From: Pelistega sp.
Lineage (GTDB): Bacteria > Pseudomonadota > Gammaproteobacteria > Burkholderiales > Burkholderiaceae_B
Length of the DNA: 64,000 nt
Direction of reading: 5' to 3'
NCBI GenBank assembly: GCA_030538255.1
Contig: JAUNUI010000014.1
Location: 19,903-83,902 of the forward strand
In this document: positions 1-64,000 of the stretch, in pieces
How positions within the stretch are numbered: position 1 is the first letter of the stretch
Layout of the letters: each line of letters starts with the position of its first letter
Notes under the pieces: generated by a model
Told to the model about the DNA's origin: nothing
Seen by the model: only the letters and a program-made list of their open reading frames with translations
Databases searched by the model: none
Translations under genes and position numbers: made by a program

Positions 1-1576
1 GGGTACCAATCACCGTATCGCCAATTTTATTCCCTATACCATAATATTTATAGCCGCGAATCGTCCGCGCACCACCGGTACGATAACCAAAGTCATCGGG
101 GAAAATGGTATCGTCGGCAGCCCAAACCTTACCGACCTCCGCACGCACCGTAACGACATCACGTCGCCCCATCGGGAACCAAACTTGACCTCGTGCTGAA
201 GCGCGCGCAAAGTTAGTGTTTTGTTTGAGGTTGCGCCCTATACCCACACCCACTTGCACCAAATTACCGCTGCGAGGGTCATATTTACTGTCTACATCTC
301 GGCGCAATATATCATAGGAGGCGACTACAGCAGGTAGCTTAAATTCCGGATTGACGGGGTCATCCTTACGCTTGACACTATCATAGGTCGCCAATATAGA
401 GAAGTTTCTTTCCCACTCTACGCGGCTATTGGGATCAAGCTTAAATTCATGCTTACGACGCCAACCCAAGCCTAGACTCGTGACTTTCTCATTGCTGATA
501 TCAGTGCGCCTAGCCATCAAACCGAGACTATCGACGGAACCATCTTCATTCGGTGGTAGGTAGAAGTCGGTATACAGACGTTGATTGTCCTTATCCACAC
601 CCGCACCAGCCTCGAAAATAATTGGCAAACCAAAAATCACTCTTTGCTCATACATGCCTTCTAGGCGCCCACCGACTACATCGTCAATACCAAAAGAGCC
701 CGTCACGACACGCGCAGGCCCTTCGGTCACGCGTACGGTCACAGGGAGCTCAGCGGTCTCTTGCTGGTAAATTTCTTCGCCTGGTGGTGTTTTTAAATTG
801 ACGAAAGCACCACGGAAGAAATTAGTCGATTGCAGCTGTTGTTGCCACTCATCGAGCATCTTTTGCTCAAAACGTGTGCCGGGTGCATACTGCACATAGC
901 GGTTCACCAAGCTAGCGGGCACCCGACGCAAACCAATCACTTCAATATGGCCTAACGTCACACTCGGACCGCTATCGATTAAAGTCGTCGTGGCCACACT
1001 CGAGGTTTCTGGGTTCACCACCGCTTGAGAATGTGCTAATCGTGCGAGAAAAAAGTCTTGCGCTTGTACTTGGTCCAAAAGGCGGGTCTTGGACGAGCTC
1101 CACCGTGCATTAATAAAGTCTTCGCCTACAGGCAAGCCCCAGGACTGACGTAATCCCTCCACACGCTCGCTGTATTCAGGCGCTAAAATTCGTCCCTTAA
1201 ACAGGGTATCAACATGGGTAACTTTAGAGATTTCACCTGGTTCGATTGAGATGTCCCAAGTGTCGCCTCCAATATCCTCACCCACTTCAAGGGTGACAAC
1301 TGGGTCAAAATAACCCTTGGTGGCTAAGGCAGAAACAACCGCATCGTGGCCCTTGCGACGAATACGCGCAGCCTCACCGCCGTCTTGGTCATCGGCCTGG
1401 CGTACGATAGCCCCGACGCCTTTTTGTACTACTTCTAAGACATCGGGAGGCAAGCCGCTAGGGTCAATGACCACCTCGGGCTTGGTATTCTTGGCTGCTT
1501 CTGTACTGTCTTGAGCCCACAGCGATGCGGGCATTAAGCATAAGAGTGTTAATACATAGCGACCAATTCTTGACAT
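1..1576 (-). CDS. tamA: TamA/BamA-family outer membrane assembly protein (3' end outside window)
   Basis: Reading the minus strand from an ATG at 1576 gives about 525 codons open to the window edge, so the C-terminus is missing. The product starts with a signal peptide (basic start, hydrophobic stretch, cleavage near SLWAQ), then POTRA-like repeats, then the start of an Omp85 beta-barrel; motifs such as RTGGARTIRGY near the truncated end are typical of Omp85 barrels. TamA works with TamB in the outer membrane to insert autotransporters and other barrels. The start lies 27 bp after the apbC stop, so the two may be co-transcribed. tamB would be expected just beyond the window. It could be another Omp85 member, but the domain size fits TamA best. 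Confidence 0.85.
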   Translation of the reverse strand, partial: MSRIGRYVLTLLCLMPASLWAQDSTEAAKNTKPEVVIDPSGLPPDVLEVVQKGVGAIVRQADDQDGGEAARIRRKGHDAVVSALATKGYFDPVVTLEVGEDIGGDTWDISIEPGEISKVTHVDTLFKGRILAPEYSERVEGLRQSWGLPVGEDFINARWSSSKTRLLDQVQAQDFFLARLAHSQAVVNPETSSVATTTLIDSGPSVTLGHIEVIGLRRVPASLVNRYVQYAPGTRFEQKMLDEWQQQLQSTNFFRGAFVNLKTPPGEEIYQQETAELPVTVRVTEGPARVVTGSFGIDDVVGGRLEGMYEQRVIFGLPIIFEAGAGVDKDNQRLYTDFYLPPNEDGSVDSLGLMARRTDISNEKVTSLGLGWRRKHEFKLDPNSRVEWERNFSILATYDSVKRKDDPVNPEFKLPAVVASYDILRRDVDSKYDPRSGNLVQVGVGIGRNLKQNTNFARASARGQVWFPMGRRDVVTVRAEVGKVWAADDTIFPDDFGYRTGGARTIRGYKYYGIGNKIGDTVIGT

Positions 1577-1603
1577 GGAAAACTAATACGTTGAGTTAAC
1601 ATA

Positions 1604-2695
1604 TTAGTGTTTTACCACAATTGGAGGGAATTTATGAGCCATATCTAGGGGTTGATTAGAAACATTAATCGCCACCTTACGAGCGATTAGGCGATAACGC
1701 TGGCTCGCATCTGCTTGTGGATCCGCGGAAACAATCGGCTTACCTGCATCGGAGAACTCACGGACCTGCATAGCAAGAGGCAAACCACCTAAATACGGGA
1801 GTTTCAAGGTCTTGGCCATATTTTCCCCGCCATGCTCACCAAAGATATGCTCCTCATGACCGCACTTCGAGCAGACATGCACACTCATATTTTCAACAAT
1901 ACCCAGGATTGGCACATTCACCTTATTGAACATATCCACGCCCTTGCGCACATCAAGTAAAGCTAAGTCTTGTGGGGTTGTCACAATCACTGAACCCGCA
2001 ACAGGAATCTTCTGCGCCATAGAGAGGGCAATATCCCCTGTACCTGGGGGCATATCAACGATTAAGTAATCGAGCTCAGGCCAGGCGGTAAGGCTCAATA
2101 ATTGATTTAAGGCTTGCACCACCATAGGACCACGCCAAATAGCGGCTTGATCATCATTCAGTAAAAAGCCAAACGAGTTCACATAAACACCATGCGCTTT
2201 CGGCGGAATCATATGTTTATTCTCGTCAAGCTCCGGTTTACCACGTAGGCCTAATAAGAGTGGCTGGCTTGGACCATAGATATCGGCATCTAAGATACCC
2301 ACATTCGCCCCTGATTGCGCTAAGGCGATGGCGAGGTTCACCGATGTCGTACTTTTACCCACACCGCCCTTACCTGATGCGACGGCAATAATATTTTTAA
2401 TTGTTTCAATGGGTTTTAGGCCATCTTGAACCTTATGTTTCTCGACACCATTTACCCAATTCAACTGTACGGATGTAATACCCTGAGGCGCTAAGAGTTG
2501 TTCGATTTGTTGTTGAATAGCGCCTTGGTCCGCAGCACTACAGAAATAACCAGGCTTAAAGCGAATTGTTGCCTTAGAACCATTGAGCGCAATATCGTTG
2601 GCTTTAATTTTATGACCGATGGGCTCGCCGATAATCGGGTCTTTAAGGCCGCTTAATACATTAAGTAAGTCGTTAGCTGAAACATTTACTGACAT
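1604..2695 (-). CDS. apbC: Mrp/ApbC-family iron-sulfur cluster carrier ATPase
   Basis: The 363-residue product has an N-terminal MIP18/DUF59 domain (about residues 6-80), then a ParA/MinD-like P-loop ATPase with the deviant Walker A GKGGVGKST near residue 110. A CSKCG pair around residue 275 is the CxxC that bridges the Fe-S cluster in the dimer. The family loads Fe-S clusters onto target proteins in the cytosol. In enterobacteria mrp is divergent from metG; here the same arrangement is kept with one small gene between. Its stop is 27 bp before tamA. Confidence 0.95.
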   Translation of the reverse strand: MSVNVSANDLLNVLSGLKDPIIGEPIGHKIKANDIALNGSKATIRFKPGYFCSAADQGAIQQQIEQLLAPQGITSVQLNWVNGVEKHKVQDGLKPIETIKNIIAVASGKGGVGKSTTSVNLAIALAQSGANVGILDADIYGPSQPLLLGLRGKPELDENKHMIPPKAHGVYVNSFGFLLNDDQAAIWRGPMVVQALNQLLSLTAWPELDYLIVDMPPGTGDIALSMAQKIPVAGSVIVTTPQDLALLDVRKGVDMFNKVNVPILGIVENMSVHVCSKCGHEEHIFGEHGGENMAKTLKLPYLGGLPLAMQVREFSDAGKPIVSADPQADASQRYRLIARKVAINVSNQPLDMAHKFPPIVVKH

Positions 2696-2791
2696 AATAC
2701 ATCCAAATCTAGTAGTAGAATAGAATTAATCATAACGTGTTTATGCGAAAATAGTTCGTAAACACCTTTAACTTCTCGGAGTATATCGCTC

Positions 2792-3082
2792 ATGCAAGAT
2801 TTTTTAGGCAATTTATTTAGAGGGATTTTATTTATCACTCTGACCATCGCCGGCCTAGTCTTAACCTTCTTCTTTATTGCTTTTGCCGTGGTGGTATTAG
2901 GCGTGTTGTATATCGTCTCCCTAGTGCGCGGCAAGAAATTCTCTGCCTCAGATTATTGGCAGCAGACCCGTCAACGGGCCCAGCAAACCCAATCTCAGTT
3001 TAATGGCCGCTTTAAGCAACCCAGCTACAGCCGTCGCAAACCAGAGGATGTAACGGACGTGGAGATTCGTGAAATTAAATAG
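2792..3082 (+). CDS. Small membrane protein, hypothetical
   Basis: A 96-residue product with one long or two closely spaced hydrophobic segments (about residues 8-44), followed by a basic, glutamine-rich cytoplasmic tail ending in acidic residues. A GGAG ribosome site lies about 11 nt before the ATG. It sits in the apbC-metG divergent region and reads towards metG, with two hairpins before metG, so it is probably its own unit. I do not recognise the family. The clean start signal and membrane character make it likely to be real. Confidence 0.65.
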   Translation: MQDFLGNLFRGILFITLTIAGLVLTFFFIAFAVVVLGVLYIVSLVRGKKFSASDYWQQTRQRAQQTQSQFNGRFKQPSYSRRKPEDVTDVEIREIK

Positions 3083-3238
3083 TCTGTGTTTGGAGCAAAT
3101 TCATTAAGGTGTACTTCTTATATCCTTGCTCGACTTATAAATCCGATCAGTACAGACGCAAAAACACGAGGCGATAGCACGCCATAAAATTCCTTTGGCC
3201 CGTCTCTTATTTCAGCTCTGAATCAGTGAAGTTCTCCT

Positions 3239-3273
3239 AAGGCGCTCCTCAACAAGTCAAGGGCGCCTTTACT
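3239..3273 (+). terminator. Candidate intrinsic terminator after the small membrane gene
   Basis: AAGGCGC at 3239-3245 pairs with GCGCCTT at 3263-3269, followed by an interrupted T run. The 309-bp gap 3083-3391 holds this hairpin and the next one and no gene. Confidence 0.5.
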
Positions 3274-3285
3274 TTTACGCTCGTT

Positions 3286-3307
3286 GCCGCCAAAAAGCGG
3301 CGCCCTT
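3286..3307 (+). terminator. Second short hairpin before metG
   Basis: GCCGC at 3286-3290 pairs with GCGGC at 3297-3301 across an A-rich loop, followed by GCCCTTTTA. It may be a back-up terminator or part of the metG leader. The short stem keeps confidence low. Confidence 0.35.
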
Positions 3308-3391
3308 TTATATCTGTTTCCCCCAAAACGCCGAAAAATCCTTGTATATCGTCTAAAATCATTCTTTTGCTTCTAGAAAAATTCGATAAAC

Positions 3392-5464
3392 ATGACTCGT
3401 ACTATTTTTGTTACCACAGCACTGCCGTACGCTAACGGCTCCTTCCATATTGGTCACATCATGGAATATATCCAAGCGGATATTTGGGTGCGAGCCATGC
3501 GAATGTCGGGCCATACGGTACACTTTGTTTGTGCCGATGATGCACACGGTGCGCCGATTATGCTCAAAGCTGAGAAAGACGGCATTACGCCTGAAGAGTT
3601 AGTCGCACGCATTGCTAATGAGCGCCCTACCTACCTTAACGGCTTTCATATCAAGTTTGACCATTGGCATAGCACGCATAGCCCAGAGAATACGGAAATT
3701 TCTGGCATTATTTATAAAGCGTTAAAAGACAATGGCTTAATTAGTCAGCGTACGATTGAACAATTCTACGACCCTGTGAAGGGCATGTTCCTGCCTGACC
3801 GCTATATTAAGGGTGAGTGCCCAACCTGTCACGCTAAGGATCAGTATGGCGATGCCTGTGAAGTTTGTAGCTCGGTATATCAACCGACTGAATTGATTAA
3901 TCCTTACTCAACCTTGAGTAATGCCACACCAGTCTTGAAGACCTCCGAACACTTCTTCTTTAATCTCTCAGACCCACGCTGCGTCGAGTTCCTCCATGAA
4001 TGGACTCACGGCACGAATCGTCAAGGCAATAAGCGCTTACAGTCTGAAGTCTTAGCCAAAACCCGCGAGTGGCTTGGTGATGATGCGGAGAACAGCAAAC
4101 TCAATGACTGGGATATCTCGCGTGATGCGCCTTATTTTGGCATTGAAATCCCTGATGCACCAGGCAAGTATTTCTATGTGTGGTTGGATGCGCCGGTTGG
4201 CTATCTTGCCTCTTTAAAAGCCTATTGCGACCTGAATGGCCTAGACTTTGATGCCATTCTTGACCCGAATGGCGACACTGAGCAGATTCACTTTATCGGT
4301 AAAGATATTATTTATTTCCACGCCCTCTTCTGGCCAGCGATGTTAAAGTTCTCAGGTCGTAAAGTACCTGATCAGTTGAATGCTCATGGCTTTATTACCG
4401 TCAGTGGTGAGAAGATGTCGAAGAGCCGTGGCACAGGTATTTCACCCTTGCGCTACTTAGATCTGGATATGAATGCCGAATGGATGCGCTACTATATCGC
4501 CGCCAAGTTGAACTCTAAGGTTGAGGACGTGGACTTCAATCCTGATGACTTTATCGCTCGTGTGAATGCTGACCTCATTGGTAAATACATTAATATTGCC
4601 AGCCGTGCCGCTAACTTTATTAGCAAACACTTTGATGGTCAATTAGCGTATCACGGTGGCGAGAACGAGATTCGCGCTGAAATCGAGCCCTTGGTAAAAG
4701 CGGTGAGTGCCGACTTTGAAGCCCGCGAATATGGACGCGCCATCCGCACCATGATGACGTATGCCGACACCATTAACCAAGCCTTCGACCAAGCACAGCC
4801 TTGGGTCTTAGCCAAGGGTATTAGCAGTGCCGATGATGAGCAGAAAGCGCAATTACAAGCGATTTGCTCGCGTGCGATTGCTGGCTTTAAAGCACTCTCG
4901 GTCTTATTAAGCCCAGTACTTCCTGTACTAAGCCAACGTGTTGCGCAAGAACTCTTTAGTTTAGATCGCAACTTTGTCTGGTCTGATGCGGTCGAATTAC
5001 CAAGCACTATTGCCCCATTTAAACATTTAATGCAACGTGTTGATATCGCCCAAGTTGATGCCTTACTTGAACCCCCTGTTGAAGTTGCACCGACACCAAA
5101 ACCAGGCGGTGAAGAAATCGCCGAAACCATTAAGATTGACGATTTCGCCAAGATTGACCTACGTATTGCCAAGATTGTGAATTGCGAACATGTCGAAGGG
5201 TCTGACAAATTGTTACGTCTGACGCTAGATGTTGGCGAAGGCAAGCACCGCAATGTCTTCTCGGGTATTAAATCGGCCTATCAACCTGAGGATTTAATTG
5301 GCAAACTTACTGTGATGGTGGCTAACTTAGCACCACGCAAAATGAAGTTCGGCATCTCTGAAGGTATGGTCTTAGCCGGTAGCGATGCCGACGAAAAGAA
5401 CAATCCTGGAATTTACATTTTGGAACCATGGGAAGGTGCCCAAGTTGGCATGCGTGTGCGATAA
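3392..5464 (+). CDS. metG: Methionyl-tRNA synthetase
   Basis: The 690-residue product charges tRNA-Met with methionine. The class I signature HIGH appears as FHIGH (residues 18-22) and KMSKS lies near residue 340. Four cysteines around residues 145-161 form the zinc knuckle of the long MetG1 type. The C-terminal 110 residues form the EMAPII-like tRNA-binding/dimerisation domain. Length matches E. coli MetG (677 aa). Confidence 0.98.
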
Positions 5465-5499
5465 TAAGTTCTATTAGCCATTCTCCTTAAGGACTTTGA

Positions 5500-6105
5500 A
5501 TGGAATTATCGCCTTGGCAGTTTGCCAAATCTATTAATAAGAAAATTCATCTGTCAGCACCAGCCATGTTCATTCATGAGCTGGTGAAAAACCCTGGCTG
5601 TATAGGCGCTATCTGTCCTAGTTCACAGAAACTCGCTCGCTGCATGGTATCAAGAATTGATACCACACAAGAGGGTCTCATCGTAGAGCTCGGCGCAGGC
5701 ACAGGGGTGATGACCCAAGCCTTATTGGACCATGGTGTCAAACCAGAGAACTTGCTTGTGATTGAGTTTGCTGACAACTTTTATTTACACTTAAAAGAGC
5801 GCTTTCCGCAACTTAGCATCATCCATGGTGATGCCGCACAACTGCGTGACTTATTACCCGCTGATGTCCAGATCAATACGATTGTCTCGAGCTTACCCTT
5901 AATCTCTTTGCCACCACCAGTGCGCCAAGCGATTGTGAGTCAATGGCAGAGTCTCTTGTGCGAAACTGGTCAAGTGGTGCAGTTCACCTATAATTTAAAG
6001 TCCACCTATTGGCAGAAAGATATTCACACTACGCACTATGAAGAAGAATTCGTCTGGGCGAATATCCCACCCGCCAAGGTGATGCGTTTTCGTTTTCATT
6101 CCTAA
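5500..6105 (+). CDS. Class I SAM-dependent methyltransferase, phospholipid N-methyltransferase-like
   Basis: A 201-residue protein with the SAM-binding motif VELGAGTG near residues 63-70, an acidic residue at the end of strand 2 (VIEF) and a GDA after strand 3. The sequence recalls the COG3963 group (PmtA-like phospholipid N-methyltransferases, related in fold to KsgA). AAGGA lies 6 nt before the ATG. It sits 35 bp after metG and 14 bp before trmB, so the three may form an operon. The substrate cannot be read from sequence. Confidence 0.75.
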
Positions 6106-6119
6106 TTTTTTATTGTTTT

Positions 6120-7918
<1,799 letters not shown>

Positions 7919-7928
7919 GCGCAGGTAA

Positions 7929-7997
7929 GGCTACGACCTTAATGAGCCCGAAATCTTGGCTCAGTTGTTAAGAGCCGCGAATTGGTTTGCGAGTTAA
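7929..7997 (+). pseudogene. Degenerate copy of the pip 3' end
   Basis: The 59 bases 7862-7920 recur at 7941-7999 with most positions matching. Read in the same frame the copy gives GYDLNEPEIL...NWFAS-stop against [10 protein letters not shown]...DQFAN-stop in pip. Many differences are at third positions or conservative. A stop lies just upstream at 7926-7928, so this is a remnant, not a gene. It is either the tail of a lost second pip copy or an old local duplication. Confidence 0.7.
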
Positions 7998-8026
7998 GCA
8001 CACAAAGCATTGCGGAAATATACTAA

Positions 8027-8075
8027 GGGCGGCTTACATATAGCTGCCCTTTGCTCGGATATGGCCGCCCTTTTC
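8027..8075 (+). terminator. Intrinsic terminator after pip
   Basis: GGGCGGC at 8027-8033 pairs with GCCGCCC at 8064-8070, followed by TTTT. It ends the metG-to-pip block. The remaining 160 bp to the next gene is AT-rich and should hold that gene's promoter. Confidence 0.75.
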
Positions 8076-8236
8076 TCGAAAAAACCTAAAAACACCCATC
8101 CAAACTTAGGTTTTCAGCTTAAACCATTTACATTTTGCATTAAACTAACATTTGTTTACTAAAGCCTACTTGGTATTGTAAGAATTTTGTAGAATAATAG
8201 AGCGTAAGTTCTTTTCATTTCACACAAGGAGTTGTA

Positions 8237-8674
8237 ATGGGAATTTTTAATTTTGTAAAAGAAGCTGGTGCTAAATTATTCGGTGGCTCTGAAGCCAAAG
8301 CCGCGTCTGCCGAAGAACTCAAACAAGAACTCGAGAAGCATAATCTGAATGCTGAAGGTCTAGATATTTCAGTTGACGGCGATAAAGTGACCGTTGCTGG
8401 TAAAGCACAATCAACAGAAATTGCTGAGAAAATTACCATTGCTTTAGGTAACACACTAGGTATTTCACAAGTTGAAAGCAAAGTGGAAGCCATCAGCGCA
8501 GGTATGGAATCTCGTATGTATACCGTAGTTAAGGGCGACACACTTTCTAAAATTTCTAAAGAGATGTATGGCGACCCTAACAAGTATCAAAAAATCTTTG
8601 AAGCCAACAAACCAATGTTGACTCACCCAGATAAGATTTACCCAGGTCAAGTACTACGTATTCCTGAGCTATAA
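8237..8674 (+). CDS. kbp: BON-LysM potassium-binding protein Kbp (YgaU)
   Basis: A 145-residue protein with no signal peptide. A BON domain spans about residues 22-85 and a LysM domain (YTVVKGDTLSKISKEMYG onward) spans about 95-143. This is the layout and length of E. coli Kbp/YgaU (149 aa), a cytoplasmic K+ sensor. AAGGAG lies 7 nt before the ATG. It is monocistronic, flanked by the pip terminator and by the shared terminator with ffh. Some annotations call it peptidoglycan-binding protein LysM. Confidence 0.9.
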   Translation: MGIFNFVKEAGAKLFGGSEAKAASAEELKQELEKHNLNAEGLDISVDGDKVTVAGKAQSTEIAEKITIALGNTLGISQVESKVEAISAGMESRMYTVVKGDTLSKISKEMYGDPNKYQKIFEANKPMLTHPDKIYPGQVLRIPEL

Positions 8675-8754
8675 TTTTTATCTTACAGGTTCGATTAAGG
8701 GCTTAATTGCTTAGCTACACCTTGTTTAATGCAGGAAGTGCTTAAGCCACAAAT

Positions 8755-8786
8755 TCTTAAACAGCGATTTGATTAAACAGCGATTT
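8755..8786. repeat. Two tandem copies of a 16-bp unit
   Basis: TTAAACAGCGATTTG occurs twice head to tail between kbp and its terminator. It belongs with the many short tandem repeats in intergenic parts of this window. Confidence 0.7.
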
Positions 8787-8808
8787 GCCACTTGATCACC
8801 TAAGACGC

Positions 8809-8841
8809 AAAAAGGACTTTTCCGTGGAAAAGTCCTTTTTT
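8809..8841. terminator. Bidirectional terminator between kbp and ffh
   Basis: AAAAAGGACTTTTCC pairs with GGAAAAGTCCTTTTTT across a 2-nt gap, giving a near-perfect 15-bp stem with an A tract before and a T tract after. It can stop both convergent genes. Confidence 0.9.
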
Positions 8842-8855
8842 ATGGTGATACTAAA

Positions 8856-10286
8856 TTAACGCTTCTTACCAAAGCCGCCGAAAGCGCCTAGGCCTGAGCC
8901 CATCCCCTTCAAGGCATTCATGCCGCGCATCATCTTGCCCATGCCGCCTTTTTTGAATTGCTTCATCATGCCTTGCATCTGCTCAAACTGCTTGAGTAAG
9001 CGATTCACTTCTTGTACGGGCACACCCGCACCTGCAGCAATACGGCGCTTACGTGAAGCCTTAAGCAAGTCGGGCTTGCTACGCTCTTCAGGGGTCATGG
9101 AGTTTAGGATGCCTTCGGTACGACGCATCTGCTTCTCAGCTTGACCGCTTTGCATCTGGCTCGCCGCTTGGGCAAATTGCGCGGGTAACTTCTCAAGTAG
9201 TGACCCCATATCGCCCATCTTCTTCACTTGCTGCAGCTGGTCACGGAAATCGTTTAAATCAAAGCCTGTGCCACTCTTGATTTTCTTGGCCATCTTCTCG
9301 GCTTCAGCAATATCAATATTGCTTTGCACCTTCTCAACCAAGGAAACAATATCACCCATGCCCAGGACGCGCTGCGCCATTCGCTCAGGGTGGAAGGGCT
9401 CTAGGCCATCTAACTTCTCAGAGACACCGATAAACTTCAGCGGCTTGCCTGTAATGTGGCGCACCGATAAAGCCGCACCACCACGCGCATCACCATCCAG
9501 CTTAGTCAATACCACACCGGTTAATGGCAGCGCCTCAGAGAAGGCCTTGGCTACGTTCACAGCATCCTGACCTTGCATAGCATCGACCACGAATAAGGTC
9601 TCCACAGGATTGAGTAGCTTATGCAATTGACTAATCTCTTGCATCATCGCTTCATCAATACCTAAGCGACCGGCCGTATCGACAATCAGGACATCATAGT
9701 AATGACGCTTAGCATGGTCTAAAGCGGCTTTAGCAATGTCTTGTGGCTTTTGGCTACTATCGGAAGCGAAGAAATCCACGCCAACTTGCGTAGCCACGGT
9801 CTTCAACTGTTCAATCGCGGCGGGGCGGTAGACGTCAGCACTCACGACTAAGACTTTCTTCGCGGCGCCTTTTTTCCCATTCTGGTGATAATTGCCAGAA
9901 TGCAATAGCTTGGCAAGTTTACCCGTGGTTGTGGTCTTACCCGCACCCTGCAAACCAGCCATCAGAATAATCGCGGGCGGTTGACTGGCTAGGGATAGTT
10001 CCGTGGCATGTTCACCCAAGTCGGCGCCCATCAGGGCCGTGAGTTCTTTATGCACCACACCCACTAAGGCCTGACCAGGACTTAAGCTACCGGCGACCTC
10101 TTCACCAAGGGCTTTCTCCTTGACCTTAGCAATAAATTCGCGCACGACGGGCAAAGAAACGTCGGCCTCTAATAAGGCCATACGCACTTCGCGCAACATC
10201 TCCTGCGTATTCGATTCAGTTAATCGCGCCTCGCCACGCATGGTTTTCATGACGCGGGACAAACGATTCGTTAAGTTATCAAACAT
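8856..10286 (-). CDS. ffh: Signal recognition particle protein Ffh (SRP54)
   Basis: The 476-residue GTPase binds 4.5S RNA and signal sequences of nascent membrane proteins. It has the N domain, a G domain with GLQGAGKTT (P-loop), DTAGR and TKLDGDARGG, and a methionine-rich C-terminal M domain ending in a Gly/Met/Lys tail. Length is slightly above E. coli Ffh (453 aa). It is divergent from ypjD, as in many Proteobacteria. Confidence 0.98.
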   Translation of the reverse strand: MFDNLTNRLSRVMKTMRGEARLTESNTQEMLREVRMALLEADVSLPVVREFIAKVKEKALGEEVAGSLSPGQALVGVVHKELTALMGADLGEHATELSLASQPPAIILMAGLQGAGKTTTTGKLAKLLHSGNYHQNGKKGAAKKVLVVSADVYRPAAIEQLKTVATQVGVDFFASDSSQKPQDIAKAALDHAKRHYYDVLIVDTAGRLGIDEAMMQEISQLHKLLNPVETLFVVDAMQGQDAVNVAKAFSEALPLTGVVLTKLDGDARGGAALSVRHITGKPLKFIGVSEKLDGLEPFHPERMAQRVLGMGDIVSLVEKVQSNIDIAEAEKMAKKIKSGTGFDLNDFRDQLQQVKKMGDMGSLLEKLPAQFAQAASQMQSGQAEKQMRRTEGILNSMTPEERSKPDLLKASRKRRIAAGAGVPVQEVNRLLKQFEQMQGMMKQFKKGGMGKMMRGMNALKGMGSGLGAFGGFGKKR

Positions 10287-10504
10287 ATCTGCTTCACTTT
10301 TTGTAGAAGGCCTTCAATGCTATACTACGATATGGTATGGCGTTCAGTTAGCGCTTTAGTTCTAAACCTCAAGGAAGAACTTCAATGAAGAATTTCAACG
10401 AGGCTTTAAGCGTAGTCTTTTCGTTAAGCTCAGTACTTTAGATTAGCACTTGCGCTCAGAACATCGATACCGATTCATAGACACATTTTTGGCGTATTCG
10501 ATTC

Positions 10505-11353
10505 ATGTCATCCGATATTGTATTGCACTATCTCACAGCGTTGGGTTATCTAGGCTTAGGCACCGTAATTTGGTGGGCCTTATATAAACACGTGGAGATT
10601 AATAAGTACAAGCCTTGGTACTCCGTCAGCCTATTATTCCTCATCATCATCCATGGTGTAGCGATTCATATGACTATGCTGCATGAGAGTCATATTACGA
10701 TCAATTGGTCGCTAGGGCTGTCATTTACCATCTGGATTGGCTTGATGATTTATTGGCTAGAGAGCAATTTCATCAAGGCCTATGGTTTCTTGCTCGCCCT
10801 CTTACCAATCGCCTCCTTAGTCAGCTTTCTGGCGGCCATCTTCCCGCCCGATAGCGAGACCGCGGTGATGGTAATTAAGAACAATACCTTCTTGGTACAC
10901 CTGATTATTTCCTTAATCTCGTACAGTATTATTGCGGTTGGCGCACTACAAGCCGTGATTATGACGGGTTTAGATCGCCACTTGCACCGCCCGCAAGACT
11001 TTAGCAAGACACCGAGTATATGGAGCCGCGCCTTGGATGCACAACCCCCATTAATGGTGCAAGAACGCATTCTCTTTCGCTTAATTGGGATTGGTTTTGT
11101 GCTAATGACCCTAGCGATTATCACGGGCAGTGTGGTCTCAATGAACGCCACAGGTGCCATCTTACCACGCGACCATAAGACCTTCTTCACCCTAATCTCT
11201 TGGTTGATTTTCGGTGTCTTATTATTTGGTCGTATTATGTGGGGCTGGCGAGGACGTGTATCGCTGCGTTGGACTCTCGTTGGCTTTGGTCTCTTAATGC
11301 TGGCCTACACAGGCACTCGTTTCATCTTTGAAGTATTACTCCATAGAGGCTAA
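10505..11353 (+). CDS. ypjD: CcsA-like inner membrane protein YpjD (CorE type)
   Basis: A 282-residue, about eight-helix membrane protein of the cytochrome c assembly (CcsA/CcmC-like) family that sits beside ffh in many Proteobacteria. Conserved histidines lie in the second and fifth helices. The E. coli homologue is linked to divalent metal tolerance, but the biochemical role is unclear. It is 3 bp from the next gene and so heads a three-gene operon with ampD. Confidence 0.85.
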   Translation: MSSDIVLHYLTALGYLGLGTVIWWALYKHVEINKYKPWYSVSLLFLIIIHGVAIHMTMLHESHITINWSLGLSFTIWIGLMIYWLESNFIKAYGFLLALLPIASLVSFLAAIFPPDSETAVMVIKNNTFLVHLIISLISYSIIAVGALQAVIMTGLDRHLHRPQDFSKTPSIWSRALDAQPPLMVQERILFRLIGIGFVLMTLAIITGSVVSMNATGAILPRDHKTFFTLISWLIFGVLLFGRIMWGWRGRVSLRWTLVGFGLLMLAYTGTRFIFEVLLHRG

Positions 11354-11356
11354 TCA

Positions 11357-11677
11357 ATGAAGTATTTGTTTTGGCTAGTGCTGATTTTCGGCGCGCTTTT
11401 CTTCTATCGTAAAGCCGTGGCGAATGCACAAAGAGCCCGTATGCAAGAGCGCCATCCGAACGCAGCTCAGCAGACAGGCAATCAGGCTCAGGGTGCGCCA
11501 GAGCGTGGTAGGCGCTTTGGTCGTGCAGGCCGTAAAGCGCATCAAGAAGGCTTAAAGACCATTACCATGGTGCAATGTGAACATTGTCATACCCATGTAC
11601 CTGAGGATGAAGCGCTGATTCGTTATGGTCATGCCTGGTGCAATGAAGAGCATGAGCGCTTAGGACCTAGAGCGTGA
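11357..11677 (+). CDS. PP0621-family protein
   Basis: A 106-residue protein with an N-terminal hydrophobic segment (residues 2-18) that probably anchors it in the membrane, a basic linker, and a C-terminal metal-binding motif: CEHCH followed by GHAWCNEEH. The pattern matches the PP0621 family that commonly lies between ypjD-like genes and ampD in Betaproteobacteria. The function is unknown. Its stop overlaps the GTG start of ampD (GTGA). Confidence 0.75.
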   Translation: MKYLFWLVLIFGALFFYRKAVANAQRARMQERHPNAAQQTGNQAQGAPERGRRFGRAGRKAHQEGLKTITMVQCEHCHTHVPEDEALIRYGHAWCNEEHERLGPRA

Positions 11678-12417
11678 ATACACTGCGTATAGACCGACAT
11701 GGTTGGTTGTATCAGGAGGTGGCTAGGCCTGCTGATATAGTTAAGTTAGCGACGACACAGAAGCCGGCTCAGGATTCAGCTGTGCTAGAAACTTATCAGC
11801 TTGCAAGAGTATCTCAATCCGAACAAGATTCAGCGGCAACGTTGAATAGCCATATAACGAGCGCAGCAGCAGGCTTAAGAGTTCGTCATTGCCCCTCACC
11901 GAATCACGATGAGCGCGTCGACAAGGAAGCGCCGTATTTATTGGTGATTCATAATATTAGCCTGCCTCCCTATGTCTTTGGAGGGCCGTATATTGAGCAA
12001 TTATTTACCAATTGCCTTGAAGTCGATCACCATCCTTTTTTTAAAGAAATTCAACATTTACGTGTCTCCGCTCACTTTCTAATTCGTCGTGATGGTGAGA
12101 TTGTGCAGTTTGTCAGTGCGGATAAGCGCGCTTGGCATGCAGGTGCATCAAGCTTTGAAGGGCGCGAAGCCTGCAATAATTTCTCGATTGGGATTGAGAT
12201 GGAAGGCAGTGATTTCGCGCCGTATGAAGCCGCGCAGTATGCTGCCTTAGCGCAGTTAAGCGCCTTGCTCCGTGAACATTACACCTTGCGTGCGGTACGT
12301 GGGCACGAACATATCGCCCCTGTGCGTAAGACGGATCCAGGACCCTATTTTGATTGGACGCGTTATCGCCGTGAGGCGGGATGGACTTGGCGGGAGTTGC
12401 CGGGGTTGGGGCAATAA
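11674..12417 (+). CDS. ampD: 1,6-anhydro-N-acetylmuramyl-L-alanine amidase AmpD
   Basis: Cytosolic zinc amidase that removes the stem peptide from 1,6-anhydroMurNAc during cell wall recycling. The amidase_2 domain has the zinc ligands in VIHN, the late GHEH region and DPGPYFDW. At 247 residues it is about 60 longer than E. coli AmpD; the extra part is an N-terminal region before RVRHCPSPN. The GTG start overlaps the previous stop by one codon, which suggests coupled translation. Confidence 0.93.
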   Translation: MNTLRIDRHGWLYQEVARPADIVKLATTQKPAQDSAVLETYQLARVSQSEQDSAATLNSHITSAAAGLRVRHCPSPNHDERVDKEAPYLLVIHNISLPPYVFGGPYIEQLFTNCLEVDHHPFFKEIQHLRVSAHFLIRRDGEIVQFVSADKRAWHAGASSFEGREACNNFSIGIEMEGSDFAPYEAAQYAALAQLSALLREHYTLRAVRGHEHIAPVRKTDPGPYFDWTRYRREAGWTWRELPGLGQ

Positions 12418-12460
12418 ATTTATACTGTCCACAGTCCATGGACCATGAACAAGTATTGGA

Positions 12461-12503
12461 AAAAGGCGACTTACGAATTTCACTCTGTAAGTCGTCTTTT
12501 TTC
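12461..12503 (+). terminator. Terminator after ampD
   Basis: AAAAGGCGACTTAC pairs with GTAAGTCGTCTTTT across a 12-nt loop, followed by more T. The A tract on the left could also serve htpG from the other side. Confidence 0.85.
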
Positions 12504-12535
12504 TTATAGCACTTTTAGGTTTGTCAGCTAAGGTA

Positions 12536-14437
12536 TCAACCCTGCAACATCAAGCGGTTGAGCTTTTTCACAAAACCTGCAGGATCTTCAATCTGCGCGC
12601 CTTCAACCAACATCGCTTGGTCTAAGAGCACACTCGCCCAATCTTCGTAATCCGCGCCCGTAGTTTGACTGATTTTCTCAATCAATGGGTGCTCAGGATT
12701 AATCTCTAGAATCGGCTTGATGTCTGGTGTTTCTTGACCTGAGGCTTTCAACATACGTAGGATATGTGGGCTCAAATCATTCTTGCCAACCACCACACAA
12801 GCTGGCGAGTCAACTAAGCGAAGCGTCACACGTACATCCTTCACGCGGTCTTTCAAGGTGCTTTGTAAGCGTAGGACCAGTGGTTTGAATTTCTCAACCA
12901 CTTCTTCCTGGTGCTTCTTCTCTTCTTCATCAGCCAATTGCTCTAAGTCTAAACCACCCTTAGAAACAGAGACCAGTGACTTACCATCGAACTCACGGAA
13001 GAATGACAACATCCATTCGTCCACGCGATCAGAAAGCAATAAGACTTCGATCCCTTTCTTGCGGAAGATTTCTAAATGCGGGCTGCTCTTCGCGTTCGCA
13101 AAGCTTTCGGCGACCACGTAGTAAATCTTGTCCTGCCCTTCTTTCATGCGAGCGATATAGTCTTCTAGCTTAACCGTCTGTACCGCTTGATCGTCTTGTG
13201 TAGAAGAGAAGCGGAGCAATTTCGCAATACGCTCCTGGTTAGCCTGGTCTTCGCCCATGCCTTCTTTCAGCACTTGACCGAACTCTAACCAGAACGCGGC
13301 GTAGTCTTCAGGACGATTCTCAGCAATATCTTCTAGCATAGCGAGTACACGCTTAGCGGAGCCTTCACGGATCACTTTTACATCACGACTTTCTTGCAGA
13401 ATTTCACGTGATACGTTAAGCGGTAAATCTGCAGAGTCAATCACACCGCGGACAAAGCGCAAGTATGAAGGCAACAATTGCTCGGCATCATCCATAATAA
13501 ATACGCGCTTCACGTAGAGCTTCACGCCACGGCGTGCATCACGATCCCATAAGTCAAAAGGCGCATGCTTAGGAATATACAGCAGCTGCGTGTACTCGCT
13601 GCGGCCTTCGACACGGTTATGTGTCCAGGCTAATGGATCTTCAAAATCATGGCTGATGTGCTTATAGAACTCTTCATACTGCTCATCGCTGATATCCGAT
13701 TTTGCGCGCGTCCATAAGGCATTCGCTTGGTTAATGGTTTCCCATTCGTCTTGCTTCACACTCTGACCTGATTCAGCATCGAAGTCTTCCTTCTGCATCT
13801 GCACAGGCAAAGAGATATGGTCGGAGTAACGACGCAGCACTTCACGTAACTTCCAGACATTCAGGAATTCAGTACCTTCGTCATTCAGCTCGAGCGTAAT
13901 TGTCGTGCCGCGGTTGGCTTTTTCAACCGTTTCTAAGGTGTATTCACCTTGACCATCCGAAATCCAACGCACCGCTTGATCAGCCGCCGCATCAGCACGG
14001 CGTGTCTCCACGGTCACGTTCTTGGCCACGATAAAAGCCGAATAGAAACCTACACCGAATTGACCAATTAATTGCGCATCCTTCTGCTGGTCGCCTGTGA
14101 GAGACGCAAAAAATTCCTTCGTACCTGAGCGAGCAATCGTGCCTAGGTTCGACACCACTTCGTCTTGACTCATACCAATACCATTATCATCAATGGTGAT
14201 GGTTTTCGCCTCTAAGTCATAACTGATGCGAATACGTAAGTCCGTATCCTCAGCCATTAAATCAGGCTGCTTAAGTGCCTCAAAGCGTAGCTTATCGCAA
14301 GCATCAGAGGCATTAGAGACTAATTCGCGTAAGAAAATTTCTTTATTCGAATAGAGCGAGTGAATCATAAGGTTAAGCAATTGCTTAACTTCAGCTTGGA
14401 AACCCATACGTTGGGCAGATGAATTCGTCGTCGTCAT
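12536..14437 (-). CDS. htpG: Hsp90 chaperone HtpG
   Basis: The 633-residue ATP-driven chaperone has the GHKL ATPase N-domain ([32 protein letters not shown]), the middle domain with the catalytic arginine region (NVSREILQ) and the C-terminal dimerisation domain. Length matches E. coli HtpG (624 aa). Confidence 0.98.
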
Positions 14438-14476
14438 AGTATAAAAGTTAAGAAAAATTAAGTAACTTTTTCAAGC

Positions 14477-14501
14477 TGAGGGTGATTTTGCGAATTTCAA
14501 G
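14477..14501 (-). promoter_or_regulatory. Candidate heat-shock (sigma32-type) promoter of htpG
   Basis: On the minus strand CTTGAAA (14501-14495) is followed after 12 nt by CCCTCA (14482-14477), about 40 bp before the htpG start. This resembles the sigma32 consensus CTTGAAA / CCCCAT. A second CTTGAAA follows immediately. The spacing is a little short. Confidence 0.4.
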
Positions 14502-14638
14502 ATGGGGGTGGGGAATTGTTGTTATTTGCTTAAGTGATTGATTGACTTTATTTATAGTTTGTCTATGCTTAAAAGAGCGCGAGCTTATTTGAAGCCCCTA
14601 GATCAACAAATCAACAAAAGCCATAAGGAACTCACTGA

Positions 14639-15229
14639 ATGCGTTCACAATTGCAAAATCTACTTATTCTAACGATTGCTGGTTTCTTCTTAGCGAGCGG
14701 CGTTGTGGTGTTCTTTGCACCCCATCAGATTGTGACTGGTGGCCCTCCTGGTATTGGCATTATGTTGGAGTACCTGCTGCATATCCCTGTTGGTCTGACT
14801 GTCTTTATTATTAACTTTAGCTTAATGTTGCTAGGTGCCAAGCGCTATGGTCGGGGCTATTTCTTTCGAACCGTCTATGCGATTGTCGTCTCCTCAGCCT
14901 TAATTGAGATCTTACGCTACCTATTTCCAGACCCAACGATTAGTAGCAACCTTCTACTCAATGTGGTGATTGGTAGTATTACACTAGGCCTAGGCATTGC
15001 CTTGTGCTTTAAGGGTAATGCGGCAAGTGGTGGCATGGCAACCGCGGCACAACTACTGTCAGAACGCACAGGCCTTAAAATTGGCCGAGTTATTCAGATT
15101 ATGGATGGTACTATTGTGCTGCTCTCCGCTATCGTCTTCAGAAATATTGAGTCCGCACTGTGGGCGGGATTGGGGGTGATTATTACAGGCTTTGTGATTA
15201 ATTGGTTTATGCGTAGGCAGGGGCAGTAG
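14639..15229 (+). CDS. YitT family membrane protein (DUF161)
   Basis: A 196-residue protein with five or six hydrophobic helices and the family motif GGPPGIGIMLEY near the start. It lacks the C-terminal DUF2179 domain of the long YitT proteins. The function is unknown and a transport role is often assumed. It is monocistronic, divergent from htpG. Confidence 0.8.
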   Translation: MRSQLQNLLILTIAGFFLASGVVVFFAPHQIVTGGPPGIGIMLEYLLHIPVGLTVFIINFSLMLLGAKRYGRGYFFRTVYAIVVSSALIEILRYLFPDPTISSNLLLNVVIGSITLGLGIALCFKGNAASGGMATAAQLLSERTGLKIGRVIQIMDGTIVLLSAIVFRNIESALWAGLGVIITGFVINWFMRRQGQ

Positions 15230-15271
15230 ATGGGATGCCGCTTAACACCTTGTGTCGCGAACAATACCGTT

Positions 15272-16066
15272 TTATCGGGAATTTAGATACTCAGCTACCC
15301 TATCCTTCAGCCATAAAATACATGCCTCCACAAGCTCTGGTTTACTCGATAGACGATCCTCAATAAGTCCCAGATAAGCTTGCCTTGCTTCCTCCAGCAC
15401 ATGGCCATACTCGGCAGGCGAACGCTGCATAGCCCATTGCGCCGCAGCGTCTTTGGCAATAATATCCCCAGTCACAGCGCTATACCATATCCGCGCCAAG
15501 GTCAGAAGTATATTTCGTTCCTCTCCCGCCCAGTCATCAGCTTGATTCCACATGGGTAGCGTATCGGCCAATACCTGATAGAAATCCGCTTGTGGCACAG
15601 GCTCTATCAGACTTGTCGCAGGCGGTCCCATTAGTGCCAGACTCTTTTTCCTTACTTTCTTCAGCAACACCGCCACATCAGGATCAAGCATAGCCGCTTC
15701 AAACTCACCCGCCTGAATTTCCTCACGTTGCCACTCGCCAAACTGCAACTCTCGCCTAGCAGGATAATGCCACGGCACAATATCATCATGAACCAACACC
15801 GTTATTTCCAATGCACGCAGCTGCTCATCCTCACCAGGAGGTGCAGAAATAGCCAATAAATCTTGGAAAAAGGCTGGGCGAGCAAAGGCAGACGGCAGCT
15901 CGGATATCAGCACCAAAAGATCAATATCACTATGCGCTTGTAACCCACCATCCACCGCCGAGCCATACAAATACACCCCTAGCAAACTGCCTTTGAGGTG
16001 TTGTTGTATGAGACCAAGCGCTTGAGATACTTGAGACTTAATTGAGTTGGGGATTGATTGGGGCAT
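15272..16066 (-). CDS. ANT(3'')-type aminoglycoside nucleotidyltransferase (AadA-like)
   Basis: A 264-residue protein that aligns by eye over its whole length with AadA. It has the nucleotidyltransferase motif YGSAVDGGL..HSDIDLLV (residues about 34-52), the acidic residue in ALEITVLVHDD, and the AadA stretches RRELQFGEWQR, WAGEERN and RIWYSAVTG. The family adenylates streptomycin and spectinomycin. No integron attC site or integrase is visible beside it, so it looks like a chromosomal copy. Base use resembles the surrounding core genes. Actual resistance is not shown by sequence. Confidence 0.88.
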   Translation of the reverse strand: MPQSIPNSIKSQVSQALGLIQQHLKGSLLGVYLYGSAVDGGLQAHSDIDLLVLISELPSAFARPAFFQDLLAISAPPGEDEQLRALEITVLVHDDIVPWHYPARRELQFGEWQREEIQAGEFEAAMLDPDVAVLLKKVRKKSLALMGPPATSLIEPVPQADFYQVLADTLPMWNQADDWAGEERNILLTLARIWYSAVTGDIIAKDAAAQWAMQRSPAEYGHVLEEARQAYLGLIEDRLSSKPELVEACILWLKDRVAEYLNSR

Positions 16067-16151
16067 CTACATGACCTGATGAAACTAAGGAAGCAAACAA
16101 TTTCAGTAGCAAGCTTAATAATCCGTAAAAAGCCACTGTAACTATGCCACC

Positions 16152-16436
16152 TTACATGGCTTGTGGAACAAACTTAAAATGTAAAGCTCTAGATACTTTA
16201 AATACTGTTTCCCATTGCGGCTTGCTTTTCCCGTTGATAACTTTATATAAGCTTTCACGGTTTAATCCAGACTCTTTTGCAATTTCACTAACACCGTGTT
16301 TTTTAACAAGTAAGCCAAGTGCTTCTACAAAGGTATTAGGGTCATCATCTGATAAGCACTCTTCTAAAAAGAGTTGAATATCCTCTTGTGTTTCCATATA
16401 GTCAAACGGATTAAAATCTTTTACCTTTCCGCTCAT
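16152..16436 (-). CDS. HTH antitoxin of a RelE/HigB-type module
   Basis: A 94-residue protein with a C-terminal helix-turn-helix (GVSEIAKESGLNRESLYKVI) typical of the 'probable addiction module antidote' group (COG3636). GGAGGAG 4 nt before the ATG lies within the last codons of the toxin gene, and the two genes are 1 bp apart, so translation is coupled. It should bind and neutralise the upstream toxin and repress the shared promoter. Confidence 0.88.
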   Translation of the reverse strand: MSGKVKDFNPFDYMETQEDIQLFLEECLSDDDPNTFVEALGLLVKKHGVSEIAKESGLNRESLYKVINGKSKPQWETVFKVSRALHFKFVPQAM

Positions 16437-16437
16437 T

Positions 16438-16737
16438 TTACTCCTCCAGAGTTTTTAAAATCACTTTGGCCTGATCGATATCTTTACTTTGCGTGCCTTT
16501 ATGGCCAGCGCAAAGTAAAATAATTATTGTTTGCTGTTGTATTGTGTAATACACTCGATAGCCTTTACCTATAAAGACACGCATTTCATAAAGGCTTTCG
16601 GACAGCTGTTTTGAGTCTCCAAAATTACCATTAATAAAACGGACAATGCGTATATTGATTGCTTTGACTGCTTGTTTATCCTTGTTGCTGGATAGCCATT
16701 TGTCAAAAACATCAGTTCTTTGAATATGATATTTCAC
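16438..16737 (-). CDS. RelE/HigB-superfamily toxin
   Basis: A 99-residue protein starting at GTG 16737. It matches the 'addiction module killer protein' group: an N-terminal FDKWL segment, a basic core, MRVFIGKGYRVYY and a C-terminal hydrophobic strand followed by the GHKGTQ-type motif. Such toxins are usually ribosome-dependent mRNA nucleases. The toxin gene comes first, as in HigBA systems. Both partners look intact, unlike the neighbouring modules. Confidence 0.88.
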   Translation of the reverse strand: MKYHIQRTDVFDKWLSSNKDKQAVKAINIRIVRFINGNFGDSKQLSESLYEMRVFIGKGYRVYYTIQQQTIIILLCAGHKGTQSKDIDQAKVILKTLEE

Positions 16738-16747
16738 TAAGTTAATT

Positions 16748-16779
16748 GTAGCCCATAGGCTACTTTATGGTCAATTATA
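16748..16779 (-). promoter_or_regulatory. Promoter and candidate operator of the toxin-antitoxin pair
   Basis: A TATAAT -10 box on the minus strand (16779-16774) is followed by the inverted repeat GTAGCC-cata-GGCTAC (16748-16763), 10 bp before the toxin start. The position suits repression by the antitoxin. Confidence 0.6.
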
Positions 16780-16807
16780 GCGTTGGCAATGTGCTTATTA
16801 TTTTTAC

Positions 16808-16951
16808 ATTACCGTAAACAACAGTAAAGACGTAAATCTACGTACTTCTCAGCTGATATAAGAGCAGTTACTTGCAGAAGCTAAAGAATACAACAAAAAG
16901 CACACTGAAACGTATACCCATGAGCAAGTCAAGAAAGAGTTGGGTTTGTAA
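16808..16951 (+). pseudogene. Decayed RelB-like antitoxin
   Basis: The frame ending at TAA 16949-16951 reads ITVNNSKDVNLRTSQLI, then a stop (16859-16861), then EQLLAEAKEYNKKHTETYTHEQ and VKKELGL. This is the layout of a small RelB/Phd-type antitoxin from the common RelBE type. The in-frame TAA and the lack of a clear start codon show that it is broken. The TAATG overlap with the toxin remnant preserves the old coupled order. Confidence 0.75.
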
Positions 16952-17211
16952 TGTTTCAGGTTACTTATACGGCTGAAGCCTTAAAATCTTAAGCTAAGCT
17001 AGATAAAACACAAGCAAGACTCATTATTAACTGGATTGAGAAAAATCTTATTAACTGCTCTGATCCGCGATTTACAGGAAAAAGCATTAAGGGAGACTTA
17101 GCGGACTGGAGGTACAGTGTTGGCAACTATCGTATCCTATGCCATATTTTTGAAGAAACGATTACGATAGAAGTCATCAATATTGGCCATCGAAAAGATA
17201 TCTATAAATAA
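16951..17211 (+). pseudogene. Decayed RelE-like toxin with premature stop
   Basis: From ATG 16951 the frame reads MFQVTYTAEALKS, then TAA (16990-16992), then the rest of a RelE toxin: AKLDKTQARLIINWIEKNL, FTGKSIKGDL, WRYSVGNYRILC and INIGHRKDIYK. The full length of 87 codons fits RelE. A single substitution could restore the frame, so loss may be recent. A start after the stop is not evident. Confidence 0.85.
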
Positions 17212-17272
17212 AGTTTCAAGGCATCTATCAAAAAAATGGCCGTCAATATATGACGACCATCTCTTCGGTATG

Positions 17273-17357
17273 TGGTGCCCGGGGCCGGAATCGAACCGGC
17301 ACGCCTTGCGGCGGGGGATTTTGAGTCCCCTGCGTCTACCAATTTCACCACCCGGGC
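17273..17357 (-). tRNA. tRNA-Leu (anticodon CAA)
   Basis: The minus strand folds into a tRNA: acceptor GCCCGGG (17357-17351) pairs with CCCGGGC before a discriminator A and an encoded CCA. The anticodon stem GGGGA/TCCCC encloses the loop CTCAAAA (anticodon CAA). A long variable arm (GCCGCAAGGC) and GGTTCGAATCC T-arm follow. The long variable arm and CAA anticodon identify leucine. Confidence 0.95.
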
Positions 17358-17566
17358 TTATAGGAGACACACACGTTAATGTGTGGGATTTGCATTTAAT
17401 TTTGCAAAGAAGATAATTATAGCGACTTCTTTTTTGTTTGTCATTATTTTGCAAGAAAAAAGCGATAAAATTTTTAGCTTAGCCATTTTTAAGTAGCTTT
17501 TTCGTCAACTTCATCTCTATGGCCGCTAACATCAGCCACTCACACTTATCATTGCTCACCAGATCT

Positions 17567-18529
17567 TTACTCTTTTTTCCCATCACTCTTATACAAGCGA
17601 TCTAAGAAATCCGCATATTCAGAGCAAATCTGAATCTCACTCTTCTGCGGATCGTAGAAGGCGTTCTCCTCCTCACATCGCATCACCACCACTGACAAAG
17701 GCTCAGGCAAGGAGAAGTGTTCATTCAAGGCGTTCACCTCATCTTCTAGCATCTGCGCGACAAACGAAGCCGTCTGCGATTGATTTTTCAACTCGCCTTT
17801 TTGTTTAAATGTAAATTTATTTTTTAGCGATTTATCAGTGAGTTTATCCAAGACTTCACCCCATGAACGGTCAAGCAGCTCTCGCTCTTCAATGCAGAGC
17901 TCTGCACGGTCTTCAGGTAGACCAACCGCCTCTAAGACATGGGCACGCTTATCTGGGTCACCGCCAAAGTATAGGCAGGCAATACTAAAGTGACGTTGTT
18001 GATCGGTCGAATGCTCATCCCACCAGGGGGATTGTTCTAGGGCAGTTTCACCTGCCAACCAGAATAAAGAACTCGCGTAGGAATTAATCAAGTCGGCCTC
18101 GTCTTCATCCCAGAGTTCGTCCGATAAGAGAATCGCCAATTGATCGGCCGCATCCTCTTCCTTGCCAAGTACGGGCAAGTCTAATTGATGAATCAGGGCA
18201 TGCGCCATCTCATGGTAGAAAATCCATAACACATTAGCTTTAATAAAGTCTTCTCGCTCTTGTGCGGAGATAGGCTTAGCGGCCTTATTTGAAGAGTGAG
18301 TTTGTTTGAGCACCTCAGTTTTACTTGCTGGCGTATGCGTGTGCTGCAGCGGCTCAGCTTGATTATGCGTTACAGAACTGCTTGGTGTGTTGGTTTGATT
18401 CAGCGGCTCGACTTTATTTGCTGCTTCGACTTTATTCGAAGCTTCAGATTTATTAGGGATATCAGACCACGCTGACAGAGGAAAAATTAAACTGGCAATT
18501 AATAATGCTTTACTTAATAAGGAATACAT
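17567..18529 (-). CDS. DUF4344-type putative metallopeptidase, exported
   Basis: A 320-residue protein with a signal peptide (residues 1-21), a low-complexity region (24-85) built from loose repeats such as NKVEAA/NKVEPL, and a globular part with a zinc-peptidase-like HEMAH (106-110) and acidic EED at 124-126. The WIFYHEMAHALI block is characteristic of DUF4344 proteins. Peptidase activity is an inference from HExxH. It lies between tRNA-Leu and the orphan higA. Confidence 0.75.
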   Translation of the reverse strand: MYSLLSKALLIASLIFPLSAWSDIPNKSEASNKVEAANKVEPLNQTNTPSSSVTHNQAEPLQHTHTPASKTEVLKQTHSSNKAAKPISAQEREDFIKANVLWIFYHEMAHALIHQLDLPVLGKEEDAADQLAILLSDELWDEDEADLINSYASSLFWLAGETALEQSPWWDEHSTDQQRHFSIACLYFGGDPDKRAHVLEAVGLPEDRAELCIEERELLDRSWGEVLDKLTDKSLKNKFTFKQKGELKNQSQTASFVAQMLEDEVNALNEHFSLPEPLSVVVMRCEEENAFYDPQKSEIQICSEYADFLDRLYKSDGKKE

Positions 18530-18570
18530 ACTTGTCTTATTTTATTTGAAGAACAGGCATTATTGTAAAG

Positions 18571-18855
18571 CTAAGAACCTAAAGCTTGCCCAATTGGCAC
18601 CACAAAACTGTGATTTTTTTGTTCAGCTTGCCAGAGGTCATGCTCCATCTGCATCGCTGCCCAGAGTTGGCTGCTGGTATTAAACAGAATCGATAATCGA
18701 ACAGCCATATCTGCCGATATAGCGGCCTTAGCATTCAAAATACGCGAAAGTGCCGCGCGCGTAACGCCTAAGCGCTCAGCGGCTTCAGTAACGCTCATAT
18801 CGCCCATATATTCGCGTACTAATAGGCCAGGGTGAGGCGGATTATGCATTCTCAT
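18571..18855 (-). CDS. higA: HigA-family antitoxin, orphan
   Basis: A 94-residue HTH_XRE protein with the HigA signature MHNPPHPGLLVREY at the start and VTEAAERLGVTRAALSRILN as the helix-turn-helix. The last residues differ from most HigAs. Normally higB lies directly upstream; here only its final codons remain (18865-18909), so this antitoxin has lost its toxin. GGAG lies 7 nt before the ATG. Confidence 0.9.
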   Translation of the reverse strand: MRMHNPPHPGLLVREYMGDMSVTEAAERLGVTRAALSRILNAKAAISADMAVRLSILFNTSSQLWAAMQMEHDLWQAEQKNHSFVVPIGQALGS

Positions 18856-18864
18856 GATTTGCTC

Positions 18865-18912
18865 CTAATGATAATCTTGATAATTTACAAGCTCAAAGTC
18901 TTCGCCATCAAA
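18865..18912 (-). pseudogene. Remnant of a deleted HigB toxin (3' end only)
   Basis: On the minus strand directly before higA the frame reads F-DGEDFELVNYQDYH-stop. This matches the standard C-terminus of HigB (…DGDAYxxxYxDYH). Homology stops about 18912 and an in-frame TGA follows at 18916-18918. The rest of higB is gone. The 9-bp gap to higA is the normal higBA spacing. Confidence 0.8.
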
Positions 18913-18954
18913 CACTCAATAATTAGATTAATTTTTTTTAGTTCAGCTAACATT

Positions 18955-19548
18955 TTAGATAGCATTCTCAATAGCATTTGCAATCTTTTTGTACCACTCT
19001 GGCAAGCGTTTACTTCTGTAGCTTACTTGGCGAGACTTAATGGTAACAATTGACCGATGTTTCTTCCCACTATTATCAAATATAAACAATCTATCGGCTA
19101 AGGGCGCGATCTTGACGAAGTTATTCATTGACTGACCGTAACGTCTTAAAATTGCCTCAACTGGAACATCGTGACCGCCTACATTGACTCTTGTTTTAAC
19201 CCTAGCAAGCGACTGTAGGGAACCAGACAAACCAACATATATCAGGTTAATTTTATAGCCAAGTTCTTTTGTTTTTTTAATAAGCGTTATTTCAGAATTG
19301 CCCGATAATGTCGTTTCAAATACAAATGTTTTTCGATTTTCAACTAGACTAGATCTTAAGGTTAACGCTTGTCTTGCCGCCTGAATTTGCAAGGCATTGT
19401 CTGTGAGATGAGGATTCTCTGACTGAATAGCAATTTTCATATTATCTGGATTGACATAGTCAATTTCTTTATCGAAAAAACGTCTATATAAGGTCGTCTT
19501 TCCAGCCCCATTGGTCCCACAGAAGACCCATAATTGAGGCTGTGTCAT
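18955..19548 (-). CDS. Zeta-toxin-like P-loop kinase
   Basis: A 197-residue protein of the COG4185/zeta group, with Walker A GTNGAGKTT at residues 11-19, the NPDN motif that follows in zeta-like kinases, FVFETTLSG and RVxxGGHDVP near residue 125. Zeta toxins phosphorylate UDP-N-acetylglucosamine; the substrate of this shorter branch is not established. It overlaps its small upstream partner by 1 nt (TAATG), the layout of an antitoxin-toxin pair. Confidence 0.8.
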   Translation of the reverse strand: MTQPQLWVFCGTNGAGKTTLYRRFFDKEIDYVNPDNMKIAIQSENPHLTDNALQIQAARQALTLRSSLVENRKTFVFETTLSGNSEITLIKKTKELGYKINLIYVGLSGSLQSLARVKTRVNVGGHDVPVEAILRRYGQSMNNFVKIAPLADRLFIFDNSGKKHRSIVTIKSRQVSYRSKRLPEWYKKIANAIENAI

Positions 19549-19793
19549 TATGCAGTTAACACCTTAATAATAATTTCTTCGCCAGTTGCTTGCATCTCAA
19601 TAAGTTCTTTTCGGCCACTAGGATACTCTTTAATTAGCAAATCAGCTGGCGTATCTTCTTCAATATAGTAAATTGATGCACCTTGAGCAAGACATTCATC
19701 CGCCTCAGCCGTATCAAACTCATGAGTCATCAGAAACTCAGCAAAGTCATCTAAGCGCTGCTCAATTGTTTTTAGTGAGCTTTGGTTTCTCAT
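19548..19793 (-). CDS. Small acidic partner of the zeta-like kinase, probable antitoxin
   Basis: An 81-residue acidic protein starting at ATG 19793; GGAG lies 8 nt upstream, which favours this start over an earlier in-frame one at 19835. The N-terminal half is helical and acidic (QRLDDFAEFLMTHEFD), the rest is beta-rich. I do not recognise a named family. Position and coupled translation suggest it is the antitoxin. Confidence 0.7.
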   Translation of the reverse strand: MRNQSSLKTIEQRLDDFAEFLMTHEFDTAEADECLAQGASIYYIEEDTPADLLIKEYPSGRKELIEMQATGEEIIIKVLTA

Positions 19794-19944
19794 AGTGATT
19801 CTCCAATACATCCCTAAGAATAGGGACTTAAGCATTTATAACACAATTATATTTAATCATCTAGACCTATGTATCATCTCCATAAGCTCAACTGGCTAGA
19901 AATATCACAACGGAGAAATACCGTATATTCACCACACCACAATG

Positions 19945-20000
19945 TGTGGTGCCCGGGGCCGGAATCGAACTAGCACGCCTTGCGGCAGGGGAATTTTGAA
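19945..20000 (-). pseudogene. Degenerate tRNA-Leu copy
   Basis: The first 26 bases are identical to the 3' end of the tRNA-Leu at 17271-17296, then there are two changes, 14 identical bases, and growing divergence through the anticodon region. The anticodon stem no longer pairs and the 5' half is hardly recognisable. Both copies point the same way. It flanks the toxin-antitoxin patch on the far side from the intact tRNA. Confidence 0.8.
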
Positions 20001-20032
20001 TCTTTCGCCCTCAGCCAAAGCACTTACTCCAA

Positions 20033-20740
20033 CTACCCTCGCGCCAACAACATCTCCACCAACTCAGGCACGCCTTCGCTAGCGCGCTTGGCTATCACGT
20101 CGGTCAACAAACCTGGTGGTGCTTCAGGGGGATTCGGGTCCACAAGATATATCTCGGTGCGTGGTCGCGCATATTCTAATAAAGAAGCCGCTGGATAGAC
20201 CTTCAAGGAGGTCCCCACCACAATCACAATTTCAGCCAAATCCATTAAACGCGTTGCCCGCATAAACTCAGGCACAGGCTCACCAAACCAGACTATATTC
20301 GGTCGCATTAAATTCAAGCGCATATCTAATTGACGTATACTCTGATCGCCCTCAATCTGCTCAATATAATCCGCATCCGCCGAGCTACGCAATTGGTCTA
20401 GGCGCCCATGCAAGTGCAGAATCTTGCGGCTACCTGCTCGCTCATGCAATAAGTCCACATTCTGCGTGATGATTTCCACATCGTACCTAGACTCAAGCTG
20501 CTGCAAGCTGTGATGCGCTGCATTCGGCTGAGCAGCCATCGCTTGGCGCCGACGCATATTATAAAAATCAATCACCTGCTGCGGGTCCTTGGCAAAGGCC
20601 TCAGGCGTGCACACGTCTTCAATCCGATAACCCGCCCACAAACCATCCGCATCACGGAATGTCTGTAACCCACTATCTGCGCTAATCCCCGCTCCACTGA
20701 GCACAACAATTCTTTTCATCGCCAGCATATCGTTAAACAA
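20033..20740 (-). CDS. cobB: Sirtuin-type NAD-dependent deacylase, zinc cysteines absent
   Basis: A 235-residue Sir2-fold protein: GAGISADSGLQTFRDADGLW (NAD binding), TQNVDLLHERAG, catalytic His in HLHG, VWFGEPVPE and VVGTSLKVYPAA. Sirtuins remove acetyl or other acyl groups from lysine using NAD. The usual four zinc cysteines are missing: the stretch between HLHG and VWFGE has none. The start is uncertain: TTG 20740 has a GAGG site, and ATG 20728 or 20719 give a more usual N-terminus. Confidence 0.88.
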   Translation of the reverse strand: MFNDMLAMKRIVVLSGAGISADSGLQTFRDADGLWAGYRIEDVCTPEAFAKDPQQVIDFYNMRRRQAMAAQPNAAHHSLQQLESRYDVEIITQNVDLLHERAGSRKILHLHGRLDQLRSSADADYIEQIEGDQSIRQLDMRLNLMRPNIVWFGEPVPEFMRATRLMDLAEIVIVVGTSLKVYPAASLLEYARPRTEIYLVDPNPPEAPPGLLTDVIAKRASEGVPELVEMLLARG

Positions 20741-21444
20741 TAAACATTGCCCTCATTTTACCTGAGTATTACGCCCAAACTAATAAATTCGACTATACAA
20801 GCACTTCCCCTATGCAAGAAATAGATCTTGAAAAAGGCCAAGCCATTGTGCGACAAGCTTGTTGCTACCCCAAAAGCCCGTATTGCTTTAAGAATGTCCG
20901 AACTCTTCAACAAAAGTCCTTGCAAAATAAGCCGAGCCTGAATACTTACTCAAATTTGTCGCACTCACCTAAATCTTGAGTACAAAATCACGATTCGCCC
21001 CAATAAATTAAATTTAACAATATTAAATATCACATTTATACCGGAACCCACCCATTCAAACTCCAATACCCATTCAATAAACATGATCTTTAACAAGGCA
21101 AATACTGTCGCACTCTTCTCCTTCTCCCACCTTCAATTAAGCATAGCCAAATTCAATAAACTTATGATAATCCATAGCTATATCACTATCATTAAACCTT
21201 AACAAGACTAATTCCTATTCTTTATACCACCCCATAAATTACCCAATTTACGCGTATTCAATTACAGAAGATTACAGTTCGTAGGCAAACAGTGACAACT
21301 TGTTTTAAATCAATAAATTTAACTTTTTAAATGATAAATTAAATCATACTTAATATGAATCATCGCTAATACCCCAGCATTCCAAATAAGCGAGCTCTAT
21401 CTATTATTACTTTTACATAACGATTGCATAACGAGCAAAATAAA
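20741..21444. other. AT-rich intergenic region without a recognisable gene
   Basis: About 700 bp between the sirtuin and the PepSY fusion. I see no coding sequence with a start signal. It holds the candidate Fur-type site listed next, and a looser TGATA…TATCA pair around 21165-21194. Confidence 0.5.
21331..21347. promoter_or_regulatory. Candidate Fur-type site upstream of the PepSY-reductase gene
   Basis: The inverted repeat ATGAT-aaattaa-ATCAT shares about 10 of 14 informative positions with the 7-1-7 Fur model. It lies about 100 bp before a gene whose domain set is typical of iron-uptake loci. This is a weak match. Confidence 0.3.
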
Positions 21445-23649
21445 ATGAAAAAATTTCTCCTGACCTTTCACCGCTATGCGGGCTTAGTTCTAACGCCCTT
21501 TTTCCTGATCCTCTTAATCACAGGCATGATCTTATCCTTCAAGCCTATACTGTCTCCAAGCACAAGCTCTAAAGCAATTGGCTCGCAGCAAGCACAAGCG
21601 CTCAGCGCCGTAGTGCAACAAGCGGAAGCAGTATCAGGCCAGATTCAAACCATTGCCCTTGATGCGAATGGTCAGGATGTCTGGATTAAAACCAAGGACA
21701 ATGCACTTGAACAGCGTTATAACATTGCTGAAGGCCGCTTTATTGAAGAAGCGGGCATGAGTTCAACGGTTTACAATACCGCCAAATCTTTACATAAAAA
21801 CTTACTTCTAGATGCTGCCGACTTTGTTGAGTTTGTCACCTATATCTTTATTGCTATTCTCCTTGTCGCCCCTTTCTTAATGCAAGTGCGCTGGCAAAAG
21901 CGCCTGATGAGCATCCATAATGCCTTGGGTTTCTGGGCCATCCCTCTGTGGTTACTGGTACCTATCACAGGTTTGCTGATGAGTATGAAAATCGGTGCGC
22001 CTGAATTTGGTAAGCTCAACCTCAACAACCAAGCCACGCCAGCCGTCCAAGTCATGCAAGTCTTAGAGCGTGAGAATCAATTACAGAATTTTGTCTCTCT
22101 AGAAACCGTACGTGGTCGCTCAGTCTTGATTAACTTAGCCACTGACACAGGCGTGAAGCCATTCCAAATTCCTGCCGCCACGCAGACGCTTGAACAACTC
22201 AATATCTCCACCTACTGGCCTAAACTTTTACATGAAGGCACATGGGCTGGTGCGCTATCGGGTTGGTTGAACTTTATTATTGCTGCGGGTTTGAGCTTTT
22301 TCACGATCTCGGGTGCGTATAGCTGGATACGTCGTTGGAAGAATGATCGTGCCGCACGTGCTGCTGCCACACCGCTTACCGGTGGTAAGGATGCTGTCTT
22401 AGTGAGCTATGCTTCGCAAACGGGCACCGCGCAAGGCTTAGCGAAAGCCACTCAAGAATACCTTGTAGAGCAAGGGGTTAATGCCCAACTTAGCCCGATG
22501 TCCGTGCTGAGCCCAGCCGATTTAAGCCAATTTGCACAGGCGCTTTTACTCTGTTCTACCACAGGCGAAGGTGACTTGCCTGATGGGGCCAAGCGTCTGG
22601 TGAATGCATTAAAGCAGACGAGCAATAGCGGCATCCATTACAGTGTTTTTGCCTTGGGTGATAAGCGCTATCAACATTATTGTGCGGGCGGTCAAGAACT
22701 CGCTCACGCATTGACACAAAGTGGTGGTAAAGCGAGCATAGAGATTGTTTGTAGTGACGCCGACCCGGGTCCTGCTTGGCAAGCATGGATCAGCCAAGTC
22801 AATCACTTACTCGGTTTGCAAGCAACAGCGGCACCGAAGATGGTGAGTAATGACACCGTGGTAAATGCCACCTTACGTAGTCGTGTCCGCTTGGACGACC
22901 CTGAGTTAGCACCCCTTGAAGTGCAAATGTTGAACTTCGAACTACCAAAGGATGCTCAATTCCGTGGCGGTGATCTGCTCTTAGTCACCCCTCCTGGCGA
23001 ATCCACCGCACGCCCCTATTCGATTGGTAGCGATGCGATTGAAGGCAATCTGGTGCGCTTAACCGTGAGTGAAAATCGCTTTGTCGATGAGCAAGGACAA
23101 ACTCGTCATGGAGTCGCTTCAAACTATCTTCTGAAAGAGCTGAATGTCGGCGATAGCATACAAGTGACTTGGCGTCGCCACCCTGACTTTAACTTGATTG
23201 AAGGTGATAAGCGCCCGATTATTATGGCCGCTACTGGCTGTGGTGTCGCCCCACTGCTAGGTTTCTTACCACAGCTACGCCGTCATCCACGCTTTGCCTG
23301 GTTGTTCTTTGGTAACTCACATAGCGAAGGCAATAACTTCTATAAAGAAGAATGGGATCAAGCGCTGGCCGCAGGCACGGTGAGCCGCATTAGCCGCGTC
23401 TTTGATAATGAAAACCGTGGCTATATTCAAGATCTGATGCAGCAAGATGGTCAAGAAATCTATCGCTTACTGGACCAAGAGAATGCCATGATTTACCTCT
23501 GTGGTCGCACCCGCACTGTGGGTCAAGGCGTTGAATCTGCTCTCTTAAGTATTGCCCAAGAAGTCGGTGGCAAGACACGCGAACAGGCGGCGGCATGGCT
23601 GGATGAATTGCGCCGCCAAGAGCGTATTCGTAGTGACTTGTTTGGTTAA
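21445..23649 (+). CDS. PepSY membrane protein fused to flavodoxin and FNR-type reductase
   Basis: A 734-residue fusion. Residues 1-310 form a PepSY-associated membrane region with four helices (KFLLTFHRYAGL start; conserved HR and HNALGFW). A flavodoxin domain follows (VSYASQTGTAQGLA, about 325-465). The C-terminal third is a sulfite-reductase-type FAD/NADPH domain (RPYSIGS, AATGCGVAP, LCGRTRTV). It should carry electrons from NADPH to a periplasmic or membrane acceptor, possibly ferric iron. I use ATG 21445; an upstream TTG at 21424 is less likely. Confidence 0.88.
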   Translation: MKKFLLTFHRYAGLVLTPFFLILLITGMILSFKPILSPSTSSKAIGSQQAQALSAVVQQAEAVSGQIQTIALDANGQDVWIKTKDNALEQRYNIAEGRFIEEAGMSSTVYNTAKSLHKNLLLDAADFVEFVTYIFIAILLVAPFLMQVRWQKRLMSIHNALGFWAIPLWLLVPITGLLMSMKIGAPEFGKLNLNNQATPAVQVMQVLERENQLQNFVSLETVRGRSVLINLATDTGVKPFQIPAATQTLEQLNISTYWPKLLHEGTWAGALSGWLNFIIAAGLSFFTISGAYSWIRRWKNDRAARAAATPLTGGKDAVLVSYASQTGTAQGLAKATQEYLVEQGVNAQLSPMSVLSPADLSQFAQALLLCSTTGEGDLPDGAKRLVNALKQTSNSGIHYSVFALGDKRYQHYCAGGQELAHALTQSGGKASIEIVCSDADPGPAWQAWISQVNHLLGLQATAAPKMVSNDTVVNATLRSRVRLDDPELAPLEVQMLNFELPKDAQFRGGDLLLVTPPGESTARPYSIGSDAIEGNLVRLTVSENRFVDEQGQTRHGVASNYLLKELNVGDSIQVTWRRHPDFNLIEGDKRPIIMAATGCGVAPLLGFLPQLRRHPRFAWLFFGNSHSEGNNFYKEEWDQALAAGTVSRISRVFDNENRGYIQDLMQQDGQEIYRLLDQENAMIYLCGRTRTVGQGVESALLSIAQEVGGKTREQAAAWLDELRRQERIRSDLFG

Positions 23650-23820
23650 TGACTGATTAGCTTAGGTGTTTTTAACAACGGCAATTGAAAATTGACCGGG
23701 GGGAGATGGGGATGGGGACATTTTCACTCCACCACTAACAATTTATTAACGCAGTCAATTATTTGCCTCGACACTTATTGCGGATTCGCCTTTAACCAAT
23801 AATATATCTTTCCTCTTGAA

Positions 23821-23864
23821 CGCCATGACAACAAGAATTTCTTTGTTGAAATGGCGCTTTTTTT
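23821..23864 (+). terminator. Intrinsic terminator before phzF-like gene
   Basis: CGCCAT and CAACAA on the left pair with TTGTTG and ATGGCG on the right, followed by eight T. It stands 170 bp after the PepSY fusion and 36 bp before the next start, so it ends the former or attenuates the latter. Confidence 0.75.
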
Positions 23865-23899
23865 GTACACTTGAATTGATGCCTTATTGTGAGCACACT

Positions 23900-24706
23900 A
23901 TGAAACACACCATGTATATTGTTGATGCCTTTACCGACACGCTATTTAAGGGCAATCCTGCTGCCGTGATAGTTCTGGAAGAATGGCTATCTGAATCCCT
24001 CATGCAAGCCATTGCACAGGAGAACAACCTATCTGAAACCGCCTATCTGGTTGCAGACGAACAAGGTCGATATCATATCCGCTGGTTCTCACCCATTAGC
24101 GAGATTGATTTCTGTGGTCATGCTAGCTTAGCCAGTGCCTACGTCTTACTGAATGAATATAAGCAATCTGCACCACTTCGTATGTATGCAAAAGCCGTTG
24201 GCGAATTCTCCATGGAGCAGCTCGAGAATGGGCGTATTGAGATGAACTTCCCCGCGCGTCGCGCTGAACCCATCTCAGAAATACCTGCCCAACTCATAGC
24301 AGGACTTTCAATTGCCCCCAAAGAAATCTGGCGAAACCAGCAAGCCTATATGGTGGTGTACGACAATGAAGACGACGTACGTAAAGTCGTCACAGATGAT
24401 GCACAATTAAAACAACTCCACCCCTACGATGTGGTTGTCACCGCAGCAGGCAGCGAAACTGATTGCGTATCACGATACTTCTGGCCTGCCAATGGTGGCA
24501 CCGAAGACCCTGTGACGGGGTCCATTCATGCTTGCCTATTTCCCTACTGGGGTCAGCGCTTAGGTAAAACTGAACTGATTGCCTTGCAAGCCTCATCTCG
24601 TACTGGCATGTTGTATGGTCGATTAGAGGGTGATAGAGTGTATATCTCTGGGGATTGTGTGTTGTATGCGGTGGGGGAGATTAGTTTACAACTTCATAAA
24701 GTTTAA
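23900..24706 (+). CDS. PhzF-family isomerase/epimerase-like protein
   Basis: A 268-residue protein with the PhzF/DapF-like fold: VDAFTD start, GNPAAV, the family glutamate in NNLSETAYL, IDFCGHASLA and the late GGTEDPVTGS. PhzF isomerises a phenazine precursor, but most members outside phenazine clusters have unknown substrates; no phenazine genes are near. I use ATG 23900, where the family N-terminus begins, rather than upstream in-frame starts. Confidence 0.88.
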   Translation: MKHTMYIVDAFTDTLFKGNPAAVIVLEEWLSESLMQAIAQENNLSETAYLVADEQGRYHIRWFSPISEIDFCGHASLASAYVLLNEYKQSAPLRMYAKAVGEFSMEQLENGRIEMNFPARRAEPISEIPAQLIAGLSIAPKEIWRNQQAYMVVYDNEDDVRKVVTDDAQLKQLHPYDVVVTAAGSETDCVSRYFWPANGGTEDPVTGSIHACLFPYWGQRLGKTELIALQASSRTGMLYGRLEGDRVYISGDCVLYAVGEISLQLHKV

Positions 24707-24799
24707 ATTATTCTAAACGTCATAACTTATAGCAAAACATCCCGAATTTATTTATAATTTAGACTTAAATAAATTAACTTAATTCAGTTTTAGGTGATT

Positions 24800-24997
24800 A
24801 TGAAAAACTACTATGAAGGTAAAAGTTCAACAGGAGCCGTTGATTTCATCATCACATGGGATGCCACAGAAAAAGAATATCTTGTTGATTTCTTTGATTC
24901 TAAAAACTCAGATAATGAAACTGCCTACATAGAAACATTAAGCTATACTACATTTCATCAGGCACTTGCATCTGCAAATAGTTATAGTCAATTTTAA
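24800..24997 (+). CDS. Small hypothetical protein
   Basis: A 65-residue acidic, Ser/Asp/Tyr-rich protein with AGGTG 4 nt before the ATG. I recognise no family. It marks the left edge of the AT-rich island and converges with the methylase gene 10 bp away. Short length means it could be spurious. Confidence 0.45.
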   Translation: MKNYYEGKSSTGAVDFIITWDATEKEYLVDFFDSKNSDNETAYIETLSYTTFHQALASANSYSQF

Positions 24998-25007
24998 AAG
25001 CAACTCT

Positions 25008-25862
25008 TTACCGCTCAAAAACACTTAACTTTCTTTTACTCAATTCAAAAAATTGCGTATCAATTTCACTACCACAAAATTTACGCTGAAGATTAAGCGC
25101 TGCAACTCCAGTTGAGGCACTCCCCATAAAAGGATCAAATATTAGGTCGCCCTCATTACTTGCCGCCAAGATACACCTTTCTATTAAAGCCAAGGGTTTT
25201 TGCGTGGGATGTTTGCCAAATAGCTTTTCAATAGCTTTAGGAGGAGCGATAGTCCAAACACATTTCATTTGCTCACCACCATTTAACCCACACATCTGCT
25301 GATAATTAAACGTATGTTTAGCGCTTTTACTCTTTTTGGCCCAAAGCAAAGTCTCAAATGAATGCGTGAAATAACGACAAGATAAATTGGGAGGAGGATC
25401 TGGCTTCTCCCATGTAATATTATTTAAGATGTAATAGCCAAGTTTTTGAAGCGTATACCCCACCATATAAATATTATGCTGTGAGCCACAGACCCATATA
25501 GTTCCGTTGGGCTTGAGGAGACTGTAACTCAATTTCAACCAACGCTCATAGAATTCTAGATCTGCGTGAAAGCCTTCCGATTTATCCCACTCACCTTTGT
25601 TAACAGAGGCAATCTTGCCACTTTTACAAGTAATCCCATTATTCGATAAAAAATATGGTGGGTCAGCAAAAATCATATCAAAACAACCGTTGGGATGCTT
25701 TTCTAGGATCATCTCCATAAGAGAAAAAGAATCTGCGTTATAAATCATGAAGTTATTCGACAAATACTTTTTTAAAACCTGCATTCTTTTTTGCTTCCAT
25801 TTAGGCAAATAAGTAGTTGGCACTTTGTTAAAATTACTATCACCATTAATTTGTAAATGCAT
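25008..25862 (-). CDS. DpnA-like type II DNA methyltransferase
   Basis: A 284-residue beta-class methylase. The catalytic DPPY lies at residues 67-70 (FADPPYFLS) and the SAM motif FDPFMGSASTG is near the C-terminus, with the group-typical VNKGEWDKS, WVCGS and GKHPTQKP. It most resembles DpnA-type enzymes, which in DpnII systems protect GATC, including on single strands. ATG 25862 is preferred to a TTG at 25868. It is divergent from the Dam-like gene, sharing a 230-bp promoter region. Confidence 0.88.
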   Translation of the reverse strand: MHLQINGDSNFNKVPTTYLPKWKQKRMQVLKKYLSNNFMIYNADSFSLMEMILEKHPNGCFDMIFADPPYFLSNNGITCKSGKIASVNKGEWDKSEGFHADLEFYERWLKLSYSLLKPNGTIWVCGSQHNIYMVGYTLQKLGYYILNNITWEKPDPPPNLSCRYFTHSFETLLWAKKSKSAKHTFNYQQMCGLNGGEQMKCVWTIAPPKAIEKLFGKHPTQKPLALIERCILAASNEGDLIFDPFMGSASTGVAALNLQRKFCGSEIDTQFFELSKRKLSVFER

Positions 25863-26094
25863 CAACACTTTGCTGCGTTATTTCTTCCCAAAGGCTATAC
25901 TCACAGATACTAATTTATGGCTATAGTCTATAGTTTAGTCTTCGCCACCTACTTATCACCTTGCTCACTTAAAAGTTATCATGTGAAATCCCTACCCAAA
26001 ACAATTATATCAGCGGGATATTAGCAACAATTTCATTTGTGACAAAAAAAGCCAGGTATTAAATCTATATTTTAAAAATTGTGTCATCCTTAAA

Positions 26095-26934
26095 ATGAGT
26101 AGAAAAAACAATCTAGTCACTCCTGTCCTTAAATGGGTTGGAGGCAAACGCCAATTACTAGCAGAATTAACTCCTTTGCTTCCCAAAAGCATTACCAAAT
26201 ACTGCGAACCGTTTGTCGGAGGTGGAGCTCTTCTTTTCAATTTACAACCAAGAACAGCATATATTAATGACATTAATGAAGAGTTGATTCGTGTCTATAG
26301 AATAATTAAAGATGATGTTGAATCCCTCATTGCACAGCTAAAAGAGCACAAAAATGATGCTGATTATTTCTATCAGGTAAGAGATTGGGATAGAGACAAA
26401 GAAAAATATTTATCGCTTTCGGAAGTAGAGAAAGCTGCGCGTATTATTTATTTGAATAAAACTTGTTATAACGGCCTTTTTAGGGTAAATAGTGCTGGAG
26501 AGTTTAATACTCCTTTTGGACATTATCGGAATCCTAATATTGTCAATGAACCAACACTTCGTGCTGTAAGTCTGTATTTTCAAAGCACCAATATTCAATT
26601 AAGCTCATTAGATTATGCAGAGGTACTTCAAGGTCTTCCAAAAGGAACTTTTGTCTATCTTGACCCACCATACGATCCTATTTCTGATACATCTAGTTTC
26701 ACAGGTTATTCAAAAGGTGGTTTTTCTCGTGAAAATCAAATTCGTCTGCGCGAATGCTGTGATGAACTAGACAAAAGAGGCTTAAAGTTTATGCTTTCGA
26801 ATTCTGCGACTGATTTTATTAAAGAGCAGTATGATTCGTATAACATAAAAACTGTACAAGCCAAAAGGATTGTCAACTCAGATGCAACGAAACGCGGTGA
26901 AGTTAATGAGGTTGTAATAAGAAACTATGAGTGA
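26095..26934 (+). CDS. Dam/DpnM-type N6-adenine DNA methyltransferase
   Basis: A 279-residue alpha-class methylase: KWVGGKRQLL (residues 13-22), FVGGGAL SAM loop (40-46), the Dam hallmark NKTCYNGLFRVN with GEFNTPFG (121-142), and catalytic DPPY at 190-193. Its closest recognisable relatives methylate GATC (Dam, DpnM), but EcoRV-type relatives have other targets, so GATC is an inference. Its stop overlaps the endonuclease start by 8 nt, which points to a restriction-modification operon. Confidence 0.92.
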   Translation: MSRKNNLVTPVLKWVGGKRQLLAELTPLLPKSITKYCEPFVGGGALLFNLQPRTAYINDINEELIRVYRIIKDDVESLIAQLKEHKNDADYFYQVRDWDRDKEKYLSLSEVEKAARIIYLNKTCYNGLFRVNSAGEFNTPFGHYRNPNIVNEPTLRAVSLYFQSTNIQLSSLDYAEVLQGLPKGTFVYLDPPYDPISDTSSFTGYSKGGFSRENQIRLRECCDELDKRGLKFMLSNSATDFIKEQYDSYNIKTVQAKRIVNSDATKRGEVNEVVIRNYE

Positions 26935-28222
26935 GAAAAAAAGTTTAAACCAAATAGCTTGGGAAGAAATCTTTAAAACGCATGACGTACTAAACAAAAT
27001 AAGTACCGATGGCGAGTTTATAATTAACGCCAGCGAAATCAAACGATTTAGAGAGCCTAGATTAATGAGCAAATTTGACAATGAAATCAATTTGCCCAAA
27101 ATTTTCAAAGATCACAAGCTCGCAATCTTGCCAATATCCAGAAGTAGTTACATAATTTCACACTTCGAGGCATACCATAAATTTGAAGCTCCTGATGATA
27201 GTAATATTGCTACGATCAACTTTCCGATTCCAGATCATATACAAAGTTTAGATTTCGCAAACATCACAAGTGAAGCAATTGCTTTAAATTGTGCTTTAGC
27301 TGCTGGCATAATTACAGATTTCGTTGGTGACATGCCCTTAATACCGACAGTTTCTGGACGCATGAGTTCAAAATCTTTTGACTTCAACATTAATAACACA
27401 TACAAAAATACACCTCACTCAGTGAGTGTCAATAATTCACAAATTGAAATTGATGCAGCCTATGAATGCCCCCACTGTTTAGCAATTTTTGAAGCTAAAC
27501 GTGATATATCAACAGACCTTTTAATCAGGCAACTGTACTACCCCTACAGACTTTGGAAAAACACAATTAGCAAACCTGTTAAACCATTTTTTCTAACATA
27601 TTCAAATGGCATTTTTCGTTTATATGAGTTTGCTTTTGAGGATATCAATAACTACAACTCACTAATTTTAATAAAACAGAAAAAATACTCTGTTGAAAAT
27701 ACAATTATTGAACTCAATGACATTGAAGATGTGTTAAGACGAACTGCTCTTGTAAAGGAACAAAGCATACCGTTTCCTCAAGCTAATAGTTTTGAGCGTG
27801 TTATTAACCTCTGTGAGTTGTTAAATGATAAAGAGTTAAATCATGACGATATAACCGTAGAATATGCATTTGATTCTCGCCAAACAGATTACTATACAAA
27901 TGCCGCAAAATATTTAGGCCTACTCGAAAGAGTTAATGATACACCAGAAACACCATACAATCTTACTGACTTAGGCAAAAGAATTCTTAGCTTAAGCTAT
28001 AAACAACGTCAATTAGCTTTTTGCTCTCAAATTCTATCCCACAAGGCATTTAATGAAGTCCTAAAGCTCCATTTAGAAATAAGTAGGATGCCTTCAACGG
28101 CAATGATAGTCAAAATTATGAAGAAAGCTAATTTACATAATATACACAGCGATAACACTTATGAAAGAAGATCCTCAACCATCAAGAGTTGGGTAAACTG
28201 GATCCTCAGTTTAATTTCTTAA
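26927..28222 (+). CDS. Probable type II restriction endonuclease
   Basis: A 431-residue protein overlapping the Dam-type gene. Residues 172-192 hold a PD-(D/E)xK-like core: QIEIDAAYE, then FEAKRD, giving Asp176, Glu189 and Lys191 as the likely catalytic set. A CPHC pair lies between them. The C-terminal 140 residues look like a winged-helix region (YYTNAAKYLGLLERV…YNLTDLGKRI). It is not DpnII, MboI or Sau3AI by length or sequence. Function rests on the motif and the operon. Confidence 0.75.
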   Translation: MSEKKSLNQIAWEEIFKTHDVLNKISTDGEFIINASEIKRFREPRLMSKFDNEINLPKIFKDHKLAILPISRSSYIISHFEAYHKFEAPDDSNIATINFPIPDHIQSLDFANITSEAIALNCALAAGIITDFVGDMPLIPTVSGRMSSKSFDFNINNTYKNTPHSVSVNNSQIEIDAAYECPHCLAIFEAKRDISTDLLIRQLYYPYRLWKNTISKPVKPFFLTYSNGIFRLYEFAFEDINNYNSLILIKQKKYSVENTIIELNDIEDVLRRTALVKEQSIPFPQANSFERVINLCELLNDKELNHDDITVEYAFDSRQTDYYTNAAKYLGLLERVNDTPETPYNLTDLGKRILSLSYKQRQLAFCSQILSHKAFNEVLKLHLEISRMPSTAMIVKIMKKANLHNIHSDNTYERRSSTIKSWVNWILSLIS

Positions 28223-28353
28223 AAAAATTACGGAAATTCATAAGCATATACTTATTGATACGCCATAACTGGAAAATCACATAAAGTTATCTATTTTCAC
28301 TCTATTAGTAATACATATTTTTGAATCTCCATCTAAACATTAGCTAACTCGCT

Positions 28354-28566
28354 CTATAAACCCTCTTCTTTTTCATGCGATACAAAAAAATCAGATAAGC
28401 GAATCCCAAATGCTTGGCAGATTTTCATAAGCATCTTTACTGTTGGATCGCACTCATTACGCTCAAGCCGCCCATAATATTTTTCATTGATGTCCGCCTT
28501 TTCTGCCAATAAACTCTGAGTCAAACCATTTTTTTCTCTATAAAACTTAAGTGTGTTTCCAAGCAT
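28354..28566 (-). CDS. XRE-family regulator (controller-like)
   Basis: A 70-residue protein that is almost wholly one HTH_XRE domain (GLTQSLLAEKADINEKYYGRLERN), the size of restriction-controller C proteins. It lies between the restriction endonuclease and the AIPR-type gene and is divergent from the latter. The perfect palindrome 9 bp before its start is the likely binding site. Confidence 0.85.
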   Translation of the reverse strand: MLGNTLKFYREKNGLTQSLLAEKADINEKYYGRLERNECDPTVKMLMKICQAFGIRLSDFFVSHEKEEGL

Positions 28567-28574
28567 GGTTGATT

Positions 28575-28590
28575 ACCGCATATATGCGGT
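28575..28590. promoter_or_regulatory. Perfect 16-bp palindrome, candidate operator
   Basis: ACCGCATATATGCGGT is fully symmetric. It lies between the divergent XRE and AIPR-type genes, 9 bp from the former's start and 66 bp from the latter's, so one dimer could control both. Confidence 0.7.
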
Positions 28591-28655
28591 TTTAAAAAAA
28601 ACAATGATACCTCATAATAACATCACATTAACCATTAAACCAAGAGGTGGTAATT

Positions 28656-29825
28656 ATGAAATTCGAATTTCCAATTAATACTTTTCGTATGCTCCCTAAT
28701 CCTTACGGAGAATATACCGAAAGAAACTCAAATCCTGTTGTCTATGAGTGCTATGTAGAAGTACAAGATATACCTGACAACTTCCCCATGGAAACCAATC
28801 CTAGGGAGCAAAATTTAAAAACAAACGTAGCCAAAAATATCGAGGAAAGCCTCAAGTCATATGAAGAAAATTTTCATATAAAAAACAGAGGCATTATCCT
28901 TTCTGCTGCTAGCTTCGCCTTTAACTCCAAAACGAGTCACGCAACAATCTTTATGACTGACACCGAAGTTCATGGTAATGTCGATGGCGGTCACACATAC
29001 AAAATTATTCTAGCTAATCGCAATGAACTTCAAGATAAACAATATGTACGCTTGGAGGTAATTATTGGAGCAGAAGACTTTTTTCAAGATCTAGCTAAAG
29101 CAAGAAACACATCAGTTCAAGTCAAAGACACTTCCATAGCTGAGCTTGAAAAAAAATTTGAATTTATAAAAGATGCTATTGGACCCTTAGCAAACGAAAT
29201 TGCATTTAAAGAAAATGATATAGACAAAAGGATTAGTATCGATAACATTATCTCCATTTTAAGTACATTTAATTTAAATACTTACTCAGACGCAGACAAA
29301 CAGCCCATTAGTGCTTATAGCCAGAAAAGTTTTTGCGTTAAGCAGTTTTTGGCATATGATGAAAATGATATTCATAATCCTTTTCACAAAATGGTCCCCA
29401 TCATTCCTTCGATTCTAAAGTTACATGATTATATTGAAAAGAAGTTACCCGAAAAATACAAAGAAGTTGAGCCAGGGGGGAAATATGGCCTAATTAAAGG
29501 CATTCAATCCAAAAAAGAAAACAGCAAAGTAAAATTTCAGACTGATATTTACGGCGATGATATTGAATACAAAAGTCCGAGATCTTTTGTTTTGCCAATT
29601 CTTGCTTCTTTCAGGGCATTAATCAGAGAAAATGAAGAAGGTTACTATGAATGGATCGACAGTCCATTTAAGCTCTTTGATAAAGTTGGCGGACAAATGG
29701 CAAAAAACACTAAAGAGCGATCAAAATCTTTAGGATATAATGTTAACGCTTTAGGTAAAGATGCAGGACATTGGCGAGACCTATTTCAAATAGTGCTTAT
29801 CGAAAAGCTAATGAAAAACGCATAA
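28656..29825 (+). CDS. AIPR-like abortive infection protein
   Basis: A 389-residue protein. FHIKNRGIIL followed by VHGNVDGGHTYKII resembles the NxGI…VDGGHT core of the AIPR (abortive infection phage resistance) group. The N-terminal part is beta-rich and the C-terminal part helical with a conserved-looking GHWRDLF. I use ATG 28656, preceded by AAGAGG at ideal spacing, instead of GTG 28647. No toxin active site is recognisable. The XRE gene next to it is the likely regulator. Confidence 0.6.
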   Translation: MKFEFPINTFRMLPNPYGEYTERNSNPVVYECYVEVQDIPDNFPMETNPREQNLKTNVAKNIEESLKSYEENFHIKNRGIILSAASFAFNSKTSHATIFMTDTEVHGNVDGGHTYKIILANRNELQDKQYVRLEVIIGAEDFFQDLAKARNTSVQVKDTSIAELEKKFEFIKDAIGPLANEIAFKENDIDKRISIDNIISILSTFNLNTYSDADKQPISAYSQKSFCVKQFLAYDENDIHNPFHKMVPIIPSILKLHDYIEKKLPEKYKEVEPGGKYGLIKGIQSKKENSKVKFQTDIYGDDIEYKSPRSFVLPILASFRALIRENEEGYYEWIDSPFKLFDKVGGQMAKNTKERSKSLGYNVNALGKDAGHWRDLFQIVLIEKLMKNA

Positions 29826-29858
29826 CAAAATTTGACCTAAGATATATACTGTCTAAAG

Positions 29859-29934
29859 TGTAGAAGTTCAAATCTAACCTGACAGACACCACTAACCAAA
29901 CGGGGAACTGTCAGATGAGATTTAAACTTCTACA
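29859..29934. repeat. 76-bp imperfect inverted repeat, possible MITE or structured RNA
   Basis: A 27-nt arm at 29859-29885 pairs with 29908-29934 (24 of 27 positions) around a 22-nt loop. The outer ends read TGTAGAAGTT…AACTTCTACA. It lies 34 bp after the AIPR-type stop and is not followed by a T run, so it is not a standard terminator. No clear target duplication flanks it. Confidence 0.75.
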
Positions 29935-30034
29935 ATTCAATAAACTCATGTATTTTACACAGTCAAGTCCTAGATGCATTTTAAAAGCAATCGTGAAAAA
30001 AGCTTATGGCAATTAGTCTTTAGACATATTGACA

Positions 30035-31435
30035 TTAATCCACCAAATTTCTTAATATTCCAAAATCTTTCTGGATATCATTATTATCTTTAAATGAACG
30101 TAAAGTAGAGTTTAAATAACTGTTGGCTAACTTTTCTATTCCCTTCACTTCACTGAGTTTAGTTGTTAAATACCCAAGGGGCAAAGTAACTGGATAACCA
30201 CTTAACTTTATGTGATAACACACCACCGCAAATTTATTTTTTAAAAAAAGAATTTCAGTATTGCCGTCTAAAAAACCTTCGCAAAAACCAAATAATATAT
30301 CATCCTGAATATCTTTGAATTGATATCTCCATCCATCTATTTCATGCTTAGTTCTTTTTTTAGATAAAGGTAAATAAAGACGAAGTTTATAACCTTTTGA
30401 TTGCTGCTCTACCAGGCTTTGAACTTTATCATGGATTTTTTTTTGTTTACCCCAATAAATATCATTGGGCACGAGCCAGAGTAACTTCCGGTCGGGATTC
30501 ACTGCATTTTTGTCTAAGTCATTTAAAATCGTATTAATTTTTTCAAATACATCCTCTTGATGATATATTTGACCTAAAAAACACATACCACTTTGTTGCT
30601 CTCGTTTATGTTTCTCGTTTAAAAACTCTAGAAAATCTAACTTTCCTCCAAATAATATCTTCCTTAAGAAATTACATCCCAATGCTTCCATACTTTTGCT
30701 AAGTTCGTGTAAATTATCGGCGCTCCTAAATTGTGCAAGTAGCTCAGTAACCGCTTTCTGAATATTATCTTGAAAAAGCAAATTCACTATATCATGCCGT
30801 TCTTTCGATTCCCCTGTTGCGGGGAATAATTCAAATTTTTGAGTAAAACGAAAATAAACAGGGGACCCTTTAGTTTCAATAACATCAATCTTATATAAAG
30901 CAGTATCCTTTGCATCTAATTGAATAATATCATCTTCACATAATTGTCGAAATCGGGATTGAAACACTTTTCGAGCAGTTTCATTGCACTCAGATTGAAC
31001 GCGTGATTCAACTGGAACTTTAATCGCGTGCTGACTCTCTGAATCACAATCCTTTTTTAGCAAAAAATTGTTATCTAACAACTCCATACGATACTCACCG
31101 CCGTATTCATTTAATGAAGGAATTTTCGGTGAATCATCGTTACTACCGTGAAACAATTTCATCCCCTCAGATGAAATCTCGACCGTTCCATCGTCCGTCC
31201 ATAATATCCATTTGTTTCGTGCTAAGTCCTCTAATGAAACTTCAGTCTCATAATGATTAAAACCAAAATAGTGTGCAATCTGTTCTGGTTTACAAGGAGT
31301 CAAATATAATAATCGCAATAAATACTCACGAACAAACGCCACATTTTTGTCGCTCATGCAAGAAAAAACAATACGAAAACGCGGAGCTAAAATAACGAAA
31401 TCTATTTGATTATAGGGAGTTTCATACACATTCAT
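30035..31435 (-). CDS. Partner protein of the NERD-kinase-helicase, family unknown
   Basis: A 466-residue protein whose ATG overlaps the stop of the large gene (TAATG), so the two are translated together. The N-terminal 100 residues look like a winged-helix region (ylLRLLYLTPCKPEQIAHYFG…LARNKWI). The middle is charged and helical. The last 150 residues alternate strands and helices (LLWLVPNDIYWGK, YKLRLYLPLSKK, VVCYHIKLSGYPVTLP). An HxK tripeptide in that last part lacks the Asp and downstream Gly-Ser/Asn of a PLD HKD site. I assign no function. Confidence 0.8.
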   Translation of the reverse strand: MNVYETPYNQIDFVILAPRFRIVFSCMSDKNVAFVREYLLRLLYLTPCKPEQIAHYFGFNHYETEVSLEDLARNKWILWTDDGTVEISSEGMKLFHGSNDDSPKIPSLNEYGGEYRMELLDNNFLLKKDCDSESQHAIKVPVESRVQSECNETARKVFQSRFRQLCEDDIIQLDAKDTALYKIDVIETKGSPVYFRFTQKFELFPATGESKERHDIVNLLFQDNIQKAVTELLAQFRSADNLHELSKSMEALGCNFLRKILFGGKLDFLEFLNEKHKREQQSGMCFLGQIYHQEDVFEKINTILNDLDKNAVNPDRKLLWLVPNDIYWGKQKKIHDKVQSLVEQQSKGYKLRLYLPLSKKRTKHEIDGWRYQFKDIQDDILFGFCEGFLDGNTEILFLKNKFAVVCYHIKLSGYPVTLPLGYLTTKLSEVKGIEKLANSYLNSTLRSFKDNNDIQKDFGILRNLVD

Positions 31436-34400
31436 TAATTCATTCCTTTTTGGCGCATTGTCTTCAATGCATACTTATGATCACCTAAACGCTGTTGAAT
31501 AAATTTCAACACCCTACCTAAGGGCATTTTGCTATTTTGAGGTTGCTCCCAGACTGTTGCCGCACCAACAATAATTAATTTATCCATTGCACGCGACAAA
31601 GCCACATTGATACGGTTTGGCAGATATAAAAAACCTGTGCTGAACTCTTTATCATGACGAGATAACGACAGAATAATTATTCTATTTTCTTTGCCCTGAT
31701 AGCTATCCACACTGTCAATTTTTACCAAACGACGAAATGCATCATCCCATGTTTTTTCATTAAATTTTTTTCGGATCAATTTTTTCTGTTCTGCATACAT
31801 ACAAATTACACCAATGGCTGGTGTATTAGATTGCAGGCAGCGTTGCACCATTTCACTAGTCATAATGGTTTCATCATTTGCCAAATCTTGCAATAGCTCC
31901 AGAATAACATCAGCTTCAGCCCGATTAAAAAAGCTATTTTTATTCTGTATATGATAAGAATTAGATAATTTTGTCGTATCCAACCATGTCACACTACTTT
32001 TAAAATTATCAGGTAGTCCTGAATATATATCAGGAACATCACTCTCTGTTTTGCCATTCTCCAATACACCGTCATAAAAACATGTTGAAATCAAACTACC
32101 AATAGCAGGAGCCATGCGATACTGTACTTTTAGTGTTGCACAGGTCTGTTTTCCATATTCTGATTGAAAAACTCTTTCAAAATCACTGCCTAATGCCTGA
32201 TCTAATTCATCTCCTCGTTTAGAAATACCTAAGCGACGAGCCAAGGCATTTTTATGCTCCGTTGAATATAATGGCGGTAATTGTTTTTGATCCCCTACCA
32301 ACAAAATACGCTTACCTGATTGCATTGCAATAGCTAATTCGCTGGAGATAGATCGAGCGGCTTCATCAACAATTACCCAGTCATAGATATTATCTGCAAT
32401 ACCAATATGCTTTTGCCCGATACCCACGCAAGTTCCCACTACTAGCTGGCGAGAACGAGCCAGAAACTCATCGTAATTTGTACGGTTATTAGACAAAGCC
32501 TCCAACATATCCCTCGTTAAATCAATTAGCTTTCCTGCCTGTAAACTTTCAGCTGGTTGGATATTATACTTATGGTCAAGTTTAGCAACTAGCTTTAGTG
32601 AAATTTGACCAACCTCTAATACCTCAACATTAGTTAAGCCTAATTGCTCTGCTCGATTCCTAATAACCTTCTCTATCGACTTGACTAAACGTTTTTCGTC
32701 TTCATCGATTTGCGAACCAATGGGAGGGCTTTTTACCAACTTTAAATATCGTCGAATCTGAACACCAATATCAAATTGCATTTTTGCTCGTTCACGCAAA
32801 TACTCTTCAGGCAATCCCATTGCTCTGCCTAATTGGCAAATATTTATAATTTTATTCACTGCTAGCTGTTGACGCTTTTGCCCAACCAAATTTTGTGAGA
32901 AAACGTCCTCTAACTCTTCCGAGTCTGCTATTTCACGGTTACTAAATCGTACAATTTGTAAATTAGTACCTAAACGCATACTATGCTTACGAACTCTTTC
33001 TGCTGCGGTATTCACAGCCTCGTGAGATTGACTAACAAGTAAAATACTATTTACATTTTGTTGGTCAAACAAATAATGTACAAAAGCAGCAATAAACTCA
33101 GTTTTCCCTGTTCCAGGAGGGCCTTGCAGTAAAGAAAGAGGGCCATTTGATATTAAAACTTGAAAAGCCTGACGTTGCGCTTCATTCAAGCTTATAGTTT
33201 CACCGTGCAAGCCAATCCTATCATAACGTGCAAATTGCTCATCGCTCACAAAAATCCCATAATTATTAGGAGCCTGAGTACAATCTTCATCAAAGTATTG
33301 AACTAAGTTTTTAATTACACTTTCATTATCTAAAATACGTTGTAGCGCACTTTTTCTCCGTTGATAAGAAGCTTTATTTTGTATACTTTGCAAATAAATA
33401 GGTGTATCAAATTCAATTTTCTCACTAGAATAATTCAGTTTTCTAGATTTTAAATGTAATTCATTTAAACAACTTTTAATCAGATCTACAGTGCCATATT
33501 TGAAAGTTTTTTCATTCTTATCGTCAAAACCAAGCGCCTCAACAATTTCATCTCTATTAAATTGGTCTAGTGGGTCAATATCACCATCATAAGGAATATA
33601 AATCTCACCTGTTTCCAGCTTTTGTAGTCCAGCACTTGCGGTAATTGCAGGTAAAGCTTCTGTTTCTGTATTCAAAATAGCTTCCCACAAATCTTTAGTT
33701 TTAGGACGTTGCAACATAATTTCTACTTCATCAGAAATTAGTACCGCCCCAACCCCAAACCCAGTATTGGATTCAATTTTACCAAGCGTTTTTGGTTCTG
33801 GATGCTTAAAAATATGTTCACGGATGAACCCATTAATTGCTTGTTTAAACAATTTGTTTTCGGATAGCTTTTCATTTAATTTATCAAAGCCACTTGCAAA
33901 ATGATATGAAACTTTCAGACTTATAGCTAAACTTAGTTCACTATTATCCTTGTCAAGCTTAGTAATATAATCGCGTTCAATTGGAGTTTGCGCATAGGTA
34001 AATTTGTTCTCACGTACTGAATACAATACTTTTAAGATACCGCCCAAACCAATAAAACTCACTAAAACATTGTCTGATGTACCTCTTTCAAACTTAACAA
34101 ATAACTCATCATTTTCAGGATAAATCTCTATTGGATTAAATGTATTTCTTCCACCAATCAAAACCTCAATTGAAGGTATTATCTGCTTAGGATTCAAAGC
34201 CTCTTTAAAACGATCTAGAGAAATAAAATTGCTTTGTAAATCTTGATTTTCAAGCTGTATTACATCACTAATATCGCTGAACTTCTCTGACGGCATATTC
34301 CAAGTGATATTTAAGAGCTCACACGCCATTTTCATTACGGCAAAATTATCACACTGCATCTCTGTCGCATTATCAAAAGCAGGAGCGTATTCAGTATTAA

Positions 34401-36426
34401 ATTGTTTTTTCCCATTTATTGAAAAATCAAAAATATCCAAGAGATACAATCTAAATTCATCGTTATACATTGTAACTAGAATATTATCTGGCTTTAAATC
34501 ACCATGTGTAAATCCCAATCCATGCAAATGCTCAATATTGTGTAACAGCATATTAATAAGAGCAATCTTTTTTTCATCGGTTAAACCATCTAATTCTGCA
34601 ACTTGTGACCAAGTGTAGCCATTCTCAATAAAATCACTTACTATAAACAAACTGCTCGATTTTCGAGCGATACCAAAACTACGAATTTTAGGCAAATAAT
34701 CTGGTGATAATTGCGCTAATTTTGCGATGCTTCCCAGCCAATTAAAGACAATGCGCGCCTCATGCCTATCTTTATGTGGATCTGCCCTAAGCCATGCTTT
34801 AACTAAGGCACCATTAGAGAGGTAAACTTCTTTTTCAGCTGTTTCTTTAATAAATCCATCATCTTCGCGATAAGCACGTGAATGACTTATATCGTGATAG
34901 AATGGTTCCAATTTAGAAAATTCAAATGAAAAATCTAATGTTTGCTCAGGCTTTTTCTGGTTAAATCTCTCCAAAAATTCCTGTGCATTTTGAAAAGGTT
35001 TATCTGATAGTGCTGTACGTAATATATTTACATACCACTCTGTATTTACTTCTAAATTGCTTTGCATTTTTTGCAAACTATCTGGCGACACTCTCTCTGC
35101 ATGAATAATATGCCATATTAAAACTGCTAACGTACGGACATCTGACTGGTATACTGTTAAATTTACTCTATCTGACAGTGGAAAATTAATTTTTGCTAAA
35201 TCCCCTGATACTGCCAAAATATCACGAACATCACCAACAGTTTGTTCTGATGAAAGATAAGCGGTAGCAAATCCTGACAGCATAATTTTATCGTCTACCG
35301 ACAACCAAATGCTATGTTCTCCTAAATCACGATGAGCAATGTTAATTTGGTGCAGTTGCACAAACTTATCCAGTAATAATTTAACCAAATCAAATCGGCG
35401 TTCAATGTTCAAATTCTGAACACTGTGCCCGCCAACAAATTGATTAAAGCGTTTTTGTTGAGGGAACAACTCAAAGATGTCAATATGCTCAGCTGTTACT
35501 TCTCCTTTTTGTGGTGTATTTTTATACTTTAAACATGTATGATACAACTCTGCATTATGTAATTTTATGTATTGTAAAATATCGTACTCTCGACTGATTA
35601 GCCGAAAACGCCCATCAGGTGTTTGCACTTCAGGTCGTTGAATTTTAGTGAAATCCCAACGACGTAGCAAGGCAACATCTCGATGTTTCTTATATTCTGA
35701 TTGAGCAAAATACTCACGATAAATATTGTTAGGATGCTCAAAGATAGGGGCATCTTCTGCGTAATAACCACCTATACTGATTGATTTAGGCTTAACTGTG
35801 TCAATACCGAAAATTTTCTTATCAAATATTTCAAAATCTTGATTTAATGACTTACTATTTGGGTGCGGACGAAAACGTTGATTAAATCTATGCTCTTCTT
35901 TTAATTCTAAAAAATCGGATAAATTTAATACATACAGTTTTTCATTTTCATCTAACTCACTAAAATCTGCATTGCCCGTCATGACAACCAAAAAATGAAC
36001 CTGAGGGCGATAATTTTTATTAGTAAATTCCTGTTTAAATTTATCTAGTTTCTTTTCCAGTAAGTATTGTTTACTCCTTGTAATGGATACTGGCGAGCGA
36101 CCTCTGTCCTGACCATTTAAACTCCACCTATCCTTAGATGATTTAATTATTCCTCCATTCCAATGCTTTAGCTCCACAATCAAAACATTACAATGGGTGA
36201 TAATTACTAAGTCAAATTCGCCATCCTTGCGTTCTCGCACATCAGATAAGCGAAAACCAGAATATCCTCTCCATGGAAAGATAGATTTTAAAGACTTTAA
36301 TGCACTTAATCCATCTCCTTTTACTATTTTTTGTTCTGAATTAGAACTTGAAAATGCCTGTTTGATTTTTTCAATGGCATCTAACTCATGCAATGTTAAT
36401 CCACCACCCCAGTCAATAACTTCCAT
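31435..36426 (-). CDS. NERD-kinase-kinase-SF1 helicase fusion, probable defence protein
   Basis: A 1663-residue multidomain protein. Residues 25-150 are NERD-like, with GEFD at 69-72 and VELK at 84-87 as a PD-(D/E)xK core. Residues 230-490 are kinase-like but degenerate: HRDLGEHS (365-372) lacks the metal-binding Asn and the DFG position reads SGF. Residues 510-745 hold a second kinase with Lys543, HGDLKPDN (641-648) and DIF (664-666), apparently intact. Residues 1060-1640 are a UPF1/COG1112-type SF1 helicase with GPPGTGKT (1102-1109), VDEAA (1353-1357), GDQKQLPP (1378-1385), QYRM and SYQGKE. It overlaps its partner by 1 nt. Confidence 0.92.
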   Translation of the reverse strand: MEVIDWGGGLTLHELDAIEKIKQAFSSSNSEQKIVKGDGLSALKSLKSIFPWRGYSGFRLSDVRERKDGEFDLVIITHCNVLIVELKHWNGGIIKSSKDRWSLNGQDRGRSPVSITRSKQYLLEKKLDKFKQEFTNKNYRPQVHFLVVMTGNADFSELDENEKLYVLNLSDFLELKEEHRFNQRFRPHPNSKSLNQDFEIFDKKIFGIDTVKPKSISIGGYYAEDAPIFEHPNNIYREYFAQSEYKKHRDVALLRRWDFTKIQRPEVQTPDGRFRLISREYDILQYIKLHNAELYHTCLKYKNTPQKGEVTAEHIDIFELFPQQKRFNQFVGGHSVQNLNIERRFDLVKLLLDKFVQLHQINIAHRDLGEHSIWLSVDDKIMLSGFATAYLSSEQTVGDVRDILAVSGDLAKINFPLSDRVNLTVYQSDVRTLAVLIWHIIHAERVSPDSLQKMQSNLEVNTEWYVNILRTALSDKPFQNAQEFLERFNQKKPEQTLDFSFEFSKLEPFYHDISHSRAYREDDGFIKETAEKEVYLSNGALVKAWLRADPHKDRHEARIVFNWLGSIAKLAQLSPDYLPKIRSFGIARKSSSLFIVSDFIENGYTWSQVAELDGLTDEKKIALINMLLHNIEHLHGLGFTHGDLKPDNILVTMYNDEFRLYLLDIFDFSINGKKQFNTEYAPAFDNATEMQCDNFAVMKMACELLNITWNMPSEKFSDISDVIQLENQDLQSNFISLDRFKEALNPKQIIPSIEVLIGGRNTFNPIEIYPENDELFVKFERGTSDNVLVSFIGLGGILKVLYSVRENKFTYAQTPIERDYITKLDKDNSELSLAISLKVSYHFASGFDKLNEKLSENKLFKQAINGFIREHIFKHPEPKTLGKIESNTGFGVGAVLISDEVEIMLQRPKTKDLWEAILNTETEALPAITASAGLQKLETGEIYIPYDGDIDPLDQFNRDEIVEALGFDDKNEKTFKYGTVDLIKSCLNELHLKSRKLNYSSEKIEFDTPIYLQSIQNKASYQRRKSALQRILDNESVIKNLVQYFDEDCTQAPNNYGIFVSDEQFARYDRIGLHGETISLNEAQRQAFQVLISNGPLSLLQGPPGTGKTEFIAAFVHYLFDQQNVNSILLVSQSHEAVNTAAERVRKHSMRLGTNLQIVRFSNREIADSEELEDVFSQNLVGQKRQQLAVNKIINICQLGRAMGLPEEYLRERAKMQFDIGVQIRRYLKLVKSPPIGSQIDEDEKRLVKSIEKVIRNRAEQLGLTNVEVLEVGQISLKLVAKLDHKYNIQPAESLQAGKLIDLTRDMLEALSNNRTNYDEFLARSRQLVVGTCVGIGQKHIGIADNIYDWVIVDEAARSISSELAIAMQSGKRILLVGDQKQLPPLYSTEHKNALARRLGISKRGDELDQALGSDFERVFQSEYGKQTCATLKVQYRMAPAIGSLISTCFYDGVLENGKTESDVPDIYSGLPDNFKSSVTWLDTTKLSNSYHIQNKNSFFNRAEADVILELLQDLANDETIMTSEMVQRCLQSNTPAIGVICMYAEQKKLIRKKFNEKTWDDAFRRLVKIDSVDSYQGKENRIIILSLSRHDKEFSTGFLYLPNRINVALSRAMDKLIIVGAATVWEQPQNSKMPLGRVLKFIQQRLGDHKYALKTMRQKGMN

Positions 36427-37056
36427 AGCAAATTTGTTTTCCTTTTAGTAAGATTCTCAATAATTAACCGTAATATTTATACGACACATTTCCTTTGTCA
36501 ATCAAATTTTGTGACTATTCAAAATACAGAACTACCTAACACTAAAAGCCCAAATTATTCCCATTTCTACACCATAATTTGATTACACAAACCTAGTTCA
36601 ATTCCGCTGTAAAACTCATTATTTCCTATCTACTAAAATATAATTAAACTCTCACATTTCCCTATTAAGACTAAGAATTTAATATTAAGAGCTTTTCATT
36701 TTACAATTTGCCAATTCCTCCTTATTACCCCTCAGAATATACAAAAATAATTAAATTGAAAGCAATGTTCTGTAAACACCAGTTCTGAGTGTAAACTCTT
36801 TGCGCCTCATTATATCTTTTACTTACAAAATTACATCAAATTGTCAGCTTACAACTTTTTCACCACACCCGCCAACCCCCACCCCACCTCAATCCACCGC
36901 CAATTCCCCTGCATTTCCCACCCAAAACCACAAATTTGTAAAATTCAGCCAATTGTCAGATTTTTGTCTAATTGTCACAGACATGTAATATTCATTTCTT
37001 ACACTTCAGTTTTCACCCCCTCTTATTACTATTAGTTTTGTTTGGAGCGAACTATT
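36427..37056. other. AT-rich intergenic region upstream of phnD
   Basis: 630 bp with no convincing gene. It serves as promoter region for the large island gene on the left and for phnD on the right. The right end holds the candidate Pho box. The change from AT-rich to core-like composition falls near 37.0 kb and marks the island edge. Confidence 0.6.
36953..36970 (+). promoter_or_regulatory. Candidate Pho box of the phosphonate transporter operon
   Basis: TTGTCAG-attt-TTGTCTA gives two 7-bp units 11 bp apart, as in the PhoB consensus CTGTCAT-AWAW-CTGTCAT. A third TTGTCAC starts at 36972, and a TAATAT -10-like box follows at 36986-36991. It lies about 87 bp before phnD. Confidence 0.5.
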
Positions 37057-38007
37057 ATGTGGAAACTTAAACATACAGCGTTAGCAGCATTAATCGCTTT
37101 TATCCCATTAACAGCAACGGCGATGGATGCTCGCTACAAAGATGCCGACGGTGACTTAGTAGCTGATGCGCCAACTGATCCTAAAGACTGGATTGATCCG
37201 TCAGTGCTTGTGTTCTCTTACACACCTGTTGAAGATCCAGCGGTATATGGCAAAGTTTGGGAAGAGTTCATCGACCACCTAGCGAAAGAAACTGGTAAGA
37301 AAGTTCAGTTCTTCCCTGTTCAAAGCAACGCCGCTCAAATCGAAGCAATGCGTGCGGGTCGTCTACACGTGGCGGGTTTCAACACTGGCTCTAACCCACT
37401 AGCGGTTAATTGTGCGGGTTTCGTACCGTTCACCATGATGGCTTCGAAAGATGACCGTTACGGTTACGAGATGGAAATCATCACCTTCCCAGGTAGCGGT
37501 ATTGAGAAAATCGAAGACATCAAGGGTAAAAAATTAGCTTTCACATCGGAAACTTCTAACTCAGGTTATAAAGCACCTTCAGCTCTTCTAAAGCAAGAGT
37601 TCAAGATGGAAGCGGGCAAGGATTACGAGCCAGTGTTCAGCGGTAAGCACGACAACTCAATCTTAGGCGTGGCCAATAAAGATTACCCAGCTGCAGCGAT
37701 TGCTAACTCGGTAAAAGGCCGTATGGAAGCGCGTGGTGTTGTAAAGCCTGAGCAAACTAAAATCATCTACAAATCACAATCGTTCCCAACCACAGGTTAT
37801 GGTTATGTGTATAACTTGAAGCCTGAATTAGCGGAAAAAGTGAAAGCAGCTTTCTTCAACTTCAACTGGGAAGGTTCTGGTTTAGCAACTGAATTCAACA
37901 AGGCTGAGCCGCCACAAGAGAAGTTCATGCCGATCACTTACAAAGAGTACTGGCAAGTTGTGCGTGACATCGACACGGCAATGAACGTTAGCTACGATTG
38001 TAAATAA
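37057..38007 (+). CDS. phnD: Phosphonate/phosphate-type ABC transporter substrate-binding protein
   Basis: A 316-residue periplasmic protein with a signal peptide ([14 protein letters not shown]…ATAM). The PhnD family pattern is clear: [41 protein letters not shown] and a C-terminal YxEYW-like segment. I use ATG 37057 with GGAG upstream; an in-frame TTG at 37042 lacks a site. It is first of the phnDCEE operon. The ligand (phosphonate, phosphite or phosphate ester) cannot be told from sequence. Confidence 0.92.
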
Positions 38008-38020
38008 GGTCACGTATCGC

Positions 38021-38845
38021 ATGTTAGAAATTCGTCACCTCGAAAAGCGTTACAGCACGGGTGATCTTGCTTTAAAAAATATCGACCTTAAGGTTCAATC
38101 AGGTGAAGTTGTCGGCCTGATTGGGCCTTCGGGCGCTGGCAAATCATCGCTTATTCGCTGTATCAATCGTCTAATCATGCCTAGTGCGGGTGAGATCCTG
38201 CTTGAAGGGCGTGATTTAGTTAAGCTTTCAAATAATGAACTACGCCAAGCGCGTCGTCAAATCGGTATGATTTTCCAAGAGTACGCTTTAGTTGAGCGTC
38301 TTACTGTGATGGAGAACGTGCTCTCTGGTCGTCTTGGCTATATGGGTTTCTGGCCAAGCTGGTTCCGTCGCTTCCAAGGCGATGATATCGCCCAAGCCTA
38401 TGAGCTCTTAGACCGTGTAGGTCTACGTGGTATGGAGAATAAGCGTGCCGATGCACTCTCTGGCGGTCAACGTCAACGTGTAGGTATTGCGCGTGCGCTC
38501 ATCCAACGTCCTAAACTCCTCCTTGTTGATGAACCAACAGCGAGTCTTGACCCTAAGACTTCTCGCCAAATTATGCGCTTAATTCTTGAGCTGTGTAATG
38601 AGCGCGGTTTAGCGGCAATTGTGAATATTCACGATGTCGTGCTAGCCACTGAGTACTTACCGCGTATCGTCGGTTTACGTGCGGGTAACTTGGTCTATGA
38701 CGGTCCTGCTAAAGCCATTGATGAGCATGTTCTGACACAAATCTATGGCGCTGAAGACTGGACCAGTATCACCAAAAATTTAGAGAATGTTCAAAAGGAT
38801 TTATCCTTAAAGGACGCGGATAGTGCTTCGCTTGAAGTCGCTTAG
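38021..38845 (+). CDS. phnC: Phosphonate ABC transporter ATPase
   Basis: A 274-residue ABC ATPase: Walker [11 protein letters not shown]-loop [10 protein letters not shown], signature [15 protein letters not shown], Walker [13 protein letters not shown] and switch His in NIHDV. The PhnC-specific [18 protein letters not shown] segment is present. It starts 13 bp after phnD. Confidence 0.95.
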
Positions 38846-38872
38846 AATGCTTAAGGTAGATAAGGTTACATC

Positions 38873-39715
38873 ATGAATAATACCTCGATGCATACGCCTG
38901 AGGCAGCCACAACAACAGCGCAACAATGGCCAAGACAATGGAAGAAGCCGGCCTTCATCGAAAGCAGCAATATTCGTCGTCTTATCTGGGTCTTGACGAT
39001 TGTCTATCTGGTGCTCAGTATCGGCTCATTAGAGATTAACTGGGCCCGTATTAGTCAAGGCTTAGAACGTGGCTGGGCCTTCGTCCAGGGTTTCTTGCAG
39101 CCCGACTTCTTTAGTCGTAGTGATGATATTTGGATTGGCTTTAAAGAAAGCATTACCATGACCATAACCTCAACGGCGCTTGGGGTCTTGCTCTCCATCC
39201 CAATCGCGGTCGGTGCGGCACGTAATCTGGCGCCGACCTGGATTTATTTGCTCTGCCGTGGCATTATTGCAATCTCTCGAACCTTAAACGAAATCATCGT
39301 GGCCATTTTCTTGGTGGCGATGTTCGGCTTTGGTCCTTTTGCTGGTTTCTTAACCCTCACCTTCGCCACCATTGGCTTTATGGCTAAGCTCTTGGCTGAG
39401 GACATGGAAGAGATTCAAGCCTCTCAATTAGAGGCGCTACGTGCAACCGGTGCGGGCTATCTGCAGATCCTCGACTTTGCGATTCTCTCGCAAGTCTTGC
39501 CACGTTTAATTGGCCTCTCCTTATATCGTTTAGATATTAACTTTCGTGAATCAGCGGTGATTGGTATTGTCGGCGCTGGCGGTATTGGTGCCACACTCAA
39601 CACGGCCATGGATCGCTATGAGTTTGATTCAGCTGCAGCGATTATTCTGATTATTATTGCCATCGTCATGCTCACTGAATATCTCTCAGGTTGGTTACGC
39701 CGGAAAATGTTATGA
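38873..39715 (+). CDS. phnE: Phosphonate ABC transporter permease, first PhnE
   Basis: A 280-residue permease with an N-terminal soluble stretch, then about six helices. The ATPase-contacting EAA-like loop reads SQLEALRATGAGYLQI, and the PhnE end RESAVIGIVGAGGIG is present. Its stop overlaps the next start (ATGA), giving coupled production of the two permeases. Confidence 0.93.
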   Translation: MNNTSMHTPEAATTTAQQWPRQWKKPAFIESSNIRRLIWVLTIVYLVLSIGSLEINWARISQGLERGWAFVQGFLQPDFFSRSDDIWIGFKESITMTITSTALGVLLSIPIAVGAARNLAPTWIYLLCRGIIAISRTLNEIIVAIFLVAMFGFGPFAGFLTLTFATIGFMAKLLAEDMEEIQASQLEALRATGAGYLQILDFAILSQVLPRLIGLSLYRLDINFRESAVIGIVGAGGIGATLNTAMDRYEFDSAAAIILIIIAIVMLTEYLSGWLRRKML

Positions 39716-40524
39716 CAACTGATACTCTTTATTCTCAATCTTGGTCCAAGCGCACGCCCAAGCAAGGTCTGATGACCTTCATGGGCTGGGTGCTACTGCT
39801 GGCTTTCATCAGCTGGGCTTTCCAAATCATGACCGAGGATACAATCTGGGAATTCGTCACTGACGCCCCGAATCGTGCTCTTGATATTGGTAGCCGTATG
39901 GTACCGCCTGATTGGTTTTCTATTAACGACCTCTGGTGGGCACTTTGGGAAACCCTCAACATCGCCACCTTAGGTACAGCGCTTGGCACGGTGATGGCCG
40001 TTCCAGTGGCTTTTTTAGCTGCCCGTAACACCACACCAAGCACGCGCTTTTTACGTCCTCTGGCGCTGTTTATTATCGTTGCCTCACGCTCAATTAACTC
40101 ACTAATTTGGGCTCTGCTTCTTGTCTCAATCTTAGGTCCTGGCGTGCTTGCGGGGATTATCGCGATTGCCTTGCGTTCGATTGGTTTCATCGGTAAACTC
40201 ATGTATGAATCAATCGAAGAAATTGACCACAGCCAAGTCGAGGCAATTGAAGCAACAGGCGCGAGTAAATCGCAAATCATGGCCTGGGGAGTAGTACCAC
40301 AAGTCGCTCCTACGCTTGCAGGTGTTACCGTATTCCGCTGGGATATTAATATCCGCGAATCTACGGTACTCGGTTTGGTCGGTGCGGGGGGACTGGGTGT
40401 AAAGCTGGAATCCGCTTTAAACACCTTAGCATGGCCTAAAGTTACCATGCTACTTATTGTCATCCTTGCGACCGTTGTGGTTAGTGAATGGATCACTATG
40501 AAAGTAAGGAAAAAGCTAATTTGA
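39712..40524 (+). CDS. phnE: Phosphonate ABC transporter permease, second PhnE
   Basis: A 270-residue permease homologous to the first, with the loop SQVEAIEATGASKSQI and RESTVLGLVGAGGLG. The ATG at 39712 overlaps the previous stop; an in-frame upstream start at 39691 lies inside the first permease and is not needed. Two non-identical permeases suggest a heterodimeric channel. Confidence 0.93.
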   Translation: MTTDTLYSQSWSKRTPKQGLMTFMGWVLLLAFISWAFQIMTEDTIWEFVTDAPNRALDIGSRMVPPDWFSINDLWWALWETLNIATLGTALGTVMAVPVAFLAARNTTPSTRFLRPLALFIIVASRSINSLIWALLLVSILGPGVLAGIIAIALRSIGFIGKLMYESIEEIDHSQVEAIEATGASKSQIMAWGVVPQVAPTLAGVTVFRWDINIRESTVLGLVGAGGLGVKLESALNTLAWPKVTMLLIVILATVVVSEWITMKVRKKLI

Positions 40525-41426
40525 AGCCCATTGTTAATTCTGCTGAACTTCTCGCCATCTATGAAGGTCTACGCGACCTCTTCCCGGCCGCCAGTTTTCC
40601 GGTGCAATATCGTCGCCAGCGAGACTTGAGCGGTCTTGAGGAGCGTTATAAGGCATTCTTTTTAGATGCATTCGGTGTCTTGAATATCGGCGAAGCAGCC
40701 ATTGAAGGTGCGGTGGAACGCATTCAAGCCTTACGCGCCAGTGGTCACCATGTCCGTGTGGTCAGTAATGCGGGCAGCACGCCGACTCAAGGCTTAGTGA
40801 ATCGGTTTGCCCGTCTCGGCTTTGACTTTACGGCAGAAGAGATTTATTGTAGTCGCGATGCGCTGAACTACTACCTCAAGAAAGAGCCCGAGGGTTATTG
40901 GGGCGCCATTACACCGATAGGAGCACCCACCGATGATTTACGCGGTGAGTTTGTCAATCTGGCTGAGCGTCCTGAAGCCATGGACGAAGTTGACGGCATC
41001 GTCTTGCTCTCTACCATTGACTATGACTTCAGCTTAACTGAGCGCCTTATCGCCTCACTCAGCGCACGTCCTCGCATTGTCTTATTAGCCAACCCTGACC
41101 TAGCAGCCCCCAGAGGAGACCACTTCTCGATCGAGCCAGGTTTTGTGGCGCAAGAATTAATTAAGGCCGTGAATATGCCCTTGCACGCTTTTGGCAAGCC
41201 ATATAAGTCCATCTTCCAATTGGCCCTATCCAGCTTACCTGAGGACGTGTACCCTGATGAAGTACTGATGGTCGGTGACACCTTGCATACGGATATCTTA
41301 GGCGCTCGCTTTGCAGGTCTTGATACCGCCTTAGTGGTCGGTCAAGGCTTCAGCTCAACCCTGGATTGGGAACAAGCGATTCAGGATACGGGGATTGTGC
41401 CACATTACGTGATTGAGCATTTATAA
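40488..41426 (+). CDS. HAD-superfamily (class IIA) hydrolase
   Basis: A 312-residue HAD protein: motif I FFLDAFGVL (second Asp replaced by Phe, as in the TIGR01459-like branch), motif II RVVSNAGS, motif III Lys in GKPYKSIF and motif IV MVGDTLHTDI. Closing the phn operon, it may dephosphorylate an imported organophosphorus compound. Start is uncertain: ATG 40488 overlaps phnE by 37 nt, while TTG 40521, overlapping the stop and preceded by AAGGA, is also credible. Confidence 0.85.
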   Translation: MDHYESKEKANLKPIVNSAELLAIYEGLRDLFPAASFPVQYRRQRDLSGLEERYKAFFLDAFGVLNIGEAAIEGAVERIQALRASGHHVRVVSNAGSTPTQGLVNRFARLGFDFTAEEIYCSRDALNYYLKKEPEGYWGAITPIGAPTDDLRGEFVNLAERPEAMDEVDGIVLLSTIDYDFSLTERLIASLSARPRIVLLANPDLAAPRGDHFSIEPGFVAQELIKAVNMPLHAFGKPYKSIFQLALSSLPEDVYPDEVLMVGDTLHTDILGARFAGLDTALVVGQGFSSTLDWEQAIQDTGIVPHYVIEHL

Positions 41427-41433
41427 ATAGGTG

Positions 41434-41466
41434 AATCGCTACTTTCTCCAAGTAGCGATTTTTTGT
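41434..41466 (+). terminator. Terminator of the phn operon
   Basis: AATCGCTACT pairs with AGTAGCGATT across a short loop, followed by TTTTTG. Confidence 0.9.
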
Positions 41467-41713
41467 TCTGCTGCCCAAACAGCCTTTATGTATCTACGGC
41501 GCAAGCAACAATTTGGTATGCGACTCAGTTGCTTGACGCAGGCCTTAAGCGCCGACACCATTCTGGGCAAATTATGCCCCTCCTTCTAAGGACCTCTTTG
41601 CCTTAGACGAAGGACAAGTATGGTAAATAAAAAGCCTTTTTTCGCCAACACATACAGAAAATTGGTTATGATTAGCCTTTCTTGCAACTCCTGAACATAA
41701 CAAGGTATTTCCC

Positions 41714-42097
41714 ATGCTCCGTATGATGATGAACAGTAAGATTCACCGTGCCCAAGTGACCGAGGCGAATCTAAATTATATTGGCTCCATCACGATTGAC
41801 CAAGACATTATGGATGCGGTCGGTCTCTTGCCCAATGAAAAAGTCCATATCGTCAATAACAATAACGGCGCGCGCTTAGAGACCTATACCATTGCGGGCG
41901 AGCGTGGTAGTGGTGTTATCTGCTTGAACGGTGCTGCAGCGCGTCTCGTTCAGCCTAGCGATATCGTGATTATTATGTCCTATGTTTATGTGGATAATGC
42001 TGAGGCCGCGACACATCAACCTAAGGTCGCCATCATGGGCCCTGGCAATAAGATTGCTCAGCTGCTACATGAAGAAACACCTGCTACTATTCTGTAA
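41714..42097 (+). CDS. panD: Aspartate 1-decarboxylase
   Basis: A 127-residue pyruvoyl enzyme that makes beta-alanine for pantothenate. The self-cleavage site Gly24-Ser25 sits in NYIGSITID, exactly where it is in the family, and the NGAAARL segment is conserved. It is monocistronic; no panB/panC are beside it. Confidence 0.97.
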
Positions 42098-42258
42098 TAG
42101 TGAATTAAAACTGTTGTTTTAATCGCTACAAGGACTATCTAATCCAAAGAGTTCAAGCCAATTTACAAGTCTTAACATAATCGTAAATAGTTTAATGATA
42201 AGCTTTTTATGTTTCCTTCCACGGAAGGGTTAAATTGTCTTTTTCTAAAGGATTAATC

Positions 42259-43986
42259 ATGAGTTTTGATTTAGGCCAATTAATTTCTGGACCATTACGT
42301 GATGTGGTATTAGGTCAAGTCACAAAGAGCTTGGGCGTATCAAATGATAACGCAGGTAGTCTACTCAACAAGGGCTTAGGTATGGTACTTGGCGGTATGG
42401 CCAAGAAATCAAGCAGCGCGGAAGGCGCAGGTGGCCTTTTTGATTTAATCAAATCTACCCCATTCGACATTAATCCATTAGATATTCTCACTGGTAAGAC
42501 GACAGCGAGTGCGAATCAATCGGGTGGTTTAATCGATCTTGGCAAGAGCTTAATTCCTGCTATCTTCGGTTCACAAACTTCATCGATTGAAGATTACTTA
42601 GGCAAGGGTACCGGCGTATCGGGTGCTGGCGCGAAATCGTTCTTAGGTATGTTATTGCCACTCGTATTGTCTTTCTTTAAAAATAAGATTGCTGGTGGCG
42701 GCATGAATGTGGCCGGCTTTAGCAAGCTATTAGGCGAGCAAACCCAGATGGTCTCTGGTTTCTTAGACCAAGATGCCCTATCGGCTTTAGGTGTACAGGG
42801 TACAAGCCAAGATTTATTAGGTGGTTTATCTAAAGTAACTAACCTTCTTGGTGGTGCTGGTGCTGCAGCCACAACAGCAGCAGCGGGTACAGCGGCAGCA
42901 GCAGCAGCCACAACTGCTCATGCGAAAACCAGTGTTCACGATGCAACTCACTCTGTTTCTGAAACAGCGAAGAGTTCTTCATTATGGAAATGGTTAACGG
43001 CAGCGGCAGTTATCTTAGCCGCACTACTTGGTCTAAAAACCTGCTCAAGCGATGATAAGGCGGCAACAAGCACACCGGCAACGAACACTTCAAGCACGAG
43101 CGCACCGGTAACTTCAGCACCGACTGAGCCAACAACGCCTGCGGCACCTGAAGTTAAAGAAGTGGCTGGTCTAGGTACACTTGGCTGGTTGTTTAATCAG
43201 GACAATGTCACTGTTAACGGTGTGGTACAGAATGATGGTATTAAAACCAGCATCCTTGACGGCGTCAAGAAAATTGCAGGCAATCTACCGATTATTGATC
43301 AACTGAAAGTTGATGCGAATGCGGCGAAATCTAGCTTCAGCGACTTCGGCGGTCTATTTGATATTTTCAGCAAATTCCCTGGCGTAAGCGGCAAGTTTGA
43401 TGACACCTTACTTAAATTATCGGGTCTCGTAAACTCAGATACCGATAAAGTCAGCTTAGTAGACAGCTTGAAGTTCTTATTAGGCGGTGCTTTCACGGTG
43501 AATGCCGATGATGTGAGCGTGAAACCTGCTGAAGTTGTAGTTCCAGCTCCTGCCACTGAGCATGCACATGCCCATACACCAGCAACTGAGCCTGCTCCAA
43601 ACGCTCAAGCTGCAGCTGAAGAAGAGGAAGCGGCACTGATCAGCGATATGACTTTAGCGAATATTGATTTAAATATTCAATTTGATTCTGGTGCAGCAAC
43701 GATTAAGCAGCGCTACAACAGAATGTTGAATACATTTGCCCACTACCTCATTGAAAACAATAAAGGTGGCGAGATTGTTGGTCATACCGATAACTCTGGT
43801 GATGCAGCAATGAACTTGCGCTTATCTGAAGACCGTGCGAATGCAGTACGTGACTACTTAATTGCCCAAGGTGTCAATCCTGACAGCCTAGTTGCGATTG
43901 GCTATGGTCAAGAGCGTCCGCGTGCTGACAATGGCACCGAAGAAGGTCGTGCACAAAACCGTCGTATTGAGTTTAATGCTCGCTAA
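42259..43986 (+). CDS. DUF937-type N-domain with OmpA C-terminal domain
   Basis: A 575-residue protein. Residues 1-215 are Gly/Leu-rich and recall the DUF937/YidB fold. An Ala/Thr-rich linker leads to one membrane helix (about 258-276, WLTAAAVILAALLGL) with KTC after it. Another linker, a DUF-like middle region and a His/Ala/Pro-rich linker precede the OmpA domain (about 475-575: IQFDSGAATIK, VGHTDNSGD, NLRLSEDRA, GYGQERP, NRRIEF). It should bind peptidoglycan from an inner-membrane anchor. ATG 42259 with AAAGGA is preferred to TTG 42235. Confidence 0.82.
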   Translation: MSFDLGQLISGPLRDVVLGQVTKSLGVSNDNAGSLLNKGLGMVLGGMAKKSSSAEGAGGLFDLIKSTPFDINPLDILTGKTTASANQSGGLIDLGKSLIPAIFGSQTSSIEDYLGKGTGVSGAGAKSFLGMLLPLVLSFFKNKIAGGGMNVAGFSKLLGEQTQMVSGFLDQDALSALGVQGTSQDLLGGLSKVTNLLGGAGAAATTAAAGTAAAAAATTAHAKTSVHDATHSVSETAKSSSLWKWLTAAAVILAALLGLKTCSSDDKAATSTPATNTSSTSAPVTSAPTEPTTPAAPEVKEVAGLGTLGWLFNQDNVTVNGVVQNDGIKTSILDGVKKIAGNLPIIDQLKVDANAAKSSFSDFGGLFDIFSKFPGVSGKFDDTLLKLSGLVNSDTDKVSLVDSLKFLLGGAFTVNADDVSVKPAEVVVPAPATEHAHAHTPATEPAPNAQAAAEEEEAALISDMTLANIDLNIQFDSGAATIKQRYNRMLNTFAHYLIENNKGGEIVGHTDNSGDAAMNLRLSEDRANAVRDYLIAQGVNPDSLVAIGYGQERPRADNGTEEGRAQNRRIEFNAR

Positions 43987-43997
43987 GCATTGATAGC

Positions 43998-44026
43998 ATC
44001 CCCTGCATATTTGCGGGGGATTCTTA
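43998..44026 (+). terminator. Terminator after the OmpA-domain gene
   Basis: ATCCCCTGCA pairs with TGCGGGGGAT (10 bp with one G-T) around a TATT loop, followed by TCTTAT. Confidence 0.7.
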
Positions 44027-44062
44027 TACGACAACTAAGACCTTAAAGTAAAACCGCTATAT

Positions 44063-44112
44063 AAATTGCCCCCAAATTTAGACTATATAGTCTTCATTTT
44101 GGGGGCAATTTT
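44063..44112. terminator. Strong bidirectional hairpin
   Basis: AAATTGCCCCCAAA pairs with TTTTGGGGGCAATTT. The loop itself contains the perfect palindrome AGACTATATAGTCT, so the DNA could also form a branched cruciform. T runs follow on the plus strand. Confidence 0.85.
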
Positions 44113-44203
44113 GTGCTTATGCATTCAAGAATATGGATGCGCTTATGCTGCCTAAGCTACCTAATGGGCAAATCGCTCATCACAAGCTTTTACCACTAAA
44201 CAA

Positions 44204-44305
44204 GCTCAAGCTATTCGCTTAAATCAAAGCTGCTTAAACAATGTCGCCCTGCTTCTCGCCTGAAACACTGCTCAAGCTATTCGCTTAAATCAAACCCGCT
44301 TAAAC
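44204..44305. repeat. Two direct copies of a 36-bp unit
   Basis: GCTCAAGCTATTCGCTTAAA… occurs at 44204-44239 and 44270-44305 with 33 of 36 matches. It lies in the 335-bp gap after the OmpA-domain gene and before the end of the DsbA-family gene. No gene is visible there. Confidence 0.85.
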
Positions 44306-44321
44306 CTATCTCATCATATAA

Positions 44322-44972
44322 CTATGCAATTTCAGCTTGCAAGAAAGCTTTAAACTCTGCGGGCTTACCTAAATACTGACTCATATTCACCGTATACAGA
44401 TTCTGACCTTTCTGGAGTACCAATGTTGGGAAACCGCGGGCATTGACAAAATTCATCAGCTCATGGGTCTTGGCATAATGTTGCTCCACAACCTCTCCTG
44501 CTTGCTGCTCATAGGCTTGGGCAAAGGCTTGTGCCTCATAGCCTAACTCTGCCGCAATGGCATCAATCACGACGCGATCATAGATTTTCTGACCTTCAAT
44601 ATACTGGGCTATCTGCAAGCGCTTTAGCATAGCTAAGCCACCCTCATTCAATGCTTGCGCTGCCAAGATGGCTTGGGTGGGTGGCGAAGAGTCCATCACC
44701 TCACCATTATTACCTAAGAAATCATCGGTATACGCAGGACTGAAGGTCTGACCACTGAAAGCCTTAATGCGCTCAACATGTGTCAAAATATAATCACGAA
44801 ATTCTGGTGAAATCTGACGACGGTGCTCGCCAGTTACCATACCACCCCCATGCATCACCACTGGTAATACGTCTTGTGCCGCCTCAACAATCGGCTCTGC
44901 TGCATAACACCAACCGCATAAGGGGTCATAAATATAATGTAATACTGCTGTTGTCATCTTTTCATCTTCCAT
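44322..44972 (-). CDS. DsbA-family thiol oxidoreductase (FrnE-like)
   Basis: A 216-residue thioredoxin-fold protein with CGWC in YDPLCGWCYAAEP near the start, a helical insert and the cis-proline region RGFPTLVLQ. No signal peptide is visible, so it is probably cytosolic, like FrnE/YwbO proteins. ATG 44972 has AGAGG 9 nt upstream; ATG 44957 is a possible alternative. The ribosome site lies in the right arm of a perfect 11-bp hairpin. Confidence 0.85.
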   Translation of the reverse strand: MEDEKMTTAVLHYIYDPLCGWCYAAEPIVEAAQDVLPVVMHGGGMVTGEHRRQISPEFRDYILTHVERIKAFSGQTFSPAYTDDFLGNNGEVMDSSPPTQAILAAQALNEGGLAMLKRLQIAQYIEGQKIYDRVVIDAIAAELGYEAQAFAQAYEQQAGEVVEQHYAKTHELMNFVNARGFPTLVLQKGQNLYTVNMSQYLGKPAEFKAFLQAEIA

Positions 44973-44978
44973 AGTAAA

Positions 44979-45011
44979 GGACCTCTGCAAGGCTAGCTGA
45001 TGCAGAGGTCC
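44979..45011 (-). promoter_or_regulatory. Hairpin that would hide the DsbA-family ribosome site
   Basis: GGACCTCTGCA (44979-44989) and TGCAGAGGTCC (45001-45011) are perfect 11-bp complements with an 11-nt loop. In the minus-strand transcript the 3' arm contains the AGAGG ribosome site, 6 nt before ATG 44972. It could act as an RNA switch or be a dyad for a DNA-binding regulator. Confidence 0.6.
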
Positions 45012-45150
45012 ATTGATTTACATTAAGTGAGTATACATCAAGCTAATGTAGATCACCTTGATGGGTGCTTACGCGTGCTCCAATGTATTAAAACCCCAGA
45101 ATGAAGGCCGAGACGAAAGTCTAGATCTTATTCTTGAACTCTATGCACCG

Positions 45151-45218
45151 CGCATTAACTCTGAACACCACTCGCATTAACGCGCTAAGCGCCACTCGCA
45201 TTAACTCTGAGCGCCACT
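45151..45218 (-). repeat. Three tandem copies of the mltD 3' end
   Basis: Units of 22, 24 and 22 bp (45151-45172, 45173-45196, 45197-45218) share CGCATTAAC…CACT. The last unit contains the mltD stop (45201-45203) and final codons; the others follow it downstream. Confidence 0.85.
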
Positions 45219-47207
45219 TCCTGGCATACGTAAGCGGTCACCGACTTTAATCGCTTGGGTGCCAATATTATTCAATGCTTTCACACTATCCACTGTGGTA
45301 TTGTAACGCCTTGCTAGTGAGTATAAGGTCTCACCCGCTTTAACAGTGTGGACAACGGCTTGATTATTCGCTGCAGCACGTGTGATGGCACTGGCCACGG
45401 TGGCTGGACGTGCACTAACGGTTGAAGCCGCAGGATTATAATCAGCTTGACGCGCTACTGCCGGTGCGCTTGTTGCTGAGGCAAGACGCGGACTTGCGGT
45501 TGGCGCAGGGCTAGAAGGTACAGCGCTAGAAGTTACAGCTTGTGGATTGGCGAATAAGCTGGCATTCATATCGCTATTGGCCGCCTGCGCACTCACTTCA
45601 TAATTATTGCTTGGAGCTGGCATTGCACCTGTCGTGGCCACACTCGCCGACGGACTTGCTGGCGCACTTAGCGAGGCCACCATCGCTGCTGGACTCGCTG
45701 CCGCACTTGGACTACTCAAGGATGGATTGGCCGATGTGCTAACAGGAGCACTCATGGCTGCGCGTGCAGCATCACCCATAGAGGCTCTCAAGCTAGCATT
45801 ATTCGCCACCGCGGGGGCTTGCGGCGCACGATCTAAATTATTCGAGGTAATCATCCGTTGCAAGATATCATCGTTGCTAACCGTGTTGCTTGCCAAGGTT
45901 CTATTCACACTAGCAGTACTAGCTGCTGTATTCGCTACTGCATTAGCTGCCAAGCGAGGTTGAGCAGCTTGTGCCGACGCTTGACCTAAGCGCACATTCG
46001 GATTAACTTGGCTAATCGGTGGTGCCTGCACCGGCATATTCACCTGGTTACTCGCTAACATAGTGCTAGAGCTAGCCACTGGGTTCTGGATATCTCGTGT
46101 ATCAATACCCGATGGGCTGGCATCACGTGAGACGCCTAGACGCGGCACAATTAAGGTACGCGAAGATAGCGCCACGTTCTGTGAGCGACCGTAACCATTC
46201 AGGGATTTTAACTGATCTAAAGAAATCCCATAACGTTGAGCGATAGAGGCCATAGACTCACCAGCATTAGGGGTATAGCCTTGCCATTGGGACTTCTCGC
46301 CCTTGTAATTATTCAGATTCTTCTTGTACTGAGCCACTTTATTCTTCGGTAAAAGTACACGTGGTCTATGCTGTGCTAAGAGAACTTGGCGATTGGGCGC
46401 TGGATTCAGGACCTTGAACTCTTCCATGGAAATGCCCGCTAATTTCACAATCAGGCTAACATCAATATCTTCATTCTTCGCCACTTCTTCGAAGTAAGGC
46501 TGGTCAGGGATATTCGGTAAAACAATACCGTATTTGCCTGGATTAGCAATAATATTCTCAATAGCTTGCAGCTTAGGCACGTAATCACGAGTCTCCTGCG
46601 GCATACGCAAAGACAGATAGTCAGTACCCAAACCACTGGCAGCATTACGGTTACGTGCACGCTTTACTGCACCCTCACCCCAGTTATACGAAGCCAAGGC
46701 AAGATGCCAATCATTGTCTTGGAAGCGATGCAAATAGCTTAAGTAGTCTAAGGCCGCCCGTGTTGAGAAGATCGGGTCGCGACGCTCATCCTTCCACCAG
46801 TCTTGCGCTAATTTATAGTGGGTTCCCGTACTCGGAATAAATTGCCATAAACCCGCCGCTTTAGAACGAGAATAGGCTTGAGCATTATAAGCACTCTCAA
46901 CGAATGGCAGTAAAGCCAATTCGGTTGGCATATTACGCGCCTCAAGTTCTTTCGTAATATGGTAAATATACGGTCTAGAGCGCTCAGCCATAGTTTGCAC
47001 AGATTTCGGACGGGCGGCGTAATAATTCGTCCAGTATTCAACCCGAGGGTCTTTCAGGTCTTGCATATCAAAACCCTTACGGACGCGCTCCCAAATATCC
47101 TTCTGCTGGCCAGTTGCACCAGATTTACCCTTATAACCGCTACCTGTTGATGCACAACCAGTAAGGACAGCTGTTATGGCAATGACCGCATAACGAAAAT
47201 ATTTCAT
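45201..47207 (-). CDS. mltD: Membrane-bound lytic murein transglycosylase D
   Basis: A 668-residue lipoprotein (lipobox LTGC, Cys18) that cleaves peptidoglycan glycan strands. The SLT domain spans about residues 80-220, with catalytic Glu in LPFVESAYN and the GLWQFIPSTG motif. A LysM follows near 310-360 (SMASIAQRYGISLDQLKSLNG), then a 250-residue Ala/Ser/Pro-rich spacer, then a C-terminal LysM (YSLARRYNTTVDSVKALNN). E. coli MltD is 452 aa; the excess is the low-complexity spacer. ATG 47207 is preferred to TTG 47222. The 22-24-bp tandem units overlap its stop. Confidence 0.93.
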   Translation of the reverse strand: MKYFRYAVIAITAVLTGCASTGSGYKGKSGATGQQKDIWERVRKGFDMQDLKDPRVEYWTNYYAARPKSVQTMAERSRPYIYHITKELEARNMPTELALLPFVESAYNAQAYSRSKAAGLWQFIPSTGTHYKLAQDWWKDERRDPIFSTRAALDYLSYLHRFQDNDWHLALASYNWGEGAVKRARNRNAASGLGTDYLSLRMPQETRDYVPKLQAIENIIANPGKYGIVLPNIPDQPYFEEVAKNEDIDVSLIVKLAGISMEEFKVLNPAPNRQVLLAQHRPRVLLPKNKVAQYKKNLNNYKGEKSQWQGYTPNAGESMASIAQRYGISLDQLKSLNGYGRSQNVALSSRTLIVPRLGVSRDASPSGIDTRDIQNPVASSSTMLASNQVNMPVQAPPISQVNPNVRLGQASAQAAQPRLAANAVANTAASTASVNRTLASNTVSNDDILQRMITSNNLDRAPQAPAVANNASLRASMGDAARAAMSAPVSTSANPSLSSPSAAASPAAMVASLSAPASPSASVATTGAMPAPSNNYEVSAQAANSDMNASLFANPQAVTSSAVPSSPAPTASPRLASATSAPAVARQADYNPAASTVSARPATVASAITRAAANNQAVVHTVKAGETLYSLARRYNTTVDSVKALNNIGTQAIKVGDRLRMPGSGAQS

Positions 47208-47225
47208 AATGTATCTTCTCAAAAA

Positions 47226-48149
47226 CTAAAATGTATTCTTCCACTCTCGCAGAGCACCTAGTACATCAGCGGGTGTATTCAAATTCTGCTCAGTATGCGC
47301 CTCTGCGGCTTGTTGCACCGAAGGCACTCCAACCCTTAAAAAAGGATTGGTCTTAAGTTCTTGTTCCAAGGTAGTCGGAACGGTTGGCAAGTCCTCAGCG
47401 CGCAATTGTGTCGCCCGTTCTTGCCACTCATGTATATCTTCATTATGAGGCTCTACCGCCAAAGCCCATTTGATATTAGACAAAGTGTATTCATGCGCAC
47501 AATATATAAGCGTATTTTGTTGCATTTTCCTAAATTTATCAAGGCTTTGCAACATTATTCTAGAATCACCTTCAAATAATCTTCCACAACCACAAGAGAA
47601 TAAGGTGTCTCCACAGAACAAGATGGGCAGCTGTGTGTTGATCGTGCCGAAATAAGCGATATGGTCCAGGGTATGACCAGGTACTTCAAGTACGCTCAAC
47701 ATTGACTCAGAATGACTTGCTGTGCGCTGTTGCTGCGCCTCTGCCGTCAGCACCGATTTATCCTGGCTCGACTCTGATAGCAAGGCAGCAGCGCCTTTTT
47801 CAGTAGATTCACTGGCGGGAATTAAGACCACAGCGAGCTCACCATCCAGGAGACGACTCAGATTAAGCTGATCGCCCTCGCGCACGGGATGATCAATAAT
47901 CGACTGCAACTTAGGGTTAGTCGGACCAAAGACGGGGCACTTATAGGTATGGACGAGTTCAGCAACGCCGCCCACATGGTCACCATGATGATGTGTGACT
48001 AAAATCCCACGCAATTCAAGCTGATGCTGTTCTAAATATGTTTTGACCGGTTTCGCATCACCGGGGTCGACGACGACAGCCGTACTCCCTTGGCAAATTA
48101 TCCATATATAATTATCATTAAAAGCACTAATCGCTTGAATTTCAATCAT
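47226..48149 (-). CDS. gloB: Hydroxyacylglutathione hydrolase (glyoxalase II)
   Basis: Hydrolyses S-lactoylglutathione in methylglyoxal detoxification. Binuclear metal motif THHHGDHVGG, GHTLDH, FCGDTLF and the C-terminal HEYT are present. At 307 residues it is about 50 longer than E. coli GloB; a Ser/Glu/Ala-rich insert (SESTEKGAAALLSE…) sits before PGHTLDH. ATG 48149 gives the usual N-terminus MIEIQAISAFNDNYIW. Its stop is 18 bp before mltD, the typical mltD-gloB pair. Confidence 0.95.
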   Translation of the reverse strand: MIEIQAISAFNDNYIWIICQGSTAVVVDPGDAKPVKTYLEQHQLELRGILVTHHHGDHVGGVAELVHTYKCPVFGPTNPKLQSIIDHPVREGDQLNLSRLLDGELAVVLIPASESTEKGAAALLSESSQDKSVLTAEAQQQRTASHSESMLSVLEVPGHTLDHIAYFGTINTQLPILFCGDTLFSCGCGRLFEGDSRIMLQSLDKFRKMQQNTLIYCAHEYTLSNIKWALAVEPHNEDIHEWQERATQLRAEDLPTVPTTLEQELKTNPFLRVGVPSVQQAAEAHTEQNLNTPADVLGALREWKNTF

Positions 48150-48206
48150 TAAATTATTTGTTGTAATGTGATTACGACACAGCAATCACCAAGGATTCAA
48201 ACACCT

Positions 48207-48977
48207 ATGACCTACCAAACACCCGCCCATGCGCTTGAAGATTGGTTTATGACCCCGCTGGGTCAGACTATCTTGCAATGGGAGCGTGAAAAAAACGAGT
48301 CCATCGTGAGTAATGCCTTCGGCTATCACGCGGTCCAGATTGGTATGCCATCCGTCAATTTTCTGCGCAGCAATCGTATGCGCACTAAGACAATTTTAAC
48401 GGAACAAACCCCTGATAGCTATGAGGTCAATGATAATTTACAATATCTTCAAGGTAGTGTAGAGAAGATTCCCCTCCCAAGTGACTCAGTTGACCTGGTG
48501 GTTCTGCCGCATACCTTAGAGCTTAACGACAATCCTCACGCTATTTTGCGCGAAATTGACCGCGTATTAGTACACGATGGTCGGCTGGTGATTATGGGTT
48601 TTAATCCTCGTAGTCTCTGGGGCTTATGCAATTTATGCGGTCTACATACGGTCACTCCAATTAAAAATCCGCAGCAAGTTAGCGTCAGTCGCGTGAAAGA
48701 TTGGCTACAATTACTGTCTTTCGAGATTGATCGTGGGCATTTCGGTGCGTATATCCCGCCATGTCGTACCGCTAAGTGGCTAAAGCGCTGGGATTTTATG
48801 AACAAGGCGGGCAATCGTTGGTGGCCTGCAGCAGGTGCTGTTTATATTCTTTCCGCGAAGAAATACACGGTGAATATGCGACTTATCGGTCCAGCTTGGC
48901 GTCGTAAAAAGCGCAATGAGCGACAGGCCGCGAGCGTGGCACAGAAACTCACCGAGAAAGCCTCACATAAAGAGTAA
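48207..48977 (+). CDS. YafS-like SAM-dependent methyltransferase
   Basis: A 256-residue type-11 methyltransferase. The SAM loop is poorly conserved, but LPSDSVDLVVLPHTLELNDNPHAILREIDRVLVHDGRLVIMGFNP is split across the standard motifs II and III. It lies between gloB (divergent) and rnhA, the place of yafS in enterobacteria. ATG 48207 with AAGGA is preferred to GTG 48168. The substrate is unknown. Confidence 0.8.
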   Translation: MTYQTPAHALEDWFMTPLGQTILQWEREKNESIVSNAFGYHAVQIGMPSVNFLRSNRMRTKTILTEQTPDSYEVNDNLQYLQGSVEKIPLPSDSVDLVVLPHTLELNDNPHAILREIDRVLVHDGRLVIMGFNPRSLWGLCNLCGLHTVTPIKNPQQVSVSRVKDWLQLLSFEIDRGHFGAYIPPCRTAKWLKRWDFMNKAGNRWWPAAGAVYILSAKKYTVNMRLIGPAWRRKKRNERQAASVAQKLTEKASHKE

Positions 48978-49149
48978 TCGTTAAAAAGCGAGTGCGACTA
49001 CTGTCAAGGCATGTGCCCTCAAGTTAATTAGACAGACTTGCTCGTATAAGCTGTGAAAAAGCGAGCGCTGCTCATGATACGCACGAACACAGTAATAATG
49101 GCATAACTTATGCCACCAATCATAAGTCGCCAAATAGAAAAGGTAAATA

Positions 49150-49617
49150 ATGAGTCAAACTGATAAAACCAAACAAGTCGTCGAGATCTGGACGGATGGC
49201 GCCTGCAAAGGCAATCCTGGTGTTGGTGGCTGGGGCGTATTAATGCGCTATGGTAAAAACAAGAAAGAATTGTTTGGCGGTGAACTCGAAACCACCAATA
49301 ACCGTATGGAAATGATGGCGGTCATCCAAGCCTTACAATCGTTAAAGCGCCCCATGCCGATACGCTTGCATGTAGACTCACAATATGTCAAGAAAGGCCT
49401 TACCGAATGGATGAGTGGATGGATTGCACGTGGTTGGAAAACCGCCGATAAAAAACCCGTCAAGAATCAAGACCTCTGGGAGCAACTCAATCTACTAACG
49501 GCACAACATCAAATTCAATGGATTTGGGTTAAGGGGCACGCTGGCGACCCTGGCAATGAGCGCGCCGATGAATTAGCCAATAAGGGGGTTGAGCAAGTTA
49601 TTGGCAACCTAATTTAG
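49150..49617 (+). CDS. rnhA: Ribonuclease HI
   Basis: A 155-residue enzyme that degrades RNA in RNA-DNA hybrids. All four catalytic acids are visible: Asp in [11 protein letters not shown], Glu in NNRMEMMA, Asp in HVDSQYV and Asp in NERADELA. The length equals E. coli RNase HI. The 3' end overlaps a convergent lipoprotein gene by 20 bp. dnaQ, the usual neighbour, is not here. Confidence 0.97.
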
Positions 49618-49822
49618 CAGCGCGCGCGCGTTCATTATCTGCCGCACGGTCACGTTGATAACGACTTAAGAAGTTATCCCCACCCATCTGCTCTACGCCA
49701 GGGGCCTGAACAATCTTACCACTCATACGTGAGCACTCTGCAACGTTCGTATCATCGACGGGGCCATTTGCACAAGCAGTGATGATAAGGGCTAAAGGTA
49801 ATGTGGCTAAAATTTTATTCAT
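49598..49822 (-). CDS. Small lipoprotein, hypothetical
   Basis: A 74-residue protein with a lipoprotein signal (LALIITAC, Cys17) and a short polar tail with two further cysteines. No family recognised. Convergent with rnhA, overlapping its end by 20 bp. Confidence 0.65.
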
Positions 49823-49891
49823 ATTTAAATAGATTCAAATAATTAAATTAAGTTGAGGTACATGTGTAGATGCGCCCTTGTGTCTTATGTA

Positions 49892-49924
49892 CACCTAATA
49901 AGCTAGGGTATAGCTTATTAGGTG
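49892..49924. repeat. Perfect 14-bp hairpin
   Basis: CACCTAATAAGCTA and TAGCTTATTAGGTG are perfect complements around GGGTA. No T run follows on either strand. It lies between two small lipoprotein genes on the minus strand and may end the first transcript or be a protein-binding dyad. Confidence 0.7.
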
Positions 49925-49993
49925 GCGTCGCTTAGCTAAAAAGAAATATTAAGCGCTGCATTAAGTTCAGCTGCTAATCGTAGGCGCACACTC

Positions 49994-50272
49994 TTAACCA
50001 AAGGTACACATCTTGCGTGCACTCTCTTCACGGATCTGTTGTAAGCGCTGCTTGGCAGCTTGTAACGCTTGCGCTTCATTGGCCTCATCAACACCGGTAA
50101 ATAATTTATCGCCATGTTGAATGCGGTTAATCTGCATCTCCAGACGTGTCACTTCTTTCATAATTTGGCGGCAAGTCATCGCCTCAAGTTCTTCATTCGA
50201 CAATGTACTGACAACAGGCTCGGTGGCACATGCTGATAACAATAAGACTAGAGGTAACACTAACTTTTTCAT
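49994..50272 (-). CDS. Small lipoprotein with coiled-coil tail
   Basis: A 92-residue protein with lipobox LLSAC (Cys15) and a helical, probably coiled-coil mature part (EELEAMTCRQIMKEVTRLEM…AKQRLQQIREES) with two cysteines. No family recognised. It resembles the previous lipoprotein in size only. Confidence 0.7.
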   Translation of the reverse strand: MKKLVLPLVLLLSACATEPVVSTLSNEELEAMTCRQIMKEVTRLEMQINRIQHGDKLFTGVDEANEAQALQAAKQRLQQIREESARKMCTFG

Positions 50273-50364
50273 AAATACTCACCGTAAATTTATCTCAGAT
50301 ATCTGTTTATTGTACCTGTTTTTGCGCGCAACACGCATCGAGAGACATAAGCACGCTTGTACTG

Positions 50365-50472
50365 CTCTGCCTAATTGCGCGATTAAGACCCATTGCGCTA
50401 CTCTGCCTAATTGCGCGATTAAGACTCATGGGGCTGCTTTGACTAATTACACGATTAAGACCCATTGCACTA
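50365..50472. repeat. Three tandem copies of a 36-bp unit
   Basis: Units at 50365-50400, 50401-50436 and 50437-50472 share CTCTGCCTAATTGCGCGATT-like sequence, and a partial fourth unit follows. The copies are contiguous, so this is a minisatellite, not a CRISPR array. It lies between the HugZ-like gene's 3' end and the lipoprotein promoter. Confidence 0.9.
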
Positions 50473-50502
50473 CTCTGCCTATTCGCCCCTCTCCTACAAG
50501 AC

Positions 50503-51006
50503 TCAGCGATATTCCTCAATATTCTTATCCGTGAGTTGCACCGCCTCGGCTAAGGCTCCTGGCTCGAACACATAGGCTTGCCCAAAACCCGTGACTAGCG
50601 TGCCCTTCTGTGGTTTTAAGGCAAACATCACAAAATCATTCAAGCTCATCAGTACCTCGACCGTACTGCCATGGCGCTCTCGCATGGCTTGCGCAACCTC
50701 ATTAAATTGTTCATGGGTTCGCGCCAAAACATGGGCTTCCACATCATAAATCAGCCGCATACGTGCAAAGATATTACGTGATTTTGACTCATCATCAATC
50801 AGCATCACTTGCCCACGACGATGCTCCAAGAGATGCTTAGTATGTGCGGCCAAGCCAGAAACAAAGATATAAAACACCCCCTCACTCTCAACGAATGGCG
50901 CATAACTAATATGCGGTTCATGGTTTGAGGCTTGTGTGGCGAGCATCAAGGATTGCGACTCTTGCTGTAGACGAGCAATATGCGGCAATGATTCTGTAGA
51001 GGCCAT
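50503..51006 (-). CDS. HugZ/HutZ-like haem utilisation protein
   Basis: A 167-residue split-barrel (pyridoxamine-phosphate-oxidase-like) protein: LMLATQASNHEPHISYAPF, FVSGLAAHTKHLLEH, MLIDDESKSRNIFARMRL. These motifs place it with the HugZ family, which binds and may degrade haem. No iron gene is next to it. Confidence 0.85.
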   Translation of the reverse strand: MASTESLPHIARLQQESQSLMLATQASNHEPHISYAPFVESEGVFYIFVSGLAAHTKHLLEHRRGQVMLIDDESKSRNIFARMRLIYDVEAHVLARTHEQFNEVAQAMRERHGSTVEVLMSLNDFVMFALKPQKGTLVTGFGQAYVFEPGALAEAVQLTDKNIEEYR

Positions 51007-51125
51007 TACGTATTCTCCTTAAAATTGAGGTAATTCTCTTGAGGTACTTTTTCACACTTGCCATGCTAGAATCAAGAGTATTTACAAAGCGTTTCGAACG
51101 TTTAGATTAATCACAGGTGAACACC

Positions 51126-51476
51126 ATGAGTAACATTACCATCTACCATAACCCAAAATGCGGCACTTCGCGCAATACTTTAGAACTCATTCGTGAAGCG
51201 GGCCATGAGCCAACGATTATTGAATACCTAAAGACCCCACCAAGTCGTGCCGTACTTGAAGGCCTATTGCAACAAGCCGGGATTCAGCCTAGCGATCTGG
51301 TGCGTAGCAAAGAAGCTTTATATGATGAACTCGGCCTCGGCGCTGAGGGCGTGACTGAAGAGCAAATTCTGAATGCGATTGAAGCCCACCCGACTCTCAT
51401 GAATCGCCCTGTGGTGGTCACTGAAAAAGGCACTCGCCTATGTCGCCCTAAAGAAGTGGTCTTAGAGATTTTGTAG
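51126..51476 (+). CDS. arsC: ArsC-family arsenate reductase (glutaredoxin type)
   Basis: A 116-residue thioredoxin-fold protein with the redox Cys in HNPKCGTSRNT and the ArsC LKTPPSR and NRPVVVTEKGTRLCRP segments. It reduces arsenate using glutathione and glutaredoxin; the YfgD branch may have another role. There is no arsenite pump or ArsR beside it. ATG 51126 is preferred to GTG 51117 because GGTG sits at suitable spacing. Confidence 0.9.
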   Translation: MSNITIYHNPKCGTSRNTLELIREAGHEPTIIEYLKTPPSRAVLEGLLQQAGIQPSDLVRSKEALYDELGLGAEGVTEEQILNAIEAHPTLMNRPVVVTEKGTRLCRPKEVVLEIL

Positions 51477-51582
51477 TGAATATATTCATCTGCACGTTAA
51501 GGCATAGCTTAGGATTGTGCTCATTCTTTGTGTAGCATTGCCCCTTATTCACGCCAATCTCATCTAAAAATACAGTTTACAT

Positions 51583-54500
51583 ATGCAACAGCTTGGACTT
51601 TATGAAACCTTAATAACAAAACTGATCGCATCAAACCTAGATGAAAGAAGGTTTTATATTGGGCAACGCAGCTTAGACAAAACTGAAGCAGCTACTTTCC
51701 TAAGCCGATTTCTTGCCTCCATACTTGAGTACGCGGTTAATGCCATACCAGGTGGTGATGATCAACTACAGAACCAGATAAAACTGGCGAATGATTTATT
51801 ATTTTGGCTCAAAGACCGCATCAAAGATGAGCTATTAGTCGAGGATAATTTACTGGATACCCAGGGCAAAATCCTGACTGCCTTATATGATAAAAACAAC
51901 CCTATTGCCAGTGACCTGCCAAGTTTTGTAGCAGAGTCTTACCCCCAAACTGGTTTATCACAGAGTGAGCTTTTTAGTGGTAGTCACGCCGAACTCGCCT
52001 TGGAGTCTGAGCTAAAGCGTGAAATTTTATGCTCAAACAAAATCTGTCTATTAGTTTCATTTATCAAGTGGAGCGGCATCCGTATGTTGATGCCGGCCCT
52101 GCAACGCTTCACGCAACAGGGTGGTCAACTTAGAATTATTACCACGACCTATATGGGGGCAACGGATGCCAAAGCTATCGACGCATTAGCGCAACTCGCT
52201 AATACTGAAATTAAGGTCAGTTTTAATACAAACACCGAAAGATTACATGCTAAAAGTTATTTATTTTTACGCGATACGGGATTTCACACAGGCTATATAG
52301 GTTCTTCAAATTTATCGAGATCTGCCTTAACCAGTGGCTTGGAGTGGAACTTAAAACTCACGACTCAAGAAATCCCTCATGTACTCGATAAAGCTTTGCA
52401 TACGTTTGAAACCTATTGGCAATCCAAAGACTTTGTTTTATACCGCAATGATGCTGATGCCAAAACATATCTTCGAGCTGCCCTAAAGCAAGAGAAAGGC
52501 TCGCTCACGCAGAATGAAGAACTAAGTTTTTTTACGATTAAACCATTTGAACATCAGCAAGAAATTCTGGATCAATTGGAAGTTGAGCGCATTATACATA
52601 GACGGTATCGCAACTTAATTGTCGCGGCAACCGGTACAGGTAAGACACTGATTTCCGCATTTGATTTCGCCAGATTCTATCAAGACAGACCCGATGCAAA
52701 ATTCCTCTTCATTGCGCATAGAGAAGAAATTTTACTGCAGTCTCGCTCAGCATTTCGTCAAGTGTTACGCAATAGAAACTTCGGCGAGTTATGGGTCGGA
52801 CAATATGAACCAGAGCATTTTGACCAGTTATTTGTTTCTATACAAACATTAAACAGGCGCATGCCTGAACTACGGCTAGATCCGAATTACTACGACTATA
52901 TTGTGATTGACGAAGTACATCATATTGCCGCAAATAGCTATCGTTCAGTGATTGATTACTTCATTCCTAAAATACTATTAGGCCTAACAGCAACGCCAGA
53001 GCGCCATGACGGCACGGACATTCTGCGCGATTTTAACGACACCATTGCCGCCGAACTTCGACTCACGGAAGCCATTAATCGGCGCTACCTATGCCCTTTT
53101 CAATACTTTGTTATTGATGATGATACTGACTTAAGAAATATCAGTTGGAGCAATGGTCGCTATGAGATTTCAGCACTGACCGGTCTGTATACGTATAACA
53201 ATACGCGCACCACTAAAATCATTCAATCGACGGCAGAAATTATCACTGATATTCATTCGATGCGAGCTTTAGCTTACTGTGTCAGTCAAGAGCATGCGGA
53301 ATATATGAGCCAGCAGTTTTTGCTAAAAGGCATTAAAAGTGATGTACTGACGAGTCAAAATAGTCACGAACGTGCGCATAAGCAGCAGGCCATTCGGACT
53401 GGAGAAATTAATGTTTTATGTGTCGTGGATATTTTCAATGAGGGTATTGATATTCCGGAAATTGATACGCTCTTATTTCTCAGACCAACAGAGAGCTTAA
53501 CGGTTTTCTTACAGCAACTCGGTCGTGGTTTACGACTATCAGATACGAAAGAGTGTTGTACGATCTTAGACTTTGTTGGCAATGCCCGAGTTGAGTACGA
53601 TTTTGCGCAGAAATTCAGAGCCCTAATAGGACCGAGTAATCGCAGCATTGATGATGAAATAAAACAAGACTTTCCTAAGCTTCCATTAGGCTGTCAAATC
53701 GAGCTTAGCAAGGTCAGCAAAGATATTATTTTAAATAATATCCGTAAAGCCACGGTGACCAAGAGAAACCTGATCAATCTTATTCAAAGATTCACCCAAA
53801 ACAGCTCTGAAGCACTCAATTTATCGAGTTTTTTGCGTATATTCACCCAAGTAAAGCTGGAAGATATTTATAGGCATGGTGGATGGTCTTCATTATTAAT
53901 GACCGCTCGACCTCATACACTTAATGACTCAGCGAATGAAACCAATCTCTCAAAATGGTCTCGCGGTTTGAGAAATAGACTGCTTCGTTGTGATGCTCTA
54001 AATTACTTACTCTTTATACAGGAATTAAGTGCGGCAAACTTTCGCTTACAAGATCATATGAATACTCAGCTGGCGCTTATGTGCCATTATGATCTGTGGG
54101 GGCAAACAGGTGAAGAACTTGGATTTACAAGCCTCGCAGAAAGTTTAAAAGCGCTTGATGAGCCCTTATTTAAAGCAGAGATCGATGCGCTCATTCCACT
54201 TTTAATCAACCGTATTCAACACCCTCAGAAACCTATGCCGATGTTGGATGCAAACCCGCTACTGCTGCATGCGCGTTATGCGCGAGAGCAGATTTTATCG
54301 GCGTTTGGCGCCCACACCTTCAACTATCGCGCCCCTGGAAGAGAAGGTGTCTTCGCTATTCCAGAGCAAAATGCTGAATTGCTTTTTGTGACCTTAAATA
54401 AAAATACCGAACAATTCTCACCGAGCACGATGTATCACGATTACGCCATCAGCGAAGAGCTCTTTCATTGGCAATCTCAAAACAGTGCACGCCCTGATAC

Positions 54501-54729
54501 CGGCAGAGGTTTAAGCTATATTCAACAAGCACAAAATGGCAAAAGAATTTTCCTGTTCGTGCGTGAACAAACTGAAGATGCTCAACGCAACACGCTTGGC
54601 TTTGTCAATTTTGGGGAAGTCTATTATGTGAGCCACTCAGGCAGCAAACCGATGAATATTACTTGGCGGCTACGAGATCCTATGCCCGCTTTTATGTGGC
54701 AAGACGCGGCAAAACTCGCTGTTGCCTAA
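51583..54729 (+). CDS. PLD-nuclease/DEAD-box helicase with DUF3427
   Basis: A 1048-residue fusion. An HKD-family nuclease domain occupies about residues 110-290, with LHAKSYLF (221-228) and IGSSNLS (239-245). A superfamily 2 helicase follows with AATGTGKT (348-355), DEVH (443-446), LTATPERHD and QLGRGLRL. The C-terminal 350 residues match the DUF3427 layout, ending in a FVREQ…FGEVYYVSHSG region. Proteins of this type occur in defence-rich regions, but no role is established. No methylase is beside it. Confidence 0.88.
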   Translation: MQQLGLYETLITKLIASNLDERRFYIGQRSLDKTEAATFLSRFLASILEYAVNAIPGGDDQLQNQIKLANDLLFWLKDRIKDELLVEDNLLDTQGKILTALYDKNNPIASDLPSFVAESYPQTGLSQSELFSGSHAELALESELKREILCSNKICLLVSFIKWSGIRMLMPALQRFTQQGGQLRIITTTYMGATDAKAIDALAQLANTEIKVSFNTNTERLHAKSYLFLRDTGFHTGYIGSSNLSRSALTSGLEWNLKLTTQEIPHVLDKALHTFETYWQSKDFVLYRNDADAKTYLRAALKQEKGSLTQNEELSFFTIKPFEHQQEILDQLEVERIIHRRYRNLIVAATGTGKTLISAFDFARFYQDRPDAKFLFIAHREEILLQSRSAFRQVLRNRNFGELWVGQYEPEHFDQLFVSIQTLNRRMPELRLDPNYYDYIVIDEVHHIAANSYRSVIDYFIPKILLGLTATPERHDGTDILRDFNDTIAAELRLTEAINRRYLCPFQYFVIDDDTDLRNISWSNGRYEISALTGLYTYNNTRTTKIIQSTAEIITDIHSMRALAYCVSQEHAEYMSQQFLLKGIKSDVLTSQNSHERAHKQQAIRTGEINVLCVVDIFNEGIDIPEIDTLLFLRPTESLTVFLQQLGRGLRLSDTKECCTILDFVGNARVEYDFAQKFRALIGPSNRSIDDEIKQDFPKLPLGCQIELSKVSKDIILNNIRKATVTKRNLINLIQRFTQNSSEALNLSSFLRIFTQVKLEDIYRHGGWSSLLMTARPHTLNDSANETNLSKWSRGLRNRLLRCDALNYLLFIQELSAANFRLQDHMNTQLALMCHYDLWGQTGEELGFTSLAESLKALDEPLFKAEIDALIPLLINRIQHPQKPMPMLDANPLLLHARYAREQILSAFGAHTFNYRAPGREGVFAIPEQNAELLFVTLNKNTEQFSPSTMYHDYAISEELFHWQSQNSARPDTGRGLSYIQQAQNGKRIFLFVREQTEDAQRNTLGFVNFGEVYYVSHSGSKPMNITWRLRDPMPAFMWQDAAKLAVA

Positions 54730-54882
54730 GCTGCGCACCAGCAATTTAAGAAAAGGCAAATTTCTGATTTATAAGCGCTTTTAGACAAAATAATTCACCT
54801 GCAAGCTTGCCAAAAGCCACATTTTTGCCTGCATCGTGTTAAGGTACTCTCTCAGTTGAAAATGACATAGCAAGGGGATGCC

Positions 54883-55236
54883 GTGAGTAAAGTTTACGAT
54901 AGCGATGAGAACCATGATGATAGCCGCGTAGCGCTTGAAGAATTAGTGAAGACAATCCTAAAGTGGCATAAAACCACCATGGATGAGACGCGTGATATTC
55001 TCTCAGTGCAAGAAGGCACGGAAATCAATGTTCACATCGAGCGCCCTATTCAGGCGCAAGAGCAGCCAGCGCCATTGGTTCTAACAGGCGACCTATTACG
55101 CGCCTTCAAGATGGGTATCGTGATGAGTATGGCCAAGTTTGAGGACTTACCCTTTCAAGTCTCGCTCTCTGAAGGGGAAAGTATTGAAGATTGGGAGACC
55201 GACTTCCCGATGCCACGTAATCACTCAGTGCATTAA
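54883..55236 (+). CDS. Acidic hypothetical protein
   Basis: A 117-residue acidic protein starting at GTG with AAGGGG 6 nt upstream. It has a helical N-terminal half and a short C-terminal tail rich in acidic residues and proline. No family recognised. Monocistronic; a terminator follows 85 bp later. Confidence 0.6.
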   Translation: MSKVYDSDENHDDSRVALEELVKTILKWHKTTMDETRDILSVQEGTEINVHIERPIQAQEQPAPLVLTGDLLRAFKMGIVMSMAKFEDLPFQVSLSEGESIEDWETDFPMPRNHSVH

Positions 55237-55320
55237 GTGACCGCACTACACATTAAGCGTCATGCATGCAGTGCTAAGACTCATATTTATAACAAGAGTC
55301 AAGTGCACATACACTTGATA

Positions 55321-55352
55321 AAAAAAGAGGGCCGAAAAGCCCTCTTTCTTAT
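55321..55352. terminator. Bidirectional terminator
   Basis: AAAGAGGGC pairs with GCCCTCTTT around CGAAAA, with A before and T-rich sequence after. It separates the acidic protein gene from convergent pcaF. Confidence 0.85.
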
Positions 55353-55445
55353 TTCCAGCGACACAAACTACCAGAACAGTGACTACGTCAAGCGAGTCAC
55401 AAGGCATACACGAGATGCCTACGCCCTAAACGCCTGGCACAAGCT

Positions 55446-55496
55446 GAATCGCTTATACTCGCTGGTCACTTATACAAGTTGGTCACTTATACGCGC
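55446..55496 (-). repeat. Three tandem 17-bp copies across the pcaF stop
   Basis: Units 55446-55462, 55463-55479 and 55480-55496 each contain CTTATAC; the second and third share TGGTCACTTATAC. The third holds the pcaF stop (55487-55489). Confidence 0.85.
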
Positions 55497-56689
55497 TCAA
55501 TAATAACCGCTGCACCTTGGCCTACACCAATACACATTGTGCACAGTGCATAGCGACCACCGGTACGGTGTAACTGATACATCGCCGTTGTCACTAAGCG
55601 AGCACCTGATGCACCTAATGGGTGACCTAAAGCAATCGCGCCACCGTTCGGGTTCACATGTTCAGCATCGTCGGCTAAGCCCAAGTCACGGGTTACCGCT
55701 AAGCCTTGAGAAGCGAATGCTTCATTCAACTCAATTAAGTCCATATCGTCAATGGTTAAACCCGCTTTCGCCAACACTTTCTTCACCGCTGGCGCTGGAC
55801 CAAAGCCCATAATGCGAGGCTCTAAACCGGCTGTTGCCATGGCAACGACGCGTGCTTTCGGAGTTAATCCGTATTTCTTCACCGCTGCTTCAGAAGCTAA
55901 TAAAACCGCACATGCACCATCGTTAACACCCGATGCATTACCGGCAGTCACTGAACCGTCAGGACGTACCACACCTTTCAATTTCGCCAATGTCTCTAAT
56001 GTTGTGCTACGTGGGTGCTCATCAGTATCAAATACGATAGGGTCGCCCTTGCGTTGCGGAATCGTGACAGGCACGATCTCTTCTTTAAACACACCCGCAG
56101 CAATCGCTCGTGCGGCACGCTCTTGGCTACGCAAGGCGAAAGCATCTTGGTCGGCACGTGAAATATTGAAGTCAACCGCGACGTTCTCAGCTGTTTCTGG
56201 CATAGAATCAATACCGTATTGGGCTTTCATCTTCGGGTTAACAAAGCGCCAGCCAATCGTGGTATCTTCAATTTTGGCACTACGTGAGAAGGCAGTTTCA
56301 GCCTTACCCATCACGAAAGGGGCACGTGACATGCTTTCCACACCACCCGCAATCACGAGATCAACCTCACCAGACTTAATCGCACGTGATGCCGTACCGA
56401 CCGCATCAAGACTTGAGGCACATAGACGGTTAATGGTCATGCCTGGCACTTCCACAGGAAGACCTGCTAATAAGCCAGCCATACGGGCCACGTTACGGTT
56501 ATCTTCACCCGCTTGGTTCGCACAACCGTAGAAGATATCATCAACTTCTTTCCAGTCCACAGTTGGATTGCGCTCCATCAACGCTTTAATAGGCGCGGCT
56601 GCCAAATCATCCGCACGAACGCTAGATAAAGTGCCACCGTAACGGCCAATTGGGGTGCGAATCGCGTCGCAAATATATGCAATACTCAT
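55487..56689 (-). CDS. pcaF: 3-oxoadipyl-CoA thiolase
   Basis: A 400-residue thiolase that splits 3-oxoadipyl-CoA into succinyl-CoA and acetyl-CoA. The nucleophile Cys is in NRLCASSLDAVG, the His in GHPLGASGAR and the second Cys in CTMCIGVGQG. The start AYICDAIRTPIGRYGG and the pairing with an oxoacid CoA-transferase point to PcaF rather than a generic acetyl-CoA acetyltransferase. It is the last gene of pcaI-pcaJ-pcaF. Confidence 0.92.
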   Translation of the reverse strand: MSIAYICDAIRTPIGRYGGTLSSVRADDLAAAPIKALMERNPTVDWKEVDDIFYGCANQAGEDNRNVARMAGLLAGLPVEVPGMTINRLCASSLDAVGTASRAIKSGEVDLVIAGGVESMSRAPFVMGKAETAFSRSAKIEDTTIGWRFVNPKMKAQYGIDSMPETAENVAVDFNISRADQDAFALRSQERAARAIAAGVFKEEIVPVTIPQRKGDPIVFDTDEHPRSTTLETLAKLKGVVRPDGSVTAGNASGVNDGACAVLLASEAAVKKYGLTPKARVVAMATAGLEPRIMGFGPAPAVKKVLAKAGLTIDDMDLIELNEAFASQGLAVTRDLGLADDAEHVNPNGGAIALGHPLGASGARLVTTAMYQLHRTGGRYALCTMCIGVGQGAAVIIERV

Positions 56690-56735
56690 AGAATCCTTCC
56701 TATCTTCAGTAAAGTTAAAAACTAAATTATTTTAA

Positions 56736-57371
56736 TTAAAAAATTAATTTTGCGCCAGTGACGCTCTGTAGCTCTTCGTCAGAAATATCGACTAATTTCT
56801 CCACAACATGTAAGCCATCTTCTTGTACTTCCAGAACAGCTAAATCCGTATAAATACGGCTAACCACACCCAGCCCAGTTAAGGGCAAGGTGCATTGCTC
56901 TAAAATTTTAGGGGAACCGTCTTTCGCATTATGCTCCATTATCACATAAAGCTTACGGGCGCCGACTGCCAAATCCATCGCGCCACCTACAGCCGGTGGC
57001 TCACCTGGACGGCCTAATGACCAGTTAGCCAGATCACCATTAGCAGCAACTTGCATGCCACCGAGAATGCAGAGGTCTAAATGACCGCCGCGCATAATAA
57101 TAAATGAGTCCACATGGTGAAAGAATGCGCCACCGGTTAATAAGGTTACAGGTTTCTTGCCCGCATTAATCAACTCCAGATCGACCTCATCTTCTTTGGC
57201 AATAGGACCCATACCAAGAATCCCATTCTCGCTATGCAGCAAGATTTCATCTTTCGGATCTAAATAGTTAGCGACCAGCTCTGGCATCCCAATACCAATA
57301 TTGACGTAGCTACCTGGGGTAATGTCTTTGGCTAAGCGTTCAGCCATTTGATTGCGTGTTAAGCGTTGCAT
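56736..57371 (-). CDS. pcaJ: 3-oxoadipate CoA-transferase, subunit B
   Basis: A 211-residue beta subunit. The catalytic glutamate lies in HSENGILGMGP. Transfers CoA from succinyl-CoA to 3-oxoadipate with PcaI. It starts 15 bp after pcaI and ends 46 bp before pcaF. A succinyl-CoA:acetoacetate transferase cannot be excluded by sequence alone. Confidence 0.9.
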   Translation of the reverse strand: MQRLTRNQMAERLAKDITPGSYVNIGIGMPELVANYLDPKDEILLHSENGILGMGPIAKEDEVDLELINAGKKPVTLLTGGAFFHHVDSFIIMRGGHLDLCILGGMQVAANGDLANWSLGRPGEPPAVGGAMDLAVGARKLYVIMEHNAKDGSPKILEQCTLPLTGLGVVSRIYTDLAVLEVQEDGLHVVEKLVDISDEELQSVTGAKLIF

Positions 57372-57386
57372 ATTGACTCCTCTGGC

Positions 57387-58067
57387 TTAGCTTGATACGG
57401 CTGGATTAGGTACTTCAATCAAGCGATTGACAAAAATCCCAGGTGTAATGATATTCTCAGGATCTAACTCGCCTAGCTCCACAATTTGCTTCACTTGTAC
57501 GATGGTTGTGTTCGCTGCTTGACACATCACAGGGCCAAAATTACGCGCCGCTTTACGGTAAATTAAATTTCCCCAACGGTCGCCCTTCTCCGCAAGTACG
57601 AAAGCAAAATCACCACGAATAGGTTTCTCAAAGACATATTGCTTGCCTTCAATTTCACGAGTCTCTTTGCCCTTAGCCAGATCTGTGCCATAACTGGTTG
57701 GGGTAAAAAAGCCACCGAGCCCTGCGGCACCTGCGTGCAAACGCTCGGCGATAGTGCCTTGTGGTACGCACTCAAGTTCGATTTTACCTGCCGCATACAT
57801 CTCATTAAACACATAGGAATGTGACGCTTTCGGGAATGAACAGATCATCTTACGCACACGCCCGGCCTTAATCAGACCTGCCAAACCCGTGTCATGATTA
57901 CCCGCATTATTATTCACTACCGTCAACTCACGCGCCCCTTGATCAATCAGGGCATGAATTAATTCGGTCGGATGCCCAGCACCACCGAAACCACCAATTA
58001 ATAAGGTGGCTCCGTCGTGAATGCCTGCAACTGCTTGTTCTAAAGAGCTGACAATTTTATTAATCAT
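57387..58067 (-). CDS. pcaI: 3-oxoadipate CoA-transferase, subunit A
   Basis: A 226-residue alpha subunit with the CoA-transferase motif IGGFGGAGHPTELI near the start and NNAGNHDTGLAGLI. It heads the pcaIJF operon. Upstream lies a 360-bp region filled with short degenerate repeats. Confidence 0.9.
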   Translation of the reverse strand: MINKIVSSLEQAVAGIHDGATLLIGGFGGAGHPTELIHALIDQGARELTVVNNNAGNHDTGLAGLIKAGRVRKMICSFPKASHSYVFNEMYAAGKIELECVPQGTIAERLHAGAAGLGGFFTPTSYGTDLAKGKETREIEGKQYVFEKPIRGDFAFVLAEKGDRWGNLIYRKAARNFGPVMCQAANTTIVQVKQIVELGELDPENIITPGIFVNRLIEVPNPAVSS

Positions 58068-58121
58068 AGAAAATTTAACCTACAGTATCAGATATAGACG
58101 AGGGTTCCTCGCCTTGCCTAT

Positions 58122-58306
58122 CAAGTATAAACACTATTACGTATAAGCAAAGTATAAGCACTATCAAGTATAATCACTACTACTTATAAGCAAACTATCA
58201 ACTCTATAAAGCATAAGCACTATTCAGTATAAACACTCTTGTTACCTTGTCTACCAAGAATAAGTGCTACCACTACCTTAGCTATAAAGTATAAGCGCTA
58301 TTCATT
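58122..58306. repeat. Degenerate repeat array (AAGTATAAGCACTAT type)
   Basis: The motif AGTATAAGCACTAT or a variant recurs about eight times, spaced mostly 16-18 bp, in the gap 58068-58429 between pcaI and the hydratase/dehydrogenase gene. No gene is visible there. The repeats fall where the pcaI promoter should lie. Confidence 0.75.
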
Positions 58307-58429
58307 AGCAATCAACACGAGAGGTAATTTACCTATTTCAAAACCTCTATTGTATAGACTATTGCTGTGTAGATTGTCCTGAGTAGCGCTTTATTTCTTA
58401 AGCGACTAAGCTAATGTATATGGGTACTA

Positions 58430-60526
58430 TTACTTAAGATTCTCGCCACTATCCGCTGCTTGCTGCAACAATGGCGAAATTTGCCATAGCGCTGCTGCCT
58501 CAGCCGATGCCTTGCCAAAGCGCTTCATCGCACGCACCACATTAAACCAGCCGACTTGTTGGGCGTAGTTCATCGGGCCACCACGGTGAGCAGGGAAGCC
58601 GTAACCATTTAAGTAGACAATATCAATGTCCGATGCACGCAAAGCAATCCCCTCTTCAAGGATCTTCGCGCCTTCATTGGCGAGAGCAAAAACACATTGC
58701 TCGACAATTTCTTTCTCGCTAATCTGACGTGGCGTGACGCCTTTAGAGGTACGGAAATCAGCCACTACCTGCTCAACAAATGGGTCAATAATCGGTGTAC
58801 GATTACCCGCTTCATATTTATACCAACCCATCGCTGTTTTTTGACCAAAGCGACCTGCCTCACAAAGCACGTCAGCCATAACAGGTTCATAAGCTACCTC
58901 AGGGTTCTCTGCGGCTTTACGCTTACGCACAGCCCAACCAATATCTAAGCCGGCTAAATCACCCACGCGGAATGGACCCATGGCAAAACCAAAGTTTTCT
59001 AATGCTTTATCCACATCCCAAGGGGCGGCACCTGCCAAGACCAAGGCGTCCGCCGCGGCACGATAGGTATACAACATGCGGTTACCAATAAAGCCGTCGC
59101 ATACACCAGAGACCACGGGCTTTTTCCCAATCTTACGACCTAATTGAATTGAAGTTGCTAAGACATCTTTCGCGGTTTTCGCGCCACGCACAATTTCTAA
59201 TAACTTCATCACGTTTGCTGGGCTAAAGAAGTGTAGACCAATCACATCTTCAGGACGCTTGGTAAAGTCGGCAATCTGGTCCACATCTAGAGTCGATGTG
59301 TTCGAGGCTAAAATGGCACCTGGCTTAGCCACACGGTCAAGCTCAGTGAACACAGCCTTCTTCACGCCCATCTCTTCAAAGACGGCCTCAATAATTAAGT
59401 CGGCGTCAGCTAAATCATCATAACTTAGGGTGGTTGAGAGCAAGCCCATGCGCTCTTGCACTTGCTGCTCGGTCATGCGACCCTTCTTCATGGTATTCTC
59501 ATAGTTGCGCAACACGGTTGCCACACCACGATCTAGGGCCTCTTGTTTCATCTCTAAAATAACAGTCGGAATGCCAATATTTAAGAAATTCATGGCAATA
59601 CCTGTGCCCATCGTACCTGCACCAATCACAGCGACTTTCTTAATTTCACGCAATGGCGTATCAGCAGGTACATCAGGAATTTTCAGAGCCGCACGTTCCG
59701 CCGCAAAAATATGGCGTAATGCTTGTGATTCTGCACCGTTCATTAGACCTAAAAATAATTGACGTTCATTCTTCAGGCCTGCCTCAAAAGGCAACTCCAC
59801 GCTGCCTGCCACCGCTTCTAAGCAAGCCACAGGTGCGGGAAAGAACTTATTGGCCGCAACTAACTTCTCTCGCGTCGCTTGTAATAAGGCTTGTGCATCA
59901 CTGGCTGACTTCACCTCGAGCTGGCGTAATTGCTTTAACTCCGCCTTATTAGCCACTAGTTCCTGGGCGAATTCAAGCGCTTGGGCAACTAAGTTGTCCT
60001 CAACCACACGATCTAATAAATCCGTATCCGCTAAAGCTTTCGCTTTCAAAATTGAACCACTCGTCACCATCTCAATGGCTTTCTCTAAGCCCAGAGCGCG
60101 TGGTAGACGTTGTGTACCACCGGCACCAGGTAATAGTCCCAACTTAACTTCAGGTAAACCTAATTGCGCATCAGCCTTAGCAATCCGGTAATGTGCACCC
60201 ATCGCAAGCTCTAGTCCGCCACCCAGGCAAACACCTTGAATCGCAGCTACCACCAATTTCTCAGACTCTTCTAAGGCTTCGATAACTGCGCGTAGATTAG
60301 GTTGCCAAGTGGTTTTAGGCGTACCAAATTCGGTGACATCAGCACCGCCAGAGAAGGCTTTGTCTGTACCTGTTAGGACAATAGCTTGCACATTCTTATC
60401 GTCTAATGCTTTATCAAGACTCTCCACAATGCCTCGACGTAATGCATAGCTCATGCCGTTAACAGGTGGGTTCTGGAAGGTAATAAGGGCAATACCTTGT
60501 TGAATTTCGTAAGTAATCGGTGACAT
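58430..60526 (-). CDS. Fused enoyl-CoA hydratase / 3-hydroxyacyl-CoA dehydrogenase (FadB/FadJ-type)
   Basis: A 698-residue beta-oxidation enzyme. Residues 1-190 are a crotonase domain with FSGGADVTEF, GGGLELAMGAHYRIA and LPEVKLGLLPGAGGTQRLPR. From about 295 a NAD-binding domain starts with VIGAGTMGTGIA, then GLHFFSPANVM and two C-terminal dehydrogenase domains. Shorter than FadB (729 aa). With pcaIJF nearby it may serve dicarboxylic or aromatic side-chain breakdown, but general fatty acid oxidation is equally possible. Confidence 0.93.
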   Translation of the reverse strand: MSPITYEIQQGIALITFQNPPVNGMSYALRRGIVESLDKALDDKNVQAIVLTGTDKAFSGGADVTEFGTPKTTWQPNLRAVIEALEESEKLVVAAIQGVCLGGGLELAMGAHYRIAKADAQLGLPEVKLGLLPGAGGTQRLPRALGLEKAIEMVTSGSILKAKALADTDLLDRVVEDNLVAQALEFAQELVANKAELKQLRQLEVKSASDAQALLQATREKLVAANKFFPAPVACLEAVAGSVELPFEAGLKNERQLFLGLMNGAESQALRHIFAAERAALKIPDVPADTPLREIKKVAVIGAGTMGTGIAMNFLNIGIPTVILEMKQEALDRGVATVLRNYENTMKKGRMTEQQVQERMGLLSTTLSYDDLADADLIIEAVFEEMGVKKAVFTELDRVAKPGAILASNTSTLDVDQIADFTKRPEDVIGLHFFSPANVMKLLEIVRGAKTAKDVLATSIQLGRKIGKKPVVSGVCDGFIGNRMLYTYRAAADALVLAGAAPWDVDKALENFGFAMGPFRVGDLAGLDIGWAVRKRKAAENPEVAYEPVMADVLCEAGRFGQKTAMGWYKYEAGNRTPIIDPFVEQVVADFRTSKGVTPRQISEKEIVEQCVFALANEGAKILEEGIALRASDIDIVYLNGYGFPAHRGGPMNYAQQVGWFNVVRAMKRFGKASAEAAALWQISPLLQQAADSGENLK

Positions 60527-60951
60527 CCTAATTTCCTGAAAAATGAGTTTGATGAGAAGGAACCATCTAATTGACGTGGATAGTGTTTTACTTTACCATA
60601 GTTTCATTATATTTATAACGATTCCACAATGCGGAACCGATAAAATATAAAAAGGAGAAAATAGTGTCGTCAATTAACGACTAAACACATATATTTCTAT
60701 ATTTAATGAGACATTGGTAACTTGATTAAAGTTCTATTATGAACATAAGTAACTGTTTATTATGAATAATATATAATCAATAAGTGCTTAATGATACGTT
60801 ATTTATTATATTTTATATAAATACGTTTCATATCTATATATTGCGTGCCTTAAGACTATGTTCAGCTTAAGGCTATATTCAGCTATACCGATTTCCACTT
60901 TCATCAAGTTAGTAATACACTAATAAAACCCCAAATTTTGAGTATGTAGAT
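60527..60951. other. AT-rich intergenic region
   Basis: 425 bp between divergent genes. I see no coding sequence; it contains AT-rich direct repeats such as GGCTATATTCAGCT/TTCAGCTTAAGGCTATATTC near 60850-60885 and must hold both promoters. Confidence 0.5.
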
Positions 60952-61371
60952 ATGAGTGATAAAAATATTCCAGAAGGCTTTGAGTTATTAGATCGCAATA
61001 GCCCCTTTTCTGACTTAACTGGCCCCTATTATGAAAAACGAGACGCCAATGGTAAACATGAAGTCTTGGGTGTACGCTTACGTCACGAGCATTTGAATAA
61101 ACTCCGGGTGGCTCATGGAGGCACCATGATGACCATCGCCGACAACGCCTTCGGTGATGCAATTTTGGCGCATTTTGGTAAGCCAACGTCTTTTGTCACG
61201 GTGAGTTTTAGCGGTGAGTTCTTAGCGGCTGGCAAAGAAGGCGACTGGGTTGAAGGGCGTGTCACCATCAATCGTGCTGGACGTCGCTTAATTTTCGCCA
61301 AGTGTGCCTTAACCATTGAAGGTAAGAATGTATTTAATGCGAGCGGTGTCTTCTCAGTAGTTGAAAAATAA
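60952..61371 (+). CDS. PaaI-type hotdog thioesterase
   Basis: A 139-residue hotdog protein: LNKLRVAHGGTMMTIADNAFGDAI is the PaaI/YbgC-like active-site helix, followed by TVSFSGEFL and GRVTINRAGRRLIFAKC. It should hydrolyse acyl-CoA, which fits the catabolic surroundings. The last codons and stop are repeated 66 bp downstream. Confidence 0.88.
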   Translation: MSDKNIPEGFELLDRNSPFSDLTGPYYEKRDANGKHEVLGVRLRHEHLNKLRVAHGGTMMTIADNAFGDAILAHFGKPTSFVTVSFSGEFLAAGKEGDWVEGRVTINRAGRRLIFAKCALTIEGKNVFNASGVFSVVEK

Positions 61372-61450
61372 GGTCGTGCATTGCCGACCAGTCTACAGCA
61401 GCCGCTTTACTTTCACTTCTTTGCGATTGAAAAATAAGCTCGCGCATTGC
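61361..61450 (+). repeat. Duplicated 24-bp 3' end of the thioesterase gene
   Basis: TTGAAAAATAAGGTCGTGCA… at 61361-61384 contains the last codons and stop; it recurs at 61427-61450 with 22 of 24 matches. Confidence 0.85.
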
Positions 61451-61460
61451 TCGCTTTTCA

Positions 61461-61511
61461 CCCGCACTTACACCTAACCCGCACTTACACCTAACCCGCG
61501 CTTACACCTGA
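61461..61511. repeat. Three tandem 17-bp copies
   Basis: CCCGCACTTACACCTAA occurs at 61461-61477 and 61478-61494, with a variant at 61495-61511. The last copy forms the left part of the terminator. Confidence 0.9.
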
Positions 61512-61524
61512 GCGCGGTTTTTTA
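61496..61524 (+). terminator. Terminator after the thioesterase gene
   Basis: CCGCGC pairs with GCGCGG around a 10-nt loop, followed by TTTTTT. The left arm is inside the last 17-bp repeat unit, so the repeat helped build the terminator. Confidence 0.85.
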
Positions 61525-61552
61525 TAATCCTTAGTCTTGTCATTTATCGCCT

Positions 61553-62386
61553 TTAGCGCAACTGCCCTAAGGTTTCTCTCAAGCGATGGGCCACGTCGAG
61601 CAACTTAGGTCTCACCTCATTTAACAAGAACTCGGGTGATAAGTTAAATGAGGGGCCGCCACAGTTAATCGCCATAATAGGGAAGCTACCACCCAACTTA
61701 AGGCCTACCGCAATCCCGTTCACATTATCTTGCCACTCTCCGAACGAGCAGGTGCAACCCAAATTCTTATAGTCGACGAACGCTTTTTCAATGCCTTGAA
61801 TAATACTGGAACTTGAGGCATCATCAAGCTCATTAATGCGGTCGATAATCTCACGCACCTCACTCGGATCCGACTCCGCTAAATAAGCTCTACCCATTGC
61901 TGAGGTTGCCAGTGGTATGCGCGAGCCCACATCCATACTCAAAGTTAAAGCAGAGCGACTGCGACAATTCTCAATATACAGCATCGATAGTCGGTCTCTA
62001 GCACCTAAAGTCACCATGCCTTGGGAGAAATCAGCAAGTTCTTGCATTAAGGGGCGAGCGATTTGGCGGATATCTAATTGTGCTAACATACCAATACCTA
62101 GCGATAAGGTTGCCATGCCAAGTCGATATTTACCCGTCTCTTCATCGTGCATGAGATAACCCATCTTGACCAAGGTGGCGGTTAAGCGTGAGACCGTTGA
62201 CTTAGACAGTTGGCAGCGCTGAGCAATTTCTTGATTGCCAAGCATCTTACTGCCTGAACGAAAACAAGCCAACACATCCAAGCCTCGTGCTAAAGCCATC
62301 ACAAAATGGCGGTCATCTTTAAAGCGTTCACTTAAAGAGACAGTTCGTGAGGTGGTTAATGAGGTTTTTAGGGCTTCTTTAGACAT
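61553..62386 (-). CDS. IclR-family transcriptional regulator
   Basis: A 277-residue regulator with an N-terminal winged helix (NQEIAQRCQLSKSTVSRLTATLVKMGYL) and the IclR effector domain (IPLATSAMGRAYLAE, CSFGEWQDNVNGIAVGL). Members next to pca genes (PcaR, PcaU) control aromatic catabolism. It is divergent from the acyl-CoA dehydrogenase, which is a likely target. Confidence 0.92.
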   Translation of the reverse strand: MSKEALKTSLTTSRTVSLSERFKDDRHFVMALARGLDVLACFRSGSKMLGNQEIAQRCQLSKSTVSRLTATLVKMGYLMHDEETGKYRLGMATLSLGIGMLAQLDIRQIARPLMQELADFSQGMVTLGARDRLSMLYIENCRSRSALTLSMDVGSRIPLATSAMGRAYLAESDPSEVREIIDRINELDDASSSSIIQGIEKAFVDYKNLGCTCSFGEWQDNVNGIAVGLKLGGSFPIMAINCGGPSFNLSPEFLLNEVRPKLLDVAHRLRETLGQLR

Positions 62387-62676
62387 GCAGCCATTCCTTG
62401 ATGATAATTTTTTAGCAAAGAGTATTATAATTCAGAACAATGTCTTGCATTGTGGAACCTGTTGCTTTGTTGTCATTTTTTTCAAAACTATTCCTGCATA
62501 AGCTGTAAGCAAGCGCTTTTTACTCATCTAGACATAGCCATATGATTCGCTGAGCCTAAGGCTATATTCAAGCATCGCGAACACGCAAAAAAACAAATCA
62601 GAGTACAATAAATTATCAATCATTTGAATCAATGCACAGGCGCATTACTTCATACAAATCTTAAGGAATCCTACAT

Positions 62677-63831
62677 ATGATCCGCGATCAAGAAATCCAA
62701 ACTATGCTTGAAGACAGTCTTCGCCGTTTTATTACCGAAGTATTGGTACCAGCTGAAGAACAGGTTGCTGAAACAGACCAAATTCCTGCCGAGATTATTG
62801 AGCAAATGAAAGAACTTGGTTTATTTGGCCTTACCCTACCGGAAGAATACGGCGGTCTTGGTCTAACCATGGAAGAAGAAGTGCGCGTGGGCTTCGAGCT
62901 TGGCCAAACTTCACCCTCTTTTCGTTCATACATCGGCACCAATAATGGTATCGGTGGTTCAGGGATCGTAATTGACGGCACCCCAGAGCAGAAAGAAAAA
63001 TACCTACCACGCATGGCGGCTGGTGACCTCATCGGTTCCTTCGCCTTGACTGAACCTGAAGCAGGCTCTGATGCGGCCTCCTTACGCACCACGGCCGTAC
63101 GTGACGGTGACTTTTATGTATTGAATGGCACCAAGCGCTTTATTACGAATGCGCCACATGCGGGTATCTTCACGGTTATGGCACGTACCTCGAATGAAAT
63201 CAAGGGTGCAGGTGGCATCTCCGCATTTATCGTTGAAGCCGACACCCCAGGATTATCGCTCGGCAAAATTGACAAGAAGATGGGCCAAAAAGGCGCCCAT
63301 ACGTGCGACGTCATTTTTGAAAACTGCCGTGTCCCTGCTGCTCAATTAATCGGTGGCGTTGAAGGCGTTGGTTTTAAAACCGCCATGAAAGTGCTCGACA
63401 AGGGTCGCCTACATATCTCCTCTATCGCTATTGGCGCGGCTAAGCGCATGCTACGCGATGCCTTAAATTACGCCAAAGATCGCAAACAATTTGGCCAGCC
63501 GATTGTGAATTTCCAATTAATCCAAGGCATGTTAGCCGATAGTAAAGCGGAGATTTATGCTGCGGAATGTATGGTATTAGATGCCGCACGCCGTCGTGAT
63601 GCCGGTGAAAATGTCTCTGCCTTAGCCTCATGCGCCAAATACTTCTCTACGGAAATGTGCTGCCGTGTTGCCGACCGTGCTGTGCAGATCTTCGGTGGCG
63701 CAGGTTATGTATCGGAATATGGTATTGAACGCTTCTATCGTGACGTTCGCCTATTCCGCTTATATGAAGGCACTTCGCAAATCCAGCAAGTGATTATTGC
63801 CAAAGACTTAATTCGCGAAGGCAATATCTAA
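62677..63831 (+). CDS. Acyl-CoA dehydrogenase
   Basis: A 384-residue FAD enzyme of beta-oxidation. FALTEPEAGSDAASLRTTA contacts FAD and substrate, and the base Glu is in RLYEGTSQIQQ near residue 370. AAGGAAT lies 8 nt before the ATG. The chain-length preference is not readable. It is divergent from the IclR gene across a 290-bp region with no other gene. Confidence 0.94.
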   Translation: MIRDQEIQTMLEDSLRRFITEVLVPAEEQVAETDQIPAEIIEQMKELGLFGLTLPEEYGGLGLTMEEEVRVGFELGQTSPSFRSYIGTNNGIGGSGIVIDGTPEQKEKYLPRMAAGDLIGSFALTEPEAGSDAASLRTTAVRDGDFYVLNGTKRFITNAPHAGIFTVMARTSNEIKGAGGISAFIVEADTPGLSLGKIDKKMGQKGAHTCDVIFENCRVPAAQLIGGVEGVGFKTAMKVLDKGRLHISSIAIGAAKRMLRDALNYAKDRKQFGQPIVNFQLIQGMLADSKAEIYAAECMVLDAARRRDAGENVSALASCAKYFSTEMCCRVADRAVQIFGGAGYVSEYGIERFYRDVRLFRLYEGTSQIQQVIIAKDLIREGNI

Positions 63832-63955
63832 ACCTGAGACGAGAGTCATCTACGCTGAGCCTTAAGACCTTGCGCTATACCAACCGTACCTGAGCTCCAG
63901 ACATCAACGAAGATAGATCACTCTGGAGTAATCGTGCTCTGAAATAAGCTCATAC

Positions 63956-64000
63956 TTAAGCAAGACAATATATTAAGCAAGGGATTTATTAAGCAAGACA
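63956..64000. repeat. TTAAGCAAG tandem repeat at window end
   Basis: TTAAGCAAG occurs at 63956, 63973 and 63989, period 16-17 bp. The array may continue past the window. Confidence 0.8.

What the first reader, a model, noticed from the sequence alone, without database searches (positions are those of the whole stretch)
30035..36426. Two-gene defence-like operon: NERD + pseudokinase + kinase + SF1 helicase with an unknown partner
Seen: a 1663-residue protein with NERD, two kinase-like and UPF1-type helicase regions, overlapping by 1 nt a 466-residue partner. Established: kinase-helicase proteins with a second nuclease gene are known as Mokosh type I, and NERD domains are predicted nucleases. 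Inference: this is a related but distinct anti-phage system, because it adds NERD and a second kinase copy and the partner lacks a recognisable HKD site. It sits beside restriction-modification and AIPR-type genes.
Basis: partly seen in the sequence, partly recalled or inferred. Interest (0 to 1): 0.85.

Follow-up and report, generated by a model that had tools for sequence, protein, structure and literature searches.

The report
Known anti-phage system Mokosh type I
This two-gene unit is a catalogued bacterial anti-virus defence system, Mokosh type I, in the form whose large protein carries a NERD nuclease-like part while its small partner looks like a nuclease that has lost its cutting site.

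Summary
In detail: a 1663-aa and a 466-aa gene overlap by 1 nt (TAATG) on the minus strand, with NERD, two kinase-like regions and a UPF1-like SF1 helicase. NERD is already in print for Mokosh type I, and NERD-pseudokinase-kinase is a described module of PglW and some DndF. The partner lies directly downstream in 30 of 30 evaluable relatives.

What may be new concerns mechanism. 'Mokosh type I' covers two architectures. In the NERD branch (one clade) the NERD D-[E/D]-K residues are kept in 30 of 30 evaluable rows, while MkoB is a predicted PLD fold without HKD in 30 of 30. Without NERD, MkoB keeps HKD in 15 of 19. So NERD is the only recognisable nuclease site here. This rests on one evolutionary event, and HKD was also lost where no NERD is present, so 'transfer of the nuclease' is a hypothesis. 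The pair sits in a 12-kb low-GC defence island.

The parts
31435..36426 (-). mkoA, 1663 aa: NERD + pseudokinase + kinase + SF1 (UPF1-like) helicase
   Evidence: PADLOC PDLC03921 MkoA E=0, 1710.7 bits, residues 1-1657 on 1-1600 of 1607; Pfam NERD, Pkinase, AAA_11, AAA_12
30035..31435 (-). mkoB, 466 aa partner; start overlaps the mkoA stop by 1 nt (TAATG)
   Evidence: PADLOC PDLC03923 MkoB 5.2e-82, residues 6-461 on 8-451 of 454; sequence
35980..36300 (-). NERD domain of MkoA (residues 43-149), D72, E85, K87
   Evidence: PF08378 1.3e-11; D72 and K87 in 30 of 30 evaluable rows of 31, position 85 E in 27 and D in 3
34882..35751 (-). first kinase-like region (about residues 226-515), pseudokinase: HRD kept, DFG Asp replaced by Ser/Thr
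   Evidence: 31-row alignment; local matches to PADLOC PglW 39-380 and NCBIfam MAD6 58-488, below its cut-off
34147..34881 (-). second kinase region (about residues 516-760), catalytic residues K543, D643, N648, D664 present
   Evidence: Pfam Pkinase 581-669; all four residues kept in 28 of 31 rows, not in L024, L034, L140
31543..33189 (-). SF1 helicase (residues 1080-1628), UPF1/IGHMBP2-like, Walker A GPPGTGKT, DE box
   Evidence: AAA_11/AAA_12; TIGR00376 2.1e-49, 168.6 bits, below its cut-off of 348.9; NAM7/UPF1 chains in the PDB, best 4.8e-26
30926..31402 (-). N-terminal winged-helix-like part of MkoB (about residues 12-170)
   Evidence: profile match to HKD-bearing short-form MkoB over 12-170, probability 93.8%; weak Foldseek matches (E 0.04 to 0.09) to small DNA-binding regulators
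30086..30595 (-). C-terminal pseudo-PLD domain of MkoB (about residues 281-450): PLD fold predicted, HKD absent; W328, E394, G421 invariant, H408 and P419 in 29 of 30
   Evidence: AlphaFold2; Foldseek top matches NucT, F13, PLD, FAM83A, E 3.3e-4 to 8.6e-4; residue counts

Best explanation
The operon is a Mokosh type I anti-phage system of the NERD branch. MkoA joins the portable NERD-pseudokinase-kinase module known from PglW and some DndF proteins to a UPF1-like SF1 helicase. MkoB is a winged-helix-like protein with a PLD-fold domain that has lost the HKD site. Most likely sequence of events: the helicase, with MkoB as nucleic-acid-binding partner, engages phage-derived RNA or DNA and uses ATP; this changes the state of the pseudokinase-kinase pair, which phosphorylates MkoA, MkoB or a cell target; NERD, the only recognisable nuclease site in the pair, is released to cut nucleic acid; MkoB acts as sensor, scaffold or brake and not as the nuclease. 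Shown here: gene identity, order and conservation of the pair, domain make-up, catalytic residues kept or lost. Inferred: every functional step, the nucleic acid sensed, and the order of events.
For: Full-length PADLOC matches of both proteins. MkoB directly downstream of MkoA in 30 of 30 evaluable NERD-branch rows out of 31. NERD D and K in 30 of 30 evaluable rows; the twelve helicase motif residues tabulated are kept in every row that reaches them. Kinase-2 catalytic set in 28 of 31. HKD at the homologous place in 0 of 30 NERD-branch partners against 15 of 19 partners of NERD-less MkoA. PLD fold of MkoB: seven PDB matches at E<=0.001, all PLD-family chains (FAM83A recognised from memory under the record name BJ-TSA-9). 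PglW analogy: NERD, a kinase-like region without a predicted ATP site, and a Hanks kinase needed for phage resistance (PMC4365076, passages). The best stretches of NERD-less MkoA of L052, L082 and L096 on PDLC03921 begin at position 513-518, that is they run from kinase 2 through the helicase, so NERD + pseudokinase is an N-terminal extra module. Placement in a low-GC island beside R-M and AIPR genes.
Against: No activity was measured. The NERD branch is a single clade, so the coincidence of NERD presence and HKD absence is one event, not a repeated pattern. HKD is also missing in 4 of 19 NERD-less partners (L053, L154, L157, L158), so losing HKD does not require NERD; the partner of L053 even matches PDLC03923 (62.8 bits) better than PDLC03922 (50.8) although its MkoA has no NERD hit. 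Kinase-2 residues are lost in L024 and L034 (one clade) and K543 in L140, so kinase activity is not universal. The MkoB model is modest (mean pLDDT 61.7, other four models 40.5-49.8; TM-scores by target 0.28-0.54, rmsd 7.1-7.8), and the C-terminal halves of the two MkoB kinds do not match by profile (0.5%). PMC11291487 states that Mokosh degrades viral transcripts (passage), without naming a nuclease site there. NERD is called putative and as yet uncharacterised in PMC4365076.
Confidence: 0.55

Rival explanations
1. MkoB is still the nuclease: the PLD fold keeps a remodelled active site built on E394 (in the strand where the HKD histidine would sit) with H408, W328 and the P419-x-G421 turn, and NERD only binds nucleic acid.
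For: W328, E394 and G421 are invariant in 30 of 30 aligned NERD-branch MkoB, H408 and P419 in 29 of 30, more conservation than a bare scaffold would seem to need.
Against: I know of no HKD-family nuclease using such residues (recalled, not searched); NERD keeps a complete D-[E/D]-x-K set in 30 of 30 evaluable rows; the nearest solved folds include FAM83A, of a family called pseudo-PLDs (PMC6008594).
Confidence: 0.2
2. The kinase is the effector: phosphorylation of a host target halts growth, and NERD and MkoB only regulate.
For: Kinase-2 residues kept in 28 of 31; PglW kinase activity is needed for Pgl resistance (PMC4365076); three alphaproteobacterial NERD-less loci without HKD carry a gene annotated as PP2C phosphatase next to MkoB, and the two of their MkoA scanned have a Pfam kinase (L154, L158).
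Against: The clade of L024 and L034 has lost the catalytic Asp and Asn of kinase 2 while keeping NERD, helicase and MkoB.
Confidence: 0.15
3. A distinct, uncatalogued anti-phage system.
For: Two different architectures are filed under Mokosh type I, and the NERD branch is a separate clade.
Against: Both proteins match catalogued MkoA and MkoB over full length; NERD already listed for Mokosh type I (PMC10952713); same order, spacing and partner family as in E. coli.
Confidence: 0.05
4. The pair is not antiviral but a nucleic-acid maintenance or plasmid-conflict module.
For: The pair is found on plasmids (145 of 72,556 records with at least 80% of MkoB in one place).
Against: Same family as a system reported as anti-phage (Millman 2022, recalled; not held); defence-island neighbours here.
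Confidence: 0.05

Closest known systems
Mokosh type I, PADLOC models PDLC03921 (MkoA) and PDLC03923 (MkoB)
   Same: Both proteins over full length, same order, same strand, start/stop overlap
Mokosh type I, the NERD-less form (PDLC03920 MkoA, PDLC03922 MkoB)
   Same: Kinase + linker + SF1 helicase (aligning to kinase 2 through helicase of the NERD form), followed by a partner with a homologous N-terminal part
   Different: No NERD hit, no pseudokinase region; partner with an intact HxKx4D in 15 of 19
PglW of type 2 BREX / Pgl
   Same: N-terminal NERD, inactive then active kinase (PMC4365076, PMC12839542; passages); local match 39-380, 3.1e-25
   Different: C-terminal half is an SF1 helicase, not wHTH + iSTAND; NCBIfam PglW 77.1 bits against a cut-off of 990
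DndF subset with NERD + tandem kinases
   Same: Identical tripartite N-terminal module according to PMC12839542; the same variants in PMC10853773
   Different: Fused to a P-loop nucleotide kinase core, not to a helicase (from those papers); no comparison run here
MAD6 of the MADS defence system
   Same: Local match 58-488, 1.8e-29
   Different: 102.8 bits against a cut-off of 460; the model is 612 positions long, so it does not cover the helicase part of MkoA
FAM83 / DUF1669 pseudo-PLD proteins
   Same: PLD-like domain, in all members but FAM83D without the catalytic His, that binds a Ser/Thr kinase (PMC6008594, passages); structural match 4urj
   Different: Vertebrate proteins, no shared ancestry claimed; analogy only

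Membership tests
Mokosh type I | Large protein matches the MkoA family over its full length | tested here: met
   PDLC03921, E=0, 1-1657 on 1-1600 of 1607
Mokosh type I | Small protein matches the MkoB family over its full length | tested here: met
   PDLC03923, 5.2e-82, 6-461 on 8-451 of 454
Mokosh type I | MkoA carries Ser/Thr kinase and SF1 RNA-helicase-like domains (definition recalled from Millman 2022) | tested here: met
   Pfam Pkinase, AAA_11, AAA_12; UPF1/NAM7 in the PDB
Mokosh type I | The two genes are adjacent on one strand, MkoA first | tested here: met
   same in 30 of 30 evaluable relatives
Mokosh type I | Partner carries a PLD-like domain (listed for Mokosh type I in PMC10952713) | tested here: met
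   At the level of a predicted fold only; no Pfam PLD match
Mokosh type I | Protection against phages | not testable with these tools
   needs an experiment
Active HKD (PLD-type) nucleases | HxKx4D catalytic motif in the partner | tested here: not met
   Absent in the window protein and at the homologous place in 30 of 30 NERD-branch partners; so MkoB is not filed as an active HKD nuclease. I do not count it as a defining feature of Mokosh type I, because the relatives that go with the same MkoA model lack it too
Mokosh type II (MkoC) | One fused helicase-PLD protein (definition recalled) | tested here: not met
   Two genes; PDLC03924 matches only part of the protein, best stretch 1346-1638
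PglW / type 2 BREX | Full-length PglW with its C-terminal half | tested here: not met
   NF033442 77.1 bits, cut-off 990
PglW / type 2 BREX | N-terminal NERD + pseudokinase + kinase module | tested here: met
   with PMC4365076 and PMC12839542 (passages)
MADS (MAD6) | Score above the curated cut-off | tested here: not met
   NF047741 102.8 bits, cut-off 460

The most novel reading that the evidence does not exclude
The NERD branch of Mokosh type I is a functionally different machine from the HKD branch: it acquired the PglW/DndF-type NERD-pseudokinase-kinase cassette, moved the cutting activity from MkoB to MkoA, and turned MkoB into a pseudo-PLD that anchors or gates the kinase-helicase, a bacterial parallel to FAM83 pseudo-PLD kinase anchors.
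Probability: 0.25. Interest if true: 0.55.

Novelty: new member of a known kind. Interest (0 to 1): 0.3.

Why it matters
Read plainly it is one more copy of a catalogued defence system. The use of the case is mechanistic: Mokosh type I is summarised as helicase-kinase plus PLD nuclease (recalled), yet in the branch seen in E. coli (at least 80% of the pair in 309 of 5426 genomes) the partner has no HKD site and the NERD residues are intact. This makes a clear test of which protein cuts. The three NERD-less alphaproteobacterial loci with an added PP2C gene give a second natural variant for studying what the kinase does.

Tried and rejected
Rejected: a distinct new system; an intact HKD site in the partner; BREX type 2 and MADS membership; a sequence-level profile match between the C-terminal halves of the two MkoB kinds (probability 0.5%, so the PLD assignment of this MkoB rests on the fold alone, while the N-terminal parts match at 93.8%).

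Dead ends: an alignment of 12 MkoB proteins had no conserved stretch for a collection scan; three MkoB scans and one MkoA scan of viral contigs gave no relative. The class-wide search with PDLC03923 gave one strong hit (the window) in 369 genomes; the other 16 were partial matches of 18-29 bits, not used. PDLC03922 in 369 genomes of the class gave six partial matches, not used, and rang in 1 of 14 control genomes (E. coli). PDLC03921 rings in 13 of 14 control genomes at E 1e-3 and in 1 of 14 at 1e-60, I take it because of its helicase part, so only matches over nearly the full length were counted; PDLC03923 rings in 0 of 14. The empty-site test failed because the two flanking genes have no match in six same-genus genomes. 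The promoter scan found no more than shuffles do (31 against 30.7), terminators 6 against 3.6. The MkoA fold search listed only its 50 best rows, kinase chains, and does not tell the two kinase regions apart. Foldseek's second-look library was not available. Scripts failed wholly or in part on the profile comparison; it was rerun without L117.

Rows dropped: L031 (same protein accessions as L026), L001, L003, L112-L116 and L121-L126 (shorter fetches of places kept under other ids) were left out of counts; L033 ends inside MkoA; L142 lacks the N-terminal part; L131 shows no partner. L034's partner is cut by the contig end and L129's is given stop to stop. In one search the wrong downstream ORF was picked for L152; its annotated partner has the motif. 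Of the 20 NERD-less rows I checked 9 MkoA and 11 MkoB against PADLOC: best model PDLC03920 in 9 of 9, PDLC03922 in 10 of 11, L053 being closer to PDLC03923.
Full report
Observation. Pfam gives NERD 43-149, Pkinase 581-669 and the two SF1 helicase halves 1080-1623; NAM7/UPF1 and its kin are the best PDB matches. The small protein has no Pfam or NCBIfam match and no PDB match better than E=1.

Identity. PADLOC answers the question directly: MkoA PDLC03921 covers 1-1657 of the large protein (E=0, 1710.7 bits) and MkoB PDLC03923 covers 6-461 of the small one (5.2e-82). Both are full-length matches to one catalogued system, Mokosh type I. A table in PMC10952713 (passage) lists NERD for Mokosh type I and a PLD-like domain for types I and II, citing Millman 2022. 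That paper is not held; what I say of it is recalled.

Distribution. Relatives of the pair lie on plasmids (tblastn of MkoB: 153 of 72,556 records, 145 with at least 80% coverage in one place; MkoA at 1e-20: 196 records, 145 with at least 80%; I did not check that the two sets of 145 are the same records), in three of 50,697 phage records, two of them contigs of about 10 kb, and in E. coli (309 of 5426 genomes hold at least 80% of the 6.4-kb E. coli pair). MkoA of this kind over its full or nearly full length was found in 6 of 399 genomes drawn from the order and 6 of 398 from the phylum, the window's own genome being one in both. MkoB (PDLC03923) was found strongly in 1 of 369 genomes of the class and 1 of 61 relatives, each time only the window's own. 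So the pair is rare and patchy. Of 31 NERD-branch MkoA rows, no two identical, 30 can be judged for a partner, and all 30 have an MkoB ORF directly downstream.

Two architectures. PADLOC holds two MkoA and two MkoB models. L117 shows the other form: MkoA PDLC03920 and MkoB PDLC03922, whose C-terminal part also matches MkoC. I collected 20 such NERD-less loci by HMMs made here; those checked against PADLOC agree (9 of 9 MkoA, 10 of 11 MkoB). None of the 20 has a NERD hit with my HMM, nor do any of the 8 scanned with Pfam. Of the 19 with a visible partner, 15 have HxKx4D, in 14 of them followed by TSFN or GSFN. In the NERD branch the same place reads like GNxE[IV]L...YH, and HxKx4D is absent there in 30 of 30 partners; the two chance strings seen in L029 and L136 lie elsewhere. 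For three NERD-less MkoA (L052, L082, L096) the best stretch on the NERD-branch model begins at its position 513-518, so the shared core is kinase 2, linker and helicase, and NERD + pseudokinase is an extra N-terminal part.

Catalytic residues. In the 31 MkoA rows NERD D72 and K87 are kept in 30 of 30 that reach them, position 85 is E in 27 and D in 3. The first kinase-like region has Ser (28) or Thr (3) in place of the DFG Asp. The second keeps K543, D643, N648 and D664 together in 28 of 31; the exceptions are L024 and L034 (D and N lost) and L140 (K lost). The twelve helicase residues tabulated are invariant where present. In 30 aligned MkoB, W328, E394 and G421 are invariant and H408 and P419 are kept in 29 each.

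Fold of the partner. AlphaFold2 on window MkoB with seven relatives gave mean pLDDT 61.7 (the other four models 40.5-49.8), better (about 55-86 by block of ten) over 281-430. Foldseek against the PDB gave seven matches at E<=0.001, all from the PLD superfamily: vaccinia F13, H. pylori NucT (three chains), a phospholipase D, and human BJ-TSA-9 (two chains; FAM83A, name recalled); Salmonella Nuc and mouse Zucchini follow at 3.7e-3 and 1.3e-2. TM-scores by target are 0.28-0.54 and rmsd 7.1-7.8 for the seven, so this is a fold-level, not a close, match. The N-terminal part matches the HKD-bearing MkoB by profile (93.8%, 12-170); the C-terminal halves do not (0.5%). FAM83 proteins are pseudo-PLDs that anchor CK1 kinases (PMC6008594, passages); I use that only as an analogy.

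The N-terminal cassette. PglW was described with NERD 12-130, an atypical kinase-like region without a predicted ATP site, and a Hanks kinase whose Lys is needed for phage resistance and autophosphorylation (PMC4365076, abstract and passages). PMC12839542 (passages) states that the identical NERD, inactive kinase, active kinase row occurs in some DndF, and PMC10853773 (passages) describes the same DndF variants. MkoA of the NERD branch is therefore a further carrier of a known cassette, here joined to an SF1 helicase; local matches to PglW and MAD6 agree.

Evolution. A quick tree of 65 helicase domains (30 NERD-branch, 20 NERD-less, 15 others; L033 left out) puts the 30 NERD-branch rows on one side of a single branch (SH-aLRT 99; several long branches among the others). 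NERD presence and HKD absence thus coincide once. HKD is missing also in L053 and in the alphaproteobacterial clade L154, L157, L158, none of which has NERD. L053 is of special interest: NERD-less MkoA with an HKD-less partner nearer to PDLC03923, as if HKD could go first; its branch is long and its place unsure. The simple story 'NERD replaced HKD' is possible but not shown.

Setting. From 25 to 37 kb the GC content is 0.32-0.39 per kb; in the flanks shown (14-25 and 37-46 kb) it is 0.36-0.52, at least 0.42 in 17 of 20 windows. This island holds a DNA methylase (25008-25868, -), a Dam-type methylase with a type II REase (26095-28222, +), an AIPR gene (28647-29825, +) and the Mokosh pair. Its arrival by transfer is likely, but an empty site could not be shown.

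Print check. The held library has 41 papers with the word Mokosh, 40 of them listed; none of the listed titles is about how the defence system works. I read passages of three of them (PMC10952713, PMC11291487, PMC12278908). A search for papers with at least two of Mokosh, HKD, pseudokinase, catalytically inactive and NERD (479 papers, 15 listed) listed none that contains Mokosh. In what I saw, none reports the loss of HKD in the NERD branch or the PP2C neighbour. The library lacks most subscription journals and holds no bioRxiv preprints as such, so this is weak evidence of novelty. PMC11291487 (abstract and passages) says that Mokosh degrades viral transcripts.

Verdict. Membership in Mokosh type I: about 0.95. 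NERD as the working nuclease with MkoB non-catalytic: about 0.5. The finding is a new member of a known kind, with a testable mechanistic question attached.

Noticed in passing
L154, L157, L158 (Microvirga, Aminobacter, Sinorhizobium plasmids): NERD-less Mokosh I whose MkoB lacks HKD is followed, with an overlap of 8-11 nt, by a gene annotated as PP2C-type phosphatase in 3 of 3 loci; Pfam confirms PP2C in the one scanned, L158.
   Followed up: partly
L024 and L034 (Acinetobacter): Both kinase regions of MkoA look inactive (catalytic Asp and Asn of kinase 2 lost) while NERD, helicase and MkoB are kept; L024 comes from a plasmid, and several other Acinetobacter plasmids give nearly the same match figures.
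   Followed up: partly
L053 (MAG Acetatifactor sp.): NERD-less MkoA with an HKD-less MkoB that is nearer to the NERD-branch MkoB model, a possible intermediate.
   Followed up: partly
Described only.
   Followed up: no
L156 (Mycobacterium gallinarum plasmid): HKD-bearing MkoB carries a C-terminal S1 RNA-binding domain, a hint that RNA is bound.
   Followed up: no
L028 (Pseudomonas phage vB_PaeS-D14H, BK061480): A phage record carries the NERD-branch pair beside several integrase genes.
   Followed up: no
L026 / L031 (E. coli): The pair sits beside a TnsD-annotated gene and, in L031, also a TnsA-annotated one, suggesting carriage by a Tn7-like element.
   Followed up: no
window 25000-37000: Low-GC island with a DNA methylase, a Dam-type methylase + REase pair (REase made of DUF6996/6997/7226) and an AIPR gene without an obvious partner.
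   Followed up: partly
window 15272-16066 (-): Protein with AadA_C and nucleotidyltransferase domains.
   Followed up: no
window 18955-19548 (-) and 20033-20740 (-): Zeta-toxin-like P-loop protein and a Sir2 family protein.
   Followed up: no
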